64,000 nucleotides of DNA, from assembly GCF_020880975.1 (NCBI RefSeq), contig NZ_JAJIWP010000007.1:1-64000 (forward strand), in the 5' to 3' direction. The stretch is from Mucilaginibacter sp. UR6-1. Lineage in GTDB: Bacteria; Bacteroidota; Bacteroidia; Sphingobacteriales; Sphingobacteriaceae. Positions within the stretch are counted from its first letter, which is position 1. Each line of letters opens with the position of its first letter. Positions 1 to 64,000 of this stretch are shown one piece after another. The translations under genes and the position numbers were made by a program. Under the pieces are notes generated by a model, which worked only from the letters and a program-made list of their open reading frames with translations, made no database searches and was not told the DNA's origin.

Positions 1-1
1 C

Positions 2-388
2 AGCGCAAGGCCGGTATACTATGGCATGCTGGCCTTTAAATACGGTGCTGTGGGTGGCCGTGTGGTGCCGGTTAAAACTGCCGCTACTACGGTTAACCAG
101 GCCGCGCATGCTGCCGTAAAGAATGGTGTTACCTCTCTTACCCTGATCAACAAGGATGATAAAGACATCCTGTACACTGTGAAGCTGACCGGGAACGCCT
201 CAAAAGTTACCGTGGCCAGGCTGATCGCCGCCTCTGTTACCGCTACCGATAACATCGCCTTCGGCGGGGCAAGCGTGGACGCTAAAGGTAACTTCAGCAT
301 CACCGGTACCGAAACCTTCAGCGTTAACCAAAAGTCTTTCACCATTCAGGTGCCTGCTTACAGCGCCGCTGTTGTTACCATCAACTAA
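2..388 (+). CDS. GH79-like glycoside hydrolase, C-terminal fragment
   Basis: The reading frame is open to the left edge, so the gene begins outside the window and only about 128 C-terminal residues are visible. They start with a stretch reading RPVYYGMLAFKYG, which resembles the end of the catalytic barrel in GH79 and related enzymes. An all-beta region of alternating hydrophobic residues follows, ending in SAAVVTIN, typical of the C-terminal beta domain of those glycosidases. No catalytic residues lie in the visible part, so the family is inferred from the tail. An extracytoplasmic polysaccharide-degrading role would be expected, but no signal peptide can be checked. A hairpin follows the stop. 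Confidence 0.6.
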   Translation, partial: SARPVYYGMLAFKYGAVGGRVVPVKTAATTVNQAAHAAVKNGVTSLTLINKDDKDILYTVKLTGNASKVTVARLIAASVTATDNIAFGGASVDAKGNFSITGTETFSVNQKSFTIQVPAYSAAVVTIN

Positions 389-427
389 AATATAAATACC
401 CCTTATTAACTTTTGATCCCTGCGCCA

Positions 428-455
428 CGGGCCGCTCTTCCCTAAGAGTGGCCCG
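428..455 (+). terminator. Hairpin after the GH79-like gene
   Basis: A 12-bp stem (428-439 with 444-455, one G-U wobble) closes on a CCCT loop. No run of T follows, so termination would be weak. It lies about 40 bases after the stop codon. Confidence 0.45.
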
Positions 456-537
456 GAGCGCTTTACAGGGGCTATTAAAATATTTCTCGTCCTCGTTCGT
501 CATTACTATAACAACACAAACCGGTGTTTATATCATC

Positions 538-1701
538 ATGCTAATAAAAGATAGAAAGGTAGCCATAGTTGGCGGCGGGCCGGGTGGCCTTACCCTGGCA
601 AAACTTTTGCAACTAAAAGGTGCCGCTATAAAAATTTATGAGCGCGATGCCGACAGACACGCACGGCAGCAAGGCGCAACGCTTGATCTGCATGATGAAT
701 CGGGTTTGAAAGCATTGCGCCATGCCGGGTTGATAGAAGCGTTCAAAAAACATTATCGACCGGGGGCTGATAAACTGATAGTAACGGATAAGGATCTGAA
801 TACCCGCTATACCGATCATGATGGCAGACCTGAAGGTGAATTTGGCCAGGAGCATTTCAGGCCGGAGATAGATCGCGGGCCGCTGCGCGATATATTGATA
901 AACAGCCTTGCTGATGGTACTATTGAGTGGGACAGCCAATATGCATCGGCACAAAGGGTAAATAGTGGCTGGCAAATCAATTTTAAAAACGGAAAAACCG
1001 CAAATGCCGATATAATTATTGCCGCCGATGGGGCTAACTCGGCATTGCGGCATTTGGTAAGTGATATTAAGCCGGTTTACTCAAACGTTACCGTTATTGA
1101 GGGCAATATTTATAATGCCGCGGTAAATGTACCGGTGTTGAATGAAAGGGTAAACGGCGGTAAAATATTCGCTCTTGGTGCCGAAAAAACCATTGTGCTT
1201 AGTGCCAAGGGCGATGGGGCGCTATCATTTTATACAGGTACCCGGGAAGCGGAAGATTGGTTAACCACAAGCGGTATTGATTTTAAGGATAAGAATAGTG
1301 TTTTCGCCTGGTTTAAAACCCGCTTTGCTGACTGGAGCACACAATGGCATGAACTTTTCGCTACGGATGATATGTATGTAGTGCCGAGGCCAATGTATCA
1401 TTACCCAATCGATCAGCATTGGGAAACACAGCCTGATATCACCCTTTTAGGAGATGCCGCGCACCGTATGCCGCCCTATGCCGGTGAGGGGGTTAACATG
1501 GCTATGCTGGATGCTCTTGAACTGGCCGAAGCGCTTACTGATCCGGCTTATGTAAGTGTGCAACAGGCTATAGCTGCATACGAAAAGCAAATGCTGGCCC
1601 GTGCCGCCGAGGTTACCGCCCTGACCCTCGAACAAACCGAATCCATGCACAGCCCGGGCGCGTTGGAGCACGTGCTCAACTTGTGGAATGGCGGGGAATG
1701 A
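538..1701 (+). CDS. TetX-like FAD-dependent monooxygenase
   Basis: This 387-residue flavoprotein hydroxylase is close to the usual length of TetX enzymes. The N-terminus carries the dinucleotide-binding fold VAIVGGGPGGLTLAKLL, followed by YERD and TLDLH, all placed as in TetX. The second FAD motif GDAAHRMPPYAGEGVN lies in the C-terminal third. I start at the ATG at 538, where the FAD-binding strand begins; the frame is open further upstream but that part does not look conserved. The family oxidises substrates with NAD(P)H and O2. From memory, TetX contacts tetracycline through Gln192, Arg213, His234 and Gly236. The matching positions here look like Glu, Lys, Ser and Tyr, so tetracycline inactivation is doubtful. 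The gene is convergent with the next one, with no spacer. Confidence 0.85.
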   Translation: MLIKDRKVAIVGGGPGGLTLAKLLQLKGAAIKIYERDADRHARQQGATLDLHDESGLKALRHAGLIEAFKKHYRPGADKLIVTDKDLNTRYTDHDGRPEGEFGQEHFRPEIDRGPLRDILINSLADGTIEWDSQYASAQRVNSGWQINFKNGKTANADIIIAADGANSALRHLVSDIKPVYSNVTVIEGNIYNAAVNVPVLNERVNGGKIFALGAEKTIVLSAKGDGALSFYTGTREAEDWLTTSGIDFKDKNSVFAWFKTRFADWSTQWHELFATDDMYVVPRPMYHYPIDQHWETQPDITLLGDAAHRMPPYAGEGVNMAMLDALELAEALTDPAYVSVQQAIAAYEKQMLARAAEVTALTLEQTESMHSPGALEHVLNLWNGGE

Positions 1702-2589
1702 TCAGGCCAAATTCTGTGTAAAAAATTCGATGGTACGTTTCCAGGCCAGTTCCGCTGCGGCTTTATCGTAACGTGGTGTGGTATCATTATGAAAACCGTG
1801 GTTCACATTCTCGTAAATAAATGCCTGGTACTTTTTATGGTTGGCTTTTAGGGCAGCCTCATAAGCGGGCCAGCCTTCGGTTATGCGGGTATCAAGCGAG
1901 GCATAGTGCAGCATCAAGGGCGCTTTTATATTAGGTACATCCGCGGCGTTAGGCTGGGCGCCGTAAAAGGGTACCGCCGCCGCGAGGGCAGGTACCCGCA
2001 CGGCCATCATGTTGGCAATGCCGCCGCCAAAGCAAAAGCCCACAACGCCTACCTTGCCGTTGCAATCCTTATGGTTTTTGAGGTATTCGTACGCGGCTAT
2101 AAAATCTTCTTCCATTTCGCCTTTGTCGCGCTTGCTTTGCAGTGCACGGCCGTCATCGTCATTACCGGGATAGCCACCCAGCGGGGTAAGAGCATCGGGC
2201 GCTAAGGATACAAAACCGGACAGCGCGGCGCGGCGTGCCACATCCTCAATATAGGGGTTAAGACCACGGTTTTCGTGCACTACTATGATGCCGCCCAGCT
2301 TCTTTTTAGCGTCGACAGGTTTTGATAGCAGGCCTTTAATGGTACCGCCACCTTTTGGCGAGGGATAATTAATATATTCTGATTTCAGCCTCGGGTCATC
2401 AGCTTTGATCTGCACGTTACCTTTATAATCGGGCATCAAAAAACTCATTAATGAGGTTACCGTTAAACCGCCCACCGCGTACAACGACAGCTTTTGCATA
2501 AACGCGCGCCTGTCCAGCCGGTTGTGGGCATAATCATCATACAGGTCAAAAACTTCCTGCTTAATATCCTCTTTGTTGATTTGGCTCAT
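1702..2589 (-). CDS. Dienelactone hydrolase family alpha/beta hydrolase, exported or membrane-anchored
   Basis: This 295-residue alpha/beta hydrolase has a dienelactone-hydrolase-type triad: Cys186 in GFCFGGG, Asp233 in SLDTRI and His264 in NVNHGFHND. The N-terminal extension has [15 protein letters not shown] at 27-41, followed by a hydrophobic segment to about residue 52. This resembles a Tat-like signal or membrane anchor, a layout common in Bacteroidota carboxymethylenebutenolidase-like proteins. The substrate is unknown; the family hydrolyses lactones and esters. A perfect -7 element lies 17 bases upstream of the ATG. Confidence 0.85.
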
Positions 2590-2606
2590 GTTTAATAGGT
2601 TTTACT

Positions 2607-2614
2607 CAAATGTA
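2607..2614 (-). promoter_or_regulatory. Bacteroidota -7 promoter element (TACATTTG)
   Basis: On the minus strand this reads TACATTTG, a perfect match to TAnnTTTG, 17 bases before the ATG of the dienelactone hydrolase gene. I see no clear -33 element. Confidence 0.5.
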
Positions 2615-2670
2615 GCTTTATCTGTAATGTGAAAATGTAACAGTTTTGATGACGAGAATGTTTATCGGAG

Positions 2671-3054
2671 CTATTTATCAGCCAGATTATTATGAAGATC
2701 TATCACCTCAATAACTTCGCATTCAGCAATAATATTGTCGCCTTCCCGAAAAAAGCCTTTTGTACCGATTTGTATTTTCTCTTGATGAAAAGGAATAGAT
2801 TCCGGGTTGATGATCCACATTAAGGCTGTTCCTACGCAGGGGACAGGTATATTATCTTTTAATATGATATACCCATTTTCGTCTTCAAATTCAGGATAAA
2901 TAATGTAAAGATTATTACTTTCATCGTAAGAGAAATCAAAACGGATACCCTGATAGGGTAAAGACTTGCGCCCGCCCTCTGCCTCGCTTTTAAAACGATA
3001 TTTTACACGGATGTTTGGGAGGCGGCTTAACCTTTCCTGATAAGGGGTGTGCAT
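2671..3054 (-). CDS. Hypothetical protein, 127 residues
   Basis: I do not recognise this 127-residue protein. It has no signal peptide or membrane segment and looks cytosolic. Its later part (about residues 60-127) is rich in beta-strand patterns such as NGYIILKD and GDNIIAECEVIEV, which could form a small barrel like the C-terminal domain of elongation factor Tu, but this is only a resemblance. Its ATG (3052-3054) directly adjoins the stop codon of the DUF1349 gene on the same strand, so the two are probably cotranscribed. Confidence 0.7.
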   Translation of the reverse strand: MHTPYQERLSRLPNIRVKYRFKSEAEGGRKSLPYQGIRFDFSYDESNNLYIIYPEFEDENGYIILKDNIPVPCVGTALMWIINPESIPFHQEKIQIGTKGFFREGDNIIAECEVIEVIDLHNNLADK

Positions 3055-3708
3055 TTACTCCCCCTTATTCTTCTTTAACCACTCCAACCTACGCTGATCG
3101 GGCAGGTGTTTCACTTTAAAATTCTCGAAACGGGCCTCAAAGCCATTGCCATCCGGACTGGCAGCCATCAGGCCAATAGTTACGGGGTGATTATCCTGCA
3201 AATGCGCGTTGCGCGACATGATGTACGTTTTATCATCAAACGAATAGAATATCTCCAGGGCATCTAACCGGCGCACTACTTTTATCCAGATGAATGGCGG
3301 CACCTTGTCAAGCGGGGTAACGCTCCAGTCGCTGGTGTGGTGGGTAACTACGCTGCTTACATTCAGTTTGCCATCAACAAACTCAACGCCGGTTTTAATA
3401 TAGTTTTCGTGGTCGGTACGTATCATCATGCCCATTTGGTCAAACCGGGCTTTGTAGGCGCCAACCAGTTTTACCTTAGCCTCAAATTCGCCGCCGTAGG
3501 TGGTGTACAGGTAGGGGGCATCATCAACGGTAAAGCCATAGTGCGATATGCGCCAGTAATCGCTTTGCGGCGTTACCTGCATTATAAGGCTGTTATTTTT
3601 TATTTCCCATTTTTCGGGCTCGTTAAACCACTGCATTTTTTCGAGGGTTTGCGCCTGTGCGTTGTAAATAAAACCCGCGGCAAGCAGGCTCAGGAGTAAT
3701 TTTTTCAT
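3055..3708 (-). CDS. Secreted DUF1349 (concanavalin A-like) protein
   Basis: The ATG at 3708 begins a clear signal peptide (MKKLLLSLLAAGFIYNAQAQ), so I prefer it to the in-frame start at 3735; the protein then has 217 residues. The mature part is a beta-rich domain of the DUF1349 type (lectin/glucanase-like jelly roll), recognised from LEKMQWFNEPEKWEI, SDYWRISHYGF, the Tyr/Thr-rich YLYTTYGGEFE stretch and the MMIRTD...YIKTG segment. Such proteins are usually periplasmic or extracellular and may bind carbohydrate; no catalytic function is assigned. The stop codon abuts the next gene's ATG, suggesting a two-gene operon. Confidence 0.85.
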   Translation of the reverse strand: MKKLLLSLLAAGFIYNAQAQTLEKMQWFNEPEKWEIKNNSLIMQVTPQSDYWRISHYGFTVDDAPYLYTTYGGEFEAKVKLVGAYKARFDQMGMMIRTDHENYIKTGVEFVDGKLNVSSVVTHHTSDWSVTPLDKVPPFIWIKVVRRLDALEIFYSFDDKTYIMSRNAHLQDNHPVTIGLMAASPDGNGFEARFENFKVKHLPDQRRLEWLKKNKGE

Positions 3709-3809
3709 AGTTGTGAGGTAACTGGTTTGCCGCAAATATGGGTAGTTAAAACTATTGTTTCACTATCGAAGTTATTTTAGCTGTATTATTGTTTTAAACT
3801 GAGTGCCTG

Positions 3810-4586
3810 ATGAAGATAGCAACCTATAATGTAAATGGTGTAAACGGCCGCCTGCCTGTGCTGCTGCGCTGGCTCAACGAAAGCGCGCCCGATGTAGTTT
3901 GCCTGCAGGAGCTGAAAGCCCCGCAGGAGAAATTCCCGGAGCAGGCTATAATTGATGCCGGTTACAACGCCATATGGCACGGGCAAAAAAGCTGGAATGG
4001 CGTAGCCATACTTGCAAAAGGTATTGATATAAATGAAACCACCCGCGGACTGCCCGGCGACCCGGAAGATACCCACAGCCGCTATATTGAAGCCGAAGTA
4101 AACGGACTGACCGTTGGCTGCCTGTACCTGCCCAACGGTAATCCGGCACCGGGGCCAAAGTTCGACTATAAATTAAAATGGTTTGAGCGTTTTACCCTGC
4201 ACGCTGCCGGACTACTGGCATCAAAAAAGCCTGTAATATTAACGGGCGACTACAACGTGATGCCTACCGAACTGGATGTTTACAAACCCGAACGCTGGGT
4301 AGAGGATGCGCTGTTTAGGCCGGAAACACGCGCGGCTTTTAAACAACTTGTTGATCAGGGTTGGACGGATGCGCTGCGCAAACTGTACCCCGATGAGGTG
4401 ATCTATACCTTTTGGGATTATTTTCGCAACGCGTATGGCCGCAATGCCGGGCTGCGTATCGACCATTTTTTGCTGAGTCCGCAAATAGAGGGCAGGTTGG
4501 CGGCCGCCGGTGTTGATAAGCAGGTGCGCGGCTGGGAAAAAACCAGCGACCATGCCCCGGTTTGGATAGAACTAAAAGATAAATAA
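3810..4586 (+). CDS. xth: Exodeoxyribonuclease III
   Basis: This 258-residue protein belongs to the exonuclease III / AP endonuclease family, which cleaves DNA at abasic sites and removes nucleotides from 3' ends during base-excision repair. Visible motifs are KIATYNVNG at the N-terminus, the metal-binding Glu34 in CLQELKAP, the GDYNVMP motif near residue 147, the RIDHFLLSP motif and the terminal Asp247-His248 in TSDHAPV. The length is normal for the family and the ATG begins directly with the first beta strand. A strong terminator overlaps its stop codon. Confidence 0.96.
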   Translation: MKIATYNVNGVNGRLPVLLRWLNESAPDVVCLQELKAPQEKFPEQAIIDAGYNAIWHGQKSWNGVAILAKGIDINETTRGLPGDPEDTHSRYIEAEVNGLTVGCLYLPNGNPAPGPKFDYKLKWFERFTLHAAGLLASKKPVILTGDYNVMPTELDVYKPERWVEDALFRPETRAAFKQLVDQGWTDALRKLYPDEVIYTFWDYFRNAYGRNAGLRIDHFLLSPQIEGRLAAAGVDKQVRGWEKTSDHAPVWIELKDK

Positions 4587-4627
4587 AACACGAAAGCCCT
4601 TACGATTAATAAGGGCTTTCGTGTTTT
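4585..4627. terminator. Bidirectional terminator between xth and lepB
   Basis: A perfect 18-bp stem (4585-4602 with 4610-4627) encloses a 7-base loop and is flanked by A and T runs, so it can act on both convergent genes. It overlaps the xth stop codon. Confidence 0.85.
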
Positions 4628-4644
4628 ATATTATTATGGTGTAT

Positions 4645-5742
4645 TTATTCAATAGTGCGCATTACACGGCTCCAGCGTATTTTATCCAATGGGCCTTTGG
4701 TGCTGTCAATACTCATAAAGGTGAGTACGGCCTTGCCCACCACATGATCCTCGGGTACAAAACCCCAGTAACGCGAATCTTCGGAATTGTGGCGGTTATC
4801 GCCCATCATCCAGTAGTAATTCATTTTAAAGGTGTAGCTGTCGGCCTTTTTGTTGTTGATGTAATAGCTGCCATTATCTTTCTTAATGGTATTATGCTCA
4901 AACAGGGTGATGTTGCGACCGTACAGGGCAACGGTTGAATCATTAAGCGTGATGGTCATGCCGCGTTTTGGTACCGTGATGGGGCCATAGTTATCCTGGT
5001 TCCAGTTATATAGTTCGCTTTGCGGATAAACGCTCAGATCCTGCTGGCCTTTTGGCTCAATAACCGGGGTGATAGATTTGATGTTGGATAAGCCCTTCAA
5101 TTGGTTAAAGCTATCTGTCGGGATTATCATCACATAATCATTAGCGTTAAGCTGTCCGCGAACTTCCACGTTCAGGTCTTGCAATAGTTCGGGGTTAATG
5201 GCATTGCCATCGGTACTCACCAGCCATGAGGTTTGCGCTTTGGGGGCATTCTTTAATTCATGGCCGTTCACTACCACTTTAGTATCAACAATACTTAATA
5301 CATCGCCGGGTGTTCCTACACAACGTTTAATATAATGCACACGCATATCAACCGGGTCTTTCGGTGTGCCGCCGGGGTAGTTGAACACTACAATATCACC
5401 GCGCTTTACTTCCGAAAAACCCGGCAGGCGGAAGTAAGGGAGCTTGATGGCATCCCAATAAGTTTTAATATCCGCGCTGGTTACGTGCGATTCCAGAAAG
5501 GGAATTGACAGTGGTGTGTTCGGCATACGCGCGCCATAGCTCAGCTTGCTTACAAAAAGGTAATCGCCCGTCATTTCGGTACCCTCCATGGAGCCGGAGG
5601 GGATAGCGTAGGCCGAAAACAGCAGGCCACGTACCACGGTTGATACCACCAGGGCGAACACCCCGGCATCGAGCCACTCGCGGGTGGCGCTTTTCTTTTT
5701 AGCGGGAGCTTGTTTTTTGCGCGAAAATGGGTTGAGCTTCAT
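4645..5742 (-). CDS. lepB: Signal peptidase I
   Basis: Signal peptidase I removes signal peptides from exported proteins at the cytoplasmic membrane. After a basic N-terminus there is one membrane segment (about residues 26-45). The catalytic Ser51 follows in IPSGSMEGT, and the general-base Lys139 sits in YIKRCVGTPGD. The late motif GDNRHNSEDSRYWGFVP is also intact. At 365 residues it is longer than E. coli LepB because of a large insertion between the Lys box and the GDN box (about residues 150-310), which is usual in Bacteroidota. It is convergent with xth. Confidence 0.95.
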   Translation of the reverse strand: MKLNPFSRKKQAPAKKKSATREWLDAGVFALVVSTVVRGLLFSAYAIPSGSMEGTEMTGDYLFVSKLSYGARMPNTPLSIPFLESHVTSADIKTYWDAIKLPYFRLPGFSEVKRGDIVVFNYPGGTPKDPVDMRVHYIKRCVGTPGDVLSIVDTKVVVNGHELKNAPKAQTSWLVSTDGNAINPELLQDLNVEVRGQLNANDYVMIIPTDSFNQLKGLSNIKSITPVIEPKGQQDLSVYPQSELYNWNQDNYGPITVPKRGMTITLNDSTVALYGRNITLFEHNTIKKDNGSYYINNKKADSYTFKMNYYWMMGDNRHNSEDSRYWGFVPEDHVVGKAVLTFMSIDSTKGPLDKIRWSRVMRTIE

Positions 5743-5859
5743 TATTATCAGTTTATTAAATGATATGCATTTAGATAATTTGACACACAGGATGTTACAA
5801 AAAGACCAAATATTTAATTATTATCTACTAAATCTATAGATATTATTACAATTATTTAT

Positions 5860-5867
5860 TATCATTG
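5860..5867 (+). promoter_or_regulatory. Possible -7 element upstream of the Cys-rich leader ORF
   Basis: The octamer TATCATTG differs from TAnnTTTG at one position. Transcription would start about 20 bases before the leader ATG at 5894. No convincing -33 element is visible. Confidence 0.3.
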
Positions 5868-5893
5868 CAGAAATATCACGCAACAATCACTAA

Positions 5894-5971
5894 ATGAAAC
5901 TCTTTTTACACACCAGCCACCCTGTAAAATTTCCTGCAGCCTCGCCTAAAGGCTATATGTGTTGTTGTTGA
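5894..5971 (+). CDS. Small leader ORF ending in Met-Cys-Cys-Cys
   Basis: An ATG at 5894 opens a 25-codon ORF that begins MKLFLHTSHP and ends KGYMCCC before TGA at 5969-5971. It lies 63 bases upstream of the TonB-dependent receptor start, on the same strand, in a 292-base gene-free stretch. Three consecutive TGT codons directly before the stop are very unlikely by chance and suggest a cis-acting leader peptide. In actinobacteria, poly-cysteine leader ORFs mediate cysteine-responsive attenuation of downstream sulfur genes; a similar role here is inference. A metal-binding nascent peptide is the main alternative. I see no strong terminator between this ORF and the receptor. Confidence 0.6.
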   Translation: MKLFLHTSHPVKFPAASPKGYMCCC

Positions 5972-6034
5972 TGCCCGCTCCTCTTTGCGTTAATTAATAA
6001 TCACTATCACATACTATAACCACCATAATTTATA

Positions 6035-8980
6035 ATGAAATTTTCTCGTAATGTGTTTAACGTCGTTTTAAAAACGGCTTTAATAAATTTTGCACTCTTT
6101 TTTGCGCTTGCGCAGTACGCCGTAGCGCAGGAGAATCAATTGGTTGAAATATCAGGCAAGGTTACCGACAATACCACCAAGGAGGCGTTGCCCGGTGTAA
6201 GCGTATCTATTAAAGGTACCGTATCAGGCACTACCACCAATTCGCAGGGGCGTTTCTCGCTACGCGGAAGATTAAGATTTCCGTTTACACTGGTCTTCTC
6301 AAGTGTGGGCTTCAAAACGCAGGAATTCGCGGTGAGCTCACCCGGCACAAGTTTGGATATATCGCTCACTACACAATCCATATTAGGTAACGAGGTAGTG
6401 GTATCCGCCTCAAGGGTGGAGGAGAGTATCCTGAAATCGCCGGTAGCCATTGAAAAGCTGGATGTAAGGGCCTTGAAAGAGTCGCCCGCGCCAAGTTTTT
6501 ATGATGCTTTGGAGAACGTAAAAGGCGTACAGCTAACCACATCAAGCTTAACTTTTAAGGTGCCCAATACCCGCGGCTTTAACATCCCCAACAACTTCAG
6601 GTTTAAACAACTGGTTGATGGTATTGATATGGAAGCCGCAACATTGGGCGTTCCGCTTGGTAATGCCATTGGCCCTACCGAACTGGATATTGCCAGCCTG
6701 GAAGTTATCCCGGGCGCGGCATCGGCACTGTATGGCATGAACGCCATTAACGGTATGGCTTCGCTGCAAACTAAAAACCCGTTTTACTATCAGGGTTTAA
6801 GTGTATATGTTAAAAACGGTATAAACCATGTGGGTGGCACCGGTCGCGATCTGAGTAACCTGACCGAAACTGCCGTACGTTATGCCAAGGCATTCAACAA
6901 TAAATTCGCTTTTAAGGTTAACGTGAGTTACCTGCGTGGTACAGATTGGGTGTCGGACACGCGCCGCGATCAAAACCCGAACAACCTGGTTACCGCCAAC
7001 CCCAACTATCCGGAGCTTGCCGCCAACAACCCGGCTTATGACGGCTGGAACAAGTATGGCGATGAAAGCAACAATGCCGTAACGGTAAGTGGCATCAACT
7101 ATAATGGTAATGCTGGTCAATCATTCATCGTTCGCCGTACCGGTTATAACGAGCGTGACATTGTGAGCCCGATAGTTGACAACCTTAAACTGGACGGATC
7201 ACTGCATTACAAGGTGGCTAATAATGCCGAACTATCATACGGTTACCGTTATGGTAAAATGGATGGTGTTTTTCAACGGGGCAACAAAATTCAACTGGAT
7301 AACGTGGTGGTGCAAAACCACAAACTGGAGTTAAAGGGAGCCGATTATTTTGTGCGCACCTATATGTCGGTTGAAAACTCGGGCGACTCGTACAATGTAA
7401 AACCGATGGCCGATAACCTTGATATTGTTAGCGGCGGCACCAATGCCGCGTGGGGGGCTAAATTTAAAACCGCTTTACAAACCGCGCTTGATGCCAATAC
7501 CCCGCTTGCGGATGCCATGGTTGTTGCCCGTACCGCTGCCGATGCTGGCCGTGTAATACCCGGTACGCCTGAATTTGACGCGCTGAAAAGCCGCATACGC
7601 AGTGTTAATAACTGGGATTATAATGCCACTACAAAAATTGGTGGTGCCGCGCTGATCCAAAAAAGCCGCACCTACCATGCCGATGCGCAGTATGATTTTA
7701 CTGATAAGATAAAATGGTTCAACCTGCTGGTGGGTGCCGATTTCAGGGAGTACTCCATCATTCCGGATGGTAATAACTTTGTTGATTTTTCGCGCCCTAT
7801 TGCCGAACGTAACCAGCCATTGCCCGATGGCAGCTATGGCAGCAATGTACATTATACCAAAGTGGGTGCCTTCGCGCAGATCACAAAAACCTTTTTCGAG
7901 GAAAAGTTAAAAATATTCGGCTCACTGCGTTTGGATTATAACAAGGAGTTCGACCCAAAGCTTAACCCCCGTATAGCGGCGGTGTATACCCTTGCCGAAA
8001 AGCATAATTTCCGGGTGTCATACCAAAATGGTTTCCGTTTCCCGGCCTTGTTTGAGGCACTATCATTTGTTAATAATGGCAACGTGCGCCGCATAGGTGG
8101 CCTGCCTTATATTAATGAGGGCTTGAACTACCTGGATAATTCGTACACACTGGCCTCTATCAACAATTTTAATGCTGCTGTTAATACCGAAGTAGCCAAC
8201 AGCAATGGTACCGTTACCCGTAACCAGGCCGCGCTAAATAACCGCAACTTATTACAGGTAACCAACCTGGGTACAACCCAGCCCGAGCAGATCAACTCGT
8301 TCGAGGCAGGTTACAAGGCTTTGTTGTTTGATAATAAAGTAGTAATTGATATTGATGGCTACTTAAATAAATACACCGGCTTTTTAGGCCAGGTTGAAGT
8401 TGCCGTGCCATACCAAAATGCTGCCGATGGCGGCGGTACTTTAGCTACACAGGCACAGGTAGGCAGCGATCAGGCGGTTATTGCCGCACTTGCCGAAAAC
8501 CGTACCGCGCAGCAAACCCGTTATCGCGTGTACACCAATGCTAAAAATACCTATACCAATTACGGCTCGTCATTAGGGTTAACCTATAACTTTTACAAAC
8601 GCTACACCGTGAGCGGTAACCTGGCTTACAACAATATTAAAGGCAATGAAAGTGCCGATATCTTCGTAACAGGCTTTAATACGCCAAAATGGGTAACCAA
8701 CGTATCATTAGCTAACCGCGAGGTGGTAAAAAACCTGGGCTTTAACGTAGTTTACCGTTACCAAAATTCGTTTTTGTGGGAGAGCCCGCTGGCCAATGGT
8801 ACCGTGCCGGCCATCAATACGTTTGATGCGCAGGTATCATACAAAGTGCCTACGGCTAAGGCAACCATTAAACTGGGCGGATCGAACATATTTAACCGTA
8901 AATATTACCAGTACGCGGCAGGGCCAACCATTGGCGGCCTGTATTACATAGCGGTAACTTTTGATGGGCTTGATCTGTAA
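6035..8980 (+). CDS. TonB-dependent receptor with carboxypeptidase-like domain, no SusD partner
   Basis: This 981-residue outer-membrane receptor begins with a signal peptide (cleavage near AVAQ, residue 31). A carboxypeptidase-D regulatory-like beta domain follows (about 36-115, with ISGKVTD and LPGVSVSIKG). Next come a plug domain (about 130-240, with LEVIPGAASALYG) and a 22-strand barrel ending in an aromatic-containing strand. It should import a substrate across the outer membrane using TonB energy. No SusD-type lipoprotein follows, so it is not a typical glycan SusCD system; a siderophore, vitamin, metal chelate or sulfur compound is possible. The Cys-rich leader ORF upstream hints at sulfur- or metal-responsive control. 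A terminator follows directly, so it is monocistronic. Confidence 0.93.
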   Translation: MKFSRNVFNVVLKTALINFALFFALAQYAVAQENQLVEISGKVTDNTTKEALPGVSVSIKGTVSGTTTNSQGRFSLRGRLRFPFTLVFSSVGFKTQEFAVSSPGTSLDISLTTQSILGNEVVVSASRVEESILKSPVAIEKLDVRALKESPAPSFYDALENVKGVQLTTSSLTFKVPNTRGFNIPNNFRFKQLVDGIDMEAATLGVPLGNAIGPTELDIASLEVIPGAASALYGMNAINGMASLQTKNPFYYQGLSVYVKNGINHVGGTGRDLSNLTETAVRYAKAFNNKFAFKVNVSYLRGTDWVSDTRRDQNPNNLVTANPNYPELAANNPAYDGWNKYGDESNNAVTVSGINYNGNAGQSFIVRRTGYNERDIVSPIVDNLKLDGSLHYKVANNAELSYGYRYGKMDGVFQRGNKIQLDNVVVQNHKLELKGADYFVRTYMSVENSGDSYNVKPMADNLDIVSGGTNAAWGAKFKTALQTALDANTPLADAMVVARTAADAGRVIPGTPEFDALKSRIRSVNNWDYNATTKIGGAALIQKSRTYHADAQYDFTDKIKWFNLLVGADFREYSIIPDGNNFVDFSRPIAERNQPLPDGSYGSNVHYTKVGAFAQITKTFFEEKLKIFGSLRLDYNKEFDPKLNPRIAAVYTLAEKHNFRVSYQNGFRFPALFEALSFVNNGNVRRIGGLPYINEGLNYLDNSYTLASINNFNAAVNTEVANSNGTVTRNQAALNNRNLLQVTNLGTTQPEQINSFEAGYKALLFDNKVVIDIDGYLNKYTGFLGQVEVAVPYQNAADGGGTLATQAQVGSDQAVIAALAENRTAQQTRYRVYTNAKNTYTNYGSSLGLTYNFYKRYTVSGNLAYNNIKGNESADIFVTGFNTPKWVTNVSLANREVVKNLGFNVVYRYQNSFLWESPLANGTVPAINTFDAQVSYKVPTAKATIKLGGSNIFNRKYYQYAAGPTIGGLYYIAVTFDGLDL

Positions 8981-9001
8981 ACTAAACAACTAAATAACAG
9001 G

Positions 9002-9029
9002 GGCGGTGCTGCAAAGTGCCGCCTTTTTT
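9002..9029 (+). terminator. Rho-independent terminator of the TonB receptor
   Basis: A 9-bp stem (9002-9010 with 9015-9023, two G-U pairs) is closed by a GCAA tetraloop and followed by six T residues, 22 bases after the receptor stop. Confidence 0.85.
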
Positions 9030-9174
9030 GTTTTTGGTAGCTAAAGGTTTATACTAAAAATAAAGTTCGGTTAAAACAAATTGGTGTAACGCTTGTAATG
9101 TTCGTGCCGTTGATTTAGGATCGGGCAGGTGCAGGCTGCAAGAGGTGGCCATCAGCACTTGCCCTTCTTTTTCG

Positions 9175-9182
9175 TACTTTTG
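9175..9182 (+). promoter_or_regulatory. -7 promoter element (TACTTTTG)
   Basis: This is a perfect TAnnTTTG match 15 bases before the proposed start of the flippase-like gene. No clear -33 element is visible at the usual spacing. Confidence 0.5.
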
Positions 9183-9196
9183 AAAAATTTTACCTG

Positions 9197-10180
9197 TTGA
9201 CCGTAATTGCTAAAAAATTGTTCTCGTGGCTAATCAAGGCTGCTATCCTCGGGCTTGCCGCGTGGTTCATTTATCATAAATTCCTCACCAAGAATAGTGA
9301 TCTGGAGGAATTCGGTATCAAAATTTCAAAACTAACCAACGGGCAGGTTATCGGTACGCTAACGTCGGTATCCATATTGATGCTGCTTAACTGGACGCTT
9401 GAGGCACTTAAATGGCAGTACGTTAGCCGCAAGCTCATCAATATATCCATATGGAAAGCGCTCGAATCTGTATTCTGCGGACTAACCTGGGCTATATTTA
9501 CACCCAATAGGGTGGGCGAATATGGCGGGCGCATTATGTTTTTACCTAACCGTAAACGGATACATGGCTTGTTTGCCATGGTAGTGGGCAGCCTGGGCCA
9601 AAATTTAATTACCAATATTTTAGGCCTTGCCGGAACCTTGTGGTTTATTTATACATATAAGGAGAAGATGCACATTGGCGAGCCGTTTTTTTGGTGCATT
9701 GCGGTGTTGGTTATAGCTTTTTTGTTTTTGCTGATATTGTTCTATTTTAACATTGAGTGGATGGTAACCCTGCTGAGCAAAATAAAGTTCATCAAAAAGT
9801 ACGAGCGCTTTTTTAACATTATGGCCAGGTACAATACTGACGAATTGCTGAACATCCTGTGGTACTCGGTAGCGCGATTTATAGTATTTACCATGCAGTA
9901 CTATTTACTGATACATTTGCTGCTGCCGCAACTGGGGTTATTTACTATTGTGATGATGGTGTTTACCTTCCTTATCATCCAGTCGGCATTGCCATCGCTG
10001 GATATTTTTGATATTGGCGTACGCAGTTTTACCGCTACCAGCCTGTTTGCTTACGTAACAAACGAACAATTGGCCGTGGTTGCCTGTGTATCTATTATAT
10101 GGCTTATCAACCTGATCATCCCCGCGGTGATAGGTTGTTTTTTTGTACTTAAATTAAAATTCTTTGACCGTTATGCATAG
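9197..10180 (+). CDS. Lysylphosphatidylglycerol synthase TM-region (YbhN/UPF0104-like) membrane protein
   Basis: This is an integral membrane protein of about 327 residues with some eight hydrophobic segments. The pattern matches the flippase-like domain of lysylphosphatidylglycerol synthases and the UPF0104/YbhN family. Signature pieces are NWTLEALKW, the conserved FTPNRVGEYGGR stretch and QSALPSLDIFDIGVR. No aminoacyl-transferase domain is attached, so lipid or polyprenol-sugar translocation is a more likely role than lipid aminoacylation. The start is uncertain: no ATG lies near the N-terminus, so I use the TTG at 9197 just after a -7 element. Its stop overlaps the start of the following glycosyltransferase gene, which implies translational coupling and a shared pathway. 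Confidence 0.8.
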   Translation: MTVIAKKLFSWLIKAAILGLAAWFIYHKFLTKNSDLEEFGIKISKLTNGQVIGTLTSVSILMLLNWTLEALKWQYVSRKLINISIWKALESVFCGLTWAIFTPNRVGEYGGRIMFLPNRKRIHGLFAMVVGSLGQNLITNILGLAGTLWFIYTYKEKMHIGEPFFWCIAVLVIAFLFLLILFYFNIEWMVTLLSKIKFIKKYERFFNIMARYNTDELLNILWYSVARFIVFTMQYYLLIHLLLPQLGLFTIVMMVFTFLIIQSALPSLDIFDIGVRSFTATSLFAYVTNEQLAVVACVSIIWLINLIIPAVIGCFFVLKLKFFDRYA

Positions 10181-11294
10181 TATCATATCCATGCTGCTCA
10201 CCGGTATTTACCTGTGTGTGCTTATCTACCTTATAAAAGGCTGGGCTATGCTTAAACGGGCTAAACCATCATTAAAATCCTTTAAAACAAAGGTAACCAT
10301 ACTGATAGCCGCCCGTAATGAAGAAGCAGGCATCCACCTTACCATTGAGGATTTACTGGCGCAGGATTACCCAAAGCATCTTACCGAAATAATTATTGTT
10401 GACGATCACTCCACCGACCGTACTGCCGATATCATCCGCAGTTATGCCGGTCAAGGTGTAAAGCTTTACCAAATGCGTGCCGGTGAGGCGCTCAACTCCT
10501 ATAAAAAAGCCGCCATTGCCGAAGCCATTGCCCTATCTACCGGCGAGCTGATGGTAGCTACGGATGCTGATTGCCGCATGGGCAGCAAATGGTTATCATC
10601 AGTAGTCTCTTACTATGAAACGGAGAACCCGGTCATGATCTCGTCGCCGGTTACCTATTTCCAGGAAAAATCATTGTTCGAGCTGCTGCAAACGTTGGAG
10701 TTCTCGTACCTGATCGGTATCGGCGCGGCATTCATTGGTAACGGGCGCGCCTCAACTTGTAACGGCGCCAATTTTGCCTACCGTAAGGATGTATTTTATG
10801 AGGTAGATGGCTTTAAAGGCATTGATGATCTGGCATCAGGCGATGATGAATTACTGCTGCAAAAAGTGGCCGAAGTTTATCCCGGCAGGATAGGTTTTTT
10901 AAAAAACCGCGAGGCTATTGTTTATACCCATGCCAAACCAACATTGGAGGATTTTTTACAGCAACGCCGCCGCTGGGCATCAAAATCAACCCGGTATAAG
11001 GATAAAAAGATAGTAGCCATGGCTGTGTGTATCTGGCTGTTCAATGTATCGCTGCTGGCTAATGCACTGCTGGGCTTTTATGATATTTTCTTTTTTAAAT
11101 TGTTCTGTGTGCAGTTTGCCTTGAAGTATTTGTTCGAAACCATATTCCTGCTACCGATCACCTCATTTTGGAAAAGGCCGGGATTGGTTGGCCTGTTGAT
11201 ATTGCTATCGCCAATACATATATTATACTTTGTTTACGTGGGATTGATGGGCAATACCCGCAAATACGCCTGGAAAGGGCGTTTAGTACGTTAA
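10173..11294 (+). CDS. Membrane-anchored family 2 glycosyltransferase
   Basis: This is a 373-residue GT2 enzyme with a GT-A fold. A membrane segment at about residues 4-22 is followed by VTILIAARNEE, the nucleotide-sugar motif VDDHSTDRT, the DxD-type metal site ATDADCRM, and the acceptor motif QQRRRWASK, like the Q(Q/R)xRW of processive transferases. Three or four C-terminal membrane helices follow. The ATG at 10173 overlaps the preceding stop (10178-10180). The family transfers sugars from UDP- or GDP-sugars to lipids or growing polysaccharide. Pairing with a flippase-like protein suggests synthesis of a glycolipid or surface glycan. The substrate cannot be read from sequence. Confidence 0.88.
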   Translation: MHSIISMLLTGIYLCVLIYLIKGWAMLKRAKPSLKSFKTKVTILIAARNEEAGIHLTIEDLLAQDYPKHLTEIIIVDDHSTDRTADIIRSYAGQGVKLYQMRAGEALNSYKKAAIAEAIALSTGELMVATDADCRMGSKWLSSVVSYYETENPVMISSPVTYFQEKSLFELLQTLEFSYLIGIGAAFIGNGRASTCNGANFAYRKDVFYEVDGFKGIDDLASGDDELLLQKVAEVYPGRIGFLKNREAIVYTHAKPTLEDFLQQRRRWASKSTRYKDKKIVAMAVCIWLFNVSLLANALLGFYDIFFFKLFCVQFALKYLFETIFLLPITSFWKRPGLVGLLILLSPIHILYFVYVGLMGNTRKYAWKGRLVR

Positions 11295-11315
11295 TTTGTA
11301 ATCTAAATATAAACT

Positions 11316-11681
11316 ATGGCACCCGTAACTGTATCAATAAGGCCTTTTATTGGCGCAAAGGATTTTGAGCAATCAAAAGCATTTTACCGCGAACTGGGTT
11401 TTGAGGAGCACAGCATCGACGCAAAAATGTCATTACTGCAACTGAACGGCCTTGCCTTTTACCTGCAGGATTATTACGCCAAAGAATGGGTGGAAAACAC
11501 CATGGTGTTTTTCGAGGTAAAAAGTGCCGCCGAATGGTTTGAACATCTGCAAAGCCTCAATCTGGAAAATAAATACCCCGGCGTAAAGCTGGTACCCCTG
11601 CGCCACGAGCATTGGGGACAGGAGTGTATGGTGTTAGACCCTGCGGGGGTGCTCGTACACTTCGGTAATTTTTATCGATAG
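11316..11681 (+). CDS. VOC-superfamily (glyoxalase/bleomycin-resistance-like) protein
   Basis: This 121-residue single-domain protein shows the paired beta-alpha-beta-beta-beta pattern of the vicinal oxygen chelate superfamily. The first module is IRPFIGAKDFEQSKAFYRELGF, interrupted here only for description; the second ends in the closing ECMVLDPAGVLVHFG strand, as in glyoxalase and bleomycin-resistance proteins. The substrate cannot be assigned. Metal ligands are not all obvious, so it may be a binding protein rather than an enzyme. It lies 21 bases after the glycosyltransferase stop and may share its transcript. Confidence 0.8.
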   Translation: MAPVTVSIRPFIGAKDFEQSKAFYRELGFEEHSIDAKMSLLQLNGLAFYLQDYYAKEWVENTMVFFEVKSAAEWFEHLQSLNLENKYPGVKLVPLRHEHWGQECMVLDPAGVLVHFGNFYR

Positions 11682-11683
11682 GT

Positions 11684-12136
11684 CTAAGATAAAAATCTAT
11701 TAGGATCGACGTATAGATTAAAATGCGTATTAACTTCGGAATGGTGAGTTATTTGTATTTCAATGTTTGACAGCATTTCTGCAATCCTTCTTGAGTTAGT
11801 TTTTGGGGTTTTAATTGCTAATTTGATAGTCTCTTCGTTATAATCGTTAAACACTTTGTCTCTAACTTCATGTAGTAATTTTATGCATTGCTGGTATGTC
11901 AAGCCTTGCATGAATATATCATTGAAAGAATTATTATTAATAGCATAGGTCTCAAGCTTTGTTATGAGATCTAAATTAAGTCGGCGGCCAAATTCAAACT
12001 TTTCAAGCAGAATTTGATTAATTTCATTAACAGGTACTAAAATTTGTTTCCGATAAGTTGAGACTGCTATTACAGTCGCTAACACAGTACAAAAAAGAGT
12101 TATAGCTTCTATCATGATAAAGTTTATGTCAAACAA
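11684..12136 (-). CDS. Hypothetical membrane-anchored protein, AT-rich
   Basis: I do not recognise this 150-residue protein. One hydrophobic segment (about residues 8-24, MIEAITLFCTVLATVIAV) is followed by a basic stretch and a mostly helical, charged cytoplasmic region. The true start may be the second ATG at 12115, which sits directly before the membrane segment. The coding sequence is clearly richer in A+T than its neighbours, suggesting recent acquisition or relaxed constraint. Its stop lies 2 bases from that of the convergent VOC gene. Confidence 0.65.
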   Translation of the reverse strand: MFDINFIMIEAITLFCTVLATVIAVSTYRKQILVPVNEINQILLEKFEFGRRLNLDLITKLETYAINNNSFNDIFMQGLTYQQCIKLLHEVRDKVFNDYNEETIKLAIKTPKTNSRRIAEMLSNIEIQITHHSEVNTHFNLYVDPNRFLS

Positions 12137-12216
12137 TTATAATTAAATAGATCGACTAATTTAGCTAATTAATTTAGCAAAATAAATATATTTACAACTC
12201 AAAAAACCTTTGTACA

Positions 12217-12774
12217 ATGAGCAAACAACCCCACCGCTGCGCCTGGCCTGGCACTGATGAATTATATATAAAATATCATGATGAAGAATGGGGTAAGGAG
12301 GTACATGATGATAAGATCTTCTTCGAGTTTTTGCTATTGGAATCCGCGCAGGCAGGCCTGAGCTGGATAACCATACTTCGCCGCCGCGAAAATTACCGCA
12401 AGGCCTTCGCTAATTTTGATGTAAAAAAGGTAGCCGCATTTACAGATGATGATGTGTCACGCTTATTGGCTGATGAAGGCATTATCCGTAACCGTTTAAA
12501 AATTACAACGTCAATTACCAATGCCCAACTGTTTATGAACATACAAAAGGAGTTCGGCTCGTTTGATAAGTATCTGTACAGCTTTATGCCCGGTAGCAAG
12601 GCCATCAACAAACCACCGCAGGGCGGCATCCCGGTTAGTACAGCCGAAAGTGACGCGATAAGCAAGGATATGAAAAAGCGCGGCTTTAAATTCTTCGGCA
12701 CCACCATTTGCTACGCCTTTATGCAGGCCACCGGCATGGTGAATGATCATGTGCTGAGCTGTGATTTCAGGTAG
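12217..12774 (+). CDS. tag: DNA-3-methyladenine glycosylase I
   Basis: This enzyme removes 3-methyladenine from alkylated DNA in base-excision repair. The 185-residue protein has the family hallmarks: the N-terminal RCAWPGTDELYIKYHDEEWG with zinc-ligand Cys8, the LLLESAQAGLSWITILRRR segment, IIRNRLKI, and the C-terminal CYAFMQATGMVNDHVLSC carrying His and Cys zinc ligands. Length and start agree with E. coli Tag. Confidence 0.95.
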   Translation: MSKQPHRCAWPGTDELYIKYHDEEWGKEVHDDKIFFEFLLLESAQAGLSWITILRRRENYRKAFANFDVKKVAAFTDDDVSRLLADEGIIRNRLKITTSITNAQLFMNIQKEFGSFDKYLYSFMPGSKAINKPPQGGIPVSTAESDAISKDMKKRGFKFFGTTICYAFMQATGMVNDHVLSCDFR

Positions 12775-12828
12775 GTGTTTAGTGATTGGTAGTGTTCAGA
12801 GAGTAGTATCAAGTAATAAAATAATAAG

Positions 12829-12911
12829 CCACCCTCTTTGCGCAGCAGAGAGGGGTGACCAGCGCAGCGCAGTCGGGGTGAGTCATTACTGAGCGCAGCG
12901 ATGACAGGGTG
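12829..12911. repeat. Palindromic intergenic repeat
   Basis: The stretch between tag and polA holds a hairpin at 12832-12854 (CCCTCTTTGC pairing with GCAGAGAGGG, one mismatch). A second imperfect palindrome with repeated GCGCAGCG follows. It looks like a repetitive extragenic element rather than a gene. Confidence 0.6.
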
Positions 12912-12923
12912 AGTAAAATATTG

Positions 12924-12931
12924 TACTTTTG
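12924..12931 (+). promoter_or_regulatory. -7 promoter element (TACTTTTG) of polA
   Basis: This is a perfect TAnnTTTG match 42 bases before the polA ATG and just after the palindromic repeat. Confidence 0.5.
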
Positions 12932-12973
12932 AACTGATCGGTGAAATCACCCTGAATCAGTGAAATCATATTT

Positions 12974-15784
12974 ATGAAAAAACTTTTTTTATTGGATGGC
13001 ATGGCGCTTATTTACCGCGCCCACTTTGCGTTAAGTAAAAACCCGAGGTTTACTTCGGGCGGAATGAACACATCGGCGGTGATGGGTTTTACCAATACCC
13101 TGCTTGATGTATTGCGTAAAGAAAAGCCAACCCACATGGCCGTGGTATTTGATACCGATGCGCCCACCGAACGCCACACCGAATTTGAAGCCTACAAGGC
13201 TCACCGCGAGGCCATGCCGGAGGATCTTTCAAAGGCACTCCCTTACGTTATCAAAGTAATATTGGGCTTTAACATCCCGGTAATTACGTCGGATGGGTAT
13301 GAGGCTGATGATATTATAGGCACCCTCGCCAAAAAAGCCGAACAAAAAGGCTACCAGGTATATTGCATGACGCCCGATAAAGACTTTGCACAACTGGTAA
13401 GCGAAAACATCTTCATATACAAACCTGCCCGTATGGGTAATGATATGGAGATATTAGGCGTGAAGGAAGTACTGGCCAAATGGGAGATAGAGCGTGTTGA
13501 GCAGGTGATTGACATACTTGGCCTTTGGGGCGATGCCGTTGATAATATTCCCGGCATCCCCGGAATTGGCGAAAAAACATCAAAAACACTGATTAAACAA
13601 TATGGCTCGATGGAGAACATCATCGCCCATAGCCATGAGCTGAAAGGTAAACTCAGGGAAAACGTTGAAACCTATGCCGAACAGGGGCTGCTCTCAAAAA
13701 AGCTGGCAACCATTATGCTGAACGCCCCGGTTGAACTGGATGAGGAGGGTTTGGAGATATGCGCGCCAAGCCGCGACCTGCTGGAGCCTATATTTGCTGA
13801 ACTGGAGTTTCGCACCTTAGGCAGGCGCGTGTTTGGCGAGGAGTACAGCATTACCGAAATGAAAGCCGCGTCGGTACAAACCGATCTGTTTGGCAACCCG
13901 GTTAATGGCGGCTATACCAGCCTTACCGTTAATATTACCGATATTAAAGAGCCCGAGACCCCGGCCATCGCTAAAAATATAGATAATACGGATCACCAGT
14001 ACCACTTGGCTGATACTTATGAAAAACGTGCCGAGCTGATCGCCCTGCTTAAAAAGCAGAAAGATATTTGCTTTGATACCGAAACTACCGGTACCGATGC
14101 TAACAATTGCGAGCTGGTAGGCTTGTCGTTCGCCGTTAAGGCAGGTGAGGCATGGTATATTCCTGTCCCGGCCGATCAGGCGGAAACGCAGGCTATCGTA
14201 AATGAGTTTAAGGAAGTGTTTGAGGACGAAAGCATCGGCAAAACAGGGCAAAACATCAAGTTTGACGTGATGGTTCTCAAATGGTATAACATCAACGTTA
14301 GGGGTAACCTGTTTGATACCATGCTGGCGCACTACGTGCTCGACCCGGATACCAGGCATAGTATGGATATACTGGCTGAAAACTACCTGAGCTACACCCC
14401 GGTTTCCATTACATCGCTTATTGGCCCTAAAGGGAAAAACCAGGGCAATATGCGCGATGTAGAGATTGAAAAGATAAAGGATTATGCTGCCGAAGATGCC
14501 GACATCACCCTGCAGTTAAAACAGGTATTTGAGCCGCAAATTATACAGGCTGAGGCTGAGAAGCTGATCAACGAGATTGAGCACCCGCTGGTATATGTGC
14601 TGGCTGATATGGAGTGTGAAGGTGTGAAGATCGATCAGGATACATTAAAAGAATTTTCAAAAGACCTGACCACAGACTTAGCTAAGCTCGAGGCCGTGGT
14701 TTACGAAAAGGCGGGTGTGCGTTTCAACATATCATCGCCAAAGCAATTAGGCGAAGTGTTGTTTGAAAAATTACAGCTCGACCCGAAAGCCAAAAAAACC
14801 AAAACCGGCCAGTATCAAACCGGCGAGGATGTGCTGTTAGCTTTAGCTGCGAAGAGCGATATTGTTAAGGATATTCTGGATTTCAGGCAGTTGCTTAAGC
14901 TAAAATCAACTTATGTTGATGCCCTGCCGCTCATGATCAACCCTAAGACAGGCCGTGTGCATACCTCATACAATCAGGCAGTGGCGGCAACGGGGCGTTT
15001 AAGCTCGCAAAACCCTAACCTGCAAAATATACCTATCCGTACCGAGCGTGGCCGGGAGGTGCGTAAGGCCTTTATACCGCGCGATAGCGGGCATACCATC
15101 ATCTCTGCCGATTACTCGCAGATTGAACTGCGTATCATCGCCGAGATCAGCAAAGATGAGAACATGATGCAGGCCTTTTTAGATAACATCGATATTCACA
15201 CGGCTACAGCGGCCAACGTTTATGGTGTGCCGGTTGCCGAGGTTGATAGTACCCAGCGCCGTAATGCCAAGGCGGTAAACTTTGGTATTATCTATGGTCA
15301 GTCGGCTTTTGGGTTATCACAAAATCTGGGTATACCGCGTAAGGAGGCTGCTGAGATCATTGAGCAATATTTTATCCAGTTCCCCGGCATTAAGCGCTAC
15401 ATGGCCGATACCATGAACTTTGCCCGTGAAAATGGGTATGTAAACACGCTGATGGGTCGCCGCCGTTACCTGCGCGATATTAATTCGGCCAATGCAACCG
15501 TACGTGGTTTCGCGGAGCGAAATGCGATCAATGCCCCGATACAGGGCTCGGCTGCGGATATGATCAAGATAGCCATGATCAATATACACCGCGAAATAAA
15601 AGCGCAAAATCTGCAAGGCAAAATGACCATGCAGGTGCATGATGAGTTGGTGTTTGACGTGCCCCACCACGAGGTAGAGCTGATTAAGCCCATCATTATG
15701 GAAAACATGAAGAACGCCATAAAAACCGAAGTGCCCATTATTGTAGAAATAGGCAGCGGCAGCAACTGGCTGGAGGCGCATTGA
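12974..15784 (+). CDS. polA: DNA polymerase I
   Basis: This 936-residue repair and Okazaki-fragment polymerase has all three domains. The 5'-3' exonuclease (about 1-290) shows YEADDIIGTLA and the helix-hairpin-helix PGIPGIGEKT. The 3'-5' exonuclease (about 340-530) retains its acidic residues in FDTETTGTD, NIKFDVMVL and YAAEDADIT, so proofreading is probably active. The polymerase domain has motif A (SADYSQIELRI), motif B (RRNAKAVNFGIIYGQSAFG) and motif C (QVHDELVFDV). The length is typical and no domain is degraded. Confidence 0.97.
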   Translation: MKKLFLLDGMALIYRAHFALSKNPRFTSGGMNTSAVMGFTNTLLDVLRKEKPTHMAVVFDTDAPTERHTEFEAYKAHREAMPEDLSKALPYVIKVILGFNIPVITSDGYEADDIIGTLAKKAEQKGYQVYCMTPDKDFAQLVSENIFIYKPARMGNDMEILGVKEVLAKWEIERVEQVIDILGLWGDAVDNIPGIPGIGEKTSKTLIKQYGSMENIIAHSHELKGKLRENVETYAEQGLLSKKLATIMLNAPVELDEEGLEICAPSRDLLEPIFAELEFRTLGRRVFGEEYSITEMKAASVQTDLFGNPVNGGYTSLTVNITDIKEPETPAIAKNIDNTDHQYHLADTYEKRAELIALLKKQKDICFDTETTGTDANNCELVGLSFAVKAGEAWYIPVPADQAETQAIVNEFKEVFEDESIGKTGQNIKFDVMVLKWYNINVRGNLFDTMLAHYVLDPDTRHSMDILAENYLSYTPVSITSLIGPKGKNQGNMRDVEIEKIKDYAAEDADITLQLKQVFEPQIIQAEAEKLINEIEHPLVYVLADMECEGVKIDQDTLKEFSKDLTTDLAKLEAVVYEKAGVRFNISSPKQLGEVLFEKLQLDPKAKKTKTGQYQTGEDVLLALAAKSDIVKDILDFRQLLKLKSTYVDALPLMINPKTGRVHTSYNQAVAATGRLSSQNPNLQNIPIRTERGREVRKAFIPRDSGHTIISADYSQIELRIIAEISKDENMMQAFLDNIDIHTATAANVYGVPVAEVDSTQRRNAKAVNFGIIYGQSAFGLSQNLGIPRKEAAEIIEQYFIQFPGIKRYMADTMNFARENGYVNTLMGRRRYLRDINSANATVRGFAERNAINAPIQGSAADMIKIAMINIHREIKAQNLQGKMTMQVHDELVFDVPHHEVELIKPIIMENMKNAIKTEVPIIVEIGSGSNWLEAH

Positions 15785-15801
15785 TGAATTGAGAGGGGTA
15801 C

Positions 15802-15877
15802 TTGTCACCCTGAGCTTGTCGAAGGTTTGCGCGCGCGGAGGGTAAGTAGTTAGTGCTTCGACAAGCTCAGCATGACA
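15802..15877. repeat. Palindromic repeat copy 1
   Basis: The left arm TGTCACCCTGAGCTTGTCGA pairs with a right arm (15856-15877) containing TTCGACAAGCTCAGCATGACA minus its first base, giving a long stem around a central loop of about 30 bases. It is 76 bases long and lies between polA and murF. Confidence 0.8.
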
Positions 15878-15902
15878 GGATGGTTAAACTTACAGTCGGG
15901 CC

Positions 15903-15978
15903 TTGTCACCCTGAGCTTGTCGAAGGGTTACGTGTGGTGGGCATAGTACGTTAATGCTTCGACAAGCTCAGCATGACA
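15903..15978. repeat. Palindromic repeat copy 2
   Basis: This second copy of the same 76-base element lies 101 bases downstream of the first and in the same orientation. The arms are conserved while the loop has diverged. Confidence 0.8.
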
Positions 15979-16038
15979 TCAACACAAATTTAATCGACAC
16001 CGGTTCATTGATTATTAATTTTTATTTACTTTGAAGCC

Positions 16039-17346
16039 ATGACCATCGATCATCTATACCAGCTATATACCAAGCACCCTGTTATTAGTACCGATACCCG
16101 CCGTATTGCGCCGGGTAGCCTGTTTTTTGCCTTAAAAGGCGATAAGTTTGATGCAAATACCTTTGCGGCACAAGCCATTGAGGCCGGGGCGGCTTACGCG
16201 GTGATTGATAATGCGCATTATCGCGTTAGCGAACAATATATACTGGTTGATGATGTGCTGGATACCTTGCAGGATCTGGCCCGCTACCATCGTAAGCAAC
16301 TGAATATTCCGGTAGTTGGTTTAACGGGCACTAATGGTAAAACCACTACTAAGGAGCTGATTAACGCCGTGCTGTTGCAGCATTTTAACACACTGGCCAC
16401 GCAGGGTAACCTGAATAACCATATCGGTGTGCCGCTAACCATTTTAAGCATTACCGCAGAGCATGAGGCCGCCGTAATTGAGATGGGCGCCAATCACCAA
16501 AAGGAGATAGAAATGCTCTGCACCATTTCGCAGCCTACACATGGCCTCATAACCAATGTGGGCAAAGCGCACCTGGAAGGTTTTGGCGGTGTTGAAGGCG
16601 TAAAAATTGCCAAAGGCGAACTGTATGATTACCTGGCCTCGCACGGCGCTAATGTATTCATCAACGCTGATGATGCTACATTGCAGCAAATGGCTGCTAA
16701 ACGCACGTTTAAAAAGCAGTTATTTTATGGTACGCAGAGTGATGATAGCCTGATTACCGGTAAGCTGATCGAAAACTCACCGCACCTGGTGCTGGAGTGG
16801 CACGAAAAGGGTTCGTCAAAAACGCATACCGTAAAATCAAACCTGACGGGTGTTTACAATCTTGATAATATTTTGGCTGCCATTTGCATTGGTACTTATT
16901 TAGGGCTCAACCCAACCGAGATCAACAAAGGTTTGGAAGGTTATCAGCCTAAAAACAACCGCTCGCAAATTGTGAAAACCGCTACCAATACCCTTATTTG
17001 CGATTATTACAATGCCAACCCCAGCAGCATGGCGGTGGCCATTGAAAATGTAGACAAAATAGCTGCCGAAAAAAAGGTACTCATATTGGGTGATATGTTT
17101 GAGATGGGCGACGATGCCCCCGCCGAGCATTTAGCTATTATTGAAAAGGCTGAAGCGGCGAACGTGCACGAACGTATTTTTATTGGCAACGAGTTTTACA
17201 CTGCCAGGGCATCACATGCAGGGCAATACTTTAAAACTGCCGAGGATGCTATTGCTGCTTTGCAGGCTTATCCTATTTCTAATGCAACTATACTCATCAA
17301 AGGCTCACGCGGAATGGCGCTGGAACGCTTGGTGGCTTTATTTTAG
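16039..17346 (+). CDS. murF: UDP-N-acetylmuramoyl-tripeptide--D-alanyl-D-alanine ligase
   Basis: MurF adds D-Ala-D-Ala to the UDP-MurNAc-tripeptide, the last cytoplasmic step in building the peptidoglycan pentapeptide. The 435-residue protein shows an N-terminal domain with ISTDTRRIAPGSLFFALKG, the ATP-binding P-loop VGLTGTNGKTTTKEL, the central AVIEMGANHQKEIE and THGLITNVGKAHLEGFGG motifs, and a C-terminal domain with YNANPSSM and ILGDMFEMG. No alanine-racemase domain is fused to it, unlike some Bacteroidota relatives. It stands alone here rather than in a mur cluster. Confidence 0.95.
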   Translation: MTIDHLYQLYTKHPVISTDTRRIAPGSLFFALKGDKFDANTFAAQAIEAGAAYAVIDNAHYRVSEQYILVDDVLDTLQDLARYHRKQLNIPVVGLTGTNGKTTTKELINAVLLQHFNTLATQGNLNNHIGVPLTILSITAEHEAAVIEMGANHQKEIEMLCTISQPTHGLITNVGKAHLEGFGGVEGVKIAKGELYDYLASHGANVFINADDATLQQMAAKRTFKKQLFYGTQSDDSLITGKLIENSPHLVLEWHEKGSSKTHTVKSNLTGVYNLDNILAAICIGTYLGLNPTEINKGLEGYQPKNNRSQIVKTATNTLICDYYNANPSSMAVAIENVDKIAAEKKVLILGDMFEMGDDAPAEHLAIIEKAEAANVHERIFIGNEFYTARASHAGQYFKTAEDAIAALQAYPISNATILIKGSRGMALERLVALF

Positions 17347-17431
17347 TACTCGGTATCACAAATAATCGATTCTTTTTGGTTTGCATTGTTATGTTTAATC
17401 ATGTAGTTTAGACATTTCTAAACCATAACCA

Positions 17432-19660
17432 ATGCGTAAACTATTAATTATGACCTGTATAGCGGCATGTGGCTATACAGCAACGGCTCAGCGTGTACAA
17501 ATGCCGCAAGCCAAATTCAGCAAAGGCAACGAGGCCGCCTGGCGTGATCCCGGCTTTAACGATGCATCGTGGCAAAGCCTCAAAACCAGTAGCTTTTGGG
17601 AGAAACAAGGCATTGATTACAATGGCTATGCCTGGTACCGTATTCATGTAAACATCCCTTCATCATTAAAAACCAAATCGGCACTTAAAGATACGCTGCT
17701 GCTTAACCTGGCCTATATTGATGATTGCGATGAGGTGTTCTTTAACGGCAAAAAGGTAGGTCAAACCGGTCGTTTCCCCGAAGAGCAAGGCGGCTACTCT
17801 ACCGCTTATTCAAAGGAGCGTGCCTATCGCCTGGCTTTAAAGGATCTGACAATAAACTGGGATAAAGAGAACGTAATTGCCGTTAAGGTATATGACGGTG
17901 ATGGCGACGGCGGTATAGGCAATGGCACGCCTTACATTACCATACTTGATTATATTGATAACATAGTCATTAACACCAACAACAACTTTACGTTTGCTGA
18001 TGGTAATGTGAAAAAGGTAGTGAAGGTAATTAACAAAAATAAAGAGGCTGTTAAAGGTTTATTCACGGTGAGTGCTAAAGATGAGGAAACCGGGAAAATA
18101 ATATTCTCTAAAGAGTATGGCATTGGCTTTTTAGATAAAAGCGAATCGCCTAAAGAATACGTTGATATGCCCGTTGAGATTGCAGGGAAGCCGGGCATTA
18201 CCCTCACTTATAAATTTACCGAGCAAAAAACCGGTAAAAGCATCATCGCTACCGAGCAGCCTCCGTATATATTAACCCCTAAAGCACCCGAAACACCACG
18301 TATAAACGGGGCACAGGTAACCGGTGTAAGGCCAAATTCTCCGCTGATATACAAGGTAGCCGCGACAGGAAAAAAGCCACTAACATACTCCGCAGTGCAG
18401 TTGCCCGAAGGTTTGAAACTTGATGCCGCTACCGGGATCATCACAGGGGCAGTAGCTAAGGCAGGAGATTATCCGGTAAAAATTAGCGTAAAAAACACAT
18501 TGGGTACCACCAGCCGTACACTCACCATTAAGGTAGGAGATTTGCTGGCACTTACGCCTGCCATGGGCTGGAATAGCTGGAACTGCTGGGGCCTGTCGGT
18601 AACGGCTGATAAGGTAAAAAGCTCGGCACAGGCGCTTATTGATAAGGGTTTGATTGACCACGGCTGGACCTACATTAACGTTGATGATGCCTGGGAAGCA
18701 CCTGCCCGTGCTGCCGATGGTACAATAGTGACCAATGAAAAATTCCCGGATATGAAAGCTTTGGGCGATTGGCTGCATAGTCACGGACTAAAATTTGGTA
18801 TCTATTCATCACCGGGCAGGCTTACTTGCGGTGGTTACTTAGGTTCGCTGGGCCATGAGTTGCAGGATGCCGAAACGTATAACAAATGGGGCGTTGATTA
18901 CCTGAAACACGACTGGTGCTCGTACAGTGAAGTGGCCGGCAGCGATACCTCGCTCGAAACCTTTATGAAGCCTTACCGTGTTATGCAAAAAGCCTTACGC
19001 GCGCAGCCTCGTGATATTTACTATAGCCTTTGCCAGTACGGCATGAAAGATGTTTGGAAATGGGGCCCGCAGGTTGATGCCAATAGCTGGCGTACCACAG
19101 GCGATATTACCGACACCTGGGAAAGCCTGCACGAGATAGGCTTCCGTCAGTATAAAATATCTGAATACGCCAAACCAGGCCGCTGGAACGACCCGGATAT
19201 GCTGATTGTAGGCAAGGTAGGCTGGAGCGGTAGTTTACGCAATACCCGTTTAACACCCGATGAGCAATACACCCACATCAGCCTGTGGAGCTTGCTGGCC
19301 TCACCCTTGCTAATAGGTTGCGATATTGTCCAGATGGACGACTTTACCCTCAACCTGCTCACCAACGATGAGGTAATTGCCGTTAACCAGGATGTACTGG
19401 GTAAACAAGCCCGCCGCGTATTGGCCAAGGATAATTACGAGGTTTATGTTAAGGAGCTTGCCGATGGCAGCAAAGCGGTAGGTTTCTTTAATCTGAGTGA
19501 TAAGTACCGCAGCATTTCTGTAAACCCATCTGACATTGGTTTAAGCCCTGCAGCGCAGGTGCGTGATGTATGGCGGCAAAAGGATTTAGGTAAAGCCGCA
19601 AGCGGTTTTAGCTATAAACTTGCGCCGCACGGGGTAATGATGATCAAAGTAAAAAGTTAA
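17432..19660 (+). CDS. Secreted GH27 alpha-galactosidase with N-terminal binding domains
   Basis: This 742-residue enzyme has a signal peptide (cleavage near residue 20) and a GH2-like jelly-roll sugar-binding domain (about 30-185, WYRIHVNIP, DEVFFNGKKVGQTG). A beta-sandwich region and a putative Ig-like domain (about 290-367, LPEGLKLDAATGIITG) follow, then a GH27 barrel (about 372-742). The barrel carries MGWNSWNCWG, INVDDAW, the nucleophile Asp494 in LKHDWC and the WNDPDML acid/base motif at 585-591. GH27 enzymes release alpha-linked galactose by a retaining mechanism; alpha-N-acetylgalactosaminidase or isomaltodextranase activity is possible. It is extracytoplasmic and stands alone. Confidence 0.92.
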   Translation: MRKLLIMTCIAACGYTATAQRVQMPQAKFSKGNEAAWRDPGFNDASWQSLKTSSFWEKQGIDYNGYAWYRIHVNIPSSLKTKSALKDTLLLNLAYIDDCDEVFFNGKKVGQTGRFPEEQGGYSTAYSKERAYRLALKDLTINWDKENVIAVKVYDGDGDGGIGNGTPYITILDYIDNIVINTNNNFTFADGNVKKVVKVINKNKEAVKGLFTVSAKDEETGKIIFSKEYGIGFLDKSESPKEYVDMPVEIAGKPGITLTYKFTEQKTGKSIIATEQPPYILTPKAPETPRINGAQVTGVRPNSPLIYKVAATGKKPLTYSAVQLPEGLKLDAATGIITGAVAKAGDYPVKISVKNTLGTTSRTLTIKVGDLLALTPAMGWNSWNCWGLSVTADKVKSSAQALIDKGLIDHGWTYINVDDAWEAPARAADGTIVTNEKFPDMKALGDWLHSHGLKFGIYSSPGRLTCGGYLGSLGHELQDAETYNKWGVDYLKHDWCSYSEVAGSDTSLETFMKPYRVMQKALRAQPRDIYYSLCQYGMKDVWKWGPQVDANSWRTTGDITDTWESLHEIGFRQYKISEYAKPGRWNDPDMLIVGKVGWSGSLRNTRLTPDEQYTHISLWSLLASPLLIGCDIVQMDDFTLNLLTNDEVIAVNQDVLGKQARRVLAKDNYEVYVKELADGSKAVGFFNLSDKYRSISVNPSDIGLSPAAQVRDVWRQKDLGKAASGFSYKLAPHGVMMIKVKS

Positions 19661-19694
19661 TCAATATGCACAACAGGCATCATATGCAAATAGC

Positions 19695-19702
19695 TATATT
19701 TG
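19695..19702 (+). promoter_or_regulatory. -7 promoter element (TATATTTG) close to a start codon
   Basis: This is a perfect TAnnTTTG match ending only 3 bases before the first ATG of the phosphotransferase gene (19706, next ATG 19709). The message may have almost no 5' leader. Confidence 0.5.
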
Positions 19703-19705
19703 TGT

Positions 19706-20731
19706 ATGATGCCTGTTTTTCCCACCCAATACTCCACTTTATCGGCCGTTGCCTTAAACAGTGCCCTGCAGGAGAGTTATGGCTTACCGGGCACCACCTG
19801 CCGCCTGCTTATTCGCAATGTGAGTGATACCTATTTACTGGAGAGCGCTGCCAATAAATACATCTTTAAAATATACCGCGACTTTCACCGTAAACGGGAT
19901 GAGATCAAAGCCGAGGTAGAACTGCTCAACATCCTGAAATCCGCAGGGGTAAAAGTATCCTATCCGCTAACAGATAAAAGCGGGCATCAGCTACAGGAGT
20001 TTAACGCAGCCGAGGGTATACGCTATGGCGTATTGTTCAGCTTCGCGAAGGGAGAGCCGGTATATGACCTTTCGTCGGAACACCTGAAGACACTTGGGCA
20101 TGAGATGGCGCATTTTCATAACATCAGCAGTAAAACCAAACTGCAATACCCACGGCCTGAGTTTACGGTTGATACGATGTTGCTGCAACCGGTTAAAGTA
20201 GTTGCCCCGGCTTTTAAGAATCTGCCTGATGAATACGCGCTGCTCAAAGAGTTATCAGCCAAAGTAGCCGACAAGATTAAGAGCTTTGATACCTCGAAAT
20301 TCAGCTACGGTTATTGCCATTACGATTTTTTACCCAAGAACTTCCATTTTGAGAATGCCCACACCCTTACCTTTTTCGATTTTGATTTTTGCGGATGGGG
20401 GATGCTGGCCAATGACATAGCCTCATTTTACGTGCATTATTTCATGGAAACAACCCTCAATAAGATCACGAAAGAAAGAGGCGAGGCTGACTTTCAGTTA
20501 TTTATTGATGCCTACCGCGAAGTGCGCCCTTTTACTGAGGAAGAACTGGAGGCTGTGCCCTACCTGGGTTTTGCCTTTTGGGTGTTTTACCTGCGTTTTC
20601 AGTTTGAGAACTACGATGATTGGTCGAACTCCTTTTTTAACGACCGCTTTTTGCGCGAACGCATACGTATACTAAAGCTTTGGGCTGATCGGCACTTAAT
20701 TTTTAAGGCTAAAGTTGGCCGGTTTGATTAA
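19706..20731 (+). CDS. APH-family phosphotransferase (homoserine kinase II-like)
   Basis: This 341-residue protein has the aminoglycoside-phosphotransferase / choline-kinase fold. The N-lobe has YLLESAANKYIFKIYRDF with the ATP-binding Lys, and LGHEMAHFHNI lies between the lobes. The catalytic loop is YCHYDFLPKNFHF (Asp base and Asn metal ligand), and the metal-binding motif is FFDFDFCGWG. These enzymes phosphorylate hydroxyl groups of small molecules such as homoserine, choline or sugars; the substrate is not readable, and antibiotic resistance should not be assumed. The start is 19706 or 19709, both just after a -7 element. Confidence 0.85.
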   Translation: MMPVFPTQYSTLSAVALNSALQESYGLPGTTCRLLIRNVSDTYLLESAANKYIFKIYRDFHRKRDEIKAEVELLNILKSAGVKVSYPLTDKSGHQLQEFNAAEGIRYGVLFSFAKGEPVYDLSSEHLKTLGHEMAHFHNISSKTKLQYPRPEFTVDTMLLQPVKVVAPAFKNLPDEYALLKELSAKVADKIKSFDTSKFSYGYCHYDFLPKNFHFENAHTLTFFDFDFCGWGMLANDIASFYVHYFMETTLNKITKERGEADFQLFIDAYREVRPFTEEELEAVPYLGFAFWVFYLRFQFENYDDWSNSFFNDRFLRERIRILKLWADRHLIFKAKVGRFD

Positions 20732-20777
20732 TGGCATTTTCTTGCTTAATTTGTTTATTCGATCTAAATAAACATTC

Positions 20778-21692
20778 ATGAAAAAATTATACATCCTTTT
20801 ACTGGTTCAGTTGATATGTGTGGGTGCTATGGCCCAATCAAAGCTGGAGCAGGACAGGCAGGCAATCCGTGCGCTGGCAGGCTATTATAAAGTTACCTTT
20901 AATTATGCCGAAACCTTTGCGCCCGATACCGCTTACAAGTTCCATCCGCGTTATCATTCATGGGGGTACGAATGGGCGGTTATTGAGGAGGATTCGCCTA
21001 AAAAAATTGTGATACAGCACCTGCTGGTAGTGGGCGATAGCATGGTGATCAAACACTGGCGCGAGGATTGGCAATATGAGGAGCCGACTATGTTATCCTT
21101 CGATCAGGGTAATACCTGGAAAAAGGTAACGCTTAAACCAGCCGAGGTAAAAGGCCGCTGGGTACAAAAGGTATTTCAGGTTGATGATAGTCCGCGGTAT
21201 GAGAGTATAGGTACCTGGGTGCATGTTGATGGCCGCCACCAATGGCAAAGCGAAACCGATTCGCCGCTGCCACGCCGTGAATTCACTAAACGTAGCGATT
21301 ATAATGTACTACGCCGTACCAACCGTGTGTACCTGACACCGGAGGGCTGGATGTTTGAGCAGGATAATAAGAAGATCATCCGCTCGGCAACCGGCGATAA
21401 GCTGTTGGCACAGGAAAAAGGCTATGAAGAATTTACCAGGGCCGACGAAAAGGAATTTGCCTATGCTAAACAATGGTGGGCCGGGCAAAAAGGTTACTGG
21501 GCCGATGTGCGCAAAGTATGGGATGATCTGTACGCTAAGAATGCCACCGTTAAAATAAACCAAAAGGTTGACGGCAAAATATTGTTTGAAAAGCTTTTTG
21601 AGCTGGGCGATCAGTCCGTAAAAGAAAAATGGGATTCAGCCAAAAACAAACAGGAAGCCGAGAAAGCTATTAAGGCGCACTTAGCATCTTAG
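20778..21692 (+). CDS. Secreted DUF6607 family protein
   Basis: This 304-residue protein has a signal peptide (MKKLYILLLVQLICVGAMAQ). The mature sequence matches the DUF6607 family by my recognition of QDRQAIRALAGYYKVTFNYAE, shown here only by its first and last parts, then HPRYHSWGYEWAVI, KHWREDWQYE and the later WMFEQDN region. The family is widespread in Bacteroidota and Proteobacteria, has no known function and is rich in aromatic and acidic residues. No catalytic motif is evident. It is convergent with the DUF2200 gene across a 12-bp hairpin. Confidence 0.8.
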   Translation: MKKLYILLLVQLICVGAMAQSKLEQDRQAIRALAGYYKVTFNYAETFAPDTAYKFHPRYHSWGYEWAVIEEDSPKKIVIQHLLVVGDSMVIKHWREDWQYEEPTMLSFDQGNTWKKVTLKPAEVKGRWVQKVFQVDDSPRYESIGTWVHVDGRHQWQSETDSPLPRREFTKRSDYNVLRRTNRVYLTPEGWMFEQDNKKIIRSATGDKLLAQEKGYEEFTRADEKEFAYAKQWWAGQKGYWADVRKVWDDLYAKNATVKINQKVDGKILFEKLFELGDQSVKEKWDSAKNKQEAEKAIKAHLAS

Positions 21693-21705
21693 TAAGAAGT
21701 AGCAG

Positions 21706-21754
21706 TGGCGGTTGCAGTAGTAGTTTAATGGAGTATTGCTCGCTGCAACCGCCA
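21706..21754. terminator. Inverted repeat between convergent genes
   Basis: A perfect 12-bp stem (21706-21717, TGGCGGTTGCAG, with 21743-21754) surrounds a 25-base loop between two convergent genes. No T run follows, so it may be a bidirectional transcription block or a repeat. Confidence 0.45.
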
Positions 21755-21782
21755 ATAGGGTAACTGTATTCAGCTTGATAAT

Positions 21783-22136
21783 TTACTTACGCAGTATTTT
21801 TTCCATGGCTTTGCCCTTGGCCAGCTCATCGATCAGTTTATCCAGGTAACGAACCTTTTGCATCAGCGGGTCTTCAATATCTTCAACCCTATAGCCGCAA
21901 ATTATACCGGTTATTTTTGCAACATTAGGGTTGAGTTTTGGTGCCTGCGTAAAAAAAGTTTCAAAATCGGTTTTGTCATCAATCACTGATTGCAGTATTT
22001 GTTCGTTATACCCCGTAAGCCAGAAGATGATCTCGTCTACCTCGGCCTTGGTGCGCCCCTTTTTCTCCGCCTTGTTAATATAATGCGGGTAAACACTGGC
22101 GAACGACATTCTGTAAACCCTTTCGTTGTTTGTCAT
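21783..22136 (-). CDS. DUF2200 family protein
   Basis: This 117-residue soluble protein matches the DUF2200 family: [14 protein letters not shown] at the N-terminus, [19 protein letters not shown], and [18 protein letters not shown]. The family is small and conserved across many bacteria without an assigned biochemical role. There is no signal peptide, so it is cytosolic. It lies 35 bases downstream of ybaB on the same strand and is probably cotranscribed with it. Confidence 0.85.
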
Positions 22137-22171
22137 ATTAGCACGTTCAAGAAAGTTAGCATTATTATAAA

Positions 22172-22477
22172 CTATTGCCCGAACATGCCACCCAGCCCGC
22201 CGAACATGTCTTTGGCTATGGCAGCGGTTTCGGCCTGGCTAACGTTGTCGGCTTGCTCAATGGCCTTGTTAAGGGCAACCACTAATAGTTCTTCCACTTC
22301 TTCCTTATCGGCATCGGCGTAAAACGCTTCGTCAATAGTAACCGATTGAATTACTTTGTTGCCATTGGCTGTTACGGTTATCTTTCCGCCCTCGGCAGTG
22401 CCGGTTACGGTGATGCCGTCTAATCTCTTTTTTACTTCGCCAGCCTTTTGCTGGGCCTCAAATAATTTATCAAACAT
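22172..22477 (-). CDS. ybaB: YbaB/EbfC family nucleoid-associated protein
   Basis: This 101-residue protein has the YbaB/EbfC pattern: an N-terminal helix rich in Gln, Lys and Ala ([18 protein letters not shown]), a central beta sheet with [18 protein letters not shown], and a C-terminal helix ending in a Gly/Met-rich tail ([10 protein letters not shown]). Family members are homodimers that bind DNA with little sequence specificity and help organise the nucleoid. In many genomes the gene follows dnaX and precedes recR, but neither is here. Confidence 0.93.
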
Positions 22478-22496
22478 AAGTTCTGAATTTTATCAG

Positions 22497-22579
22497 GTCA
22501 TTGCGAGCGGCAGCGAAGCAATCTTCAGGATACTCCCGTGGACAGGCTGCTTTGGGATTGCTTCGTACCTCGCAATGAC
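22497..22579. repeat. Palindromic repeat A (GTCATTGCGAGC type)
   Basis: The left arm GTCATTGCGAG pairs with the right arm CTCGCAATGAC, and an inner CGAAGCAATC pairs with GATTGCTTCG. Together they form a long two-part hairpin of about 83 bases. Confidence 0.8.
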
Positions 22580-22610
22580 GTGTTTGTGTTTTATCTATAT
22601 TTTGTTATCC

Positions 22611-22693
22611 TGTCATTTCGAGCGATAGCGAGAAATCTGCTCGTGTTCTTAGCCCGGCAACAGATTTCTCCTCGTACCTCGTTCGAAATGACA
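22611..22693. repeat. Palindromic repeat B (GTCATTTCGAGC type)
   Basis: It has the same overall architecture as repeat A, but the outer arms read GTCATTTCGA and TCGAAATGAC and the inner arms AGAAATCTG and CAGATTTCT. Both sides of the stem have changed together. Confidence 0.8.
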
Positions 22694-22720
22694 AGTTTTT
22701 TCAGTGTATGTATAATTCAT

Positions 22721-22805
22721 GTCATTGCGAGCGACAGCGAAGCAATCTCTTCAGCATATTCCTGTGGACAGGCTGCTTGGGGATTGCTTCGTACCTGGCA
22801 ATGAC
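22721..22805. repeat. Palindromic repeat C (GTCATTGCGAGC type)
   Basis: This close relative of repeat A also shares the central TGTGGACAGGCTGCTT segment. The 406-base gap between ybaB and the serine hydrolase gene is largely filled by repeats A, B and C. Confidence 0.8.
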
Positions 22806-22854
22806 GCGTTTTTGTAAAATCTTTCCCCCTTCGTCTATGCAACAAGTTATTATT

Positions 22855-22880
22855 CAAAAACCCCCTTTAGGGGCTGGGGG
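22855..22880 (-). terminator. Terminator of the serine hydrolase gene
   Basis: Read on the minus strand, CCCCC pairs with GGGGG around a 10-base loop and is followed by five T residues, a few bases past the stop codon. Confidence 0.55.
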
Positions 22881-22883
22881 CTC

Positions 22884-24098
22884 CTAATCCTCTGCCGCGT
22901 CGCCTTGCCCGGTATACGCGTTTTTACGTACAATAGGCATGCCTGTTATTTTAAACAGGTCATCAAGCTGCAGCAAACTACCGTTAGCTAAGTTAGATAA
23001 CAACACAATGGTGACATCGTTTTTAAGATCACGTAAATAAATGTGCCTGAAACCATGCCACCAACCGGTATGGTAAGCCACTTTTTGGCCGGGGCCGTCA
23101 AACGTACGCCAGCCGTAGCCGTAGCTAAAGTGACCGCGCAGCAAGGGGTTATGCGCAGTATATGCCGAATCCTGTGTTTCTTTTTTCAGCAGGATGCCCG
23201 CGCGCAAAGCACGGTCAAACAAAAACAGATCAGCTACGGTGCTGTAAATGCCCTTATCGCCTACAGGGCCATCCAAAAAATTTTGCACTACCGAGTAGCG
23301 CCACTGCCCGCGATCATGCCCTACCACATCAACCGGAATTTTTTCATACACTGCTTTTGAATACACCGCCGTATGGTGCATGCCTGCCGGATCGAATATG
23401 TTTTCTTTCATAAACTCGGCATAGCTTTTACCGCTAACTTTTTCAATAATGGCACCCAGTACCATGTAGTTGGAGTTGTTGTATAAAAAGCGCTTGTTTG
23501 GCGTATTAAATGGCGCGGGTTTATATTGGGCTATCAAGTCCATGGCATCCTTATTGGTAAGCCCTTTGCGTTGATCGCGGTGTTCCTTACGGTACAGGTC
23601 ATCAATAAAGTAAACATAGTTCATCATGCCCGAGCGGTGAGTAAGCAGCAGGCGTATGGTAACACCGTCATATGGAAAATTCGAAAAAAAGGCCTTTACA
23701 TCCTGATCGAGCTTAATTTTACCCTGCTCTATCAGCATCATAATGGCGGTGCCCGTCATGGTTTTGGTGATGGATGCCAACTCGAACTTTGAGCCGAGCT
23801 CAAGGCTGTCGCGTATCAGGTAATTGGCCCAGCCGAATGATTTTTCATAGATGATCTTGCCTTTTTTAGCAACCAGTACGTTGCCGTTAAAGCCACGCTT
23901 TTTATGCAGGGCCTGCATAAACTCATCTATCTTTTTATCTTCCTTTTTGGGGTCGTATTTTAAAAGGGCTACGGTATCAAAGTTTACCTTTTCGCCGTCG
24001 CGGGTGGTGGCTTTCTTTTTGTCGGAAGAGCACGAAGCAAACAACAGCAGGCACAATGCGGGGGTAAAAACGCACTTAATCACAAATCTCATATACAA
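22884..24098 (-). CDS. Serine hydrolase lipoprotein (class C beta-lactamase / PBP4*-like)
   Basis: This 404-residue protein has a lipoprotein signal peptide ending at Cys23 (LLFASC), so it should be anchored in the envelope. The catalytic domain has the nucleophile Ser109 in SITK (SxxK), the YNN triad residue region in RFLYNNSNYMVLG, and a late HTGWWHGFRH motif in place of KTG. These are marks of the class C beta-lactamase/esterase/DD-peptidase superfamily. Likely roles are peptide or ester hydrolysis; beta-lactam resistance cannot be concluded. A second ATG at 24092 could be the start. It has its own terminator. Confidence 0.88.
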   Translation of the reverse strand: MYMRFVIKCVFTPALCLLLFASCSSDKKKATTRDGEKVNFDTVALLKYDPKKEDKKIDEFMQALHKKRGFNGNVLVAKKGKIIYEKSFGWANYLIRDSLELGSKFELASITKTMTGTAIMMLIEQGKIKLDQDVKAFFSNFPYDGVTIRLLLTHRSGMMNYVYFIDDLYRKEHRDQRKGLTNKDAMDLIAQYKPAPFNTPNKRFLYNNSNYMVLGAIIEKVSGKSYAEFMKENIFDPAGMHHTAVYSKAVYEKIPVDVVGHDRGQWRYSVVQNFLDGPVGDKGIYSTVADLFLFDRALRAGILLKKETQDSAYTAHNPLLRGHFSYGYGWRTFDGPGQKVAYHTGWWHGFRHIYLRDLKNDVTIVLLSNLANGSLLQLDDLFKITGMPIVRKNAYTGQGDAAED

Positions 24099-24283
24099 TA
24101 TATATCCAGTCGATAAAACGAGGGAGAAAAATAGAAATTATACAGCAGCTAAATAATAAATGTTTTTAAATATTATTAACATTATAGTAACCGGCAGTTT
24201 ATTACAGTTGCGCAGTGTAAATATTTGTTTATTAAATAAATGCCTGCAAGGTAACTTAAACACGTTTTTTGTACAATTGTAAT

Positions 24284-25219
24284 ATGAAGTTCACCAAAGC
24301 CCCGCATGGCCTTATTACCATACTTGCCTTATTTGTAGTACTTAGCGGTTGCTATGAAAAACCGAAGAAAAAGGTAGATGTTAAGCCATCATTTAAAAAA
24401 GTATGGGGTATAAAATATACCGAGATAAAGCGCTGGCTTGCCAATGGGCTTACATTTGATAAGGGCGGTTACCAACTCGAGCCGGAGTGGCTCATGTCAT
24501 TCCCTTCGGATGATTCGGCCAATATATACAGCCCGGAGCGTAAGGTATTCTACAACTTCCCGGTAACGTACGATCATGATTCGATAGTGAACATGGCACG
24601 TAGCTGGCTGCGCGTTAAAAAGGTAAGCAAGGATAGCCTGGTATTCCAGATCCTGAAAGTAGAGGGTACCACCATTTATTTGGAGGATTCAAAGTTTTAC
24701 ATGACCTTGTATGCCGACGATTACATTAAAAACGTGCTGAAAACGGATGCCAAAACACTGATGCGCCCCTCAAAGGCGGATACGGCATTCATCAGGGCGC
24801 GGTCTGAATATGTGAATACCCATCCGGATACGGCCTTTGCCGCGCGCGAGCCGGCACAGTTCATCAGCAAAAGCCCTAATGTAAAGGTAGAAAAGGTTGA
24901 AGTACATGCGGAGGCCATTCGTTTTGATAATGTTGACCCGCAGGACGCCTATATGTATCCGGAATACAATATCACCATAAAAAAGGCTTACAGCGATTTT
25001 AAGTTTACCTTTGCCGCCTTTGTTGATGGCAGCGGCGGCTTGCATTTTGATAAACCCCTGATTGCCATTATGCCCGATGATTACGAGCAAAAGGTAAAGG
25101 TAATGAAGGGTGTAATGGATGGCTACCTTAAACTGTACCTCACAACCCTGCCCGGCACCACGTTGGGTATACCGCATACCAGCCGGGTAACGCTGCGTGT
25201 AAAAGGTATAAAAGGCTAA
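24284..25219 (+). CDS. Hypothetical lipoprotein, 311 residues
   Basis: I do not recognise the family. The ATG at 24284 starts a lipoprotein signal (ITILALFVVLSGC), so I prefer it to an in-frame TTG 15 bases upstream. The mature part has mixed alpha/beta character with many Lys and Asp residues and no recognisable enzymatic motif. It contains a region of alternating hydrophobic residues (MYPEYNITIKKAYSDFKFTF) that suggests beta strands. It is transcribed divergently from the serine hydrolase, and its stop lies 2 bases from that of the convergent next gene. Confidence 0.75.
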   Translation: MKFTKAPHGLITILALFVVLSGCYEKPKKKVDVKPSFKKVWGIKYTEIKRWLANGLTFDKGGYQLEPEWLMSFPSDDSANIYSPERKVFYNFPVTYDHDSIVNMARSWLRVKKVSKDSLVFQILKVEGTTIYLEDSKFYMTLYADDYIKNVLKTDAKTLMRPSKADTAFIRARSEYVNTHPDTAFAAREPAQFISKSPNVKVEKVEVHAEAIRFDNVDPQDAYMYPEYNITIKKAYSDFKFTFAAFVDGSGGLHFDKPLIAIMPDDYEQKVKVMKGVMDGYLKLYLTTLPGTTLGIPHTSRVTLRVKGIKG

Positions 25220-25221
25220 GC

Positions 25222-25821
25222 TTATTTGCAGTTTGCCAGGTGGGCGGTATATTCACCTATAAATTCATTACGGTAGCCCTGGTATTCGGCAACGGTTTTG
25301 AAGTGGCTTTTATCCGCTTCAATATTATTAAAGTATAGATAGATAATGGTGTTGTCACCGGGAAAAATAACGAATATGCCCAATGTTTGGGCCTCATTTA
25401 TCCCGGCACGGCTCAGGCCAAAAACCTTGTAGCCATTATAATCAATCTCAAGCAGCTTGCCGGTGGTTTCCATACCGGTTGATTGCGCGTTAAGATAGTT
25501 CAGGTTGGCCAGTACATTCTTTTTGTCCTGCTCGTAGTTTTCGGGTTGGCTAAGTTCAACCTTCATATTTACAAAAGGCGCTTTCTTTTTGTTGTTGTAA
25601 AGGATGCGGTACCCATCGGTAATAGTGATGGTTGTTTCGCCGGTGCCAGTTGCAAGTGCGCGCGTTTTTTCAGCATCGGCAGGGAGCTTTTCGGCGGGCT
25701 GCGCCTTTAAATTTCCGGTTTTTTTAAATGATAAGTAGCATTGTTTGATTCCATCCTGCGGTGTAAAAGCGCACAGGACGATGAGTGTTAAGAGGGCTAT
25801 TAATATTACCGGCTTTTTCAT
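25222..25821 (-). CDS. Hypothetical exported protein, 199 residues
   Basis: I do not recognise the family. The N-terminus is a signal peptide (MKKPVILIALLTLIVLCAF), so the protein is exported. The mature domain has TTITITDGYRILYNNKKKAPFVNMKVEL, shown here only to its first and last parts, and a C-terminal FPGDNTIIYLYFNN strand pair. Cys residues lie near both ends of the mature protein (QCYLSF and LANCK) and could form a disulfide. A perfect -7 promoter element lies 11 bases upstream of the ATG. Confidence 0.75.
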   Translation of the reverse strand: MKKPVILIALLTLIVLCAFTPQDGIKQCYLSFKKTGNLKAQPAEKLPADAEKTRALATGTGETTITITDGYRILYNNKKKAPFVNMKVELSQPENYEQDKKNVLANLNYLNAQSTGMETTGKLLEIDYNGYKVFGLSRAGINEAQTLGIFVIFPGDNTIIYLYFNNIEADKSHFKTVAEYQGYRNEFIGEYTAHLANCK

Positions 25822-25832
25822 GATGAGGTATA

Positions 25833-25840
25833 CAAATGTA
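25833..25840 (-). promoter_or_regulatory. -7 promoter element (TACATTTG)
   Basis: On the minus strand this is a perfect TAnnTTTG match, 11 bases before the ATG of the exported hypothetical protein. Confidence 0.5.
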
Positions 25841-25932
25841 TTGTGTTTGCTTTAAAGACGAGCGATATGTAAATATCGTTGCATCAATATGTGAAATTTC
25901 TACCCGGGTGCTATCAAAATTATTAAAATATA

Positions 25933-25964
25933 TTGCCGCGTAGTTTGTATAAGGGTTAACTTTG
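25933..25964 (+). promoter_or_regulatory. Promoter of fumC
   Basis: A TTG at 25933-25935 is followed after 21 bases by a perfect -7 element TAACTTTG at 25957-25964, the usual Bacteroidota spacing. The ATG of fumC is 21 bases further on. Confidence 0.6.
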
Positions 25965-25985
25965 CCCAGCAAAAAATACATCCGT

Positions 25986-27383
25986 ATGAGTTTCAGAATT
26001 GAACATGATACCATGGGCGAGGTAAAGGTGCCTGCCGATAAATACTGGGGAGCGCAAACCGAACGCTCACGTAATAATTTTAAAATTGGGCCGGAAGCAT
26101 CAATGCCGAAGGAAATTATTGAAGCATTCGCTTACCTTAAAAAGGCCGCTGCCTACACTAATACCGACCTAAACGTACTGCCAGCCGAAAAACGCGACCT
26201 GATAGCGCAGGTATGCGATGAGATACTGGAAGGCAAACTGGATAGCGAGTTTCCGCTGGTTATCTGGCAAACCGGTTCGGGCACGCAATCAAACATGAAC
26301 GTGAACGAGGTGGTGGCCAACCGTGCGCACGTGCTGCAAGGCAATAAGCTGGGCGAGGGCAAAACCTTTATTCACCCGAATGATGACGTAAACAAATCGC
26401 AATCATCAAACGATACTTACCCAACCGCTATGCACATCGCTGCATACAAAATACTGATGGACGTTACCATTCCGGGCATCGAAAAACTGCGCGATACACT
26501 TAAAGCAAAATCAGCCGATTTTATGAACGTGGTTAAGATTGGCCGTACCCACCTGATGGATGCCACGCCGCTTACCCTGGGTCAGGAGTTTTCGGGCTAT
26601 GTTTCACAGTTGGATCATGGTTTGCGCGCTTTGCGTAACACCCTGGCTCACCTGAGCGAGCTTGCTTTGGGCGGCACCGCCGTAGGTACCGGCATTAACA
26701 CCCCGCAAGGTTATGATGTTAAGGTAGCTGAGTATATCGCTCAGTTCACCAATCTGCCATTTGTCACCGCCGAAAATAAGTTTGAGGCCCTGGCAGCGCA
26801 TGATGCCATTGTAGAAAGCCACGGCGCGTTAAAACAAATTGCCGTAGCGTTGATGAAGATTGCGAATGACATCCGTATGCTGGCTTCCGGTCCGCGTTCA
26901 GGTATTGGCGAAATCCACATTCCGGATAACGAGCCGGGTTCATCAATTATGCCGGGTAAGGTTAACCCAACCCAAAACGAGGCAGTAACCATGGTTGCGG
27001 CACAAGTGATGGGTAATGATGTAGCGATATCAGTAGGCGGATCAAATGGCCATTATGAGTTGAATGTGTTTAAGCCGGTTATGGCTGCCAACTTTTTGCA
27101 ATCAGCCCGTTTAATTGGTGATGCCTGCGTGTCATTTAACGATCATTGCGCGGTAGGTATAGAGCCTAACTATGATGGTATCAAAAAACACCTCGAAAAC
27201 TCGCTTATGCTGGTAACCGCGCTTAACCCGCATATTGGTTACGAGAACGCGGCCAAAATTGCCAAGAAAGCGCTGAAAGAAAATAAATCGTTACGTGAAG
27301 CGGCTGTTGAGCTTGAACTGTTAACCAACGAACAGTTTGACCAATGGGTTCGCCCCGAAAATATGATAGGCAGTATAAAATAA
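25986..27383 (+). CDS. fumC: Class II fumarate hydratase
   Basis: This 465-residue enzyme of the citric acid cycle reversibly hydrates fumarate to malate. It belongs to the iron-independent class II family and would act as a tetramer. Visible motifs are the N-terminal [20 protein letters not shown], the substrate-binding [14 protein letters not shown] and [20 protein letters not shown], the [16 protein letters not shown] motif and the signature [13 protein letters not shown] with its catalytic serine. The ATG at 25986 gives the standard N-terminus; the frame is open 24 bases further upstream. A promoter and a terminator frame it as a single gene. Confidence 0.96.
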
Positions 27384-27396
27384 TGCTGCTTAATTC

Positions 27397-27428
27397 AAAT
27401 CCTCTCCTGTTATTGCAGGGGAGGATTT
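27397..27428 (+). terminator. Terminator of fumC
   Basis: A 13-bp stem (27397-27409 with 27416-27428, one G-U pair) has a 6-base loop and ends in a T run. Confidence 0.8.
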
Positions 27429-27449
27429 TTGTTTATATTGTTTGTTGAG

Positions 27450-27965
27450 ATGTTTAATAAGATAACGCTTTTAGCTGTTTACCCGGTTATTGCCTTGCTG
27501 CTGATGGCCGGTTGCACCATGAACCCGCCCGTTCAGGGCAGCGGACAGGAGCACCTGCAGGGCGAGTGGCGGCAGGACAGCATACCCGGCGAAAAAAAAT
27601 TGCTTACCTATTCGCTGTCAAACTTTAAGTTTACCTGCGATTCGTTTTACATCGCAATAAATACCCTAAGCCGTGTTAACAGCGGGGCCGATAGCTGCAT
27701 GAACAAGGGCCGGTGGATAGAGTACATTAAAGGCCGTTATGAACAAACCGGCGATACTTTGCACCTGCGCGGTGTGTTCACCAATGCCGATGGTTCGCTT
27801 AAAGATAATAAAGGTTGTTTCCGCTTCGGGCCTTATGAGAGCTTTTACAACATAAAAACCCAGGGCGATTCGCTTATCATACTTAATAATTCGTCAACGG
27901 TTATACCTATACAGGCAAAGCTTATCAGGCGTGTCACCTGTTCGCCAAAGCCGCTGGCTTATTAA
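27450..27965 (+). CDS. Hypothetical lipoprotein, 171 residues
   Basis: The ATG at 27450 begins a lipoprotein signal peptide ending in LLLMAGC, so the protein is probably lipid-anchored in the envelope. The mature part resembles small Bacteroidota lipoproteins of lipocalin-like type: LQGEWRQDSIPG near the start, then repeated strand-forming segments (NFKFTCDSFYIAINT, GRYEQTGDTLHLRGVF, KTQGDSLIILNNSS). That reading is tentative and no ligand is suggested. An in-frame TTG at 27429 precedes the ATG but lies in the terminator region. Confidence 0.75.
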   Translation: MFNKITLLAVYPVIALLLMAGCTMNPPVQGSGQEHLQGEWRQDSIPGEKKLLTYSLSNFKFTCDSFYIAINTLSRVNSGADSCMNKGRWIEYIKGRYEQTGDTLHLRGVFTNADGSLKDNKGCFRFGPYESFYNIKTQGDSLIILNNSSTVIPIQAKLIRRVTCSPKPLAY

Positions 27966-28009
27966 ACATCGTAACAAAAAATTAACAATCAGGTAGCTGG
28001 TGTGGCTGC

Positions 28010-28017
28010 TATCTTTG
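28010..28017 (+). promoter_or_regulatory. -7 promoter element (TATCTTTG)
   Basis: This is a perfect TAnnTTTG match 17 bases before the ATG of the S1/P1 nuclease gene. Confidence 0.5.
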
Positions 28018-28034
28018 CAGTAAAATTAACGTGC

Positions 28035-28829
28035 ATGAAAAATAAAGTAATCAAGATGCTTTTCGCCTTGTTGGCGATCGTATATATCCCGGTACAAACC
28101 ATGGCATGGGGGCAGCAAGGCCACCGTATTAGCGGACAAATTGCCGACAGCTATCTTAATGTCAAGGCCCGCAAAGCTATACAAGGTATTTTAGGCAACG
28201 AAAGCATTGCCATGGCCAGCAACTGGGCTGATTTTATTAAATCCGACTCAACCTACAATTATTTGTATAACTGGCACTTTGTTAATTTTGATAAGGTGAT
28301 GACCGAGCAGGAAATGGAGGCTTACCTAAAGGTTGATACTATTGCCGATGCTTATACCAAGGTTACCTTTTTAACTGCCGAACTGAAAAAGAAAACGCTG
28401 AGCGCAAAAAATAAATTGCTTTACCTGCGTATGCTGATCCATATTGTTGAGGATATACACCAGCCCCTGCATACCGGCCATTTGAGCGATAAAGGCGGTA
28501 ATGATATTAAAGTGCTTTGGATGAATAACCCAAGCAATCTGCACTCGGTATGGGATTCGCAGTTGATAGATTTTCAGCAACTAAGCTATACCGAATATAC
28601 CGCGGCCATAAACCATACTACTGCCGCCCAGCGTGCCGCATGGCAAAAAACGCCGCTTACGCACTGGCTATATGAATCGAACCAGTTAGCGCAAAAGCTT
28701 TATGCCGATGTTAAGCCGGATGAGAAGCTGAGTTACCGCTATAATTTTAAATATATTGAAACAGTTAACCAGCAACTTGTAAAAGGCGGCGTTCGCCTGG
28801 CCGGTTTGCTGAACGAGATATTTGGATAG
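28035..28829 (+). CDS. S1/P1-type secreted nuclease
   Basis: This 264-residue zinc-dependent nuclease should act outside the cytoplasm on single-stranded DNA or RNA. A signal peptide ends at residue 24, so the mature protein starts with WGQQGHRISG, whose N-terminal Trp and His are zinc ligands in this family. Other zinc-binding positions are visible in NWADFIKSD, YNWHFVNF, LRMLIHIVEDIHQPLHTGH (the HxxED-type core) and NLHSVWDSQLID. The start at 28035 is chosen because of the signal peptide. Confidence 0.93.
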   Translation: MKNKVIKMLFALLAIVYIPVQTMAWGQQGHRISGQIADSYLNVKARKAIQGILGNESIAMASNWADFIKSDSTYNYLYNWHFVNFDKVMTEQEMEAYLKVDTIADAYTKVTFLTAELKKKTLSAKNKLLYLRMLIHIVEDIHQPLHTGHLSDKGGNDIKVLWMNNPSNLHSVWDSQLIDFQQLSYTEYTAAINHTTAAQRAAWQKTPLTHWLYESNQLAQKLYADVKPDEKLSYRYNFKYIETVNQQLVKGGVRLAGLLNEIFG

Positions 28830-28844
28830 GTAAAGGAATTACGG

Positions 28845-28938
28845 ATTTCGGATTTTCAATTTCGAATTTATCCTGTAGAATTAAGTTCTTAAACTTAGTA
28901 CAATATTAAATCCGAAATTGAACATTCGATATTCGAAA
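28845..28938. repeat. Imperfect inverted repeat
   Basis: The segment TTCAATTTCG at 28855-28864 pairs exactly with CGAAATTGAA at 28913-28922, and the flanks repeat related TTCGGATTT and ATTCGATATTCG units. It fills most of the gap between the nuclease and phosphatase genes. Confidence 0.4.
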
Positions 28939-28965
28939 TAAAAAATCCATCCGCAATAAAGAAAT

Positions 28966-29418
28966 ATGAAGATACTCATGGTATGCCTGGGCAATATATG
29001 CCGTTCGCCATTGGCGGAGGGTGTGATGCAGCACCTGGCAGATAAGAACGGACTAAACTGGACAATCGACTCGGCAGGTACAGGCAACTGGCATGTAGGC
29101 GAAGCGCCCGACCACCGTTCGATACGCACTGCACTTAACCGCGGCGTTGATATTAGCAAACAGGTGTGTAAGCAGTTTTCTGTGAATGATTTTGATGAGT
29201 TTGACCTGATATTGGTGATGGATAAATTTAACCTGCGCGATGTGCTTGCTAAAGCCCGCAACCAGGCCGACCGTGAAAAGGTGCGCTTATTGTTGGGCAA
29301 CGCCGAAGTACCCGACCCCTATTACGATGATTCAAAGTTTGAAACCGTTTACGATATGGTTGAACAAGGTTGCCGGGATGTGATCCGGGAGTTTACCGGC
29401 ATCGAACTAAAGAAATAA
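28966..29418 (+). CDS. Low-molecular-weight protein tyrosine phosphatase
   Basis: This 150-residue cytosolic phosphatase has the P-loop CLGNICRS, with nucleophile Cys7 and Arg13, directly at the N-terminus, and the general-acid Asp in VPDPYYDD near residue 113. It would dephosphorylate tyrosine residues; bacterial relatives often act on tyrosine kinases that control polysaccharide export. No such kinase gene is adjacent, so the partner is unknown. A strong hairpin terminator follows. Confidence 0.95.
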   Translation: MKILMVCLGNICRSPLAEGVMQHLADKNGLNWTIDSAGTGNWHVGEAPDHRSIRTALNRGVDISKQVCKQFSVNDFDEFDLILVMDKFNLRDVLAKARNQADREKVRLLLGNAEVPDPYYDDSKFETVYDMVEQGCRDVIREFTGIELKK

Positions 29419-29426
29419 TCAAACCA

Positions 29427-29460
29427 AAAACGGCCGCCTGGATTATCAGGCGGCCGTTTT
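29427..29460. terminator. Terminator after the tyrosine phosphatase
   Basis: A perfect 14-bp stem (29427-29440 with 29447-29460) has a 6-base loop and is flanked by A and T runs. It may serve both convergent genes. Confidence 0.85.
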
Positions 29461-29478
29461 GTTTTGCTAAAAAAGCAG

Positions 29479-29667
29479 TTATCTCATTTTCATCGTGTCT
29501 TGGGCAGCTTTGGTGCTGTCCTTTTGCATTTTCATTTTCTTCATTTTCTTTTTGCTCTTTTTAGTGCTGTCTTGCTGCATGGTGGCAGGTTTAACATTAA
29601 CATCGGCCGCGTAAACGCTCCCGAAAGAGATAGCCGCTAAGGCTAACATTGAAATTACTTTTTTCAT
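29479..29667 (-). CDS. Small exported Lys/Met-rich protein, 62 residues
   Basis: This 62-residue protein has a clear signal peptide (MKKVISMLALAAISFGSVYA). Its mature part of about 41 residues is almost entirely Lys, Met, Gln, Thr and Asp, with a KKSKKKMKKMKMQKDSTK core. It resembles small exported basic proteins seen next to many Bacteroidota genes. I cannot assign a function; metal binding by the methionines or simple low-complexity drift are both possible. It sits between two terminators and so has its own transcript. Confidence 0.7.
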   Translation of the reverse strand: MKKVISMLALAAISFGSVYAADVNVKPATMQQDSTKKSKKKMKKMKMQKDSTKAAQDTMKMR

Positions 29668-29776
29668 GGTGGTAGTTGTTTAAATACTGCTATACAAAAA
29701 AGCAATCTGCGATGAAATAAGTTTTACAATAAGTTAAAATTATTAATTTGATAATTTTGATAGATCCAGGTGAAAT

Positions 29777-29811
29777 AAAAATGCCGAAGTGTTAATTACT
29801 CCGGCATTTTT
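29777..29811 (-). terminator. Terminator of the glgA-glgC operon
   Basis: A 9-bp stem (AAAATGCCG with CGGCATTTT) extended by AGT/ACT lies 24 bases after the glgC stop on the minus strand and is flanked by A and T runs. Confidence 0.75.
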
Positions 29812-29833
29812 AATATAAAATTATATTTATATG

Positions 29834-31099
29834 TTACTGTATTACAGTGCCATTAGGTATTACCGATAGTTTTTTAACTACCACAATACCATCCTGAACG
29901 GTATATGTGCCATAATCCCCATCGGGTTTGCTGGCTTCGCAATTTATGGTAACGTCATTACCAATGTAACAGTTCTTATCAATAATGGCATTTTTGATAC
30001 AGCAGCGGTCACCAATACCCATTATCGGGCGGTCATGTACGCGTGAATCCTCTATTTGTTCAAGGGTTTGATACATATCGCTACCCATTACATAGCAATT
30101 TTCAATAGTAGTATCAAAGCCTATGCGGGTACGTATACCAATTATTGAACGTTTAATATGCTTGGCATTAATGATGCAGCCATCGGCAACAATGGCTTTT
30201 TCCATCAGCGTGCCTGATATTTTTGATGGCGGCAACATGCGCGCGCGTGTAAATATGTGGTTCTTATCAAACAGGTTGAATTGTGGTATATCATCTGTTA
30301 GGCCCAGGTTGGCATCAAAAAATGATGGTATGGTACCGATGTCGGTCCAGTAACCTTCGTACTGGTAACTGGCCACACGGTGCTCGGTAATAGCCTGCGG
30401 GATGATCTCTTTACCAAAGTCCGGATGATCATTTGATTGCAGTATCTCGAACAGGCGCTTACGGTTAAACAGGTATATACCCATTGAGGCCAGGTAAACA
30501 CGGCCCTGGGCGGCCATCTCCTCGCTTACCTCTGATGCCCAGCTTTCAAAATCCTTTTTCGGTTTCTCGATAAATGACGTGATCAGGCTGTTCTCATCGG
30601 TTTTTAAGATGCCGAAGCCGGGTACATCATTAGCATGTACAGGTATGGTAGCTATGGATATTTCGGCATTCTGCTCAATGTGCTTATTGATCATGTCCTC
30701 AAAATCCATCTGGTATAGCTGATCGCCCGAGAGGATAAGTACATATTCAAACTCATGTACCATCAGGTGGTGCAGGCTTTGCCTCACCGCGTCAGCCGTA
30801 CCCTGAAACCATGATACGCTTGATGGGGTTTGCTCGGCAGCCAGTATGTCAACAAAAGCCTCGCTGAAACTGCTGAAATGGTAGGTGTTTTTAATGTGCT
30901 TGTTAAGCGATGCCGAGTTGAATTGTGTGAGTACATACATACGTTCAATGCCCGAGTGCAGGCAGTTGGAGATAGGTATATCAACCAGGCGATACTTGCC
31001 GGCTATAGGTACTGCCGGTTTTGAGCGCGTAGCTGTAAGCGGCGATAAACGGCTGCCCTGGCCGCCTCCAAGCACAATAGCTATTACATTTGAACTCAT
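29834..31099 (-). CDS. glgC: Glucose-1-phosphate adenylyltransferase
   Basis: GlgC makes ADP-glucose from glucose-1-phosphate and ATP, the committed step of bacterial glycogen synthesis. The 421-residue protein has the nucleotidyl-transferase motif GGGQGSRLSPLT followed by the RSKPAVP stretch, the KYRLVDIPISNCLHSG region, LSGDQLYQMDF at the metal site, the sugar-binding FIEKPK, and a C-terminal left-handed beta helix with hexapeptide-like repeats. Its ATG overlaps the glgA stop by four bases (ATGA), so the two are translationally coupled. Allosteric control by glycolytic intermediates is typical of the family. Confidence 0.95.
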   Translation of the reverse strand: MSSNVIAIVLGGGQGSRLSPLTATRSKPAVPIAGKYRLVDIPISNCLHSGIERMYVLTQFNSASLNKHIKNTYHFSSFSEAFVDILAAEQTPSSVSWFQGTADAVRQSLHHLMVHEFEYVLILSGDQLYQMDFEDMINKHIEQNAEISIATIPVHANDVPGFGILKTDENSLITSFIEKPKKDFESWASEVSEEMAAQGRVYLASMGIYLFNRKRLFEILQSNDHPDFGKEIIPQAITEHRVASYQYEGYWTDIGTIPSFFDANLGLTDDIPQFNLFDKNHIFTRARMLPPSKISGTLMEKAIVADGCIINAKHIKRSIIGIRTRIGFDTTIENCYVMGSDMYQTLEQIEDSRVHDRPIMGIGDRCCIKNAIIDKNCYIGNDVTINCEASKPDGDYGTYTVQDGIVVVKKLSVIPNGTVIQ

Positions 31100-32520
31100 G
31101 ATGCTGTTATTATTCGGTTATAAAGGGTTACATATTCAGCGGCCGAACGATCCCAGGAGTGATCGAGCGCCATCATTGTTTTTCGTAATTTTTGTAAGCG
31201 CGGCATATCGTCATATAAAACAATAGCGCGGCTTATTGAGTAGCATATATCATCAACATTGGCCTGGTTAAACCTGATGCCGTAACCGCCCTTATCGCCA
31301 AAGTCTTTCACGGTATCTTTAAGGCCGCCTGTGCTGCGCACAATAGGCAGGGTACCATAACGCAGCGAGTACATTTGGTTAAGGCCACATGGCTCCACCC
31401 GCGATGGCATCAGCAAAAAGTCGGCACCGGCATAAAACAAATGCGCCAGGGCCTCGTCATACCCAATAAATACATTGTAATGTTCAGGGTATTTTTCTTT
31501 AAGGGCCAGTAATTGCGCCTCAGTATTTTTATCGCCCGCGCCAAGCATCAAAAAGTTTACACGGCCATAATGCTCCTGCAAGCTGCGCTCAATAGCGGGG
31601 GCCAGCAGGTCGGCACCTTTTTCGCCCACTAAACGGCCGATAAATACAACAAGCGGCAGCTCGGTGCTCAGGCCAAACCTTTGGCAAAGGGCAGCCTTAT
31701 TTTTGTTCTTACCCTGGGTAATACGTGTTGCCGAGTATTTTGATGCGATCAGTTTATCTGTCGCCGGGTTCCAAACATCGGTATCAATACCATTTAATAT
31801 ACCCTGACCTTTATAGCCTTCAACATAAAAAAGATACTCCAACCCGTTTGAGTTAATGGTGAGCTCGTTTAAATAGCTTGGGGATACGGTGGTATACGCC
31901 GAGCAGCATTTAACCGCGGTAGCCAATGGATTAAGCGCCCCGGCCCAATCAAGCAAACCGGTTTTGGTAAGGTCCACATCCGGCAGGTAACTTAATTTTT
32001 CCCAACCTGTAGCACCGTGATACTGCCCGTTATGGATGGTGAATACGGTGGGTATGTTAGCCAACCGTTTATAGGCATTGGAAAATTTAAGCAGAAACGG
32101 CACCAAACCCGAGTGGTGGTCATGGCAGTGAATAATATCAGGCGTTTGCCCGCTCCAGTTTATCCAGTCTAAAAAAGCTATCTGGTAGGCAATAAACTGA
32201 TCTGTTTCATCAGGATAGCAATAAACTTCCTGGCGGTCTATCAGCCCGGGTATCTTTACTAAAAATAGCTCAAAGCCCAGGGCGTTGGTTTTTTCTTTAA
32301 GTATCTCAAAATACAAGCGACGTGTGCCCAGCAACGTTAACCCCTGAAATACGGTTTCAAATTCGTGCTCACGGGTAAACTTACGGTCGTAATAAGGCAG
32401 TACAACTGCAGCCTGTAAGCCTGCCGCTACCTGGTATTTAGGCAGCGCGCCCACAACATCGGCAAGGCCGCCAACCTTGGCAACCGGGAAGCACTCGGCA
32501 CTTAAATGGTATATTCTCAT
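31096..32520 (-). CDS. glgA: Glycogen synthase
   Basis: GlgA extends alpha-1,4-glucan chains from ADP-glucose. The 474-residue GT5 enzyme has the ADP-glucose-binding KVGGLADVVGALPK near its N-terminus, the IIHCHDHHSGLVPF segment, VVFIGRLVGEKGADLL, and the C-terminal catalytic region MPSRVEPCGLNQMYSLRYG with the glutamate of the EX7E motif. It is the first gene of a two-gene operon with glgC. Together they store glucose as glycogen, an intracellular counterpart of the starch-uptake locus further along the window. Confidence 0.95.
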   Translation of the reverse strand: MRIYHLSAECFPVAKVGGLADVVGALPKYQVAAGLQAAVVLPYYDRKFTREHEFETVFQGLTLLGTRRLYFEILKEKTNALGFELFLVKIPGLIDRQEVYCYPDETDQFIAYQIAFLDWINWSGQTPDIIHCHDHHSGLVPFLLKFSNAYKRLANIPTVFTIHNGQYHGATGWEKLSYLPDVDLTKTGLLDWAGALNPLATAVKCCSAYTTVSPSYLNELTINSNGLEYLFYVEGYKGQGILNGIDTDVWNPATDKLIASKYSATRITQGKNKNKAALCQRFGLSTELPLVVFIGRLVGEKGADLLAPAIERSLQEHYGRVNFLMLGAGDKNTEAQLLALKEKYPEHYNVFIGYDEALAHLFYAGADFLLMPSRVEPCGLNQMYSLRYGTLPIVRSTGGLKDTVKDFGDKGGYGIRFNQANVDDICYSISRAIVLYDDMPRLQKLRKTMMALDHSWDRSAAEYVTLYNRIITAS

Positions 32521-32664
32521 CGCAGGTTATAAATGGGCTTCAAGTTACTAACATTAAGCCGTAACAAACAAACCCAATAGTTATTAAAATGTGTTGAAAT
32601 GATAAAAAAAATGTGCTTTTCTGACGGTGTGCTGAAAATCAATTCCGGGCAGTGCACGTGTTTA

Positions 32665-34800
32665 CTACTCCCCACGCTTGAGCCAGCTTATTACGGCCTT
32701 AATTTCTGTGTACGAGTAATTATCGCCCAGCACCTCCTTTAAGGGTGCCAGCCTATCTGTACCGTAGCTGTCAATAGCATCCTGTATGGCGGGTATTTTG
32801 TTCTCATCAACAAAGCGGGTAACCTCAAGCCCGCCTGTTTGCACAAATTGGGTGAGATGCCCCTCAACCGTCATGGGCGAGAGGCCGCGTTCAGCAGCTA
32901 TTTGGGGTATGCTTTTACCTGCATTAAACAGGTTGAGGCTTTCCTTTTGGGTGTTGCTTGTTTTTGCTTCGCGTGGCTTGGCCTGGCGTTTTGCAGGGCG
33001 GGGTTTCATTTTTGAGGCCAGACTATTTGCGGCGGAGTAGGTTTTTATTATCTCCAGAAACTCGCGGCCATAGCGGGCAAGCTTAACATCGCCAAAGCCG
33101 GAAATGTGGCGCAATTCATCCATGCTTTGTGGCAGGTAGGTGGCCATCTCTAACAGTGTAGCGTCAGACAGGATAATGTACGCGGGCAGGTTTTCATAAG
33201 TAGCAAAATTAAGGCGTACGGTTTTAAGCTGGTCAAGCAAAGCGGCTTCATATGGTAATACTTCTTCTGCTTTTTCTTCGATGATCTGAGCCTCGGTCAG
33301 TTCAACTTTTTGCAGTCCTTTCAGTACCACTTCACTTTTATCGGTCAGCTTAACAATCGGGTATTCATCGTTGGTTATTTGCAGGTAGCCGTGGGCGTTC
33401 AGTTCGCGCAGGTAGCGCTGCCATTGTGCTTTGCTGATATCGGCACCCACACCATAAGTTTTAAGTTGTTTATGCTCGTCGCGGATCTTTTCGCTTTTTG
33501 ATCCGCGTAAAAAATCGATCACATAGCCCAGGCCGAAACGCTGGTTAAGCCTGTAAACTGCCGAGAGCGCCTTTTGCGCGATAAGCGTACCATCAAACTT
33601 TTTAAACTCGCTGAGGCATATATCGCATGATCCGCAATTGTCCGGCGCATCTTCATCAAAATAGTTGAGCAGGTATTTGCGGCGGCAGGTATGCAACTCG
33701 CAATAGGCCGACATATCGTTCAACTTATCCAGCATTATTCGGCTTTGCTCCTCGTTATTTTCCAGGCTTACAAAGCCCTTTAGCTTAATGGCATCACCCG
33801 GCGAGTAATACAGCATGGCATCTGATGGCAGGCCATCGCGCCCGGCACGTCCGGTTTCCTGGTAATAGCCCTCAATGTTCTTGGGCAGATCCATGTGCAC
33901 CACGTAGCGCACGTTTGATTTATTGATGCCCATACCAAAGGCTATGGTAGCCACCATTATCTTTACCTCGTCACGCAAAAAAGCTTCCTGGTTGCGGGCT
34001 TTGGTGGCATGATCCAGCCCGGCATGGTAGGCCTCGGCACTGTAGCCTTCTTCCTTCAGGTCGGCGGCCAATGCCTCGGTTGATTTACGGGACAAACAAT
34101 AGATAATGCCCGAATCATCGCGCCTTTTATCCAAAAAATTAAGTAGCTGGTTAAAGCTTTTGTTTTTAGGCGATACCCTGTAGGTGATGTTCGCCCGGTT
34201 AAATGAGGATACATACACCGCCGGCTGGTGCAGGTTCAGCTTTTCGAGGATGTCCTTTTGCGTCAGCTTATCGGCGGTAGCGGTAAGGGCAATTACGGGG
34301 ATGTTTTTAAAATGATCTTTGAGATGGGCCAGCATCAGGTATTCGGGCCTGAAATCATGACCCCAGTGCGATATGCAATGCGCCTCATCAATGGCGAACA
34401 GTGATACCGGCAGCGATCTCAAAAAATCGATCAGCTTATTTTCGGTACCGAACAAACGCTCCGGTGCCAGGTAAAGCAGCTTTATCCGGTTATTTTTTAA
34501 CCGGCCGATAATGTCGCGCTGCTCATCAGGCGTTTGGCTCGAATTAAAAAATGCCGCCGGGATGCCGTTTACGTTCAGGCTGTCAACCTGGTCCTTCATC
34601 AGCGCTATGAGCGGTGATATAACAATGGTAAGCCCGGGTAATAATACAGCGGGAAGTTGGTAGCAGAGTGATTTACCGCCGCCGGTTGGCATAAGCGCCA
34701 TTACATCATGCCCGTTTAGCACCTGCGTTACAATGGCATCCTGCTGATGCCTGAACTCGCTGTAACCAAAATATTTGTGCAGGGCTTGTAGTGGGGTCAT
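32665..34800 (-). CDS. recQ: ATP-dependent DNA helicase RecQ
   Basis: This 711-residue 3'-5' helicase acts in recombination and replication-fork repair. Domains in order are two RecA-like lobes with MPTGGGKSLCYQLPA (Walker A), AIDEAHCISHWGHDFRPEY (DEAH box) and QETGRAGRDG (motif VI). A zinc-binding region follows with cysteines in YCELHTCRRKYLLNYF and NCGSCDIC, then a winged-helix RQC domain, an HRDC domain near residues 520-600, and a C-terminal helix-turn-helix-like tail present in the longer RecQ form. No motif is broken. Confidence 0.96.
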   Translation of the reverse strand: MTPLQALHKYFGYSEFRHQQDAIVTQVLNGHDVMALMPTGGGKSLCYQLPAVLLPGLTIVISPLIALMKDQVDSLNVNGIPAAFFNSSQTPDEQRDIIGRLKNNRIKLLYLAPERLFGTENKLIDFLRSLPVSLFAIDEAHCISHWGHDFRPEYLMLAHLKDHFKNIPVIALTATADKLTQKDILEKLNLHQPAVYVSSFNRANITYRVSPKNKSFNQLLNFLDKRRDDSGIIYCLSRKSTEALAADLKEEGYSAEAYHAGLDHATKARNQEAFLRDEVKIMVATIAFGMGINKSNVRYVVHMDLPKNIEGYYQETGRAGRDGLPSDAMLYYSPGDAIKLKGFVSLENNEEQSRIMLDKLNDMSAYCELHTCRRKYLLNYFDEDAPDNCGSCDICLSEFKKFDGTLIAQKALSAVYRLNQRFGLGYVIDFLRGSKSEKIRDEHKQLKTYGVGADISKAQWQRYLRELNAHGYLQITNDEYPIVKLTDKSEVVLKGLQKVELTEAQIIEEKAEEVLPYEAALLDQLKTVRLNFATYENLPAYIILSDATLLEMATYLPQSMDELRHISGFGDVKLARYGREFLEIIKTYSAANSLASKMKPRPAKRQAKPREAKTSNTQKESLNLFNAGKSIPQIAAERGLSPMTVEGHLTQFVQTGGLEVTRFVDENKIPAIQDAIDSYGTDRLAPLKEVLGDNYSYTEIKAVISWLKRGE

Positions 34801-34962
34801 AAGTATATGTATGTGCAGATATGCTGATGTGCAAATGTGCGGATTATTGCTTGTGTGCCGATGCCCCTTTCAGGATATTTACATAAAATTTTAGCTATTT
34901 TACCTGTAATTTATCGACATTTAACATCTGCGTTATTATACAAACGCTTGCAGCACCATTAT

Positions 34963-37473
34963 ATGTTTAAAAGATTATCCACCCTGTTGGTATGCCTCGG
35001 TTTGTTTGTAAATGCCCTGGCGCAAAAAATACAATCGCCCGATGAGTTTTTGGGTTACAGCCTTGGCGCGCGCTTTACGCCACATGCCCGCATTGCCGAA
35101 TACTTTAATTACATAGCTAAAACGGCACCCAATGTAAAACTGGTGCCTTATGGTACTACCAATGAAGGCCGGCCGCTGATGGCGATGTTCGTAGCATCGG
35201 CGGAAAATATTGGCAGGTTGGAGGAGATCCGCAAAAATAATTTAAGCCTTGCCGGGATAGAAAAAGCGGCGGGCAGCATTAACAGCAGCACACCGGTTAT
35301 TGTATGGCTGAGCTTTAATGTGCACGGTAACGAGCCAAGTTCGAGCGAGGTATCTATGCAAACGCTGTATGATATGGTGGACCCTGCAAATACCCGTACC
35401 AAAGCCTGGCTGAAAAATACGGTAGTGGTTATTGATCCCTGCCTTAACCCTGACGGGCGCGAGCGTTATGTTAACTTTTATAATTCGGCCAAAGGCGAAA
35501 AGCCTGATGCCAACCCCGCCGCGCGTGAGCATTTTGAGCCATGGCCTTCCGGGCGTACCAACCATTATTTTTTTGATTTGAACCGCGATTGGGCATGGCA
35601 GGTACAAAAGGAAACGCAGGGCAGGGTAGCGTTGTATAACCAGTGGCTGCCGCAAATACATGTTGATTTTCATGAGCAGGACTACAATTCGCCTTACTAC
35701 TTCGCGCCTGCCGCCGAGCCGGTGCATAAGGATATTACACCATGGCAGCGGGAGTTCCAGGTCATCATCGGGAAAAACAACGCCAAATATTTTGATAAGA
35801 ACGGTTGGGCGTATTTTACTAAGGAGATCTTCGATCTGCTGTATCCGTCCTACGGCGATACCTATCCATTATATAACGGTTCCATCGGCATGACGTATGA
35901 GCAGGGTGGTATAGCGGCAGGCCTTGCCATACAAACCCGTACCGGCGATACCCTTACCCTTGCCGACCGTATAGCGCACCATCACTCCAACAGTTTAAGC
36001 ACCATTGAGGCCGCATCAGCCAACGCCCACAAGGCCTTAACAGAGTACAAAAAGTATTTTGATGCCGGCCGCACTAATCCGCCCGGGGAGTACAAAACCT
36101 TTGTAATACAGAATAGCAATAACGATAAAATAACCGCTCTTGCCGCGCTGCTTAAACGCAACGGTATCGAGTTTGGCTACGGGCTCGACCGTTCAGTAAA
36201 CGGGCTCAACTACATCACCGGTAAAACCGAAAGCTATAAACCTGCTGCAAATGATCTGGTGATAAACGCCTATCAACCCAAGGCGGTATTGCTGAATGTT
36301 TTGCTGGAGCCAAAAACATTTATTGCCGATAGCAATACCTACGATATTACGGGCTGGGCGCTGCCTTATGCCTATGGCTTAAAAGCATGGGCGGTTAAGG
36401 AGTCGTACAAACCGCAGCGCCTGTCTGCACCACCGGTTGATGTGCCGGTATATTCAGGCGAACCGGCTTATGCGTATGTATCGGCATGGCAATCGGTAAA
36501 TGATGTTAAGTTTTTAGCAGCATTGTTAAAGCGTAACATTAAGGTGCGTTACTCCGAAAAGCCTTTTGAGGCCGGAGGCAAAAAATTTACAGCCGGGTCG
36601 CTGCTTATTACAAAGGCGGGTAATGATAGCAAGGATTTTGATCAGACCATTAGGGCAATCTCTACTGAAAACAACCACCCGCTGGTACAGCTTAACTCGG
36701 GTTTTGTAGATAAGGGAGCTGATATGGGGTCTGATTATATTAAATATATCCGTCCGCTCAATGTGGTGCTGGTAACAGGTAACGTAACTTCATCCGAGTC
36801 TGTTGGAGAGGTGTGGCATTACTTTGAGCAGCAGATAAATTACCCGGTAACGCTGGTTAACTATACCGACCTTAGCCGTATGCGCTGGAATGATGTGGAT
36901 GTAATGATTGTTGCTGATGGTTATTATGGCGGCGATTTCCCTTCGGATAAGATACAAAGCTGGGTGAGCAATGGCGGTAAGCTTATTGCCATGCAGAATG
37001 CCGTTTCACAGCTTGCGGATAAAAAACTGTTCAGCATACGCGATAAGGAAGATAAGGAGGATAAAAAGGACGACAAAAATAAAGATAAGAGCAAGGTGGT
37101 ATTATATGCCGACCGGGATAAAGAGGCCCTAAAAAGCAATGTGCCGGGGGCTATTTACAGGCTTCACCTGGATAATACCCATCCGTTAGGTTTTGGTATG
37201 CCTGCTGATTATTACACTCTTAAAATGAATGATGAGGTTTACGATTACCTGGATAACAATACCGGCTGGAATGTGGGTGTACTTAAAAAGGATGGCTACA
37301 CCTCGGGTTTTATTGGTCAAAACAGCAAGGCTAAACTGGTTGATGGTATGCTGATAGGTGTACAATCGGCGGGTAAAGGTACGGTAGTATACCTGGCTGA
37401 TGATCCGCTGTTCCGCAGCTTTTGGGAGAACGGCAAATTGCTGTTCGGCAATGCAGTGTTCATGGTGCAATAA
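34963..37473 (+). CDS. Secreted M14-family zinc carboxypeptidase
   Basis: This 836-residue peptidase starts with a signal peptide (MFKRLSTLLVCLGLFVNALAQ); earlier in-frame starts would bury it, so I choose the ATG at 34963. The M14 domain shows the zinc ligands His121 and Glu124 in FNVHGNEPSSSE, a later zinc His in HVDFHEQ near residue 235, and the catalytic Glu in MTYEQGG. The C-terminal half (about 380-836) is a large region with mixed alpha/beta strands, common in long periplasmic Bacteroidota M14 proteins. It should cleave C-terminal residues from peptides; the specificity is unknown. A strong terminator follows. Confidence 0.92.
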   Translation: MFKRLSTLLVCLGLFVNALAQKIQSPDEFLGYSLGARFTPHARIAEYFNYIAKTAPNVKLVPYGTTNEGRPLMAMFVASAENIGRLEEIRKNNLSLAGIEKAAGSINSSTPVIVWLSFNVHGNEPSSSEVSMQTLYDMVDPANTRTKAWLKNTVVVIDPCLNPDGRERYVNFYNSAKGEKPDANPAAREHFEPWPSGRTNHYFFDLNRDWAWQVQKETQGRVALYNQWLPQIHVDFHEQDYNSPYYFAPAAEPVHKDITPWQREFQVIIGKNNAKYFDKNGWAYFTKEIFDLLYPSYGDTYPLYNGSIGMTYEQGGIAAGLAIQTRTGDTLTLADRIAHHHSNSLSTIEAASANAHKALTEYKKYFDAGRTNPPGEYKTFVIQNSNNDKITALAALLKRNGIEFGYGLDRSVNGLNYITGKTESYKPAANDLVINAYQPKAVLLNVLLEPKTFIADSNTYDITGWALPYAYGLKAWAVKESYKPQRLSAPPVDVPVYSGEPAYAYVSAWQSVNDVKFLAALLKRNIKVRYSEKPFEAGGKKFTAGSLLITKAGNDSKDFDQTIRAISTENNHPLVQLNSGFVDKGADMGSDYIKYIRPLNVVLVTGNVTSSESVGEVWHYFEQQINYPVTLVNYTDLSRMRWNDVDVMIVADGYYGGDFPSDKIQSWVSNGGKLIAMQNAVSQLADKKLFSIRDKEDKEDKKDDKNKDKSKVVLYADRDKEALKSNVPGAIYRLHLDNTHPLGFGMPADYYTLKMNDEVYDYLDNNTGWNVGVLKKDGYTSGFIGQNSKAKLVDGMLIGVQSAGKGTVVYLADDPLFRSFWENGKLLFGNAVFMVQ

Positions 37474-37487
37474 ATCACAATCGTATA

Positions 37488-37523
37488 AAAAAAACCCGGT
37501 AGCTTAAACTACCGGGTTTTTTT
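37488..37523 (+). terminator. Terminator of the M14 peptidase gene
   Basis: A perfect 15-bp stem (37488-37502 with 37509-37523) has a 6-base loop and is bordered by A and T runs. Confidence 0.88.
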
Positions 37524-37612
37524 ATGGCAATTTTTTAGTTATGTGTTGATAGTCTTGCAAATACAAATTAATTATACTAAATATGCAATCGATTGTTGTT
37601 TGCAATACAATC

Positions 37613-37696
37613 ATGGCCGGTGAACATAACCGGCATATACCAATTATAATTTTTTTGTTTATTCTGATCTTCTTTTTAATGATAACCAGGCGGTAA
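37613..37696 (+). CDS. Possible single-membrane-helix microprotein
   Basis: A 27-codon ORF begins MAGEHNRHIP and continues with a run of Ile, Leu and Phe residues before ending MITRR. It would be one membrane helix with a basic end. It lies upstream of the MFS transporter within a 292-base gap. AT-rich DNA easily gives such a hydrophobic reading frame, so it may be spurious. Confidence 0.25.
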   Translation: MAGEHNRHIPIIIFLFILIFFLMITRR

Positions 37697-37765
37697 AGCG
37701 CGATGCTTTCCCTTTATCATTTATAGTAAATTACAGTAACCAACGTATAACCTGAAAACCAATTT

Positions 37766-39304
37766 ATGAGCACTGAAACTCAAACTACCGAAACACCTAA
37801 CCGAATGTTGTTCCTGGCTTGTTTTGTGGCCATTGTTACCACATCGTTCGGCTTTATTTTACGGGCGCTAACCTTGCCCCAATGGAGCGCCGAATTCAAT
37901 TTAAGCAATACCCAAACCGGTGAAATTGCGGGTGTGGGCTTGTGGCCGTTTGCCATCAGCATTGTATTGTTTAGTTTGATAATTGACAAGGTAGGCTATA
38001 AAAACTCCATGATATTCGCTTTTGTGTGCCATATACTTTCAGCCGCCATTACCTGGTTTGCTACAGGGTATACCATGTTGTATGTAGGTACTTTTATAAT
38101 GGCCCTGGGTAATGGCACGGTCGAGGCGGTAACTAATCCGGCTGTAGCCAGCATGTTCCCCAAAGAAAAAACCAAGTGGCTGAACTTTTTACACGCAGGC
38201 TGGCCAACCGGCTTAATTTTAGGCGGTGTAATGGCTCTTTTAATGGGGCCCGAAACCAACTGGAAATTAAAGATATTATTGGTGCTGATACCGGCATTAG
38301 GCTACGGCTTGCTGATGCTGCCGCACAAGTTCCCGCTCAATGAGCGTGTAAAGGCTGGTGTTTCTTACCTTGATATGCTAAAGCAGGTAGGTATTGGCGG
38401 CGCACTGATCATCGTGGGCCTTATTATTTTTCAGATAGGCTCGGTGTTTGGCTGGGCTACCTCGGTAAATGTGATAGTTACGCTGGTTATTGTGGCCTTA
38501 TTTGGTGCATTTGTGCGCACTTTTGGCCAGCCATTGTTTGTACTGATGCTGCTGATTATGCTACCCATGGCCATAACCGAGCTGGGTACTGATAGCTGGA
38601 TAGCAGATTTGATGGGGCCGGCCATGTCAAAAATAGGATTGCAGGGTGGATGGATACTTATTTATACATCGGCCATTATGGTGATACTGCGTTTTTGTGC
38701 GGGCAACATTATTCACCGGATATCGCCATTGGGCTTGCTGGCCGTTTGTTCGGGTATTGCGGCACTGGGCCTGTTCTTTCTTTCGGGAGCTGATGGTATA
38801 ATGATACTGGTTGCGGCTACTATTTTTGGCATAGGCAAAAGCTTTTTTTGGCCTACCATGCTGGGTGTAGTGGCCGAGCGTTTCCCTAAAGGCGGGGCAC
38901 TTACCATGAATGTAACCGGTGGTGTAGGTATGATAGGGGCGGGTGTGCTTGGGGCGGTAATTTTAGGTTTTGTGCAGGATAAATCTATCGATAACAAATT
39001 GCAGGCCTACGATCAGCAAAACAAAACCGAACTTCACAGCACCTACGCCACTACGCCGCGCTCAAGCATGTTTGGTACTTACCAGGCCATTGATGCCGAA
39101 AAACTGGCAGCGGCACCTCTTGATGAAAAGACAACCGTTACAGGTGTGCAGGAAATTGCTAAAAAAGAAGCATTGAAAACAGTTGCCCTCTTTCCGTTAG
39201 GGTTAATGGTATGCTATGGGGCTTTATTACTTTATTTCCGCTCAAAGGGAGGATACAAGGCCGTGCACTTAAGTGATACGGTTACAGCGCCAACACCGGT
39301 TTAG
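37766..39304 (+). CDS. MFS transporter
   Basis: This is a 512-residue polytopic membrane protein with about 12 hydrophobic segments. The MFS pattern is visible in the first loop (IIDKVGYKNSM, in place of the usual GxxxDRxGRR) and in the second half. A hydrophilic region of roughly 70 residues (about 410-480) lies before the last helix. It is the first gene of the starch-utilisation region but has its own terminator, so cotranscription with the regulator is unlikely. A sugar or oligosaccharide substrate is inferred from context. Confidence 0.87.
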   Translation: MSTETQTTETPNRMLFLACFVAIVTTSFGFILRALTLPQWSAEFNLSNTQTGEIAGVGLWPFAISIVLFSLIIDKVGYKNSMIFAFVCHILSAAITWFATGYTMLYVGTFIMALGNGTVEAVTNPAVASMFPKEKTKWLNFLHAGWPTGLILGGVMALLMGPETNWKLKILLVLIPALGYGLLMLPHKFPLNERVKAGVSYLDMLKQVGIGGALIIVGLIIFQIGSVFGWATSVNVIVTLVIVALFGAFVRTFGQPLFVLMLLIMLPMAITELGTDSWIADLMGPAMSKIGLQGGWILIYTSAIMVILRFCAGNIIHRISPLGLLAVCSGIAALGLFFLSGADGIMILVAATIFGIGKSFFWPTMLGVVAERFPKGGALTMNVTGGVGMIGAGVLGAVILGFVQDKSIDNKLQAYDQQNKTELHSTYATTPRSSMFGTYQAIDAEKLAAAPLDEKTTVTGVQEIAKKEALKTVALFPLGLMVCYGALLLYFRSKGGYKAVHLSDTVTAPTPV

Positions 39305-39326
39305 TGCGCTTAAAAATTAAAGGTTT

Positions 39327-39354
39327 AAAGGCAGGTAACCCCTGCCTTTTTTTT
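39327..39354 (+). terminator. Terminator of the MFS gene
   Basis: A 9-bp stem (AAAGGCAGG with CCTGCCTTT) has a 5-base loop followed by a T run. Confidence 0.8.
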
Positions 39355-39470
39355 GTGTAAAAAAATAATCATCATTAAAATATAATGGGTTTACAGCGTT
39401 ACTAACCTGATAGCCGCAATAAGGCATTTTGCTTTTTTATTGCTTACTTTGCAAACAATTAAACCTGCAT

Positions 39471-41111
39471 ATGCGCACTGCCTTGCTCATCTTTCTGCTT
39501 ATAATTGGTAATGTTGTTTTTGCCGCACCTCCTAAAACAGGTGAACTGCTGGACAAGCTTGATACAGAGCTTAGCCGCAAAGGCGAATATGACAGCCAAA
39601 AGGAGCAACGGTTAAAACAGCTCAAGGTAAAACTTAACAATGCGCGTAATAATCCGGCACGCAATTTTGACCTATGCAGCCAGGTTTATGAAGAATATAA
39701 ATCCTATAAATACGATTCGGCTTACGTTTATGCACATAAACTGCTGCAATTAAGCGGGCGTTTAAATGATGTTGGGCGCGAATATACCAGTAAGGTTAAG
39801 GTAGGTTTTATCCTGCTGTCATCGGGTATGTTTAAGGAGGCGTTTGATAACCTGTCGGGTATTGACGCGCGAATGCTTACCGATACCATGCGTTATGAGT
39901 ATTACCGCCTGATGATGCGCGCCAACTTTGACCTGGCCAATTATGATAACGATAACCAGTACTCGCCGCAGTATGTGGAGCAGGCTAATAAATATATTGA
40001 TTCGGCTATAGCTATCAGTACACCCGGTTCGTACAATAACCTGTACCTTATAGGTTATAAAAAGTTAAAGCAGGGTGATCCCAAGGCCGCCGAGGCCGAT
40101 TTTTTAACCCTGCTAAACACCAAAAAACTTACCGAGCATCAACATGCCATTGTAGCATCAACGCTGGGCAATATTTATTTAAACAGTAAGCAGCGCAGTA
40201 AGGGTATTGAATTGCTGGTACAGGCGGTTACCAGCGATATACGATCATCCACCAAAGAAACGCTGGCTATATTTTGGCTGGCCGAGGTATTTTACAAGCA
40301 GGGCGATATAAAAAACGCTTATAAATATATTCAGCAGGCTATGGCCGATGCTGATTTTTATGGCGCCCGCCAGCGCCGCGCGCAGATCAGCTCCATTTTG
40401 CCTATCATCGCCGCCGAAAAGTTGAAGTACAGCGAGCGCGAAAAAACCCGTTTCCTGATCTTTATCGTATCGTTATCTATCCTGGCAATTTTGGTAATCG
40501 TTATCTCTGTAATGCTTTTCAGGCAGTTGAAAAACCTCAAGGCTAAAGAAAAAATTATTGAGGAAACGAATGCCGAGCTTGAAGCCATCAACCTCAAACT
40601 ACAGGAGGATACGCATATTAAGGAAGAGTATATCGGTTATTTCTTTAATGTGATATCGGGCTATATACTCAAGCTCGAAAAGTTAAAGCGCTCTGTGGAC
40701 CTCAAGCTATCGCAAAAGCGGTACGATCATATCCAGTTGATCGTTGATAACATTCAGATCAAAAAGGAGCGGGAGGCACTGTTCCATACGTTTGATCATG
40801 TGTTCATCAAAATATTTCCTCACTTTGTAGCCTCCTTTAACAGTTTGTTTAAAAAGGAGGATCAGATTTGGCCTAAGAGTGATGAAGTACTGAGTACCGA
40901 CCTGCGCATCTTCGCATTGATACGGTTAGGCATTAACGACACCGAAACCATCTCCAAAATTTTGGAATACTCCGAAAAAACCATCTACGTTTACAAAATG
41001 CGTTTAAAAGCAAAATCACTTTACCCGGCCGATGAATTTGATAAACGCATTATGGACATCAAGGCGGTTGATAACACGCGAAGCAGCAAAAAACACCCCG
41101 AAAACGTGTAA
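39471..41111 (+). CDS. SusR-like DUF6377 transcriptional regulator
   Basis: This 546-residue membrane protein has a signal or anchor segment (MRTALLIFLLIIGNVVFA) and a helical, TPR-like sensor region (about 30-310). One membrane segment (about 335-358, FLIFIVSLSILAILVIVISV) and a helical linker follow. The cytoplasmic C-terminal part carries a LuxR-like helix-turn-helix (about 490-530, GINDTETISKILEYSEKTIY). This is the layout of Bacteroides SusR, whose sensor faces the periplasm and responds to maltodextrins. Its position just before amylase and SusCD genes supports control of the starch locus. The start at 39471 is chosen for the signal segment. Confidence 0.87.
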   Translation: MRTALLIFLLIIGNVVFAAPPKTGELLDKLDTELSRKGEYDSQKEQRLKQLKVKLNNARNNPARNFDLCSQVYEEYKSYKYDSAYVYAHKLLQLSGRLNDVGREYTSKVKVGFILLSSGMFKEAFDNLSGIDARMLTDTMRYEYYRLMMRANFDLANYDNDNQYSPQYVEQANKYIDSAIAISTPGSYNNLYLIGYKKLKQGDPKAAEADFLTLLNTKKLTEHQHAIVASTLGNIYLNSKQRSKGIELLVQAVTSDIRSSTKETLAIFWLAEVFYKQGDIKNAYKYIQQAMADADFYGARQRRAQISSILPIIAAEKLKYSEREKTRFLIFIVSLSILAILVIVISVMLFRQLKNLKAKEKIIEETNAELEAINLKLQEDTHIKEEYIGYFFNVISGYILKLEKLKRSVDLKLSQKRYDHIQLIVDNIQIKKEREALFHTFDHVFIKIFPHFVASFNSLFKKEDQIWPKSDEVLSTDLRIFALIRLGINDTETISKILEYSEKTIYVYKMRLKAKSLYPADEFDKRIMDIKAVDNTRSSKKHPENV

Positions 41112-41419
41112 TTAATCCCCGTATTGCAACGGTTTTCAGTATACAAAAGGCTTATTTATACCCAAATTTGTTTAAATTTTTTAAGAGATGTGAAAAAATA
41201 AATAACTGATTATCAATTGTTTATTTTTAAATATTTCAATTTTTTCTTAAATTTTAGCTAAACAAATAGCTAACCGTTTGTAACGTCATCAAATTTGTAT
41301 TAGTTAAAACACTAAGCCCGGCGCTTTCGTATAAGTTAAAACAGCTTCGAAACGCTTTGGCCGTAGTAATTAGCCATTATAAACCCAATTAGCCAGTAAT
41401 AATTTTTTGTAGCAGCTAT
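41112..41419 (+). promoter_or_regulatory. Intergenic region driving the starch operon
   Basis: These 308 gene-free, AT-rich bases separate the regulator from the first enzyme gene and should hold the operon promoter and regulator-binding site. I see no gene, no strong hairpin and no perfect TAnnTTTG with a -33 partner, so the exact promoter is not located. Confidence 0.4.
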
Positions 41420-43279
41420 ATGTATAAAACCTATACTAAAAGTTTTGTATTTGTTGTTTTTTTGTGTTTAACAGGCATTGCCGATGTATTTGCCCAGCTA
41501 AACATAGATAGGGTTGAACCTGCTTTTTGGTGGGCTGGTATGAAGCATAAGCAATTACAGCTTATGCTTCATGGCACCAATATAGGTAAGGCCAAACCTG
41601 TTATTACCTATCCGGGTGTAAAGGTTACCGAGGTAGCCACAACCGATAATCCAAACTACCTGTTTATTTACCTCAACGTTACCGCTGCCGCCAGGCCCGG
41701 TACCATGCGTATAAAGTTTGCGGGTGCAGGCGCTACAGCGGCAATTAACTATGAACTTAAAGCGCGTACCGATCGTAGCGGCGCTCAGGGTTTTAACAGC
41801 AGTGACGTACTTTACCTGCTCACACCGGACCGTTTTGCAAACGGGGCTACTGAGAATGATGTGCTTGAAGGTGTACAGGTTGATCGTAAAAACCCCGATG
41901 TTCGTCATGGCGGCGATTTAAAAGGAGTGGCCGATCACCTGAACTACATTAAGGATATGGGCTTTACCACAGTTTGGTTTAACCCCGTACAGGAAAACCG
42001 CATGCCAAACGGCTCGTACCATGGTTATGCCATTACTGATTTTTATAAGATAGATCCGCGTTTTGGCTCAAATACTCAATTTAAGGCGCTTACTGCCGAT
42101 ATGCACGCCAAAGGCATGAAGGTGGTAATGGATATGATATTTAACCACTGCGGTTTGGCACACCCATGGATAAAGGATAAGCCGGCGGCTGACTGGGTGA
42201 ATAACCCGAAAAAATACGTGCAAACCAACCATGCCAAGCTAACCGCTATGGATCCGCACGCGGCAAAAAAGGAGCAGGATATTTTGCTTGACGGCTGGTT
42301 TGTGCCCGATATGCCCGATCTGAATCAGCGTAACCGCCACCTGGCCACTTACCTTATTCAAAACAGCATTTGGTGGATAGAGTATGCCCGTATAGATGGT
42401 ATTCGTCAGGACACATACCCTTACCCGGATTATGCCTTTATGGCCCGATGGTGCAAAGAGGTAATGGCGGAGTATCCCAACTTCAATATCGTAGGCGAAT
42501 CATGGTATGGCAAAACCGGCGAAACTGCCTGGTGGCAGCGTAACTCAGCCATCAACCCCAATAATACTTACCTTAAAACGGTAATGGATTTTCCGTTGAC
42601 CTTTACTGCCGACTGGGGCTTTAATGAGGATGCTAACAAGAACGGCGGCGAACAATCGGGCATGTACCAGATATTTGAGGTAATAGCGCAGGACTTTTTA
42701 TACCCCGACCCTAACAACATCCTAACCTTTTTGGATAACCATGACCTTGGCCGTTTTACCCGTAAGGACGATAAAAATCTTGACCGCTTTAAACAGGCCT
42801 TCGCTTTTTTACTGACCACCCGCGGCATTCCGCAAATTTATTATGGTACCGAAATTTTGATGGAGGGCACCAAGAACGAAGGCGACGGGCAGATACGCAA
42901 GGATTTTCCGGGCGGTTGGCCAGGTGATAAAACTGATGCCTTTACTGCCGAGGGCCGTACCGATAAGCAGAACGAAGCCTTCAATTACCTGCGTAAACTG
43001 CTGCAATGGCGTAAAACCAATAAGGCTGTTACCGCAGGCAAGCTTATACATTATGCCCCGTACGATAATGTTTATGTATACGCCCGCATTTATGGCGATA
43101 AAACCGTGCTGGTAATGCTCAATGGCTCAGGCAAGGATCAAACCCTGGACATGGAACGTTTTACCGATGTTACCGGAAAGCATACTGCCGGTACCGATGT
43201 AATAACGGGCAAGGCCGTAACCATAAGCAAAAACCTTACTGTACCCGCCCGGGGGCAGTATATACTCGAGCTTAATTAA
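41420..43279 (+). CDS. GH13 neopullulanase/cyclomaltodextrinase-like enzyme (SusA-like)
   Basis: This 619-residue secreted enzyme has a signal peptide ending near FAQ (residue 26) and an N-terminal cyclomaltodextrinase-type beta domain (about 28-120). The GH13 barrel follows, then a C-terminal beta domain. Conserved regions are DMIFNHCG (region I), DGIRQDTYPYPD with the nucleophile Asp, IVGESW with the acid/base Glu, and FLDNHDLGRF. In Bacteroides, SusA is a periplasmic neopullulanase that shortens imported maltodextrins, and this gene sits in the equivalent place. It is the first gene after the regulator and faces the same way. Confidence 0.93.
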   Translation: MYKTYTKSFVFVVFLCLTGIADVFAQLNIDRVEPAFWWAGMKHKQLQLMLHGTNIGKAKPVITYPGVKVTEVATTDNPNYLFIYLNVTAAARPGTMRIKFAGAGATAAINYELKARTDRSGAQGFNSSDVLYLLTPDRFANGATENDVLEGVQVDRKNPDVRHGGDLKGVADHLNYIKDMGFTTVWFNPVQENRMPNGSYHGYAITDFYKIDPRFGSNTQFKALTADMHAKGMKVVMDMIFNHCGLAHPWIKDKPAADWVNNPKKYVQTNHAKLTAMDPHAAKKEQDILLDGWFVPDMPDLNQRNRHLATYLIQNSIWWIEYARIDGIRQDTYPYPDYAFMARWCKEVMAEYPNFNIVGESWYGKTGETAWWQRNSAINPNNTYLKTVMDFPLTFTADWGFNEDANKNGGEQSGMYQIFEVIAQDFLYPDPNNILTFLDNHDLGRFTRKDDKNLDRFKQAFAFLLTTRGIPQIYYGTEILMEGTKNEGDGQIRKDFPGGWPGDKTDAFTAEGRTDKQNEAFNYLRKLLQWRKTNKAVTAGKLIHYAPYDNVYVYARIYGDKTVLVMLNGSGKDQTLDMERFTDVTGKHTAGTDVITGKAVTISKNLTVPARGQYILELN

Positions 43280-43304
43280 TTAACTAAATAAACCAAAAAT
43301 AAAC

Positions 43305-43340
43305 ATGATAAGGATAACAGTAAAAGGCGCCCCCGCCTGA
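43305..43340 (+). CDS. Tiny ORF overlapping a hairpin upstream of susC
   Basis: An 11-codon ORF (MIRITVKGAPA) starts at 43305 and its TGA lies in the left arm of a 7-bp hairpin (43335-43341 with 43352-43358). If translated, the ribosome would melt the hairpin. It could equally be chance. Confidence 0.2.
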   Translation: MIRITVKGAPA

Positions 43341-43358
43341 AGGGCCTACTATTCAGGC
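43335..43358 (+). promoter_or_regulatory. Intercistronic hairpin before susC
   Basis: A 7-bp stem (GCCTGAA with TTCAGGC) lies in the 151-base gap between the amylase and susC genes and is followed by AACTTTTAAA. It may attenuate read-through or mark an RNA-processing site. Confidence 0.45.
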
Positions 43359-43430
43359 AACTTTTAAACCATACAATTATAACTAAGTAAACAACCAATT
43401 AAAGGTTTACGCATTAAAAATTCAATTTTT

Positions 43431-46397
43431 ATGAGAAGATTTTATCTAAAAAACTATGTGCTTTTGCTGGCTATGATACTTGTATCAGGCATGGCATTTG
43501 CGCAAACAGGCAGCATAAGCGGTACCGTGCTTGATACCAAGCGCGAGAGTTTGCCGGGCGTGTCTGTCACTGTTGATGGTACCACAACCGGTACAGCTAC
43601 TGATATAAACGGTGCTTTTAAACTAAATAACATCAGCGCCGGTACGCATACCATTACCGCCAAATACATTGGCTACACCACACTTTCAAAAACGGTGAAT
43701 GTAACCGCCGGGCAGGCAACAACCATTGAGTTTTTGCTTACGGCCGAGTCGCAGTCATTGAACGAGGTGGTGGTTATTGGTTACGGTACCCAGCAAAAAA
43801 AGGAGCTTACCGGCTCAATTGCTACCGTTAGCTCCAAGGATTTCCAAAAAGGTACCATTACCTCACCGGAGCAATTGATCAACGGTAAAGTGGCCGGTGT
43901 GCAGATCGTATCTGGCGGTGGCCAGCCGGGCGCAGGCAGCGAAATCCGTATCCGTGCGGGTGCATCGCTAAACGCCAGCAACACACCATTAATTGTGGTT
44001 GATAATGTGCCTTTAAATAATGATGCCATATCAGGTGTTGCTAATCCGCTAACCCTCATTAACCCGAACGATATTGAAACCTTTACTGTTTTAAAGGATG
44101 CTAACGCAACTGCTATATATGGTTCAAGGGCATCAAACGGCGTAATTTTAATTACAACCAAAAAAGGCAGCAGCGGCAAGCCGCAGATCAACTTCAGCAC
44201 TAATAATTCTATATCTACAGCCAATCGCAAAGTTAATGTGCTTTCGGCTGCACAGGTACGCGATTATGTAAACGCTAATGGCAACGCAACTCAAAAGGCT
44301 TTGCTGGGTGATGCGAATACCAACTGGCAGAACGAAATCTTCCGTAATGCTTATACTACTGATAACAATATCAGCGTTGCAGGCTCAGCTAAAAATACAC
44401 CTTACCGTGTAAACATAGGCTATCTGAACCAGGATGGTATACTGATGCGTGATAACATGAACCGTGTATCAGGAGCTATTGGCTTATCACCTAAGTTTTT
44501 TGATAAACACTTAAAAGTTGACCTTAATATAAAGGGTACTTACTCAAAATCAACCTTTGCCAACCAGGGCGCTATTGGCTCTGCTATTATGTTTGATCCA
44601 ACTCAAGCCGTGCGTGATACTTCAAGTAAGTATGGCGAATATTTTGAGTGGCAAAGCGGTGCAAACCCAAATCCGAATACGCCGCGTAACCCGGTGGCTT
44701 TAATTAATTTAAGAGATGACAAAGGCCGTGCCGCCCGTAGTTTTGGCAACCTGCAGTTAGATTATACCTTCCACTTTTTACCCGAAATGCGTGCTAACTT
44801 AAACGTAGGTTATGATGTTTCACGTGGCCAGGGTACAACCATTGTACCTGATTTTGCTGCACAGAACTATTCAAACAAGGGTTTAAGGTCACGTTATATG
44901 AATGATGTGTCTAACAAAGTACTTGAGTTTTACCTGGCATACAAAAAGGATTTCAAATCAATAAACAGTAATCTTGACGCGATTGCCGGTTATGGTTATT
45001 ATGATAACAAACGTACCATCAATAACTATCCAAGCTATCAGTTTGATGGCACCACAGCTATATCAAGCCCTGTATTTCCGTTTGATATTCAGCAAAGCAG
45101 GTTACTGTCTTACTACGGCCGTGCAATTTATACTTATGCAGGTAAGTATATTCTTTCAGGTACCGTCCGTACCGACGGATCATCAAGGTTTAGTCCGGAG
45201 GACAGGCGTCGTTGGGGCGTTTTCCCTTCAGCGGGTTTTACCTGGCGGGTAAGCGAGGAGCCTATGCTTAAAAGCAGCAATGTTCTGTCAGACCTTAAAT
45301 TGCGTTTGAGCTATGGTGTTACCGGACAGCAGGATGGTATTGATAACTACTCATACATCCCAAGGTACGGCCAAAGTGCCAACGAGTCGCAGTATCAGTT
45401 TGGTAACCAGTTTTATTACATGTATGCTCCGTTTGCGTATGACAAGGATTTGAGATGGGAAAGTACCGCAACAAGCAACATTGGTATTGATTACGGCTTC
45501 CTGAACGGGCGTATATCAGGTACTGTAGATGTTTTCTATAAAAAAACCAAGGATCTGTTAGCGGTAGTTAACATTCCGGTGGGCTCAAACTTCAGCAACC
45601 AGTTGCTTACCAATGTTGGTAACATGGAAAACCGGGGTTTAGAGTTGAGCATTAACGGTGCCGCCATCAAATCAAAAACCTTTAACTGGGATTTAGGATT
45701 TAACTTTACTTACCTGGAAAATAAGGTAACTAACCTTACCCTGGTTGATAACCCTAATTATACGCAACCGGCACGTTCTATAACAGGGGCAACGGGTAAT
45801 AATATACAATTTCACACTATAGACAGGGCACCTTACGGCTTCTACGTTTATAAACAAGTTTATAATGCCGATGGAAAGCCACTTGAAGGTGTTTACCAGG
45901 ATTTGGATGGCGATGGAAGCATTACAGCCAGCGACAGATATTTCTACAAAAACCCGGCACCAAAGTTCCTGATGGGTTTCACTACTTCAGTAAATTATCA
46001 GAAGTGGACAGTGGCTACCGTGTTGCGTGCAAGTATAGGCAACTATATGTATGATAACATATCATCAAACCTGGCAACCCGGTCAAACATCCTTAACTCA
46101 GGCGGAAGCATAAATAATGCACCGGTTGACTTTTTAAATACCGGTTTTGCAATAAACCAGTATAACAGCGATTACTACGTAAAAAATGCTTCGTTCCTTA
46201 AAATGGATAACCTGAGCTTGAGTTATAACGCTGGCCGTATAGCCAATACTTTTACGCTTAATGTATCAGCAAATGTGCAAAATGTGTTTGTGGTAAGCAA
46301 ATATAAAGGGCTTGATCCGGAAGTGTTTACAGGTATTGATTATAACCTGTACCCAAGGCCGCGTATTTACACTTTAGGCTTAAACGTAGGTTTTTAA
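43431..46397 (+). CDS. susC: SusC-family TonB-linked outer-membrane importer
   Basis: This 988-residue SusC/RagA protein starts with a signal peptide (cleavage near FAQ, residue 25). A carboxypeptidase-like domain follows (about 28-115, GSISGTVLDTK and LPGVSVTVDG), with the SusC hallmark LNEVVVIGYGTQQKKELTGS at about 122-141. Then come the plug domain (IRIRAGASLNASNTPLIVVD and DANATAIYGSRASNGVIL) and a beta barrel ending in a Gly-Phe C-terminus. It forms a TonB-energised channel with SusD for oligosaccharide import, here inferred to be maltodextrins. susD starts 22 bases downstream. Confidence 0.96.
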   Translation: MRRFYLKNYVLLLAMILVSGMAFAQTGSISGTVLDTKRESLPGVSVTVDGTTTGTATDINGAFKLNNISAGTHTITAKYIGYTTLSKTVNVTAGQATTIEFLLTAESQSLNEVVVIGYGTQQKKELTGSIATVSSKDFQKGTITSPEQLINGKVAGVQIVSGGGQPGAGSEIRIRAGASLNASNTPLIVVDNVPLNNDAISGVANPLTLINPNDIETFTVLKDANATAIYGSRASNGVILITTKKGSSGKPQINFSTNNSISTANRKVNVLSAAQVRDYVNANGNATQKALLGDANTNWQNEIFRNAYTTDNNISVAGSAKNTPYRVNIGYLNQDGILMRDNMNRVSGAIGLSPKFFDKHLKVDLNIKGTYSKSTFANQGAIGSAIMFDPTQAVRDTSSKYGEYFEWQSGANPNPNTPRNPVALINLRDDKGRAARSFGNLQLDYTFHFLPEMRANLNVGYDVSRGQGTTIVPDFAAQNYSNKGLRSRYMNDVSNKVLEFYLAYKKDFKSINSNLDAIAGYGYYDNKRTINNYPSYQFDGTTAISSPVFPFDIQQSRLLSYYGRAIYTYAGKYILSGTVRTDGSSRFSPEDRRRWGVFPSAGFTWRVSEEPMLKSSNVLSDLKLRLSYGVTGQQDGIDNYSYIPRYGQSANESQYQFGNQFYYMYAPFAYDKDLRWESTATSNIGIDYGFLNGRISGTVDVFYKKTKDLLAVVNIPVGSNFSNQLLTNVGNMENRGLELSINGAAIKSKTFNWDLGFNFTYLENKVTNLTLVDNPNYTQPARSITGATGNNIQFHTIDRAPYGFYVYKQVYNADGKPLEGVYQDLDGDGSITASDRYFYKNPAPKFLMGFTTSVNYQKWTVATVLRASIGNYMYDNISSNLATRSNILNSGGSINNAPVDFLNTGFAINQYNSDYYVKNASFLKMDNLSLSYNAGRIANTFTLNVSANVQNVFVVSKYKGLDPEVFTGIDYNLYPRPRIYTLGLNVGF

Positions 46398-46419
46398 CCA
46401 ATTATAAAGAGATTGTTTT

Positions 46420-47994
46420 ATGAGAAATAGATTTAAAATATTTGCAGCCCTGATGGTAGTTGTTGTGGCTGTAACATCGTGCAGTAAGGACTTAAACTTG
46501 AAACCTACCAATGATATAACTGCTGATGTGGTTTACGCTACACCGGCAGGTTATAAAGGCGCTTTGGCAAAAGTTTATGGCAGTTTTGCGCAAACCGGTA
46601 ATGGTGGTGCCGGTAGCGGCGATCTGGGTGGCATTGATGCCGGTACGTCGGACTTTTTCCGACTGTACTTTGGCGCGCAGGAACTGTCAACTGACGAAGC
46701 CGTATGCGCATGGTTGGGCGACCCGGGCGTATCTGAAATTGACCAGATGAACTGGTCGTCAACCAACCTGATGCTGCAAGGGCTTTACACCCGTTCTATT
46801 TACCAGATCACGCTGGCGAACGAGTTTATCCGCGAAAGTACAGATGCCAAACTGGCAAGCCGCAACATCAGCGGTAATGATGCAACTGAGATTAAATATT
46901 ATGTTGCCGAAGCGCGTTTTTTACGTGCGTTTCAATATTGGGTATTGTTGGATTTGTATGGTAACCCGCCGTTTCTTACTGAAGCAGATAACATCGGTAA
47001 GGATCTGCCTAAGCAAACTACAAGGGCCGCCCTATTCAGCTATGTAGAATCAGAACTAAAGGCGCTTGAAACCTTGCTGAAAGACCCGCGTACCAACGAG
47101 TATGGCCGTGCCGATAAAGCTGCTGCCTGGGCGTTGCTTGCCCGCTTGTACCTTAACGCGCAGGTTTACACCGGTACCGAGCATAATGCCGATGCCATAA
47201 CCTATGCTAATAAAGTAATAGGTGCAGGTTATACCTTGCACAGCCAGTATAAAAACCTGTTTTTGGCCGATAACGACCTGAATAACCCTGAAACTATTTT
47301 CGCTATAGCCTACGATGGTGTAAAAACCCAGAATTATGGTGGTGCAACTTACCTGATCAATGCCGCTGTAAACGCGGATATGAAACCGGCTGAATTTGGC
47401 GTGCCAAACGGTGGCTGGGGTGGTAACCGTACCCGCCAAAACCTGCCTAATAAGTTTACTAACGCTAATGATAAGCGTGCCATGTTTTTTGGTGAAAAGC
47501 GTGAGGTGGATGACCTTGCCACTTTTACTGATGGCCTGGCAGTAACTAAGTTTAAAAACATTACACAATCCGGCGCTACGGCTCCATCTGTTGGTGGTAC
47601 ATTCTGCTCAATGGATATTCCGTTGTTCCGTTTGGCTGAGATGTACATGATCTATGCTGAGGCTACCGCGCGTGGCGGCAGTGGCGGTGTTGAGGCTACA
47701 GCTATTCAATATTTAAATAACCTGCGTGTACGAGCTTACGGAAACACATCAGGAAATGTTAATTCATTAGTGTTAAATGACCTGATAGATGAGTATAGCC
47801 GTGAGTTTTACTGGGAAGGCCATCGCCGTACTGATCTGGTACGCTTTGGTAAGTTTACAGATGCCTCATACGTGTGGCCATATAAAGGCGGTGTAAAAGC
47901 CGGTCGTGGTGTTGAAACATACCGCAATTTGTATCCTATACCATCAACCGATGTTATAGCTAATCCTAATCTGAAACAGAACCCAGGCTATTGA
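46420..47994 (+). CDS. susD: SusD-family outer-membrane glycan-binding lipoprotein
   Basis: This 524-residue SusD/RagB lipoprotein has a signal peptide ending in AVTSC (Cys near residue 22), so it is surface-anchored. The usual SusD helical TPR pattern is present: YYVAEARFLRAFQYWVLLD, the VESELKALETLL segment, KAAAWALLARLYLNAQVY, and the C-terminal YSREFYWEGHRRTDLVRFG stretch with the closing LYPIPSTDV. SusD acts as a lid on SusC and captures the glycan. Gene order and tight spacing make it the partner of the upstream susC. Confidence 0.96.
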   Translation: MRNRFKIFAALMVVVVAVTSCSKDLNLKPTNDITADVVYATPAGYKGALAKVYGSFAQTGNGGAGSGDLGGIDAGTSDFFRLYFGAQELSTDEAVCAWLGDPGVSEIDQMNWSSTNLMLQGLYTRSIYQITLANEFIRESTDAKLASRNISGNDATEIKYYVAEARFLRAFQYWVLLDLYGNPPFLTEADNIGKDLPKQTTRAALFSYVESELKALETLLKDPRTNEYGRADKAAAWALLARLYLNAQVYTGTEHNADAITYANKVIGAGYTLHSQYKNLFLADNDLNNPETIFAIAYDGVKTQNYGGATYLINAAVNADMKPAEFGVPNGGWGGNRTRQNLPNKFTNANDKRAMFFGEKREVDDLATFTDGLAVTKFKNITQSGATAPSVGGTFCSMDIPLFRLAEMYMIYAEATARGGSGGVEATAIQYLNNLRVRAYGNTSGNVNSLVLNDLIDEYSREFYWEGHRRTDLVRFGKFTDASYVWPYKGGVKAGRGVETYRNLYPIPSTDVIANPNLKQNPGY

Positions 47995-48019
47995 TCATTA
48001 CCAATTATAGATTTTCATC

Positions 48020-49111
48020 ATGAAAAATTTAGTAAAAAATATATTGTTGTTAAGCTCAGTTGTGCTGATGCTTGCAGCTTGCAAAAAGGACGAAACGAGG
48101 ATTGTGGCGAACAGCAATGCCACGCCACCGGTAGTTACGGCTACTTACGAGAACTTAGTACTGAATGAAGCGGACGCGGCTGCCGAAGCCATTATGTTTA
48201 AATGGAGCAAAGCCGATTATGGTTACAGCGCGGCAGTTAGCTACTCGGTTGAAGTGGGTAAAAAAGACAGCAGCTTTGTTAATGCCAAAAGTGTTTCAGC
48301 GGGTGCTAATTCTGAGTTGGTTTTAACTGTGGGAGCATTTAATAGTTTGCTTAATCAGCTTAACCTGGTTGGCTTTGCCCAAAATGATGTAGAGGTGCGT
48401 GTTAAGGCAGAAATTGGCGGAGGTGTTGCACCGGTATATTCAAAGAGCATGCCCCTGGTGGTAACTCCTTATCTGGACAAACCGGCTTATCAAACACTTT
48501 ACTTGGTAGGCGACGGTACTTTTGGCCAATGGGATAATGGCAAAGCTACTCCGGTTTTCCGTGACCCTGCTAACGCGTTCGTGTTTACCTTTACCGGCAA
48601 TTTCTCAAACGGAAACATCAAGTTTTTGGGTAAACTGGGGCAATGGTATCCATCATGGGGTAGTAATGGCAGCGGTGGTGTAATGTTCCGAGAGAAGGAT
48701 GCTGATCCTGATCCGGCAAACTTCCCGATAACAGCAGGTTATCATAAAGTAACCCTAAACCTGCGCAGCAATACCTATACCGATGTACCTTACGATGCAA
48801 GTGGAAAAACTACTTACGCTTCAATAGGTATTATTGGTCCGTTTACTGATTGGAATAGTATCATACCAATGACGAATACTACGCTTAACCCTCACATTTG
48901 GACTATTGACCATACCTTTGCCAGCGATACCGAAATGAAATTCAGGATTGCTGAAGGTTGGAGCGTAAACTGGGGGCCGGCTAATGATGGTACCGCGAAT
49001 GATGTTTATGGTGTTGGCGGTAACGGCGGCGGTAACTTTAAGGTTAAAGCAGGCTCATACACTATTATATTTAATGATATGACTGCCGAATACGTTTTCG
49101 TTAAAAAATAA
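48020..49111 (+). CDS. SusE-like starch-binding outer-membrane lipoprotein
   Basis: This 363-residue lipoprotein has a signal peptide ending in LMLAAC. The N-terminal part (about 40-150) resembles the SusE N-terminal beta-sandwich domain (IMFKWSKADYGYSAAVSYSV). Two carbohydrate-binding-like domains of SusE/SusF type follow (about 160-260 and 265-363), each with a strand-rich YLVGDGTFGQWDNG or GIIGPFTDWNS start. It is expected on the cell surface next to SusCD, binding starch without cleaving it. It lies 25 bases after susD. The hairpin after the gene separates it from the enzyme genes. Confidence 0.88.
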   Translation: MKNLVKNILLLSSVVLMLAACKKDETRIVANSNATPPVVTATYENLVLNEADAAAEAIMFKWSKADYGYSAAVSYSVEVGKKDSSFVNAKSVSAGANSELVLTVGAFNSLLNQLNLVGFAQNDVEVRVKAEIGGGVAPVYSKSMPLVVTPYLDKPAYQTLYLVGDGTFGQWDNGKATPVFRDPANAFVFTFTGNFSNGNIKFLGKLGQWYPSWGSNGSGGVMFREKDADPDPANFPITAGYHKVTLNLRSNTYTDVPYDASGKTTYASIGIIGPFTDWNSIIPMTNTTLNPHIWTIDHTFASDTEMKFRIAEGWSVNWGPANDGTANDVYGVGGNGGGNFKVKAGSYTIIFNDMTAEYVFVKK

Positions 49112-49125
49112 AAGACACAATAATT

Positions 49126-49156
49126 ACAGCGCGTGGCTTAACAAGCCACGCGCTGT
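49126..49156 (+). promoter_or_regulatory. Strong intercistronic hairpin without T run
   Basis: A perfect 14-bp GC-rich stem (49126-49139 with 49143-49156) has a three-base loop. It lies in the 91-base gap between the SusE-like gene and the GH31 gene, and TAAT rather than a T run follows. It looks like an RNA-stability or partial-termination element dividing the operon. Confidence 0.6.
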
Positions 49157-49202
49157 TAATAGCCCAAATGCTCTCGGGCATCACCTAAATAATTCAGTTA
49201 TA

Positions 49203-51656
49203 ATGAAGATGCGATATAAGGTACTTGGTACTTTAGGGCTATGCCTTGCGCTAAACTTTGCCTCTCGCGGCCAAAACGGGCCTGTAAAAAACATTGGCGA
49301 TGTTACCGCGGCTGATGTTAGCGGGCAACAGGTAAACATCACCACCCAAAACGCTCATGCCGAGGTAACGGTATATACCCCATCGGTTGTACGGGTGCGT
49401 ATTGATAAAAAAGAACTTGCGCCCGATTTTTCGTATGCGGTGATTGCCAAACCTCAGCAGGTTAAGGCATCCATCACCCAAAATGATAACGAAATAAGTA
49501 TTGTTACCGATTCGGTTAGGCTGGTTATAGGCAAAAAGCCTTTTAATGTTGCTTTTTACACATTGGATGGTAAAGTTATTAGCCAGGACGAAGCGGGCCT
49601 GACCACCTCATGGGTGAACGAGAACGTAACCACCTACAAAAAAATGCAGGATGGCGAGCGTTTTGTTGGCCTGGGTGAAAAAACAGGCGCGCTTGATCGT
49701 CGAGGTTCAGGCTATACGCACTGGAACTCGGATGTGTTTGGCTACCGTGTTGATCAGGACCCCTTGTATTCTACCATTCCTTTTTATATTGGCATACATC
49801 ATGGCTTAAACTATGGTGTTTTTTTAGATAACACCTGGCAAAGTGATTTTAACTTTGGCGCCAGCAACAACCGCTTTTCATCGTTTGGTGCACGTGGTGG
49901 CGAGATGAACTATTACTTCATCTACCATAAAAACCTGGCAGATATTATCACCTCGTATACAGCGCTTACCGGTCGCATGAATTTGCCGCCGCTGTGGAGC
50001 CTGGGCTATCAGCAAAACCGATATAGTTATTACCCTGATACCGAGGTGTACCGCATAGCGCAAACCCTGCGCGAAAAGAAAATCCCGGCGGATGGCATTA
50101 CGCTCGATATCCATTACATGGATAAATACAAGGTTTTCACCTGGGACAAGAACCGTTTTCCTGATCCTGTGAAAATGAACAGCCGTCTGAAAGAAATGGG
50201 TTTTAAAACCACCGTGATAGTTGATCCGGGGGTGAAAGCAGAACCCGGATACGGCGTTTACGAGCGTGGATTGAAGGATGATATTTTTATTAAATATGCC
50301 GACAATACCAACTACACCGGTGAAGTATGGCCGGGCTGGTGCCATTTCCCTGATTTTACAAGTGTCAAAGGTCGTGATTGGTGGCAGGGCGAAATAAAGC
50401 AGTATGCCGCCGATGGTGTGAGCGGTATATGGAATGACATGAACGAGATTGCTACCTGGGGGCAAAAAATGCCTGATAACGTGATTTTTGACTGGGAAGG
50501 CCGTAAAGCCGCCCATCCCGAGGCACGCAATGCCTATGGTATGCAAATGGCGAGGGCAAGCTACGAGGGTTTCCGCAAGGCTTTGAATAAGCGTCCGTTT
50601 ATTTTGAGCCGTTCGGGTTACGCGGGCTTACAGCGTTACTCGGCTTTGTGGACAGGCGACAACCGTGCCGAGGATGACCACATGCTGCAAGGCGTACGTT
50701 TGCTGAGCAGTTTAGGTTTAAGCGGCGTACCGTTTACCGGGATGGATATTGGCGGTTTTACCGGTAATGCCAGCGTGGCGCTATACACCCGTTGGGTGCA
50801 GATAGGCGCTTTCAACCCATACTTTCGTAACCATACCGGTGTAAATACCAAATCGGCCGAGCCTTGGGCTTTTGGTGAGGAAACCCTGGAGATAGCCCGC
50901 AACTACATTAATCTGCGTTACAAACTGCTGCCATACCTGTACGCTACTTTTTACGAGGCCACGCAGGATGGTTTGCCCGTAGTACGCTCACTGGCTATCA
51001 ACTACACGCACGATGCTAAGGTATACCAGTATCAAAACGAATACCTTTTTGGCAATGCCTTTTTAATTGCGCCATTTGCCGGTGCCGACGCTTATGGAAC
51101 AATTTATCTGCCTAAAGGTAAATGGTACAATCTGTATTCGGATGAGTTGAGCAATGGCGGTACCGAAACTATTGTTAAGCTTGCTAATAATAAACTGCCG
51201 GTTTATGTAAAAGAGAGCGCTATCATCCCGATGCAATCGCTTATACAAAACACGGCCGAAAAACCCACCGATACGCTTAACGTACACATTTACAAAGGTG
51301 ATGTTAACAATAGCTTTGTATACTATGAGGATGACGGCGAAAGCTACGACTACGAAAAAGGTAGTTTTTACAAACGCCTTGTAAGCTATAATGCCGCTAA
51401 AAAAGCTATCACCTTTGCTAAGGCAGAGGGGGCATTGGCTTCAAAATTTAAACACATCCGCTTGTATATGCACGGGTTTGGCAATGCTGATATTAAGGCG
51501 GGTGGCAAGCACATGCAGGCCAAAACAGAATTTGTATCATTCATCAACCCGGTATCAAAGTTTGACCCGCAGGGCGTTGCAGATAAGGCCGAGGGCAGCG
51601 ATACCCGTACCATAACCCTGCCTAATAACAGTACCGAGTTTATAATCAATTATTAA
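49203..51656 (+). CDS. GH31 alpha-glucosidase
   Basis: This 817-residue secreted enzyme has a signal peptide ending near residue 23 and an N-terminal GH31 galactose-mutarotase-like domain. The catalytic barrel has the nucleophile in GIWNDMNEIA (about residue 412) and the acid/base region in WTGDNRAEDDHM (about 485). C-terminal beta domains carry LPKGKWYNLYSDE and YYEDDGESYDYEKG. GH31 alpha-glucosidases release glucose from maltodextrins. In this locus it takes the place that GH97 SusB holds in Bacteroides sus. It should act in the periplasm. The next gene follows after 18 bases. Confidence 0.93.
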   Translation: MKMRYKVLGTLGLCLALNFASRGQNGPVKNIGDVTAADVSGQQVNITTQNAHAEVTVYTPSVVRVRIDKKELAPDFSYAVIAKPQQVKASITQNDNEISIVTDSVRLVIGKKPFNVAFYTLDGKVISQDEAGLTTSWVNENVTTYKKMQDGERFVGLGEKTGALDRRGSGYTHWNSDVFGYRVDQDPLYSTIPFYIGIHHGLNYGVFLDNTWQSDFNFGASNNRFSSFGARGGEMNYYFIYHKNLADIITSYTALTGRMNLPPLWSLGYQQNRYSYYPDTEVYRIAQTLREKKIPADGITLDIHYMDKYKVFTWDKNRFPDPVKMNSRLKEMGFKTTVIVDPGVKAEPGYGVYERGLKDDIFIKYADNTNYTGEVWPGWCHFPDFTSVKGRDWWQGEIKQYAADGVSGIWNDMNEIATWGQKMPDNVIFDWEGRKAAHPEARNAYGMQMARASYEGFRKALNKRPFILSRSGYAGLQRYSALWTGDNRAEDDHMLQGVRLLSSLGLSGVPFTGMDIGGFTGNASVALYTRWVQIGAFNPYFRNHTGVNTKSAEPWAFGEETLEIARNYINLRYKLLPYLYATFYEATQDGLPVVRSLAINYTHDAKVYQYQNEYLFGNAFLIAPFAGADAYGTIYLPKGKWYNLYSDELSNGGTETIVKLANNKLPVYVKESAIIPMQSLIQNTAEKPTDTLNVHIYKGDVNNSFVYYEDDGESYDYEKGSFYKRLVSYNAAKKAITFAKAEGALASKFKHIRLYMHGFGNADIKAGGKHMQAKTEFVSFINPVSKFDPQGVADKAEGSDTRTITLPNNSTEFIINY

Positions 51657-51674
51657 AAGCGACCAATTATCTTT

Positions 51675-53555
51675 ATGAAACTTATTTATAAACTATCCTT
51701 TATAGCGTTTTTGCTGGTTAACGTAGCCTGCAAAAAAAGCGACCCGGTAACTACCATTGAGCCACCGGCCCCAAGTACCGAAATACCCAATAATGCCGGT
51801 GACGGGGTAACCTTTATTAACAACGGCAAGTCGGCTATATTTAACTTGTATGCGCCGGGCAAAATATCGGTATCCGTAATTGGCGATTTTAACGATTGGC
51901 AACCCACCAAAATGAAAACCACTACCGATGGTACCCGCTGGTGGGTACAGGTAGATGGCCTGGATGCCAATACCGAGTATGCTTATCAGTATTTAATCAA
52001 CGGCAACCTGCGTGTGGCTGATCCCTATACCGAAAAGATCCTTGATCCGGATAATGATAAATACATCCCGGCATCGGTATACCCGAATCTGAAAGCTTAC
52101 CCTACCGGGAGAACCACATCAATAGTAAGCGTGATGCAGGCTAACCAGCCATCATACACCTGGCAGGTAAACAACTTTACCCGCCCTGCTAAAAAGGATC
52201 TGGTGGTATACGAATTACTTGTGCGCGATTTTGTGGCTGACCATAGCTACAAAACCATTATTGATACGCTGGATTACATCAGCAGGCTTGGTGTTAACGC
52301 TATTGAGCTGATGCCGGTTGCTGAATTCGAGGGTAATGAATCATGGGGTTACAACGACTCATTCTTCTTCGCGCCCGATAAATATTACGGTACCAAGAAT
52401 GATCTGAAAGCATTGGTTGATGCCTGCCACCAACGCGGTATAGCCGTTATTATGGATATTGTGTTGAACCATGCCTTCGGCTCATCGCCTATGGTGCGGA
52501 TGTACTTTGACCAATCAACCGGCAAGCCAACAGCAAGCAACCCATGGTTTAATGTTGATGCCAAACACCCTTTTAACGTAGGGTTTGATTTTAACCATGA
52601 AAGCGCGGCAACCAAATATTTCTCAAAAAATGTGATGAAACACTGGCTGAAGGAGTATAAGATAGATGGTTACCGTTTTGATCTTTCAAAAGGTTTTACG
52701 CAAACCAATAACCCGAATGATGTGAACGCGTGGTCGGCTTACGATGCCAGCCGGGTAGCTATCTGGAAGGATTATAACAGCTTTATTAAGAGTGTCGATC
52801 CGAATGCTTACGTAATACTGGAGCATTTTGCCGCCCAGCAGGAAGAAAAAGAGTTGGCTGCCGATGGCATGATGCTTTGGAATAACCTGGCCTATGGCTT
52901 TCAGGAAGCTAATATGGGTTGGATGAACTCGTCAGACTTTTCATGGTTGATGCCTGCCGCCCATACCTTTACCGTGTCTGACGCGTTGGTGGGCTATGCC
53001 GAAAGCCATGACGAAGAGCGTGTGATGTTTAAAAACATTACTTATGGCAACCAGGATGGCTACAATGCCCGCCTGCTGAACAACGGACTAAAACGTGGTG
53101 CCATGACGGCGGCCTTCCTGATGGCTGCGCCTGGGCCAAAAATGGTATGGCAGTTTGGCGAGCTGGGCTATGATATCAGCATTGACCAAAACGGCCGTAC
53201 AGGCAACAAACCTATATTATGGAATTACCAAAGCGTGCCTGAGCGCAAGGCTTTATATAACGCTTACGCCAAATACATCAAAATGAAGTTGAAGAACCCG
53301 GTATTTGGCACTAATACCGCTACCTATACGCTTACCGGCGCAGTAAAAAATATGGCGCTTAGCAGCAGCGGGGTTGATGTACAGGTGGTAGGTAACTATG
53401 ATGTAACGGCCCAAACCGCGAATATACAGTTCACCAAAACAGGTACCTGGTATGATTATGTTACCGGCAGCACCCTTAACGTAACCGGTACCACCATGAG
53501 CCTCACCCTGCAACCGGGCGAGTACCACATATACAGCTCAGCACAATTACAATAG
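51675..53555 (+). CDS. CBM48-GH13 alpha-amylase lipoprotein (SusG-like)
   Basis: This 626-residue lipoprotein has a signal peptide ending in LVNVAC. An N-terminal CBM48/E-set domain (about 45-135, AIFNLYAPGKISVSVIGDFN and the following DWQPTKMK) precedes the GH13 barrel. The barrel shows DIVLNHAFG, DGYRFDLSKGF (nucleophile Asp), YVILEHFA (acid/base Glu) and YAESHDEERVM. A C-terminal beta domain closes the protein. The lipid anchor suggests surface cleavage of starch before import, the role SusG plays in Bacteroides, although the CBM48 resembles glycogen-active enzymes. It is the last gene of the operon and is followed by a terminator. Confidence 0.92.
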   Translation: MKLIYKLSFIAFLLVNVACKKSDPVTTIEPPAPSTEIPNNAGDGVTFINNGKSAIFNLYAPGKISVSVIGDFNDWQPTKMKTTTDGTRWWVQVDGLDANTEYAYQYLINGNLRVADPYTEKILDPDNDKYIPASVYPNLKAYPTGRTTSIVSVMQANQPSYTWQVNNFTRPAKKDLVVYELLVRDFVADHSYKTIIDTLDYISRLGVNAIELMPVAEFEGNESWGYNDSFFFAPDKYYGTKNDLKALVDACHQRGIAVIMDIVLNHAFGSSPMVRMYFDQSTGKPTASNPWFNVDAKHPFNVGFDFNHESAATKYFSKNVMKHWLKEYKIDGYRFDLSKGFTQTNNPNDVNAWSAYDASRVAIWKDYNSFIKSVDPNAYVILEHFAAQQEEKELAADGMMLWNNLAYGFQEANMGWMNSSDFSWLMPAAHTFTVSDALVGYAESHDEERVMFKNITYGNQDGYNARLLNNGLKRGAMTAAFLMAAPGPKMVWQFGELGYDISIDQNGRTGNKPILWNYQSVPERKALYNAYAKYIKMKLKNPVFGTNTATYTLTGAVKNMALSSSGVDVQVVGNYDVTAQTANIQFTKTGTWYDYVTGSTLNVTGTTMSLTLQPGEYHIYSSAQLQ

Positions 53556-53599
53556 ATAACAGCATTTGTATTATATGTTGCTGGTTTAATTTAGTTAGG

Positions 53600-53629
53600 A
53601 AAGCCGCTCCGAAAGGGAGCGGCTTTTTT
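53600..53629 (+). terminator. Terminator of the starch operon
   Basis: An 11-bp stem (53600-53610 with 53616-53626) around a GAAAG loop runs into a T tract, 45 bases after the amylase stop. Confidence 0.87.
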
Positions 53630-53676
53630 GCTATTATGAAATATAAGCTTATTTTAGCTTTTAAAACCTAAACATC

Positions 53677-54807
53677 ATGGATGCTTCTAAACTCTTCAAT
53701 ATCCTTAGCGATTTAAACTTTGATAGCAATAATAAAAATATTGCAGATGCTTTAAATGAGTTAATTTCCAACATAAGCGTAGGAAATGATACCGCAATCA
53801 CCGACAGTTTTGAATCACTAAAAAAGAAATTATCGGTAAGCGTGGTAAATAACTATTCTCCAAGTAATATAAAAATTCTCGAAGAAATAGGAGGTGCCAG
53901 ATTTGTTGGTAATAATGCTATTGATAATTTGCAGGACATATTATACAATAGTAGTTACAATGTGCAAAAAACTATTTCTGACTTACAGAAATACAGCGAG
54001 GATCGTGCTTTATTTATGAATAATATTAACGATGCTCATAAAAGTTTAAAGTCTTTAAATGTAGATGCTCATTATTATTCAGATGCTACTTTTGAAATAG
54101 GATTATTGTTGCCAGAAAGTTTAACTGAAAACAAAGTTATAAATGTAACTAAAGAGCTAAATAAATGGGATAAAGTTTTGAAAACCATTAAAGAGATAAC
54201 GGAAGGAACAGTGGAAGATACTGAACTGACGTTGGTTAGTAATGGATCGTTGCAATTCTTTATTGAAAATAGCCATCATGTAGCGGTATGTTTAATTGTT
54301 ATAGTTGAACGTGTCGTAAAAATATATAAGACAATAATTGAAATCAGGGAGGCAAGGGAAAGGTTGAAAGAGCTTGGTATTGCTGCTTCTGAACAAAAAA
54401 ATATTGAGAAGCAAGAAAAAGAGTTATACAATAAGGAAATAGATAAAGTCGTAGCAGATATTATTAAAGATTATGCTCTAAAAGGTATAGAGTCAGGGCG
54501 ATTGAACGAACTTAAAGTCGCTTTGAAAGGTCACATTATATATATTATTAAATGTATAGATAATGGAATTGTTATCGAAGTTACCCCTCCTGAAATAGAT
54601 GAGGAAGAATACAAAAAAAATGATGATGGTAAAGGCTCAGATGATAACGATGCAATCAAAAAGGTCCCATATAATTTGATGCTAAAGAAAATCGAAGTTG
54701 TTCAAAAATCGATGGATTTAGTCAAATCAATTGGTAGAACAGGATTGGATATTACTAAACTATTGTCATCTAATGATGTAAAAGAGGACAATGGTGAAGA
54801 AGAATAG
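53677..54807 (+). CDS. Unrecognised AT-rich protein, 376 residues
   Basis: I do not recognise this protein. It has no signal peptide and reads as a mostly helical cytosolic protein: an N-terminal helical region, a possible amphipathic or membrane-contacting segment (about 208-224, HHVAVCLIVIVERVV), a charged coiled-coil-like stretch (about 228-270, rich in Glu and Lys), and an acidic C-terminal tail. Its codon use and base composition are far more AT-rich than the flanking genes, which suggests recent transfer. It lies between the starch operon and a small secreted protein, with no evident partner gene. A defence or stress role cannot be supported from sequence. Confidence 0.8.
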   Translation: MDASKLFNILSDLNFDSNNKNIADALNELISNISVGNDTAITDSFESLKKKLSVSVVNNYSPSNIKILEEIGGARFVGNNAIDNLQDILYNSSYNVQKTISDLQKYSEDRALFMNNINDAHKSLKSLNVDAHYYSDATFEIGLLLPESLTENKVINVTKELNKWDKVLKTIKEITEGTVEDTELTLVSNGSLQFFIENSHHVAVCLIVIVERVVKIYKTIIEIREARERLKELGIAASEQKNIEKQEKELYNKEIDKVVADIIKDYALKGIESGRLNELKVALKGHIIYIIKCIDNGIVIEVTPPEIDEEEYKKNDDGKGSDDNDAIKKVPYNLMLKKIEVVQKSMDLVKSIGRTGLDITKLLSSNDVKEDNGEEE

Positions 54808-54814
54808 TTTATAT

Positions 54815-54849
54815 AACAAAAAAGCGCCCCGGCTTTAGCCGAAGGCGCT
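54815..54849 (-). terminator. Terminator shared by two convergent genes
   Basis: An AGCGCC/GGCGCT outer stem and a CGGCT/AGCCG inner stem form a bulged hairpin. Its T run lies on the minus strand, so it best serves the S74-type gene. Confidence 0.7.
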
Positions 54850-54873
54850 CTCACTATATATTAAACTCAACTG

Positions 54874-55302
54874 TTACTTGCTTTTTAGCTGCTGTATGTG
54901 GGCGCGCAGCTCGTTTATTTCGGCTTGCTGCTCTTTAATGGCGCCTACCAGCAGGGGTATCAGTTTTTCATAATCAACAGCACCTGTAGTTACGGTGCGC
55001 TGGTTGTTTTTGCCTGCGGTATACCATTTATAATCTTTGGTTACCAGCTCAGGCAATACCAGTTTCACGTCATCGGCCGAAAAGCCATATTGCGTGCCTG
55101 ACGGCAAATTCAATTGCTTGTATTTATCTTTATCAAACTCAAATTTTAAAGGTTCAAGCTGATTGATGTAGGTAAGCGAGTTTTTAACAGGCTCGCTGTT
55201 TTTTTTCAATTGTTTATCGCTCACGGTTTGTGCTGATGCGGTATTTAATGCAAATACACCGGCAATGGTTGCTAAGGCAACACCAATTTTATTGATAGTC
55301 AT
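54874..55302 (-). CDS. Exported protein with S74-type intramolecular chaperone domain
   Basis: This 142-residue protein has a signal peptide ending near SAQ (residue 25). The rest matches the Peptidase_S74 tail-fibre chaperone pattern: SDKQLKKN at the start, a Leu-Lys-Phe segment (LEPLKFEFDK), YGFSADDVKLVLPELV, VDYEKLIPLLVGAIKEQQAE, and a final coiled coil. In phages such domains help fold a tail spike and then cleave themselves off. Free-standing exported versions are common in Bacteroidota, with unknown partners. The canonical catalytic Ser is not clearly visible, so self-cleavage is uncertain. Confidence 0.82.
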   Translation of the reverse strand: MTINKIGVALATIAGVFALNTASAQTVSDKQLKKNSEPVKNSLTYINQLEPLKFEFDKDKYKQLNLPSGTQYGFSADDVKLVLPELVTKDYKWYTAGKNNQRTVTTGAVDYEKLIPLLVGAIKEQQAEINELRAHIQQLKSK

Positions 55303-55389
55303 TTTTTAAAAAGATATAAAGTAAACAAACGTTTGGGCAAAGCGCTGCCACAAGGCGTTTAGTTAAAGGGGTAGTAATAAAAAAATTTT

Positions 55390-55719
55390 TCAGGCAGGTA
55401 TATTGGTATTGGGGGGCGGGGTTGGCACCGATGGGAAGTAGGCCAGGTGCTCATCGCTGTCGGTACGGGCGTAAGTAAATGGCTCAGCTTTAAAGGCCGG
55501 GTCAGGCAATAGCCATACCGGGTGGCTCAACCAAAACTCGCTTACAACTTTTTCTTTGCTTTCTGTACGTGATGAAGTTTCTTCCTCGTCGTTGTAAAGC
55601 GTTTCTGAAAGCTCTCTGCCTTGTGTGCTGATCAATGAAAGCATGGAGATACCTGTTTTTTCCATAACGGAAAAAATAAGAAGCGTAATCAATAGATATC
55701 TTAAAAAGCCCGCTCTCAT
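55390..55719 (-). CDS. Small exported hypothetical protein, 109 residues
   Basis: I do not recognise this protein. It begins with a hydrophobic signal or anchor (MRAGFLRYLLITLLIFSV), followed by an acidic Ser/Thr/Glu-rich stretch and a Pro-rich end (PSVPTPPPNTN). Such a tail is typical of exported low-complexity proteins in Bacteroidota. A well-spaced promoter lies directly upstream, which supports real transcription. Confidence 0.65.
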   Translation of the reverse strand: MRAGFLRYLLITLLIFSVMEKTGISMLSLISTQGRELSETLYNDEEETSSRTESKEKVVSEFWLSHPVWLLPDPAFKAEPFTYARTDSDEHLAYFPSVPTPPPNTNIPA

Positions 55720-55739
55720 TCTTAAAAGGAGTTACTATG

Positions 55740-55770
55740 CAAACATAGTAGTTTTGTATGATGTACGCAA
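55740..55770 (-). promoter_or_regulatory. Promoter of the small exported protein
   Basis: On the minus strand, TTG (55770-55768) is followed after 20 bases by a perfect -7 element TATGTTTG (55747-55740), 20 bases before the ATG. Confidence 0.6.
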
Positions 55771-55871
55771 TATAAACAGGTGTTATCGCATCTTGTTTAT
55801 AATAAATTACATTAGTTAAACAGATAGGCGGAGTATAAAGGCCGATGAATTTATATACTTTAACTGAAACT

Positions 55872-55887
55872 TAATAACATGTTATTA
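55872..55887. promoter_or_regulatory. 16-bp perfect palindrome upstream of the Ter operon
   Basis: TAATAACATGTTATTA is an exact palindrome. It ends 6 bases before a -7-like TATAATTTG at 55894-55902 and 73 bases before the first gene of the operon. The position over the -33 region suits a dimeric repressor or activator. No regulator gene is adjacent. Confidence 0.55.
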
Positions 55888-55960
55888 TAAAAGTATAATT
55901 TGCGCCGTTAATAAATATGCTTTACTTTAACAGGTATTTTTAAAACAAAACAGACCCTTA

Positions 55961-56677
55961 ATGCCCCTTTACCAGCATTATTCGTTCGACCTATGGTTAA
56001 CCCTTATCCGCTCAAACCCCGAGTTTAAGGCCCGGCGTTCCCAATATTTTTTTGAGCATCTTAATTTTAACAATAAACCGTTGGATGAGGTGCTGCGCAT
56101 ATTCCGTCAGGTTGACCTGATGGTAAACCACATCAACGAAAAAACCGGGAAAAACATTGATGCCGATGAGATGTACCTGATGGTGATCAGCATGATAAAT
56201 GATACCCACGAGTGCATTGCCGATATTGATGTGGAGGAGCTTTATAACCGGATGGAGGAGCTGCTGTTTAATTATTTACCGGTAGTGTACAGCCCGCAAA
56301 CTATGGATGTGCTGGCGCAGCTAACATCGGGCGGTAACAGTACAGCCAATATACTCAGCAATACAGGTTTTATAAAAGGCGTTACCCTGCGCAAGGTGCT
56401 CAGGCAATTAGGCCTTGATGAGTTTTTCTCTTTCCAATTGTATTCAGACGAGGCCGGATACTCAAAACCGCACCCCGAATTTTTTAAGCTGATGTTTGAG
56501 GGGGCGCAAAAGCTGCATCCGGGCATTACCCAGGCGGATATTATACACATTGGCGATAATAAACTGGCCGATGTTGCAGGCGCGCAGGCATGCGGGTTTA
56601 ATAGCTTATTAATTAATTCTACCCAACAAACCATAAAAAACCTTACAGATAATGCACCTAACGTACTCATTACATAA
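55961..56677 (+). CDS. HAD-superfamily hydrolase of the Ter operon
   Basis: This 238-residue protein has the HAD fold: motif I SFDLWLTL with nucleophile Asp10, motif II LSNTG, motif III GYSKPHPEFF (Lys) and motif IV IHIGDNKLADVAGA. In motif I the second Asp of the usual DxDxT is Trp12, as in some HAD relatives of haloacid dehalogenase type, so classical phosphatase chemistry is uncertain. HAD enzymes occur in Ter-associated operons that Anantharaman and Aravind proposed to make a nucleoside-like metabolite. It overlaps the next gene by 26 bases. Confidence 0.88.
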   Translation: MPLYQHYSFDLWLTLIRSNPEFKARRSQYFFEHLNFNNKPLDEVLRIFRQVDLMVNHINEKTGKNIDADEMYLMVISMINDTHECIADIDVEELYNRMEELLFNYLPVVYSPQTMDVLAQLTSGGNSTANILSNTGFIKGVTLRKVLRQLGLDEFFSFQLYSDEAGYSKPHPEFFKLMFEGAQKLHPGITQADIIHIGDNKLADVAGAQACGFNSLLINSTQQTIKNLTDNAPNVLIT

Positions 56678-57485
56678 AATAACTGAACCTGAACAGTTCG
56701 GGTTCAGCGCGGCCGATTACAGTCGTTTTAAATATGGCGATGCCGAAGTTGCACGCAGTTTTGGTACCGCGCTTGCACAGGGTTTTATTGAGGAGCACCT
56801 CAAGGGCGAGCCGATAACCAGTCAACTGGTAGTAATATCAAGCCCGTACTCATTTATCCCAACGGCCACGTATACCTTAAAAAATTACTTTGTATCGGCG
56901 CTAAACCGCTGGCTGGCCAATAACCATTTGCCTGTAGTGCAGGAAGCTAAGGTACACCGTACCATAACTTATAAAGAAGATTACGGAGAGCTGGATGCCG
57001 AGCAGCGCCTGCGGCTGATCGGGAACGACTCGTTCCATATTGATAAGGATTTCATCAAGGGCAAAACGCTGCTTTTTTTGGATGATATTAAGATAACCGG
57101 CAGCCACGAACACATGATCATGAAAATGGTTGAGGCTTACGGGTTGGATAACAATATATTTATGCTCTACTTTGCCGAGCTTATTAACAGGAGCATACAT
57201 CCGAGCATCGAAAATTATTTGAATTATTATCAGGTACAAACTATTTTTGATCTGGATAGTATAATTCTGAGTGGTAAGTTCAGCATCAATACACGCATCG
57301 TGAAGTATATCTTAAATTACGATCATGACAGCTTCTGTATATTTTTGCAGAACAAGCCCGACGATTTTATAAACAGTTTATACGATATGGCACTGGGTAA
57401 CGGTTATCATACCATGGAATGTTATCAGCCTAACCTTAACCATATCAAAAAGCAATTATCAACGTTCAACAAAAACTTAGCATAA
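56652..57485 (+). CDS. Phosphoribosyltransferase of the Ter operon
   Basis: This 277-residue protein has the PRPP-binding signature TLLFLDDIKITGSHE at about 138-152, which places it in the type I phosphoribosyltransferase fold. The layout resembles the ComF-like PRTase_3 proteins reported in Ter operons. The N-terminal region (about 1-110) contains VVISSPYSFIPTA, and the C-terminal third is helical with no recognised motif. It should transfer ribose-5-phosphate from PRPP to a base or amine; the acceptor is unknown. It overlaps the HAD gene by 26 bases and ends 3 bases before the first TerD, so translation of all three is closely coupled. Confidence 0.85.
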   Translation: MHLTYSLHKITEPEQFGFSAADYSRFKYGDAEVARSFGTALAQGFIEEHLKGEPITSQLVVISSPYSFIPTATYTLKNYFVSALNRWLANNHLPVVQEAKVHRTITYKEDYGELDAEQRLRLIGNDSFHIDKDFIKGKTLLFLDDIKITGSHEHMIMKMVEAYGLDNNIFMLYFAELINRSIHPSIENYLNYYQVQTIFDLDSIILSGKFSINTRIVKYILNYDHDSFCIFLQNKPDDFINSLYDMALGNGYHTMECYQPNLNHIKKQLSTFNKNLA

Positions 57486-57488
57486 AAC

Positions 57489-58043
57489 ATGGCTATTAAT
57501 CTTCAAAAAGGGCAGCGCGAAGCTATCTCCGCCCCAAAGTTCACCATCGGCTTAGGATGGGATACCAACACCTCATCAACCGGTTCGGCATTTGATCTTG
57601 ATGCATCCGTATTCATCATGGGCGATAACAAAAAACTGCTGGCCGACGAGTACTTTGTATTTTATAACAACACCAAATCGCCCGATGAGGCAGTTGAACA
57701 TACCGGTGATAACCTTACCGGTGCCGGCGAGGGCGATGATGAGCAGGTAAAGGTTGACCTGTCAAAAATATCAGCCCAGGCTACCGAGATCTGCATTGTG
57801 GTAACCATACATGAAGCTGCCGAGCGCAGGCAAAACTTTGGCCAGGTACGCAACTCGTTTATCCGCATATTTGATAGCGCTACCAATGCCGAAATATTAA
57901 AGTATGAACTGGAAGAAGATTTTTCTATCGAAACAGCCGTTGAGTTTGGCAGGATATACAAACGCAACAACGAGTGGAAGTTTGAAGCCGTTGGCGTAGG
58001 CATGAAAGGCGGTTTGCAGGATTACTTAAACAAATACAACTAA
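57489..58043 (+). CDS. TerD-family stress protein 1
   Basis: This 184-residue TerD-domain protein starts with MAINLQKGQR. It has the calcium-binding acidic motifs FDLDAS (35-40) and HTGDNLTGAGEGDDE (71-85), and ends with a strand pattern EWKFEAVGVGM. TerD-family proteins bind Ca2+ and occur in operons responding to tellurite, phage and other stresses; the molecular role is unsettled. The protein is cytosolic, with no signal peptide. It lies 3 bases after the phosphoribosyltransferase stop and 13 bases before a second TerD paralogue. Confidence 0.95.
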   Translation: MAINLQKGQREAISAPKFTIGLGWDTNTSSTGSAFDLDASVFIMGDNKKLLADEYFVFYNNTKSPDEAVEHTGDNLTGAGEGDDEQVKVDLSKISAQATEICIVVTIHEAAERRQNFGQVRNSFIRIFDSATNAEILKYELEEDFSIETAVEFGRIYKRNNEWKFEAVGVGMKGGLQDYLNKYN

Positions 58044-58056
58044 TAAACTTAAACTT

Positions 58057-58662
58057 ATGGCAATCAATCTGGAAAAAGGCCAGCGCATTAGTCTTGAAAA
58101 AAGCAATGGCAGCAAGCTTCAAAATATATGTGTAGGTATTAACTGGGGCGCTATCGAGAAAAAAGGTTTTTTCGGAACCAAAAAAGAGGCGGTTGACCTT
58201 GATGCAAGCTGCGCTTTGTATGATGAGAGCAAGCAATTGCAGGAGGTGATCTATTTTGGCAACCTGAAAGCCAAGAATGGCTCAGTAAAACACAGCGGTG
58301 ACGACCTTACCGGCGATATGGGTGGTGATGACGGTTTAGATAACGAGGTGATCAGTGTTGATCTGGCGGGTTTGCCGCCAACCACAACGTATGTGGCCTT
58401 TGTATTGAACAGCTTTCGCGGGCAGGATTTTGGCAGTATTCCGTTTGCTTCTATCCGCGTTTACGAGGGTACACCAAAACGTGTTACCGAGGAGTTTGCC
58501 AAATACAATATTGCCGGTGGTAATTTTGCAGGCCACGTATCCATGGTATTAGGGGTGTTTTACAAACGCAACGGCGAGTGGAAATTCAATGCCATTGGCG
58601 AACCGACCAAAGACCGCAAGCTGCAGGAAACCGTACAAACCGTAACCCAAAAGTATTTATAG
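58057..58662 (+). CDS. TerD-family stress protein 2
   Basis: This 201-residue paralogue of the preceding protein starts with MAINLEKGQR. It has the acidic motifs VDLDAS (46-51) and HSGDDLTGDMGGDDG (79-93), then EWKFNAIGEP near the C-terminus. It carries an extra IEKKGFFGTKKEA loop that the first copy lacks, similar to TerZ/TerF-type members. The pair probably arose by tandem duplication and may form a heteromer. A 12-bp hairpin separates it from the TelA gene. Confidence 0.95.
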   Translation: MAINLEKGQRISLEKSNGSKLQNICVGINWGAIEKKGFFGTKKEAVDLDASCALYDESKQLQEVIYFGNLKAKNGSVKHSGDDLTGDMGGDDGLDNEVISVDLAGLPPTTTYVAFVLNSFRGQDFGSIPFASIRVYEGTPKRVTEEFAKYNIAGGNFAGHVSMVLGVFYKRNGEWKFNAIGEPTKDRKLQETVQTVTQKYL

Positions 58663-58670
58663 TAACTTAT

Positions 58671-58705
58671 ATGTAAGTAGTGTATCTAAACAGCATTACT
58701 TACAT
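58671..58705 (+). promoter_or_regulatory. Intercistronic hairpin between TerD 2 and TelA
   Basis: A 12-bp stem (58671-58682, ATGTAAGTAGTG, with 58694-58705, one G-U pair) lies in the 65-base gap. AT-rich sequence without a clear T run follows. It could partly terminate transcription or stabilise the upstream RNA. Confidence 0.5.
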
Positions 58706-58727
58706 TTAAAATATTTACCTAATATAT

Positions 58728-59849
58728 ATGGAACCTAACCTGAATGATGCCGGGCAAAATGCCAATGTTTCAACCGCTGTAAAGCTGATAGATAAGGATG
58801 GCAACGTTGATCTTAGCCAGGCTTCGGCGGCTGACCTGAGCAAATATGCTGATTTGAACAAGGGCCTTAACCCGGCTGATGCCAACTCCATACTTAACTA
58901 TGGTGTTGAGGTGCAAAACACCATGGAACGTTACAGTAACCAGTTCCTGTCATCGGTGCGTACCTATAACTCGGGCGAGGTGGGTGGCCTGATCAATGAT
59001 CTGCTTACCGAACTTAATTATATTGATGTTGATGAACTGGAGCGAAACTCGTTCACCAACTTTTTGGCGCGCATACCTCTTATTAAAAGGTTGGTTTTTG
59101 ATGCTAAAAAACTATTCCAGAAGTATGATCTGGTGATCAACAATGTAGATAAGATCACCAACAAGATCAAAACCGGCCGCCTGAATGCTATTAAGGATAA
59201 TAGCTCGCTGCAAACCATGTTTGATAGCAATGTGCAGTACATCAAGCAGATGGAGGAGCTTATTATATCAGGCCATATAAAGCATAACGAACTGAGCGAA
59301 AAGCTGGCCCAAATGGAAGCTAACGCAGCGGATTATAATGATTATGAGATTGCCGACCTGCGCGATTTTGTGAACCGCCTTGATAAACGCCTGGCCGATA
59401 TGAAGGTGGTGCGCTTTATTATGCTGCAATCGTTAGCGCAAATAAGGGTGGTGCAAAACAACAATACTTCAATTGCCGAAAAAGCACAATCCATAGTTAC
59501 CACAACCATACCTGTCTGGAAAAACCAGCTCACCATTGCCGTAGCCCTCAACAGGCAAAAGGCTAACGTGGAGATGCAGAAAAAGATCTCGGACACAACG
59601 AACACCATCCTGCAAAAAAATGCCGAGCTGCTTAAACAAAACAGTATTGACGTTGCGCGCGAGAATGAAAAGACCGTTGTATCTATCGATACCCTGAAAC
59701 GCACCACGCAATTGCTTATTGAAACCCTTAATGAGGTTAAGCAGATACATGAGCAGGGCGCGCAAAACCGCAAGGTGCTTACATCTGAACTGCAAAACCT
59801 TGAAAATGAATTAAAAAAGAACGTTACTAACGTAAATACCGGCCGATGA
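58728..59849 (+). CDS. TelA-family toxic anion resistance protein
   Basis: This 373-residue protein is largely helical, with the TelA/YceH pattern: NFLARIPLIKRLVFDAKKLF near residues 105-124, a central coiled-coil (QMEELIISGHIKHNELSEKL and KVVRFIMLQSLAQIRVVQ), then TTIPVWKNQLTIAVALNRQK and a long Gln/Asn-rich helix at the end. There is no signal peptide. TelA proteins are commonly encoded beside terD genes and are thought to support envelope stress tolerance, but their biochemistry is not known. It begins 65 bases after TerD 2 and ends 9 bases before the next gene. Confidence 0.93.
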   Translation: MEPNLNDAGQNANVSTAVKLIDKDGNVDLSQASAADLSKYADLNKGLNPADANSILNYGVEVQNTMERYSNQFLSSVRTYNSGEVGGLINDLLTELNYIDVDELERNSFTNFLARIPLIKRLVFDAKKLFQKYDLVINNVDKITNKIKTGRLNAIKDNSSLQTMFDSNVQYIKQMEELIISGHIKHNELSEKLAQMEANAADYNDYEIADLRDFVNRLDKRLADMKVVRFIMLQSLAQIRVVQNNNTSIAEKAQSIVTTTIPVWKNQLTIAVALNRQKANVEMQKKISDTTNTILQKNAELLKQNSIDVARENEKTVVSIDTLKRTTQLLIETLNEVKQIHEQGAQNRKVLTSELQNLENELKKNVTNVNTGR

Positions 59850-59858
59850 GGATAGCGA

Positions 59859-60818
59859 ATGGATGATAACCTGACATTACGTGAGTCGACAAAAACACTG
59901 AATAAACTGCACCTGCTCTCCGCATTTTTTGAGGATGAGATAGTTTATAAGATATACTTACGTACGCAGGTGATCCATAAGTTGTATGAAACCAAACCCG
60001 AGCTTGACGTGAACAAGCTCGACCTTTTTCATACCCAGTTTACCCTACCCGCTATTGATCTGCTCAAACGGATCAAAAAAATAAATGAGGGTAAGGTGAG
60101 TTTGCTTTTTGATGAGATCCATTTAAACGAGGAACTGATCAACAGCATTAAAAGCGCTGATTTTAGCGAGGCCGATTTCAATAACGACAAACAAAGGCAG
60201 GCGCTGCGTATCAATAATTCGCTGCGCAAGCTTTACGAGCAACTGTCTGACGGGGGACAGGAGTACCCGCTGGCGCGAAACATCAACGCTTTTGGTGTAC
60301 GCTATGCGGAGGATTACTTTTTTAACATCAGCCCTGACTTGCTGGCCGAACTAACGGATTATAACCAGGCCGAGGTTTACACCAACGCCTATGCTGTTAT
60401 TCACCGTAAGCTGATGGGCCGTTTGTGTAAGCACGATTTCAGGACTGAGTTTTACTGCGGCCTCCGTGCCGGTGATCTGCTGGTTGAGGTATACCGCTTT
60501 ATAGATGATAAGGATGAATATTATTTGTTCTACCCATCGCGTAACCTGTTTTTGCTGTTTGATGAAAATAAACTAACTGGCATTAACCTAAGTACTGATG
60601 TAACCCGCAACCAGCGCATTATACAGGAGCTACAGGATAAAAACGATCAGTTAAAGAGTAGGGCACACTTAATACGCATCAATATTCCGGCAGAAGTAAA
60701 AGCGCTGCTTGCCGAAAATTATAAAAAAATATCAGACATTGATTTCTTGCAGAATATTGCGAGTTTTGATGCGCAGGCGAATATCCTGAAAACGATGCTG
60801 AATACGGACATTATTTAG
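59859..60818 (+). CDS. Unrecognised protein of the Ter operon, 319 residues
   Basis: I do not recognise this 319-residue protein. It lacks a signal peptide and membrane segments and reads as alpha-helical with charged surface residues. A long N-terminal helical region (about 1-115, LHLLSAFFEDEIVYKIYLR) leads to a mixed middle part with LVEVYRFIDDKDEYYLFYPS near 205-224 and a Lys/Glu-rich coiled-coil-like helix near 245-275. No nucleotide-binding or metal motif is evident. It is 9 bases downstream of TelA and 55 bases upstream of TerC in the same direction, so it is very probably a component of the Ter system. Confidence 0.85.
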   Translation: MDDNLTLRESTKTLNKLHLLSAFFEDEIVYKIYLRTQVIHKLYETKPELDVNKLDLFHTQFTLPAIDLLKRIKKINEGKVSLLFDEIHLNEELINSIKSADFSEADFNNDKQRQALRINNSLRKLYEQLSDGGQEYPLARNINAFGVRYAEDYFFNISPDLLAELTDYNQAEVYTNAYAVIHRKLMGRLCKHDFRTEFYCGLRAGDLLVEVYRFIDDKDEYYLFYPSRNLFLLFDENKLTGINLSTDVTRNQRIIQELQDKNDQLKSRAHLIRINIPAEVKALLAENYKKISDIDFLQNIASFDAQANILKTMLNTDII

Positions 60819-60873
60819 CCGGGGTAACATTTGGCACCAACACTTATCTAAACAATAAAAACACATATAATAG

Positions 60874-61692
60874 ATGGACTTTTTACATACCCTTTTGGGT
60901 GACGATATTCAGGCAGGTTTACTCATCATTTTAAACCTGATCATCATTGAGAGTTTGCTTTCGGTTGATAATGCCGCGGTGTTAGCTACTATGGTGCTCG
61001 ACTTGCCAAAGGAGCAGCGCAACAAGGCCCTGCGTTATGGTATTATTGGCGCTTATGTTTTCAGAGGCATCTGCTTGTTTTTAGCAGCCTGGCTGGTAAC
61101 CGTTTGGTGGCTTAAACCACTTGGCGGGCTGTATTTGCTTTACCTGGCCTTTAACTATTTTAAAAATAAAGCGAGTAAAGCAGATGATAAAGAAGACGAA
61201 AATGTTGATAAAAGCGAAAGCTGGATCTATAAATCAACCGTTGGCTTAATAGGTAACTTTTGGGCAACCGTAGCGCTGGTTGAGGTGATGGACCTTGCCT
61301 TTTCTATCGATAACGTGTTTGCCGCCGTAGCCTTTACCGACCATAAATTCCTGATCTATACAGGTGTATTCATCGGTATACTGGCTATGCGTTTCGTAGC
61401 GCAGGCTTTTGTTAAGCTGATGGAAAAGTTCACCTTTTTGGAAACCATCGCTTTCATCGTAATCGGTGTGCTGGGGCTTAAATTATCATCATCATTATAT
61501 ACCCACTTTTATCCGGAAACACCGTTAGCCCATGCTATTGAGGGCGAGCGTACCGATCTGTTCGTATCAATATTTACCGTGGCCATATTTATTATCCCGG
61601 TGGTAACTTCATTGCTGTTCAACTTCCCTGAAAGGCATACTATTGAGCCTGAAGTAGCCGAAGATGCGGAGGAGGTATTGAAGAAGAGCTAA
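60874..61692 (+). CDS. terC: TerC-family integral membrane protein
   Basis: This 272-residue membrane protein has seven or so hydrophobic segments and two acidic signature sites inside them: ESLLSVDNAAVLATM (26-40) and DLAFSIDNVFAA (140-151), the SxDNA and SIDNV marks of TerC/Alx. A hydrophilic loop (about 100-120) and an acidic C-terminal tail are cytoplasmic. Related proteins export or balance manganese, or help insert secreted proteins with metal cofactors. In this operon it probably forms a membrane centre for the TerD proteins. Its stop overlaps the pgpA start (TAATG). Confidence 0.93.
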   Translation: MDFLHTLLGDDIQAGLLIILNLIIIESLLSVDNAAVLATMVLDLPKEQRNKALRYGIIGAYVFRGICLFLAAWLVTVWWLKPLGGLYLLYLAFNYFKNKASKADDKEDENVDKSESWIYKSTVGLIGNFWATVALVEVMDLAFSIDNVFAAVAFTDHKFLIYTGVFIGILAMRFVAQAFVKLMEKFTFLETIAFIVIGVLGLKLSSSLYTHFYPETPLAHAIEGERTDLFVSIFTVAIFIIPVVTSLLFNFPERHTIEPEVAEDAEEVLKKS

Positions 61693-62147
61693 TGAATAAA
61701 CTGATCGCGTCCATATTTGGCATAGGGTACCTTAAAGGGGGCGGCACTTACGCTTCTATAGTTACCTGTGTGGCTATATACTTTTTGTGGCAGGTACCGG
61801 CGGTATTGCAGCCTTTGCCTAACGTGCTTATCGGTTTGGCTATACTGCTTACCGGTATTTACACCGGCAACAAGGTGGAGCCTTTTTGGGGCAAGGATAG
61901 TTACCGCGTGGTGATTGACGAGGTAGCCGGTATGTGGATCACCATGCTGTTTGTGCCCATCAACAATATCAAACTGCTTATTGCCGGGCTGATACTGTTC
62001 CGTTTTTTTGATATGGTGAAGCCTTTGGGCGTGCGCCGTATGGAAGACCTGAAAGGCGGCCTGGGGGTGATGATGGATGATGTGCTGGCCGGGGTTTATG
62101 CCAACCTGGTTTTACAGCTAATTATATTTTCGGGCCTGCTGAACTAA
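61692..62147 (+). CDS. pgpA: Phosphatidylglycerophosphatase A
   Basis: PgpA removes the phosphate from phosphatidylglycerophosphate to give phosphatidylglycerol. The 151-residue membrane protein shows the family signature regions: GGGTYASIVT (17-26), YRVVIDEVAGMW (71-82), FRFFDMVKP (103-111) and GGLGVMMDDVLAG (122-134), together with about four membrane segments. The start at 61692 overlaps the terC stop by one base, so it is translated together with terC. This is a lipid-synthesis gene placed at the end of a stress operon, which could link membrane-lipid composition to the stress response. Confidence 0.92.
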   Translation: MNKLIASIFGIGYLKGGGTYASIVTCVAIYFLWQVPAVLQPLPNVLIGLAILLTGIYTGNKVEPFWGKDSYRVVIDEVAGMWITMLFVPINNIKLLIAGLILFRFFDMVKPLGVRRMEDLKGGLGVMMDDVLAGVYANLVLQLIIFSGLLN

Positions 62148-62198
62148 ACTTTTACGTTGATGGTTGTTATATATGATAACAACAGTTTAATTAAACAC

Positions 62199-62765
62199 AT
62201 GCTTTCAGAAAAATTAAAAGAAGAAACCAAAACATACCACCACGAAACTGAGGTGGCCCTGATAGGCCGCATTAAAGCTATTAAGGACGAGCAGGATTAC
62301 GCTTCATTGTTAAAAATGTTCTACAGCTATTTTGGCGGTCTTGAAAAAAATATTGATGCTGCTATTGATACCGGTTTAATGGATGATTACCATGAGCGCC
62401 GTAAAACATCGGCCATTGCTGATGATTTGCAGGCGCTTGATGCAGATGTACCGCCGGTTGCCGGTGCCGACAGCCTGCCTGCCATACAAAATCACTTACA
62501 GGCGTTAGGGGCTTTGTATGTAATTGAAGGATCAACCCTGGGCGGAAAGATCATCAGCAAAATGATAGGCCAAAAGCTGGATGCAGCAAACGGCGAAGCG
62601 CTGACATTTTTTAACAGCTACGGCGAGGATACCGTTAATATGTGGAATTCATTTAAAGAAAAAATGAATGCGCAAGCCCAAACCGACGAAGAGCAGGCTG
62701 CCGTTATTGAAACCGCCAATAGTACCTTTAAGCACTTTGCCGGTTGGATAGCACGGTATAATTAA
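62199..62765 (+). CDS. Biliverdin-producing heme oxygenase
   Basis: Heme oxygenase opens heme to biliverdin, CO and iron. The 188-residue protein matches the small bacterial type: the proximal His lies in TYHHETE near the N-terminus (13-18), and the distal helix is the YVIEGSTLGGKIISK region. I start at the ATG at 62199, which places the heme-ligand helix at the usual distance; an in-frame ATG exists at 62160. It lies in the same direction as pgpA, and its stop overlaps that of the convergent phytochrome kinase by 3 bases, strongly suggesting that it makes the biliverdin chromophore of that photoreceptor. Confidence 0.88.
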   Translation: MLSEKLKEETKTYHHETEVALIGRIKAIKDEQDYASLLKMFYSYFGGLEKNIDAAIDTGLMDDYHERRKTSAIADDLQALDADVPPVAGADSLPAIQNHLQALGALYVIEGSTLGGKIISKMIGQKLDAANGEALTFFNSYGEDTVNMWNSFKEKMNAQAQTDEEQAAVIETANSTFKHFAGWIARYN

Positions 62766-64000
62766 ACAGGGTTACTGAATTCTACAAAAAAGGTTGAGCC
62801 CTTGCCGGGTTCGCTATCCACCCATATTTTACCGCGGTGTTTTTCAACTATGCGCTTAACTATGGCCAGGCCAACGCCGCTGCCTTCAATATCCTTAACA
62901 TTGTCGGTACGGTTAAACAGCTCAAATATTTTGGGTAACTGCTTAATGTCAATACCCAGGCCGTTATCTTTTATCTGGTAAAGTATGCCATTCTCGGTGG
63001 CCTTACCCTCAATGCTAACCTGTTGCGGGTCTGATCGTTGAGAGTATTTGAAGGCATTGCTCAGCAGGTTGGAAAAAACCTGCGACAGCATTACCGGGTC
63101 GCCCTGAACACCGGGAGTTTCGCCAACTGTAACCTGTAGCTTGGCCGAGTCATAAACCATGGTAAGGTCCTTGATGATCTCGTTCAGCATCGGAGCTGTC
63201 TCCACATTCACAAAATCTATCTCTGAGCGGCCGATGCGCGAATAATCAAGCACCTCGTTTATCATATAGTTCATCTTATCGGCACGGTCAATAATGCGGT
63301 CAATAACCCGCTGCGCTTCCGGCCTTATTGATGCATCGCGGGTAAGTAATTGCGAATAGCTTTTGATAACCGATATAGGGTTCTTCAGGTCATGCGATAT
63401 GGTGAAGCTGAAGGTATCCAGTTCCTCATAAGCTTGTTTAAGCTTTTCGTTAAGCAAACGTATGGCGCTGGCTTTTTGGTTAATGGCATAAGTAAGCTCC
63501 TCTTTCAGGCGGATAACAGCCTTCACCTCCTCGTTACTCCAGCTTTCTGAACGGGCGGTAACGGTTTCTGACCATGCCTCGAATGATTTGCGTGGCGATA
63601 TATTCAGTAAGCCATTGCTATCAATCTCAACAGGTTTTTCAGGATTACCTGCCCAGGTAATATGCTGCAACTGCTCGGGTTTGAACCAAATGATGTATTC
63701 GCCCATTTCTTTGGAGATGGTAGATACGATAATGCCGCTGGCCACTTCCTTATAAGCTAATGCCGCCGGATATTTAGCCGACAGATGATCGGTACAGAAA
63801 AAAGTATCAGTAACATCTGTTTTTATCCATTCTAATAGCCTGGCTAAGTCATCATCAGCCGGTACTGTACCAAATTTAATGGTATTGTTTTCATAAATAA
63901 GCACAGCGCCTTTTGCATAGGTAACATCAAGCACATTAGCATCCGGAGCGTTAAGCGCATCCTCAATGCTGTTGCTGCGCTGCATGTGCTTGGATAGCTT
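62762..64000 (-). CDS. Bacteriophytochrome histidine kinase, C-terminal part
   Basis: The frame continues open beyond the right edge on the minus strand, so only about 413 C-terminal residues are visible. They include the PHY domain with its tongue region YIIWFKPEQLQHITWAGNP and the PRxSF motif in SPRKSFEAW. A helical linker and the HisKA phosphoacceptor FSFTISHDLKNP follow, then the ATPase domain with NLLSNAFKYS, DNGLGID and GSGVGLAIVKRI. No receiver domain is attached. The photosensory PAS-GAF region with the biliverdin-binding Cys lies outside the window. Its neighbour is the heme oxygenase. It would sense red/far-red light and phosphorylate a response regulator. Confidence 0.9.
   Translation of the reverse strand, partial: KLSKHMQRSNSIEDALNAPDANVLDVTYAKGAVLIYENNTIKFGTVPADDDLARLLEWIKTDVTDTFFCTDHLSAKYPAALAYKEVASGIIVSTISKEMGEYIIWFKPEQLQHITWAGNPEKPVEIDSNGLLNISPRKSFEAWSETVTARSESWSNEEVKAVIRLKEELTYAINQKASAIRLLNEKLKQAYEELDTFSFTISHDLKNPISVIKSYSQLLTRDASIRPEAQRVIDRIIDRADKMNYMINEVLDYSRIGRSEIDFVNVETAPMLNEIIKDLTMVYDSAKLQVTVGETPGVQGDPVMLSQVFSNLLSNAFKYSQRSDPQQVSIEGKATENGILYQIKDNGLGIDIKQLPKIFELFNRTDNVKDIEGSGVGLAIVKRIVEKHRGKIWVDSEPGKGSTFFVEFSNPV

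Follow-up and report, generated by a model that had tools for sequence, protein, structure and literature searches.

A conserved cysteine-codon leader before a TonB-dependent receptor gene of Mucilaginibacter: a putative cysteine sensor in sulfur assimilation

What is the role of a short open reading frame that ends in a run of cysteine codons and lies directly before the gene of an outer-membrane receptor? Such a frame is found in the window (the whole stretch of 64,000 nucleotides of Mucilaginibacter sp. UR6-1 that was analysed), where it precedes the gene of a TonB-dependent receptor (TBDT). A sequence-only reading of this DNA had described a 25-codon ORF with a Met-Cys-Cys-Cys-stop end before a 'SusD-less' receptor. 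Both descriptions are accurate: the ORF is present, its 3' end reads TGT TGT TGT TGA, its stop is separated from the receptor ATG by 63 nt, and no SusD follows the TBDT. The receptor gene is divergent from a signal peptidase gene (positions of the locus in Table 1).

Table 1. Features of the leader-receptor locus and of a metY riboswitch (window positions, unless a locus is named)
Feature	Position	Strand	Description
Palindromic putative transcription-factor operator, TCTACTAAATCTATAGA	5824..5840	+	17-mer, conserved in the upstream regions of orthologues
Leader ORF, MKLFLHTSHPVKFPAASPKGYMCCC (then stop)	5894-5971	+	25 codons, Met-Cys-Cys-Cys-stop end
(TGT)3 Cys-codon run directly before the stop	5960..5968	+	Proposed sensor and stall site
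Spacer, leader stop to receptor start	5972..6034	+	C-rich, G-poor; proposed Rho-loading (rut-like) region
TonB-dependent receptor (TBDT), 981 aa	6035-8980	+	PF13715 (CarbopepD_reg_2), PF07715 (Plug), PF00593 (barrel)
SAM-I riboswitch in L061 (G000:C1:838000-848500)	5263-5375	-	In tandem with a poly-Cys leader before metY; same tandem in the metY loci L236-L265

The string TGYTGYTGYTRA occurs 45 times in the 4.57-Mb genome, nearly always as an out-of-frame reading of another gene; hence, the bare string is not strong evidence alone, and it is the place and the conservation of the leader that exceed chance. Counts of the pattern ATGTGYTGYTGYTRA in 100 genomes (57 vs. 8 for the reversed control) were dropped, as many matches are out-of-frame readings of genes. 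The leaders of the window's own genome were listed from pattern searches, in which those ending in CC or in Cys together with other residues were possibly missed.

A search of 150 genomes of the genus gave a receptor match in 79, and the upstream DNA was read for 30 Mucilaginibacter-clade orthologues. All 30 carry a short ORF of 12-36 codons ending in two to six Cys codons, with CC at the corresponding place, at a distance of 50-74 nt from the receptor. The Cys run abuts the stop in 24 of these leaders, and one codon lies between them in the other six; both Cys codons, TGT and TGC, occur. A lack of homologous leaders before orthologous receptors had been named beforehand as an argument against the proposal, and the opposite was found throughout this set.

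Eighty named orthologues were added in a wider set (Pedobacter, Rufibacter, Adhaeribacter, Solitalea, Segetibacter, Hymenobacter, Chitinophagaceae and others), and the run was scored in the last nine residues of the short upstream ORF in 106 non-redundant loci. CCC was found in 46 and CC in 62 of them, counts that are not independent, as the orthologues are mutually related. Among runs of three of any other residue, the best is Leu (3/106), and Markov shuffles gave expectations of 0.07 for CCC (maximum 1) and 0.99 for CC (maximum 4). The Cys leader is absent before all 14 paralogous TBDTs compared (at most 45% identity, including the paralogue of the same genome). Most of the intergenic CCC leaders in the flanks, ~1.1 Mb in total, precede the TBDT receptor or other sulfur genes.

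Other short frames were read by eye upstream of the receptor. In L143, L146 and L148, a different leader has a conserved body close to LLLLFNGSGFFGDSLC and only one or two Cys; it may be a peptide-specific leader. In L185, L191 and L197, tiny ORFs with a single terminal Cys (MIENLKFRC, MFQNQKLRC, each followed by the stop) lie behind the operator.

The pattern of change within the leader is visible when the window is compared with its three closest relatives (receptors 95-97% identical). The 78 columns of the ORF contain no indel, compared to seven, of 1-2 nt each, in the 146 flanking columns (77 before and 69 after the ORF), so the frameshifting differences among close relatives that could have spoken against the leader are absent. 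In 18 other Mucilaginibacter-clade leaders, all the indels within the ORF are of 3 nt, whereas those in the spacer are many and of mixed length. Substitutions are spread about evenly over the three codon positions of the ORF (36/35/29), and the codon differences in the body are 4 synonymous vs. 67 non-synonymous. The pairwise difference is 0.214 for the whole ORF, 0.155 for the flanks and 0.028 for the last 18 nt, which hold the Cys run and the stop. An HTSHP-like part of the peptide body shows no conservation among orthologues. Judged from these alignments, the frame and the Cys run are under constraint, and the rest of the peptide varies freely. Such a combination points to a codon-sensing leader and not to an arrest or metal-binding peptide.

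The latter had been the second branch of the sequence-only reading, which allowed for a metal-binding nascent chain. A leader peptide that controls the receptor by binding metal, or as a sequence-specific arrest peptide, would suit the Cys-rich tail, and there is a precedent: the short ORF CruR of Bordetella pertussis, located before the gene of a TonB-dependent transporter, is reported to control this transporter (PMC9973294), with Rho-dependent termination. However, CruR responds to copper, and the targets here are sulfur genes, not metal genes. A conserved metal-binding and stalling motif of the CruR/CutF type was not found; only the terminal Cys run is conserved. Moreover, this run, at the extreme C-terminus of a 25-residue chain, would be inside the ribosome tunnel at termination. 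The metal-binding or arrest-peptide reading was rejected on the drift of the body, HTSHP-like part included, and is highly improbable.

A leader could also act without sensing, as a place where ribosomes enter constitutively and from which they reach the receptor gene by reinitiation. For Bacteroidetes, a proposal of reinitiation at leader genes concerns short distances, 11-14 bp (PMC4833913), but the Mucilaginibacter-clade spacers measure 50-74 nt, on which ground short-distance reinitiation was rejected, and it gives no account of why only the Cys codons are conserved. This function is very unlikely. That the leader is translated and acts on the receptor as a Cys-codon sensor is, on the contrary, very likely, as far as comparative data can tell.

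The receptor of the window shares 96% identity with the M. roseus receptor (L151), and comparison with solved structures gave only a weak match, in the plug domain, with the colicin I receptor. At least one sulfur gene is present in the examined flanks of 53 of the 80 named receptor loci, and a TauE/SafE permease in 45 of the 80, directly 3' of the receptor where inspected. Further genes of these flanks are cysI, cobA, cysJ, cysN, cysD, cysH, cysK, a metZ-like gene, siroheme genes and an Rrf2 regulator. The receptor adjoins cysH and siroheme synthase in other Mucilaginibacter-clade genomes; in the window's genome, it is located apart from the sulfur operon. The only strong Rrf2 gene of this genome (G000:C1:856369-856773) heads a sulfite reductase-cobA-siroheme-cysH-cysD-cysN operon (names read from the translations), ~13 kb from metY. 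The neighborhood thus assigns the receptor family to sulfur assimilation. The leader is quite probably a cysteine-sensing peptide controlling the TBDT of a sulfur-assimilation regulon. The sequence-only reading proposed sensing of Cys-tRNA by the leader and control of a receptor for a sulfur compound. This proposal has strong support from the Cys run, the frame, the place and the sulfur-gene context, all conserved across genera; its metal alternative is not supported.

Cys leaders also stand before PhyH-family dioxygenases near the receptor in L150, L152 and L154, with a YeiH-like gene (PF03601) in L150. These neighbors suggest the use of an organosulfur compound.

A second element, the palindrome TCTACTAAATCTATAGA, is located upstream of the leader. 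With up to three mismatches, it is found in 63 of 105 receptor upstream regions (0.3 expected from shuffles) and, with up to four, in 83 of 105 (1.7 expected). The exact sequence CTACTAAATNNNTAGA has one further copy in the genome, near a TlpA-like gene. The -7 box of Bacteroidota promoters is TAnnTTTG. In many Mucilaginibacter-clade loci, TATTTTTG is found immediately 5' of the palindrome and fits this box; hence, the palindrome would overlap the start site, as repressor operators do. It is probably bound by an Rrf2 regulator of sulfur assimilation, both the identity of this regulator and its binding being predictions. The CymR (Rrf2) cysteine regulons of Firmicutes likewise combine an Rrf2 regulator linked to sulfur-assimilation genes with a palindromic operator, although the Rrf2 protein examined here scores 79.7 bits against the CymR model, below the cut-off of 195.

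The distance from the start of the operator match to the leader ATG is 19 nt in many orthologues and 70 nt in the window. A leaderless start of the leader is therefore unlikely in the window, unlike in the mycobacterial poly-Cys leaders, which are leaderless sORFs whose first codon coincides with the transcription start or lies a few nt from it. Some orthologues possess the operator and no leader (Sphingobacterium, Chitinophaga, Dyadobacter and others), so that the receptor can do without the leader. As the operator lies close to the receptor in several genera without a leader, control of initiation is probably the older layer, and the leader was gained or lost.

Leaders of the same kind are found before other genes. 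The metY gene is preceded by a Cys leader in all 30 genomes of the genus that were read; most of these leaders end in C[I/M]CMCCC(C), the Cys run is at the stop or one codon off in 30/30, and both Cys codons are used. The core motif of a SAM-I riboswitch lies just 5' of the metY leader in all 30 (Rfam RF00162; the three loci scanned scored 71-80 bits). The stop of the metY leaders is followed by a conserved CACGU...ACGUG hairpin. Beyond the genus, CC is present in 7 of 20 metY leaders of another genus of the family and in 11 of 19 from another family of the class (Chitinophagaceae-like, an inferred name), where the leaders often end in CCMP. In the window's genome, the operator (at 831181 of G000:C6, L131) and a leader MKTQQLTSVKKITLHCQPSAGMCCCCN, directly followed by the stop, also precede a gene of the AhpC/TSA family.

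Several further loci are recorded as observations. Many metY leaders of the other genus (L266-L285) end in RMR and a stop (CGAATGCGATAG followed by TCGTC) instead of Cys, with the complement GACGACC downstream. In L107 (G000:C6, CCC site 701198-701209), a leader ending in MCCCC and a stop lies 61 nt before a serine carboxypeptidase-like gene. In L078, L018 and L027, a Cys leader precedes a Porin_O_P gene, and the next genes in L078 are PstS/PstC/PstA/PstB-like; the Porin_O_P gene and the Pst-like operon possibly encode a sulfate rather than a phosphate transporter.

The recurrence before metY also bears on a trivial explanation, a chance ORF or simple repeat with no function. It would be in line with the frequency of TGYTGYTGYTRA as an out-of-frame reading, but the leader has one conserved place across genera, keeps its frame and is absent from paralogues. 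A chance origin is extremely improbable.

How would a ribosome on the Cys codons affect the receptor gene? An intrinsic terminator between leader and gene, the hallmark of classical attenuators (trp/his type, uORFC-8-2), was looked for in the window and not found. The 30 orthologous spacers are C-rich and G-poor (C 0.271, G 0.052) compared to same-genus control upstreams of other genes (C 0.193, G 0.153; p = 3e-14, an optimistic value, like the other p values here, as the sequences are related). The control gene starts come from a simple ORF caller. The C excess is an argument of composition only, and general translation-start features may contribute to it. A rho gene is present in the genome. 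The missing terminator, the C-rich, G-poor spacer and the position of a stalled ribosome, which would cover the spacer start, favor Rho-dependent attenuation. Rho-dependent termination, as opposed to control of receptor translation, is given about an even chance of being the output step.

In the alternative, translational attenuation, the RNA of the Cys codons would pair with the spacer or a more distal element and lower receptor translation, and the stalled ribosome would block this pairing. There is a reported precedent in the cysteine genes of mycobacteria. Complementarity between the Cys-codon segment and the spacer is somewhat above dinucleotide shuffles, both for the Mucilaginibacter-clade TBDT leaders (z = -0.71, p = 0.0012) and for metY (z = -0.45, p = 0.012), and the leader-body control is not significant. 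At metY, in most species, AUGUGUU of the Cys codons is an alternative partner for the 5' arm of the hairpin, an arrangement similar to a translational or classical switch. However, in the Mucilaginibacter-clade TBDTs, base pairs between the leader and the receptor start are seldom predicted (mean probability mostly <0.1), RNAalifold revealed no conserved spacer hairpin among 18 orthologous TBDT leaders, and folding of the whole leader of the window gave a z-score of only -0.82. Translational attenuation is a tentative reading, possible rather than probable.

With Rho-dependent termination as the output, the switch would work as follows. The leader ORF would be translated and, with ample Cys-tRNA, the ribosome would finish and leave at the stop beside the Cys run, exposing the C-rich, G-poor spacer; Rho would then load and end transcription before the receptor. 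With a shortage of Cys-tRNA, the ribosome would stall on the Cys codons and cover the start of the spacer, keeping Rho off, so that the receptor would be made and a sulfur compound brought in. Initiation would be controlled at the upstream palindrome by a repressor, for which the CymR-like Rrf2 protein encoded at the head of the cys operon is the probable candidate. On a larger scale, it is somewhat likely that Bacteroidota possess a widespread, terminator-less cysteine-attenuation regulon. Its module would be a drifting leader with a Cys-codon end and a C-rich spacer, placed repeatedly before sulfur genes (those of a receptor family specific to a sulfur compound, metY behind SAM-I, the porin with the Pst-like ABC operon, and further targets); the promoter would carry an Rrf2-type operator.

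Poly-Cys leader ORFs of actinobacteria were reportedly treated by Canestrari et al. in 2020. Those of the Mycobacterium cys operons and of Bifidobacterium cbs (Seliverstov et al. 2005, PMC1262725) share with the present leader the short ORF, the Cys codons near the stop, the position before sulfur genes and the lack of a conserved terminator; Rho was suggested for them in the same study, as it is here. The present case differs by the phylum, the outer-membrane TBDT target, the metY leader behind a SAM-I riboswitch and the palindromic operator upstream. The uORFC-8-2 motif upstream of cysS in Rhodobacterales (Brewer et al. 2021, PMC8632094) is also a uORF with tandem Cys codons and proposed ribosome-mediated attenuation. 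However, it includes a U-run intrinsic terminator, and its target is the cysteinyl-tRNA synthetase, whereas the targets here, lacking a terminator, belong to transport and assimilation. In TnaC of the E. coli tna operon, a ribosome stalled at the leader stop blocks the loading of Rho on the adjacent spacer, as proposed here. TnaC, on the contrary, works through conserved residues of its peptide and free tryptophan, and excess switches it on; here, no conserved arrest residues of this type were found in the body, which drifts among the orthologues, and induction by shortage is expected. Of the traits of a Cys-codon attenuator in the broad sense, a conserved Cys-run ORF, sulfur-linked downstream genes and selection on the frame and sensor codons, not on the peptide body, are present.

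Within the Bacteroidota, a flavobacterium is mentioned as having amino-acid operons under leader attenuation (PMC9723704), and leader-like sORFs are described for Bacteroides (PMC7366714), in both cases without Cys. No such element in this phylum was known to the sequence-only reading; likewise, no description of a Cys leader in Bacteroidota was found in a search confined to the open literature. The same literature yielded no leader before a TonB-dependent receptor, except for the copper-responsive CruR.

If true, cysteine attenuation would be extended to a phylum for which no description of it was found. A translation-based nutrient sensor before a TBDT would point strongly to a sulfur compound as the substrate imported by this receptor family. 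At metY, the tandem of a SAM-I riboswitch and a Cys leader would form a natural two-signal switch, responding to methionine and cysteine status. Cys leaders may, furthermore, make unknown sulfur-uptake genes easy to find by sequence and would offer a handle on attenuation in bacteria with few Shine-Dalgarno sites.
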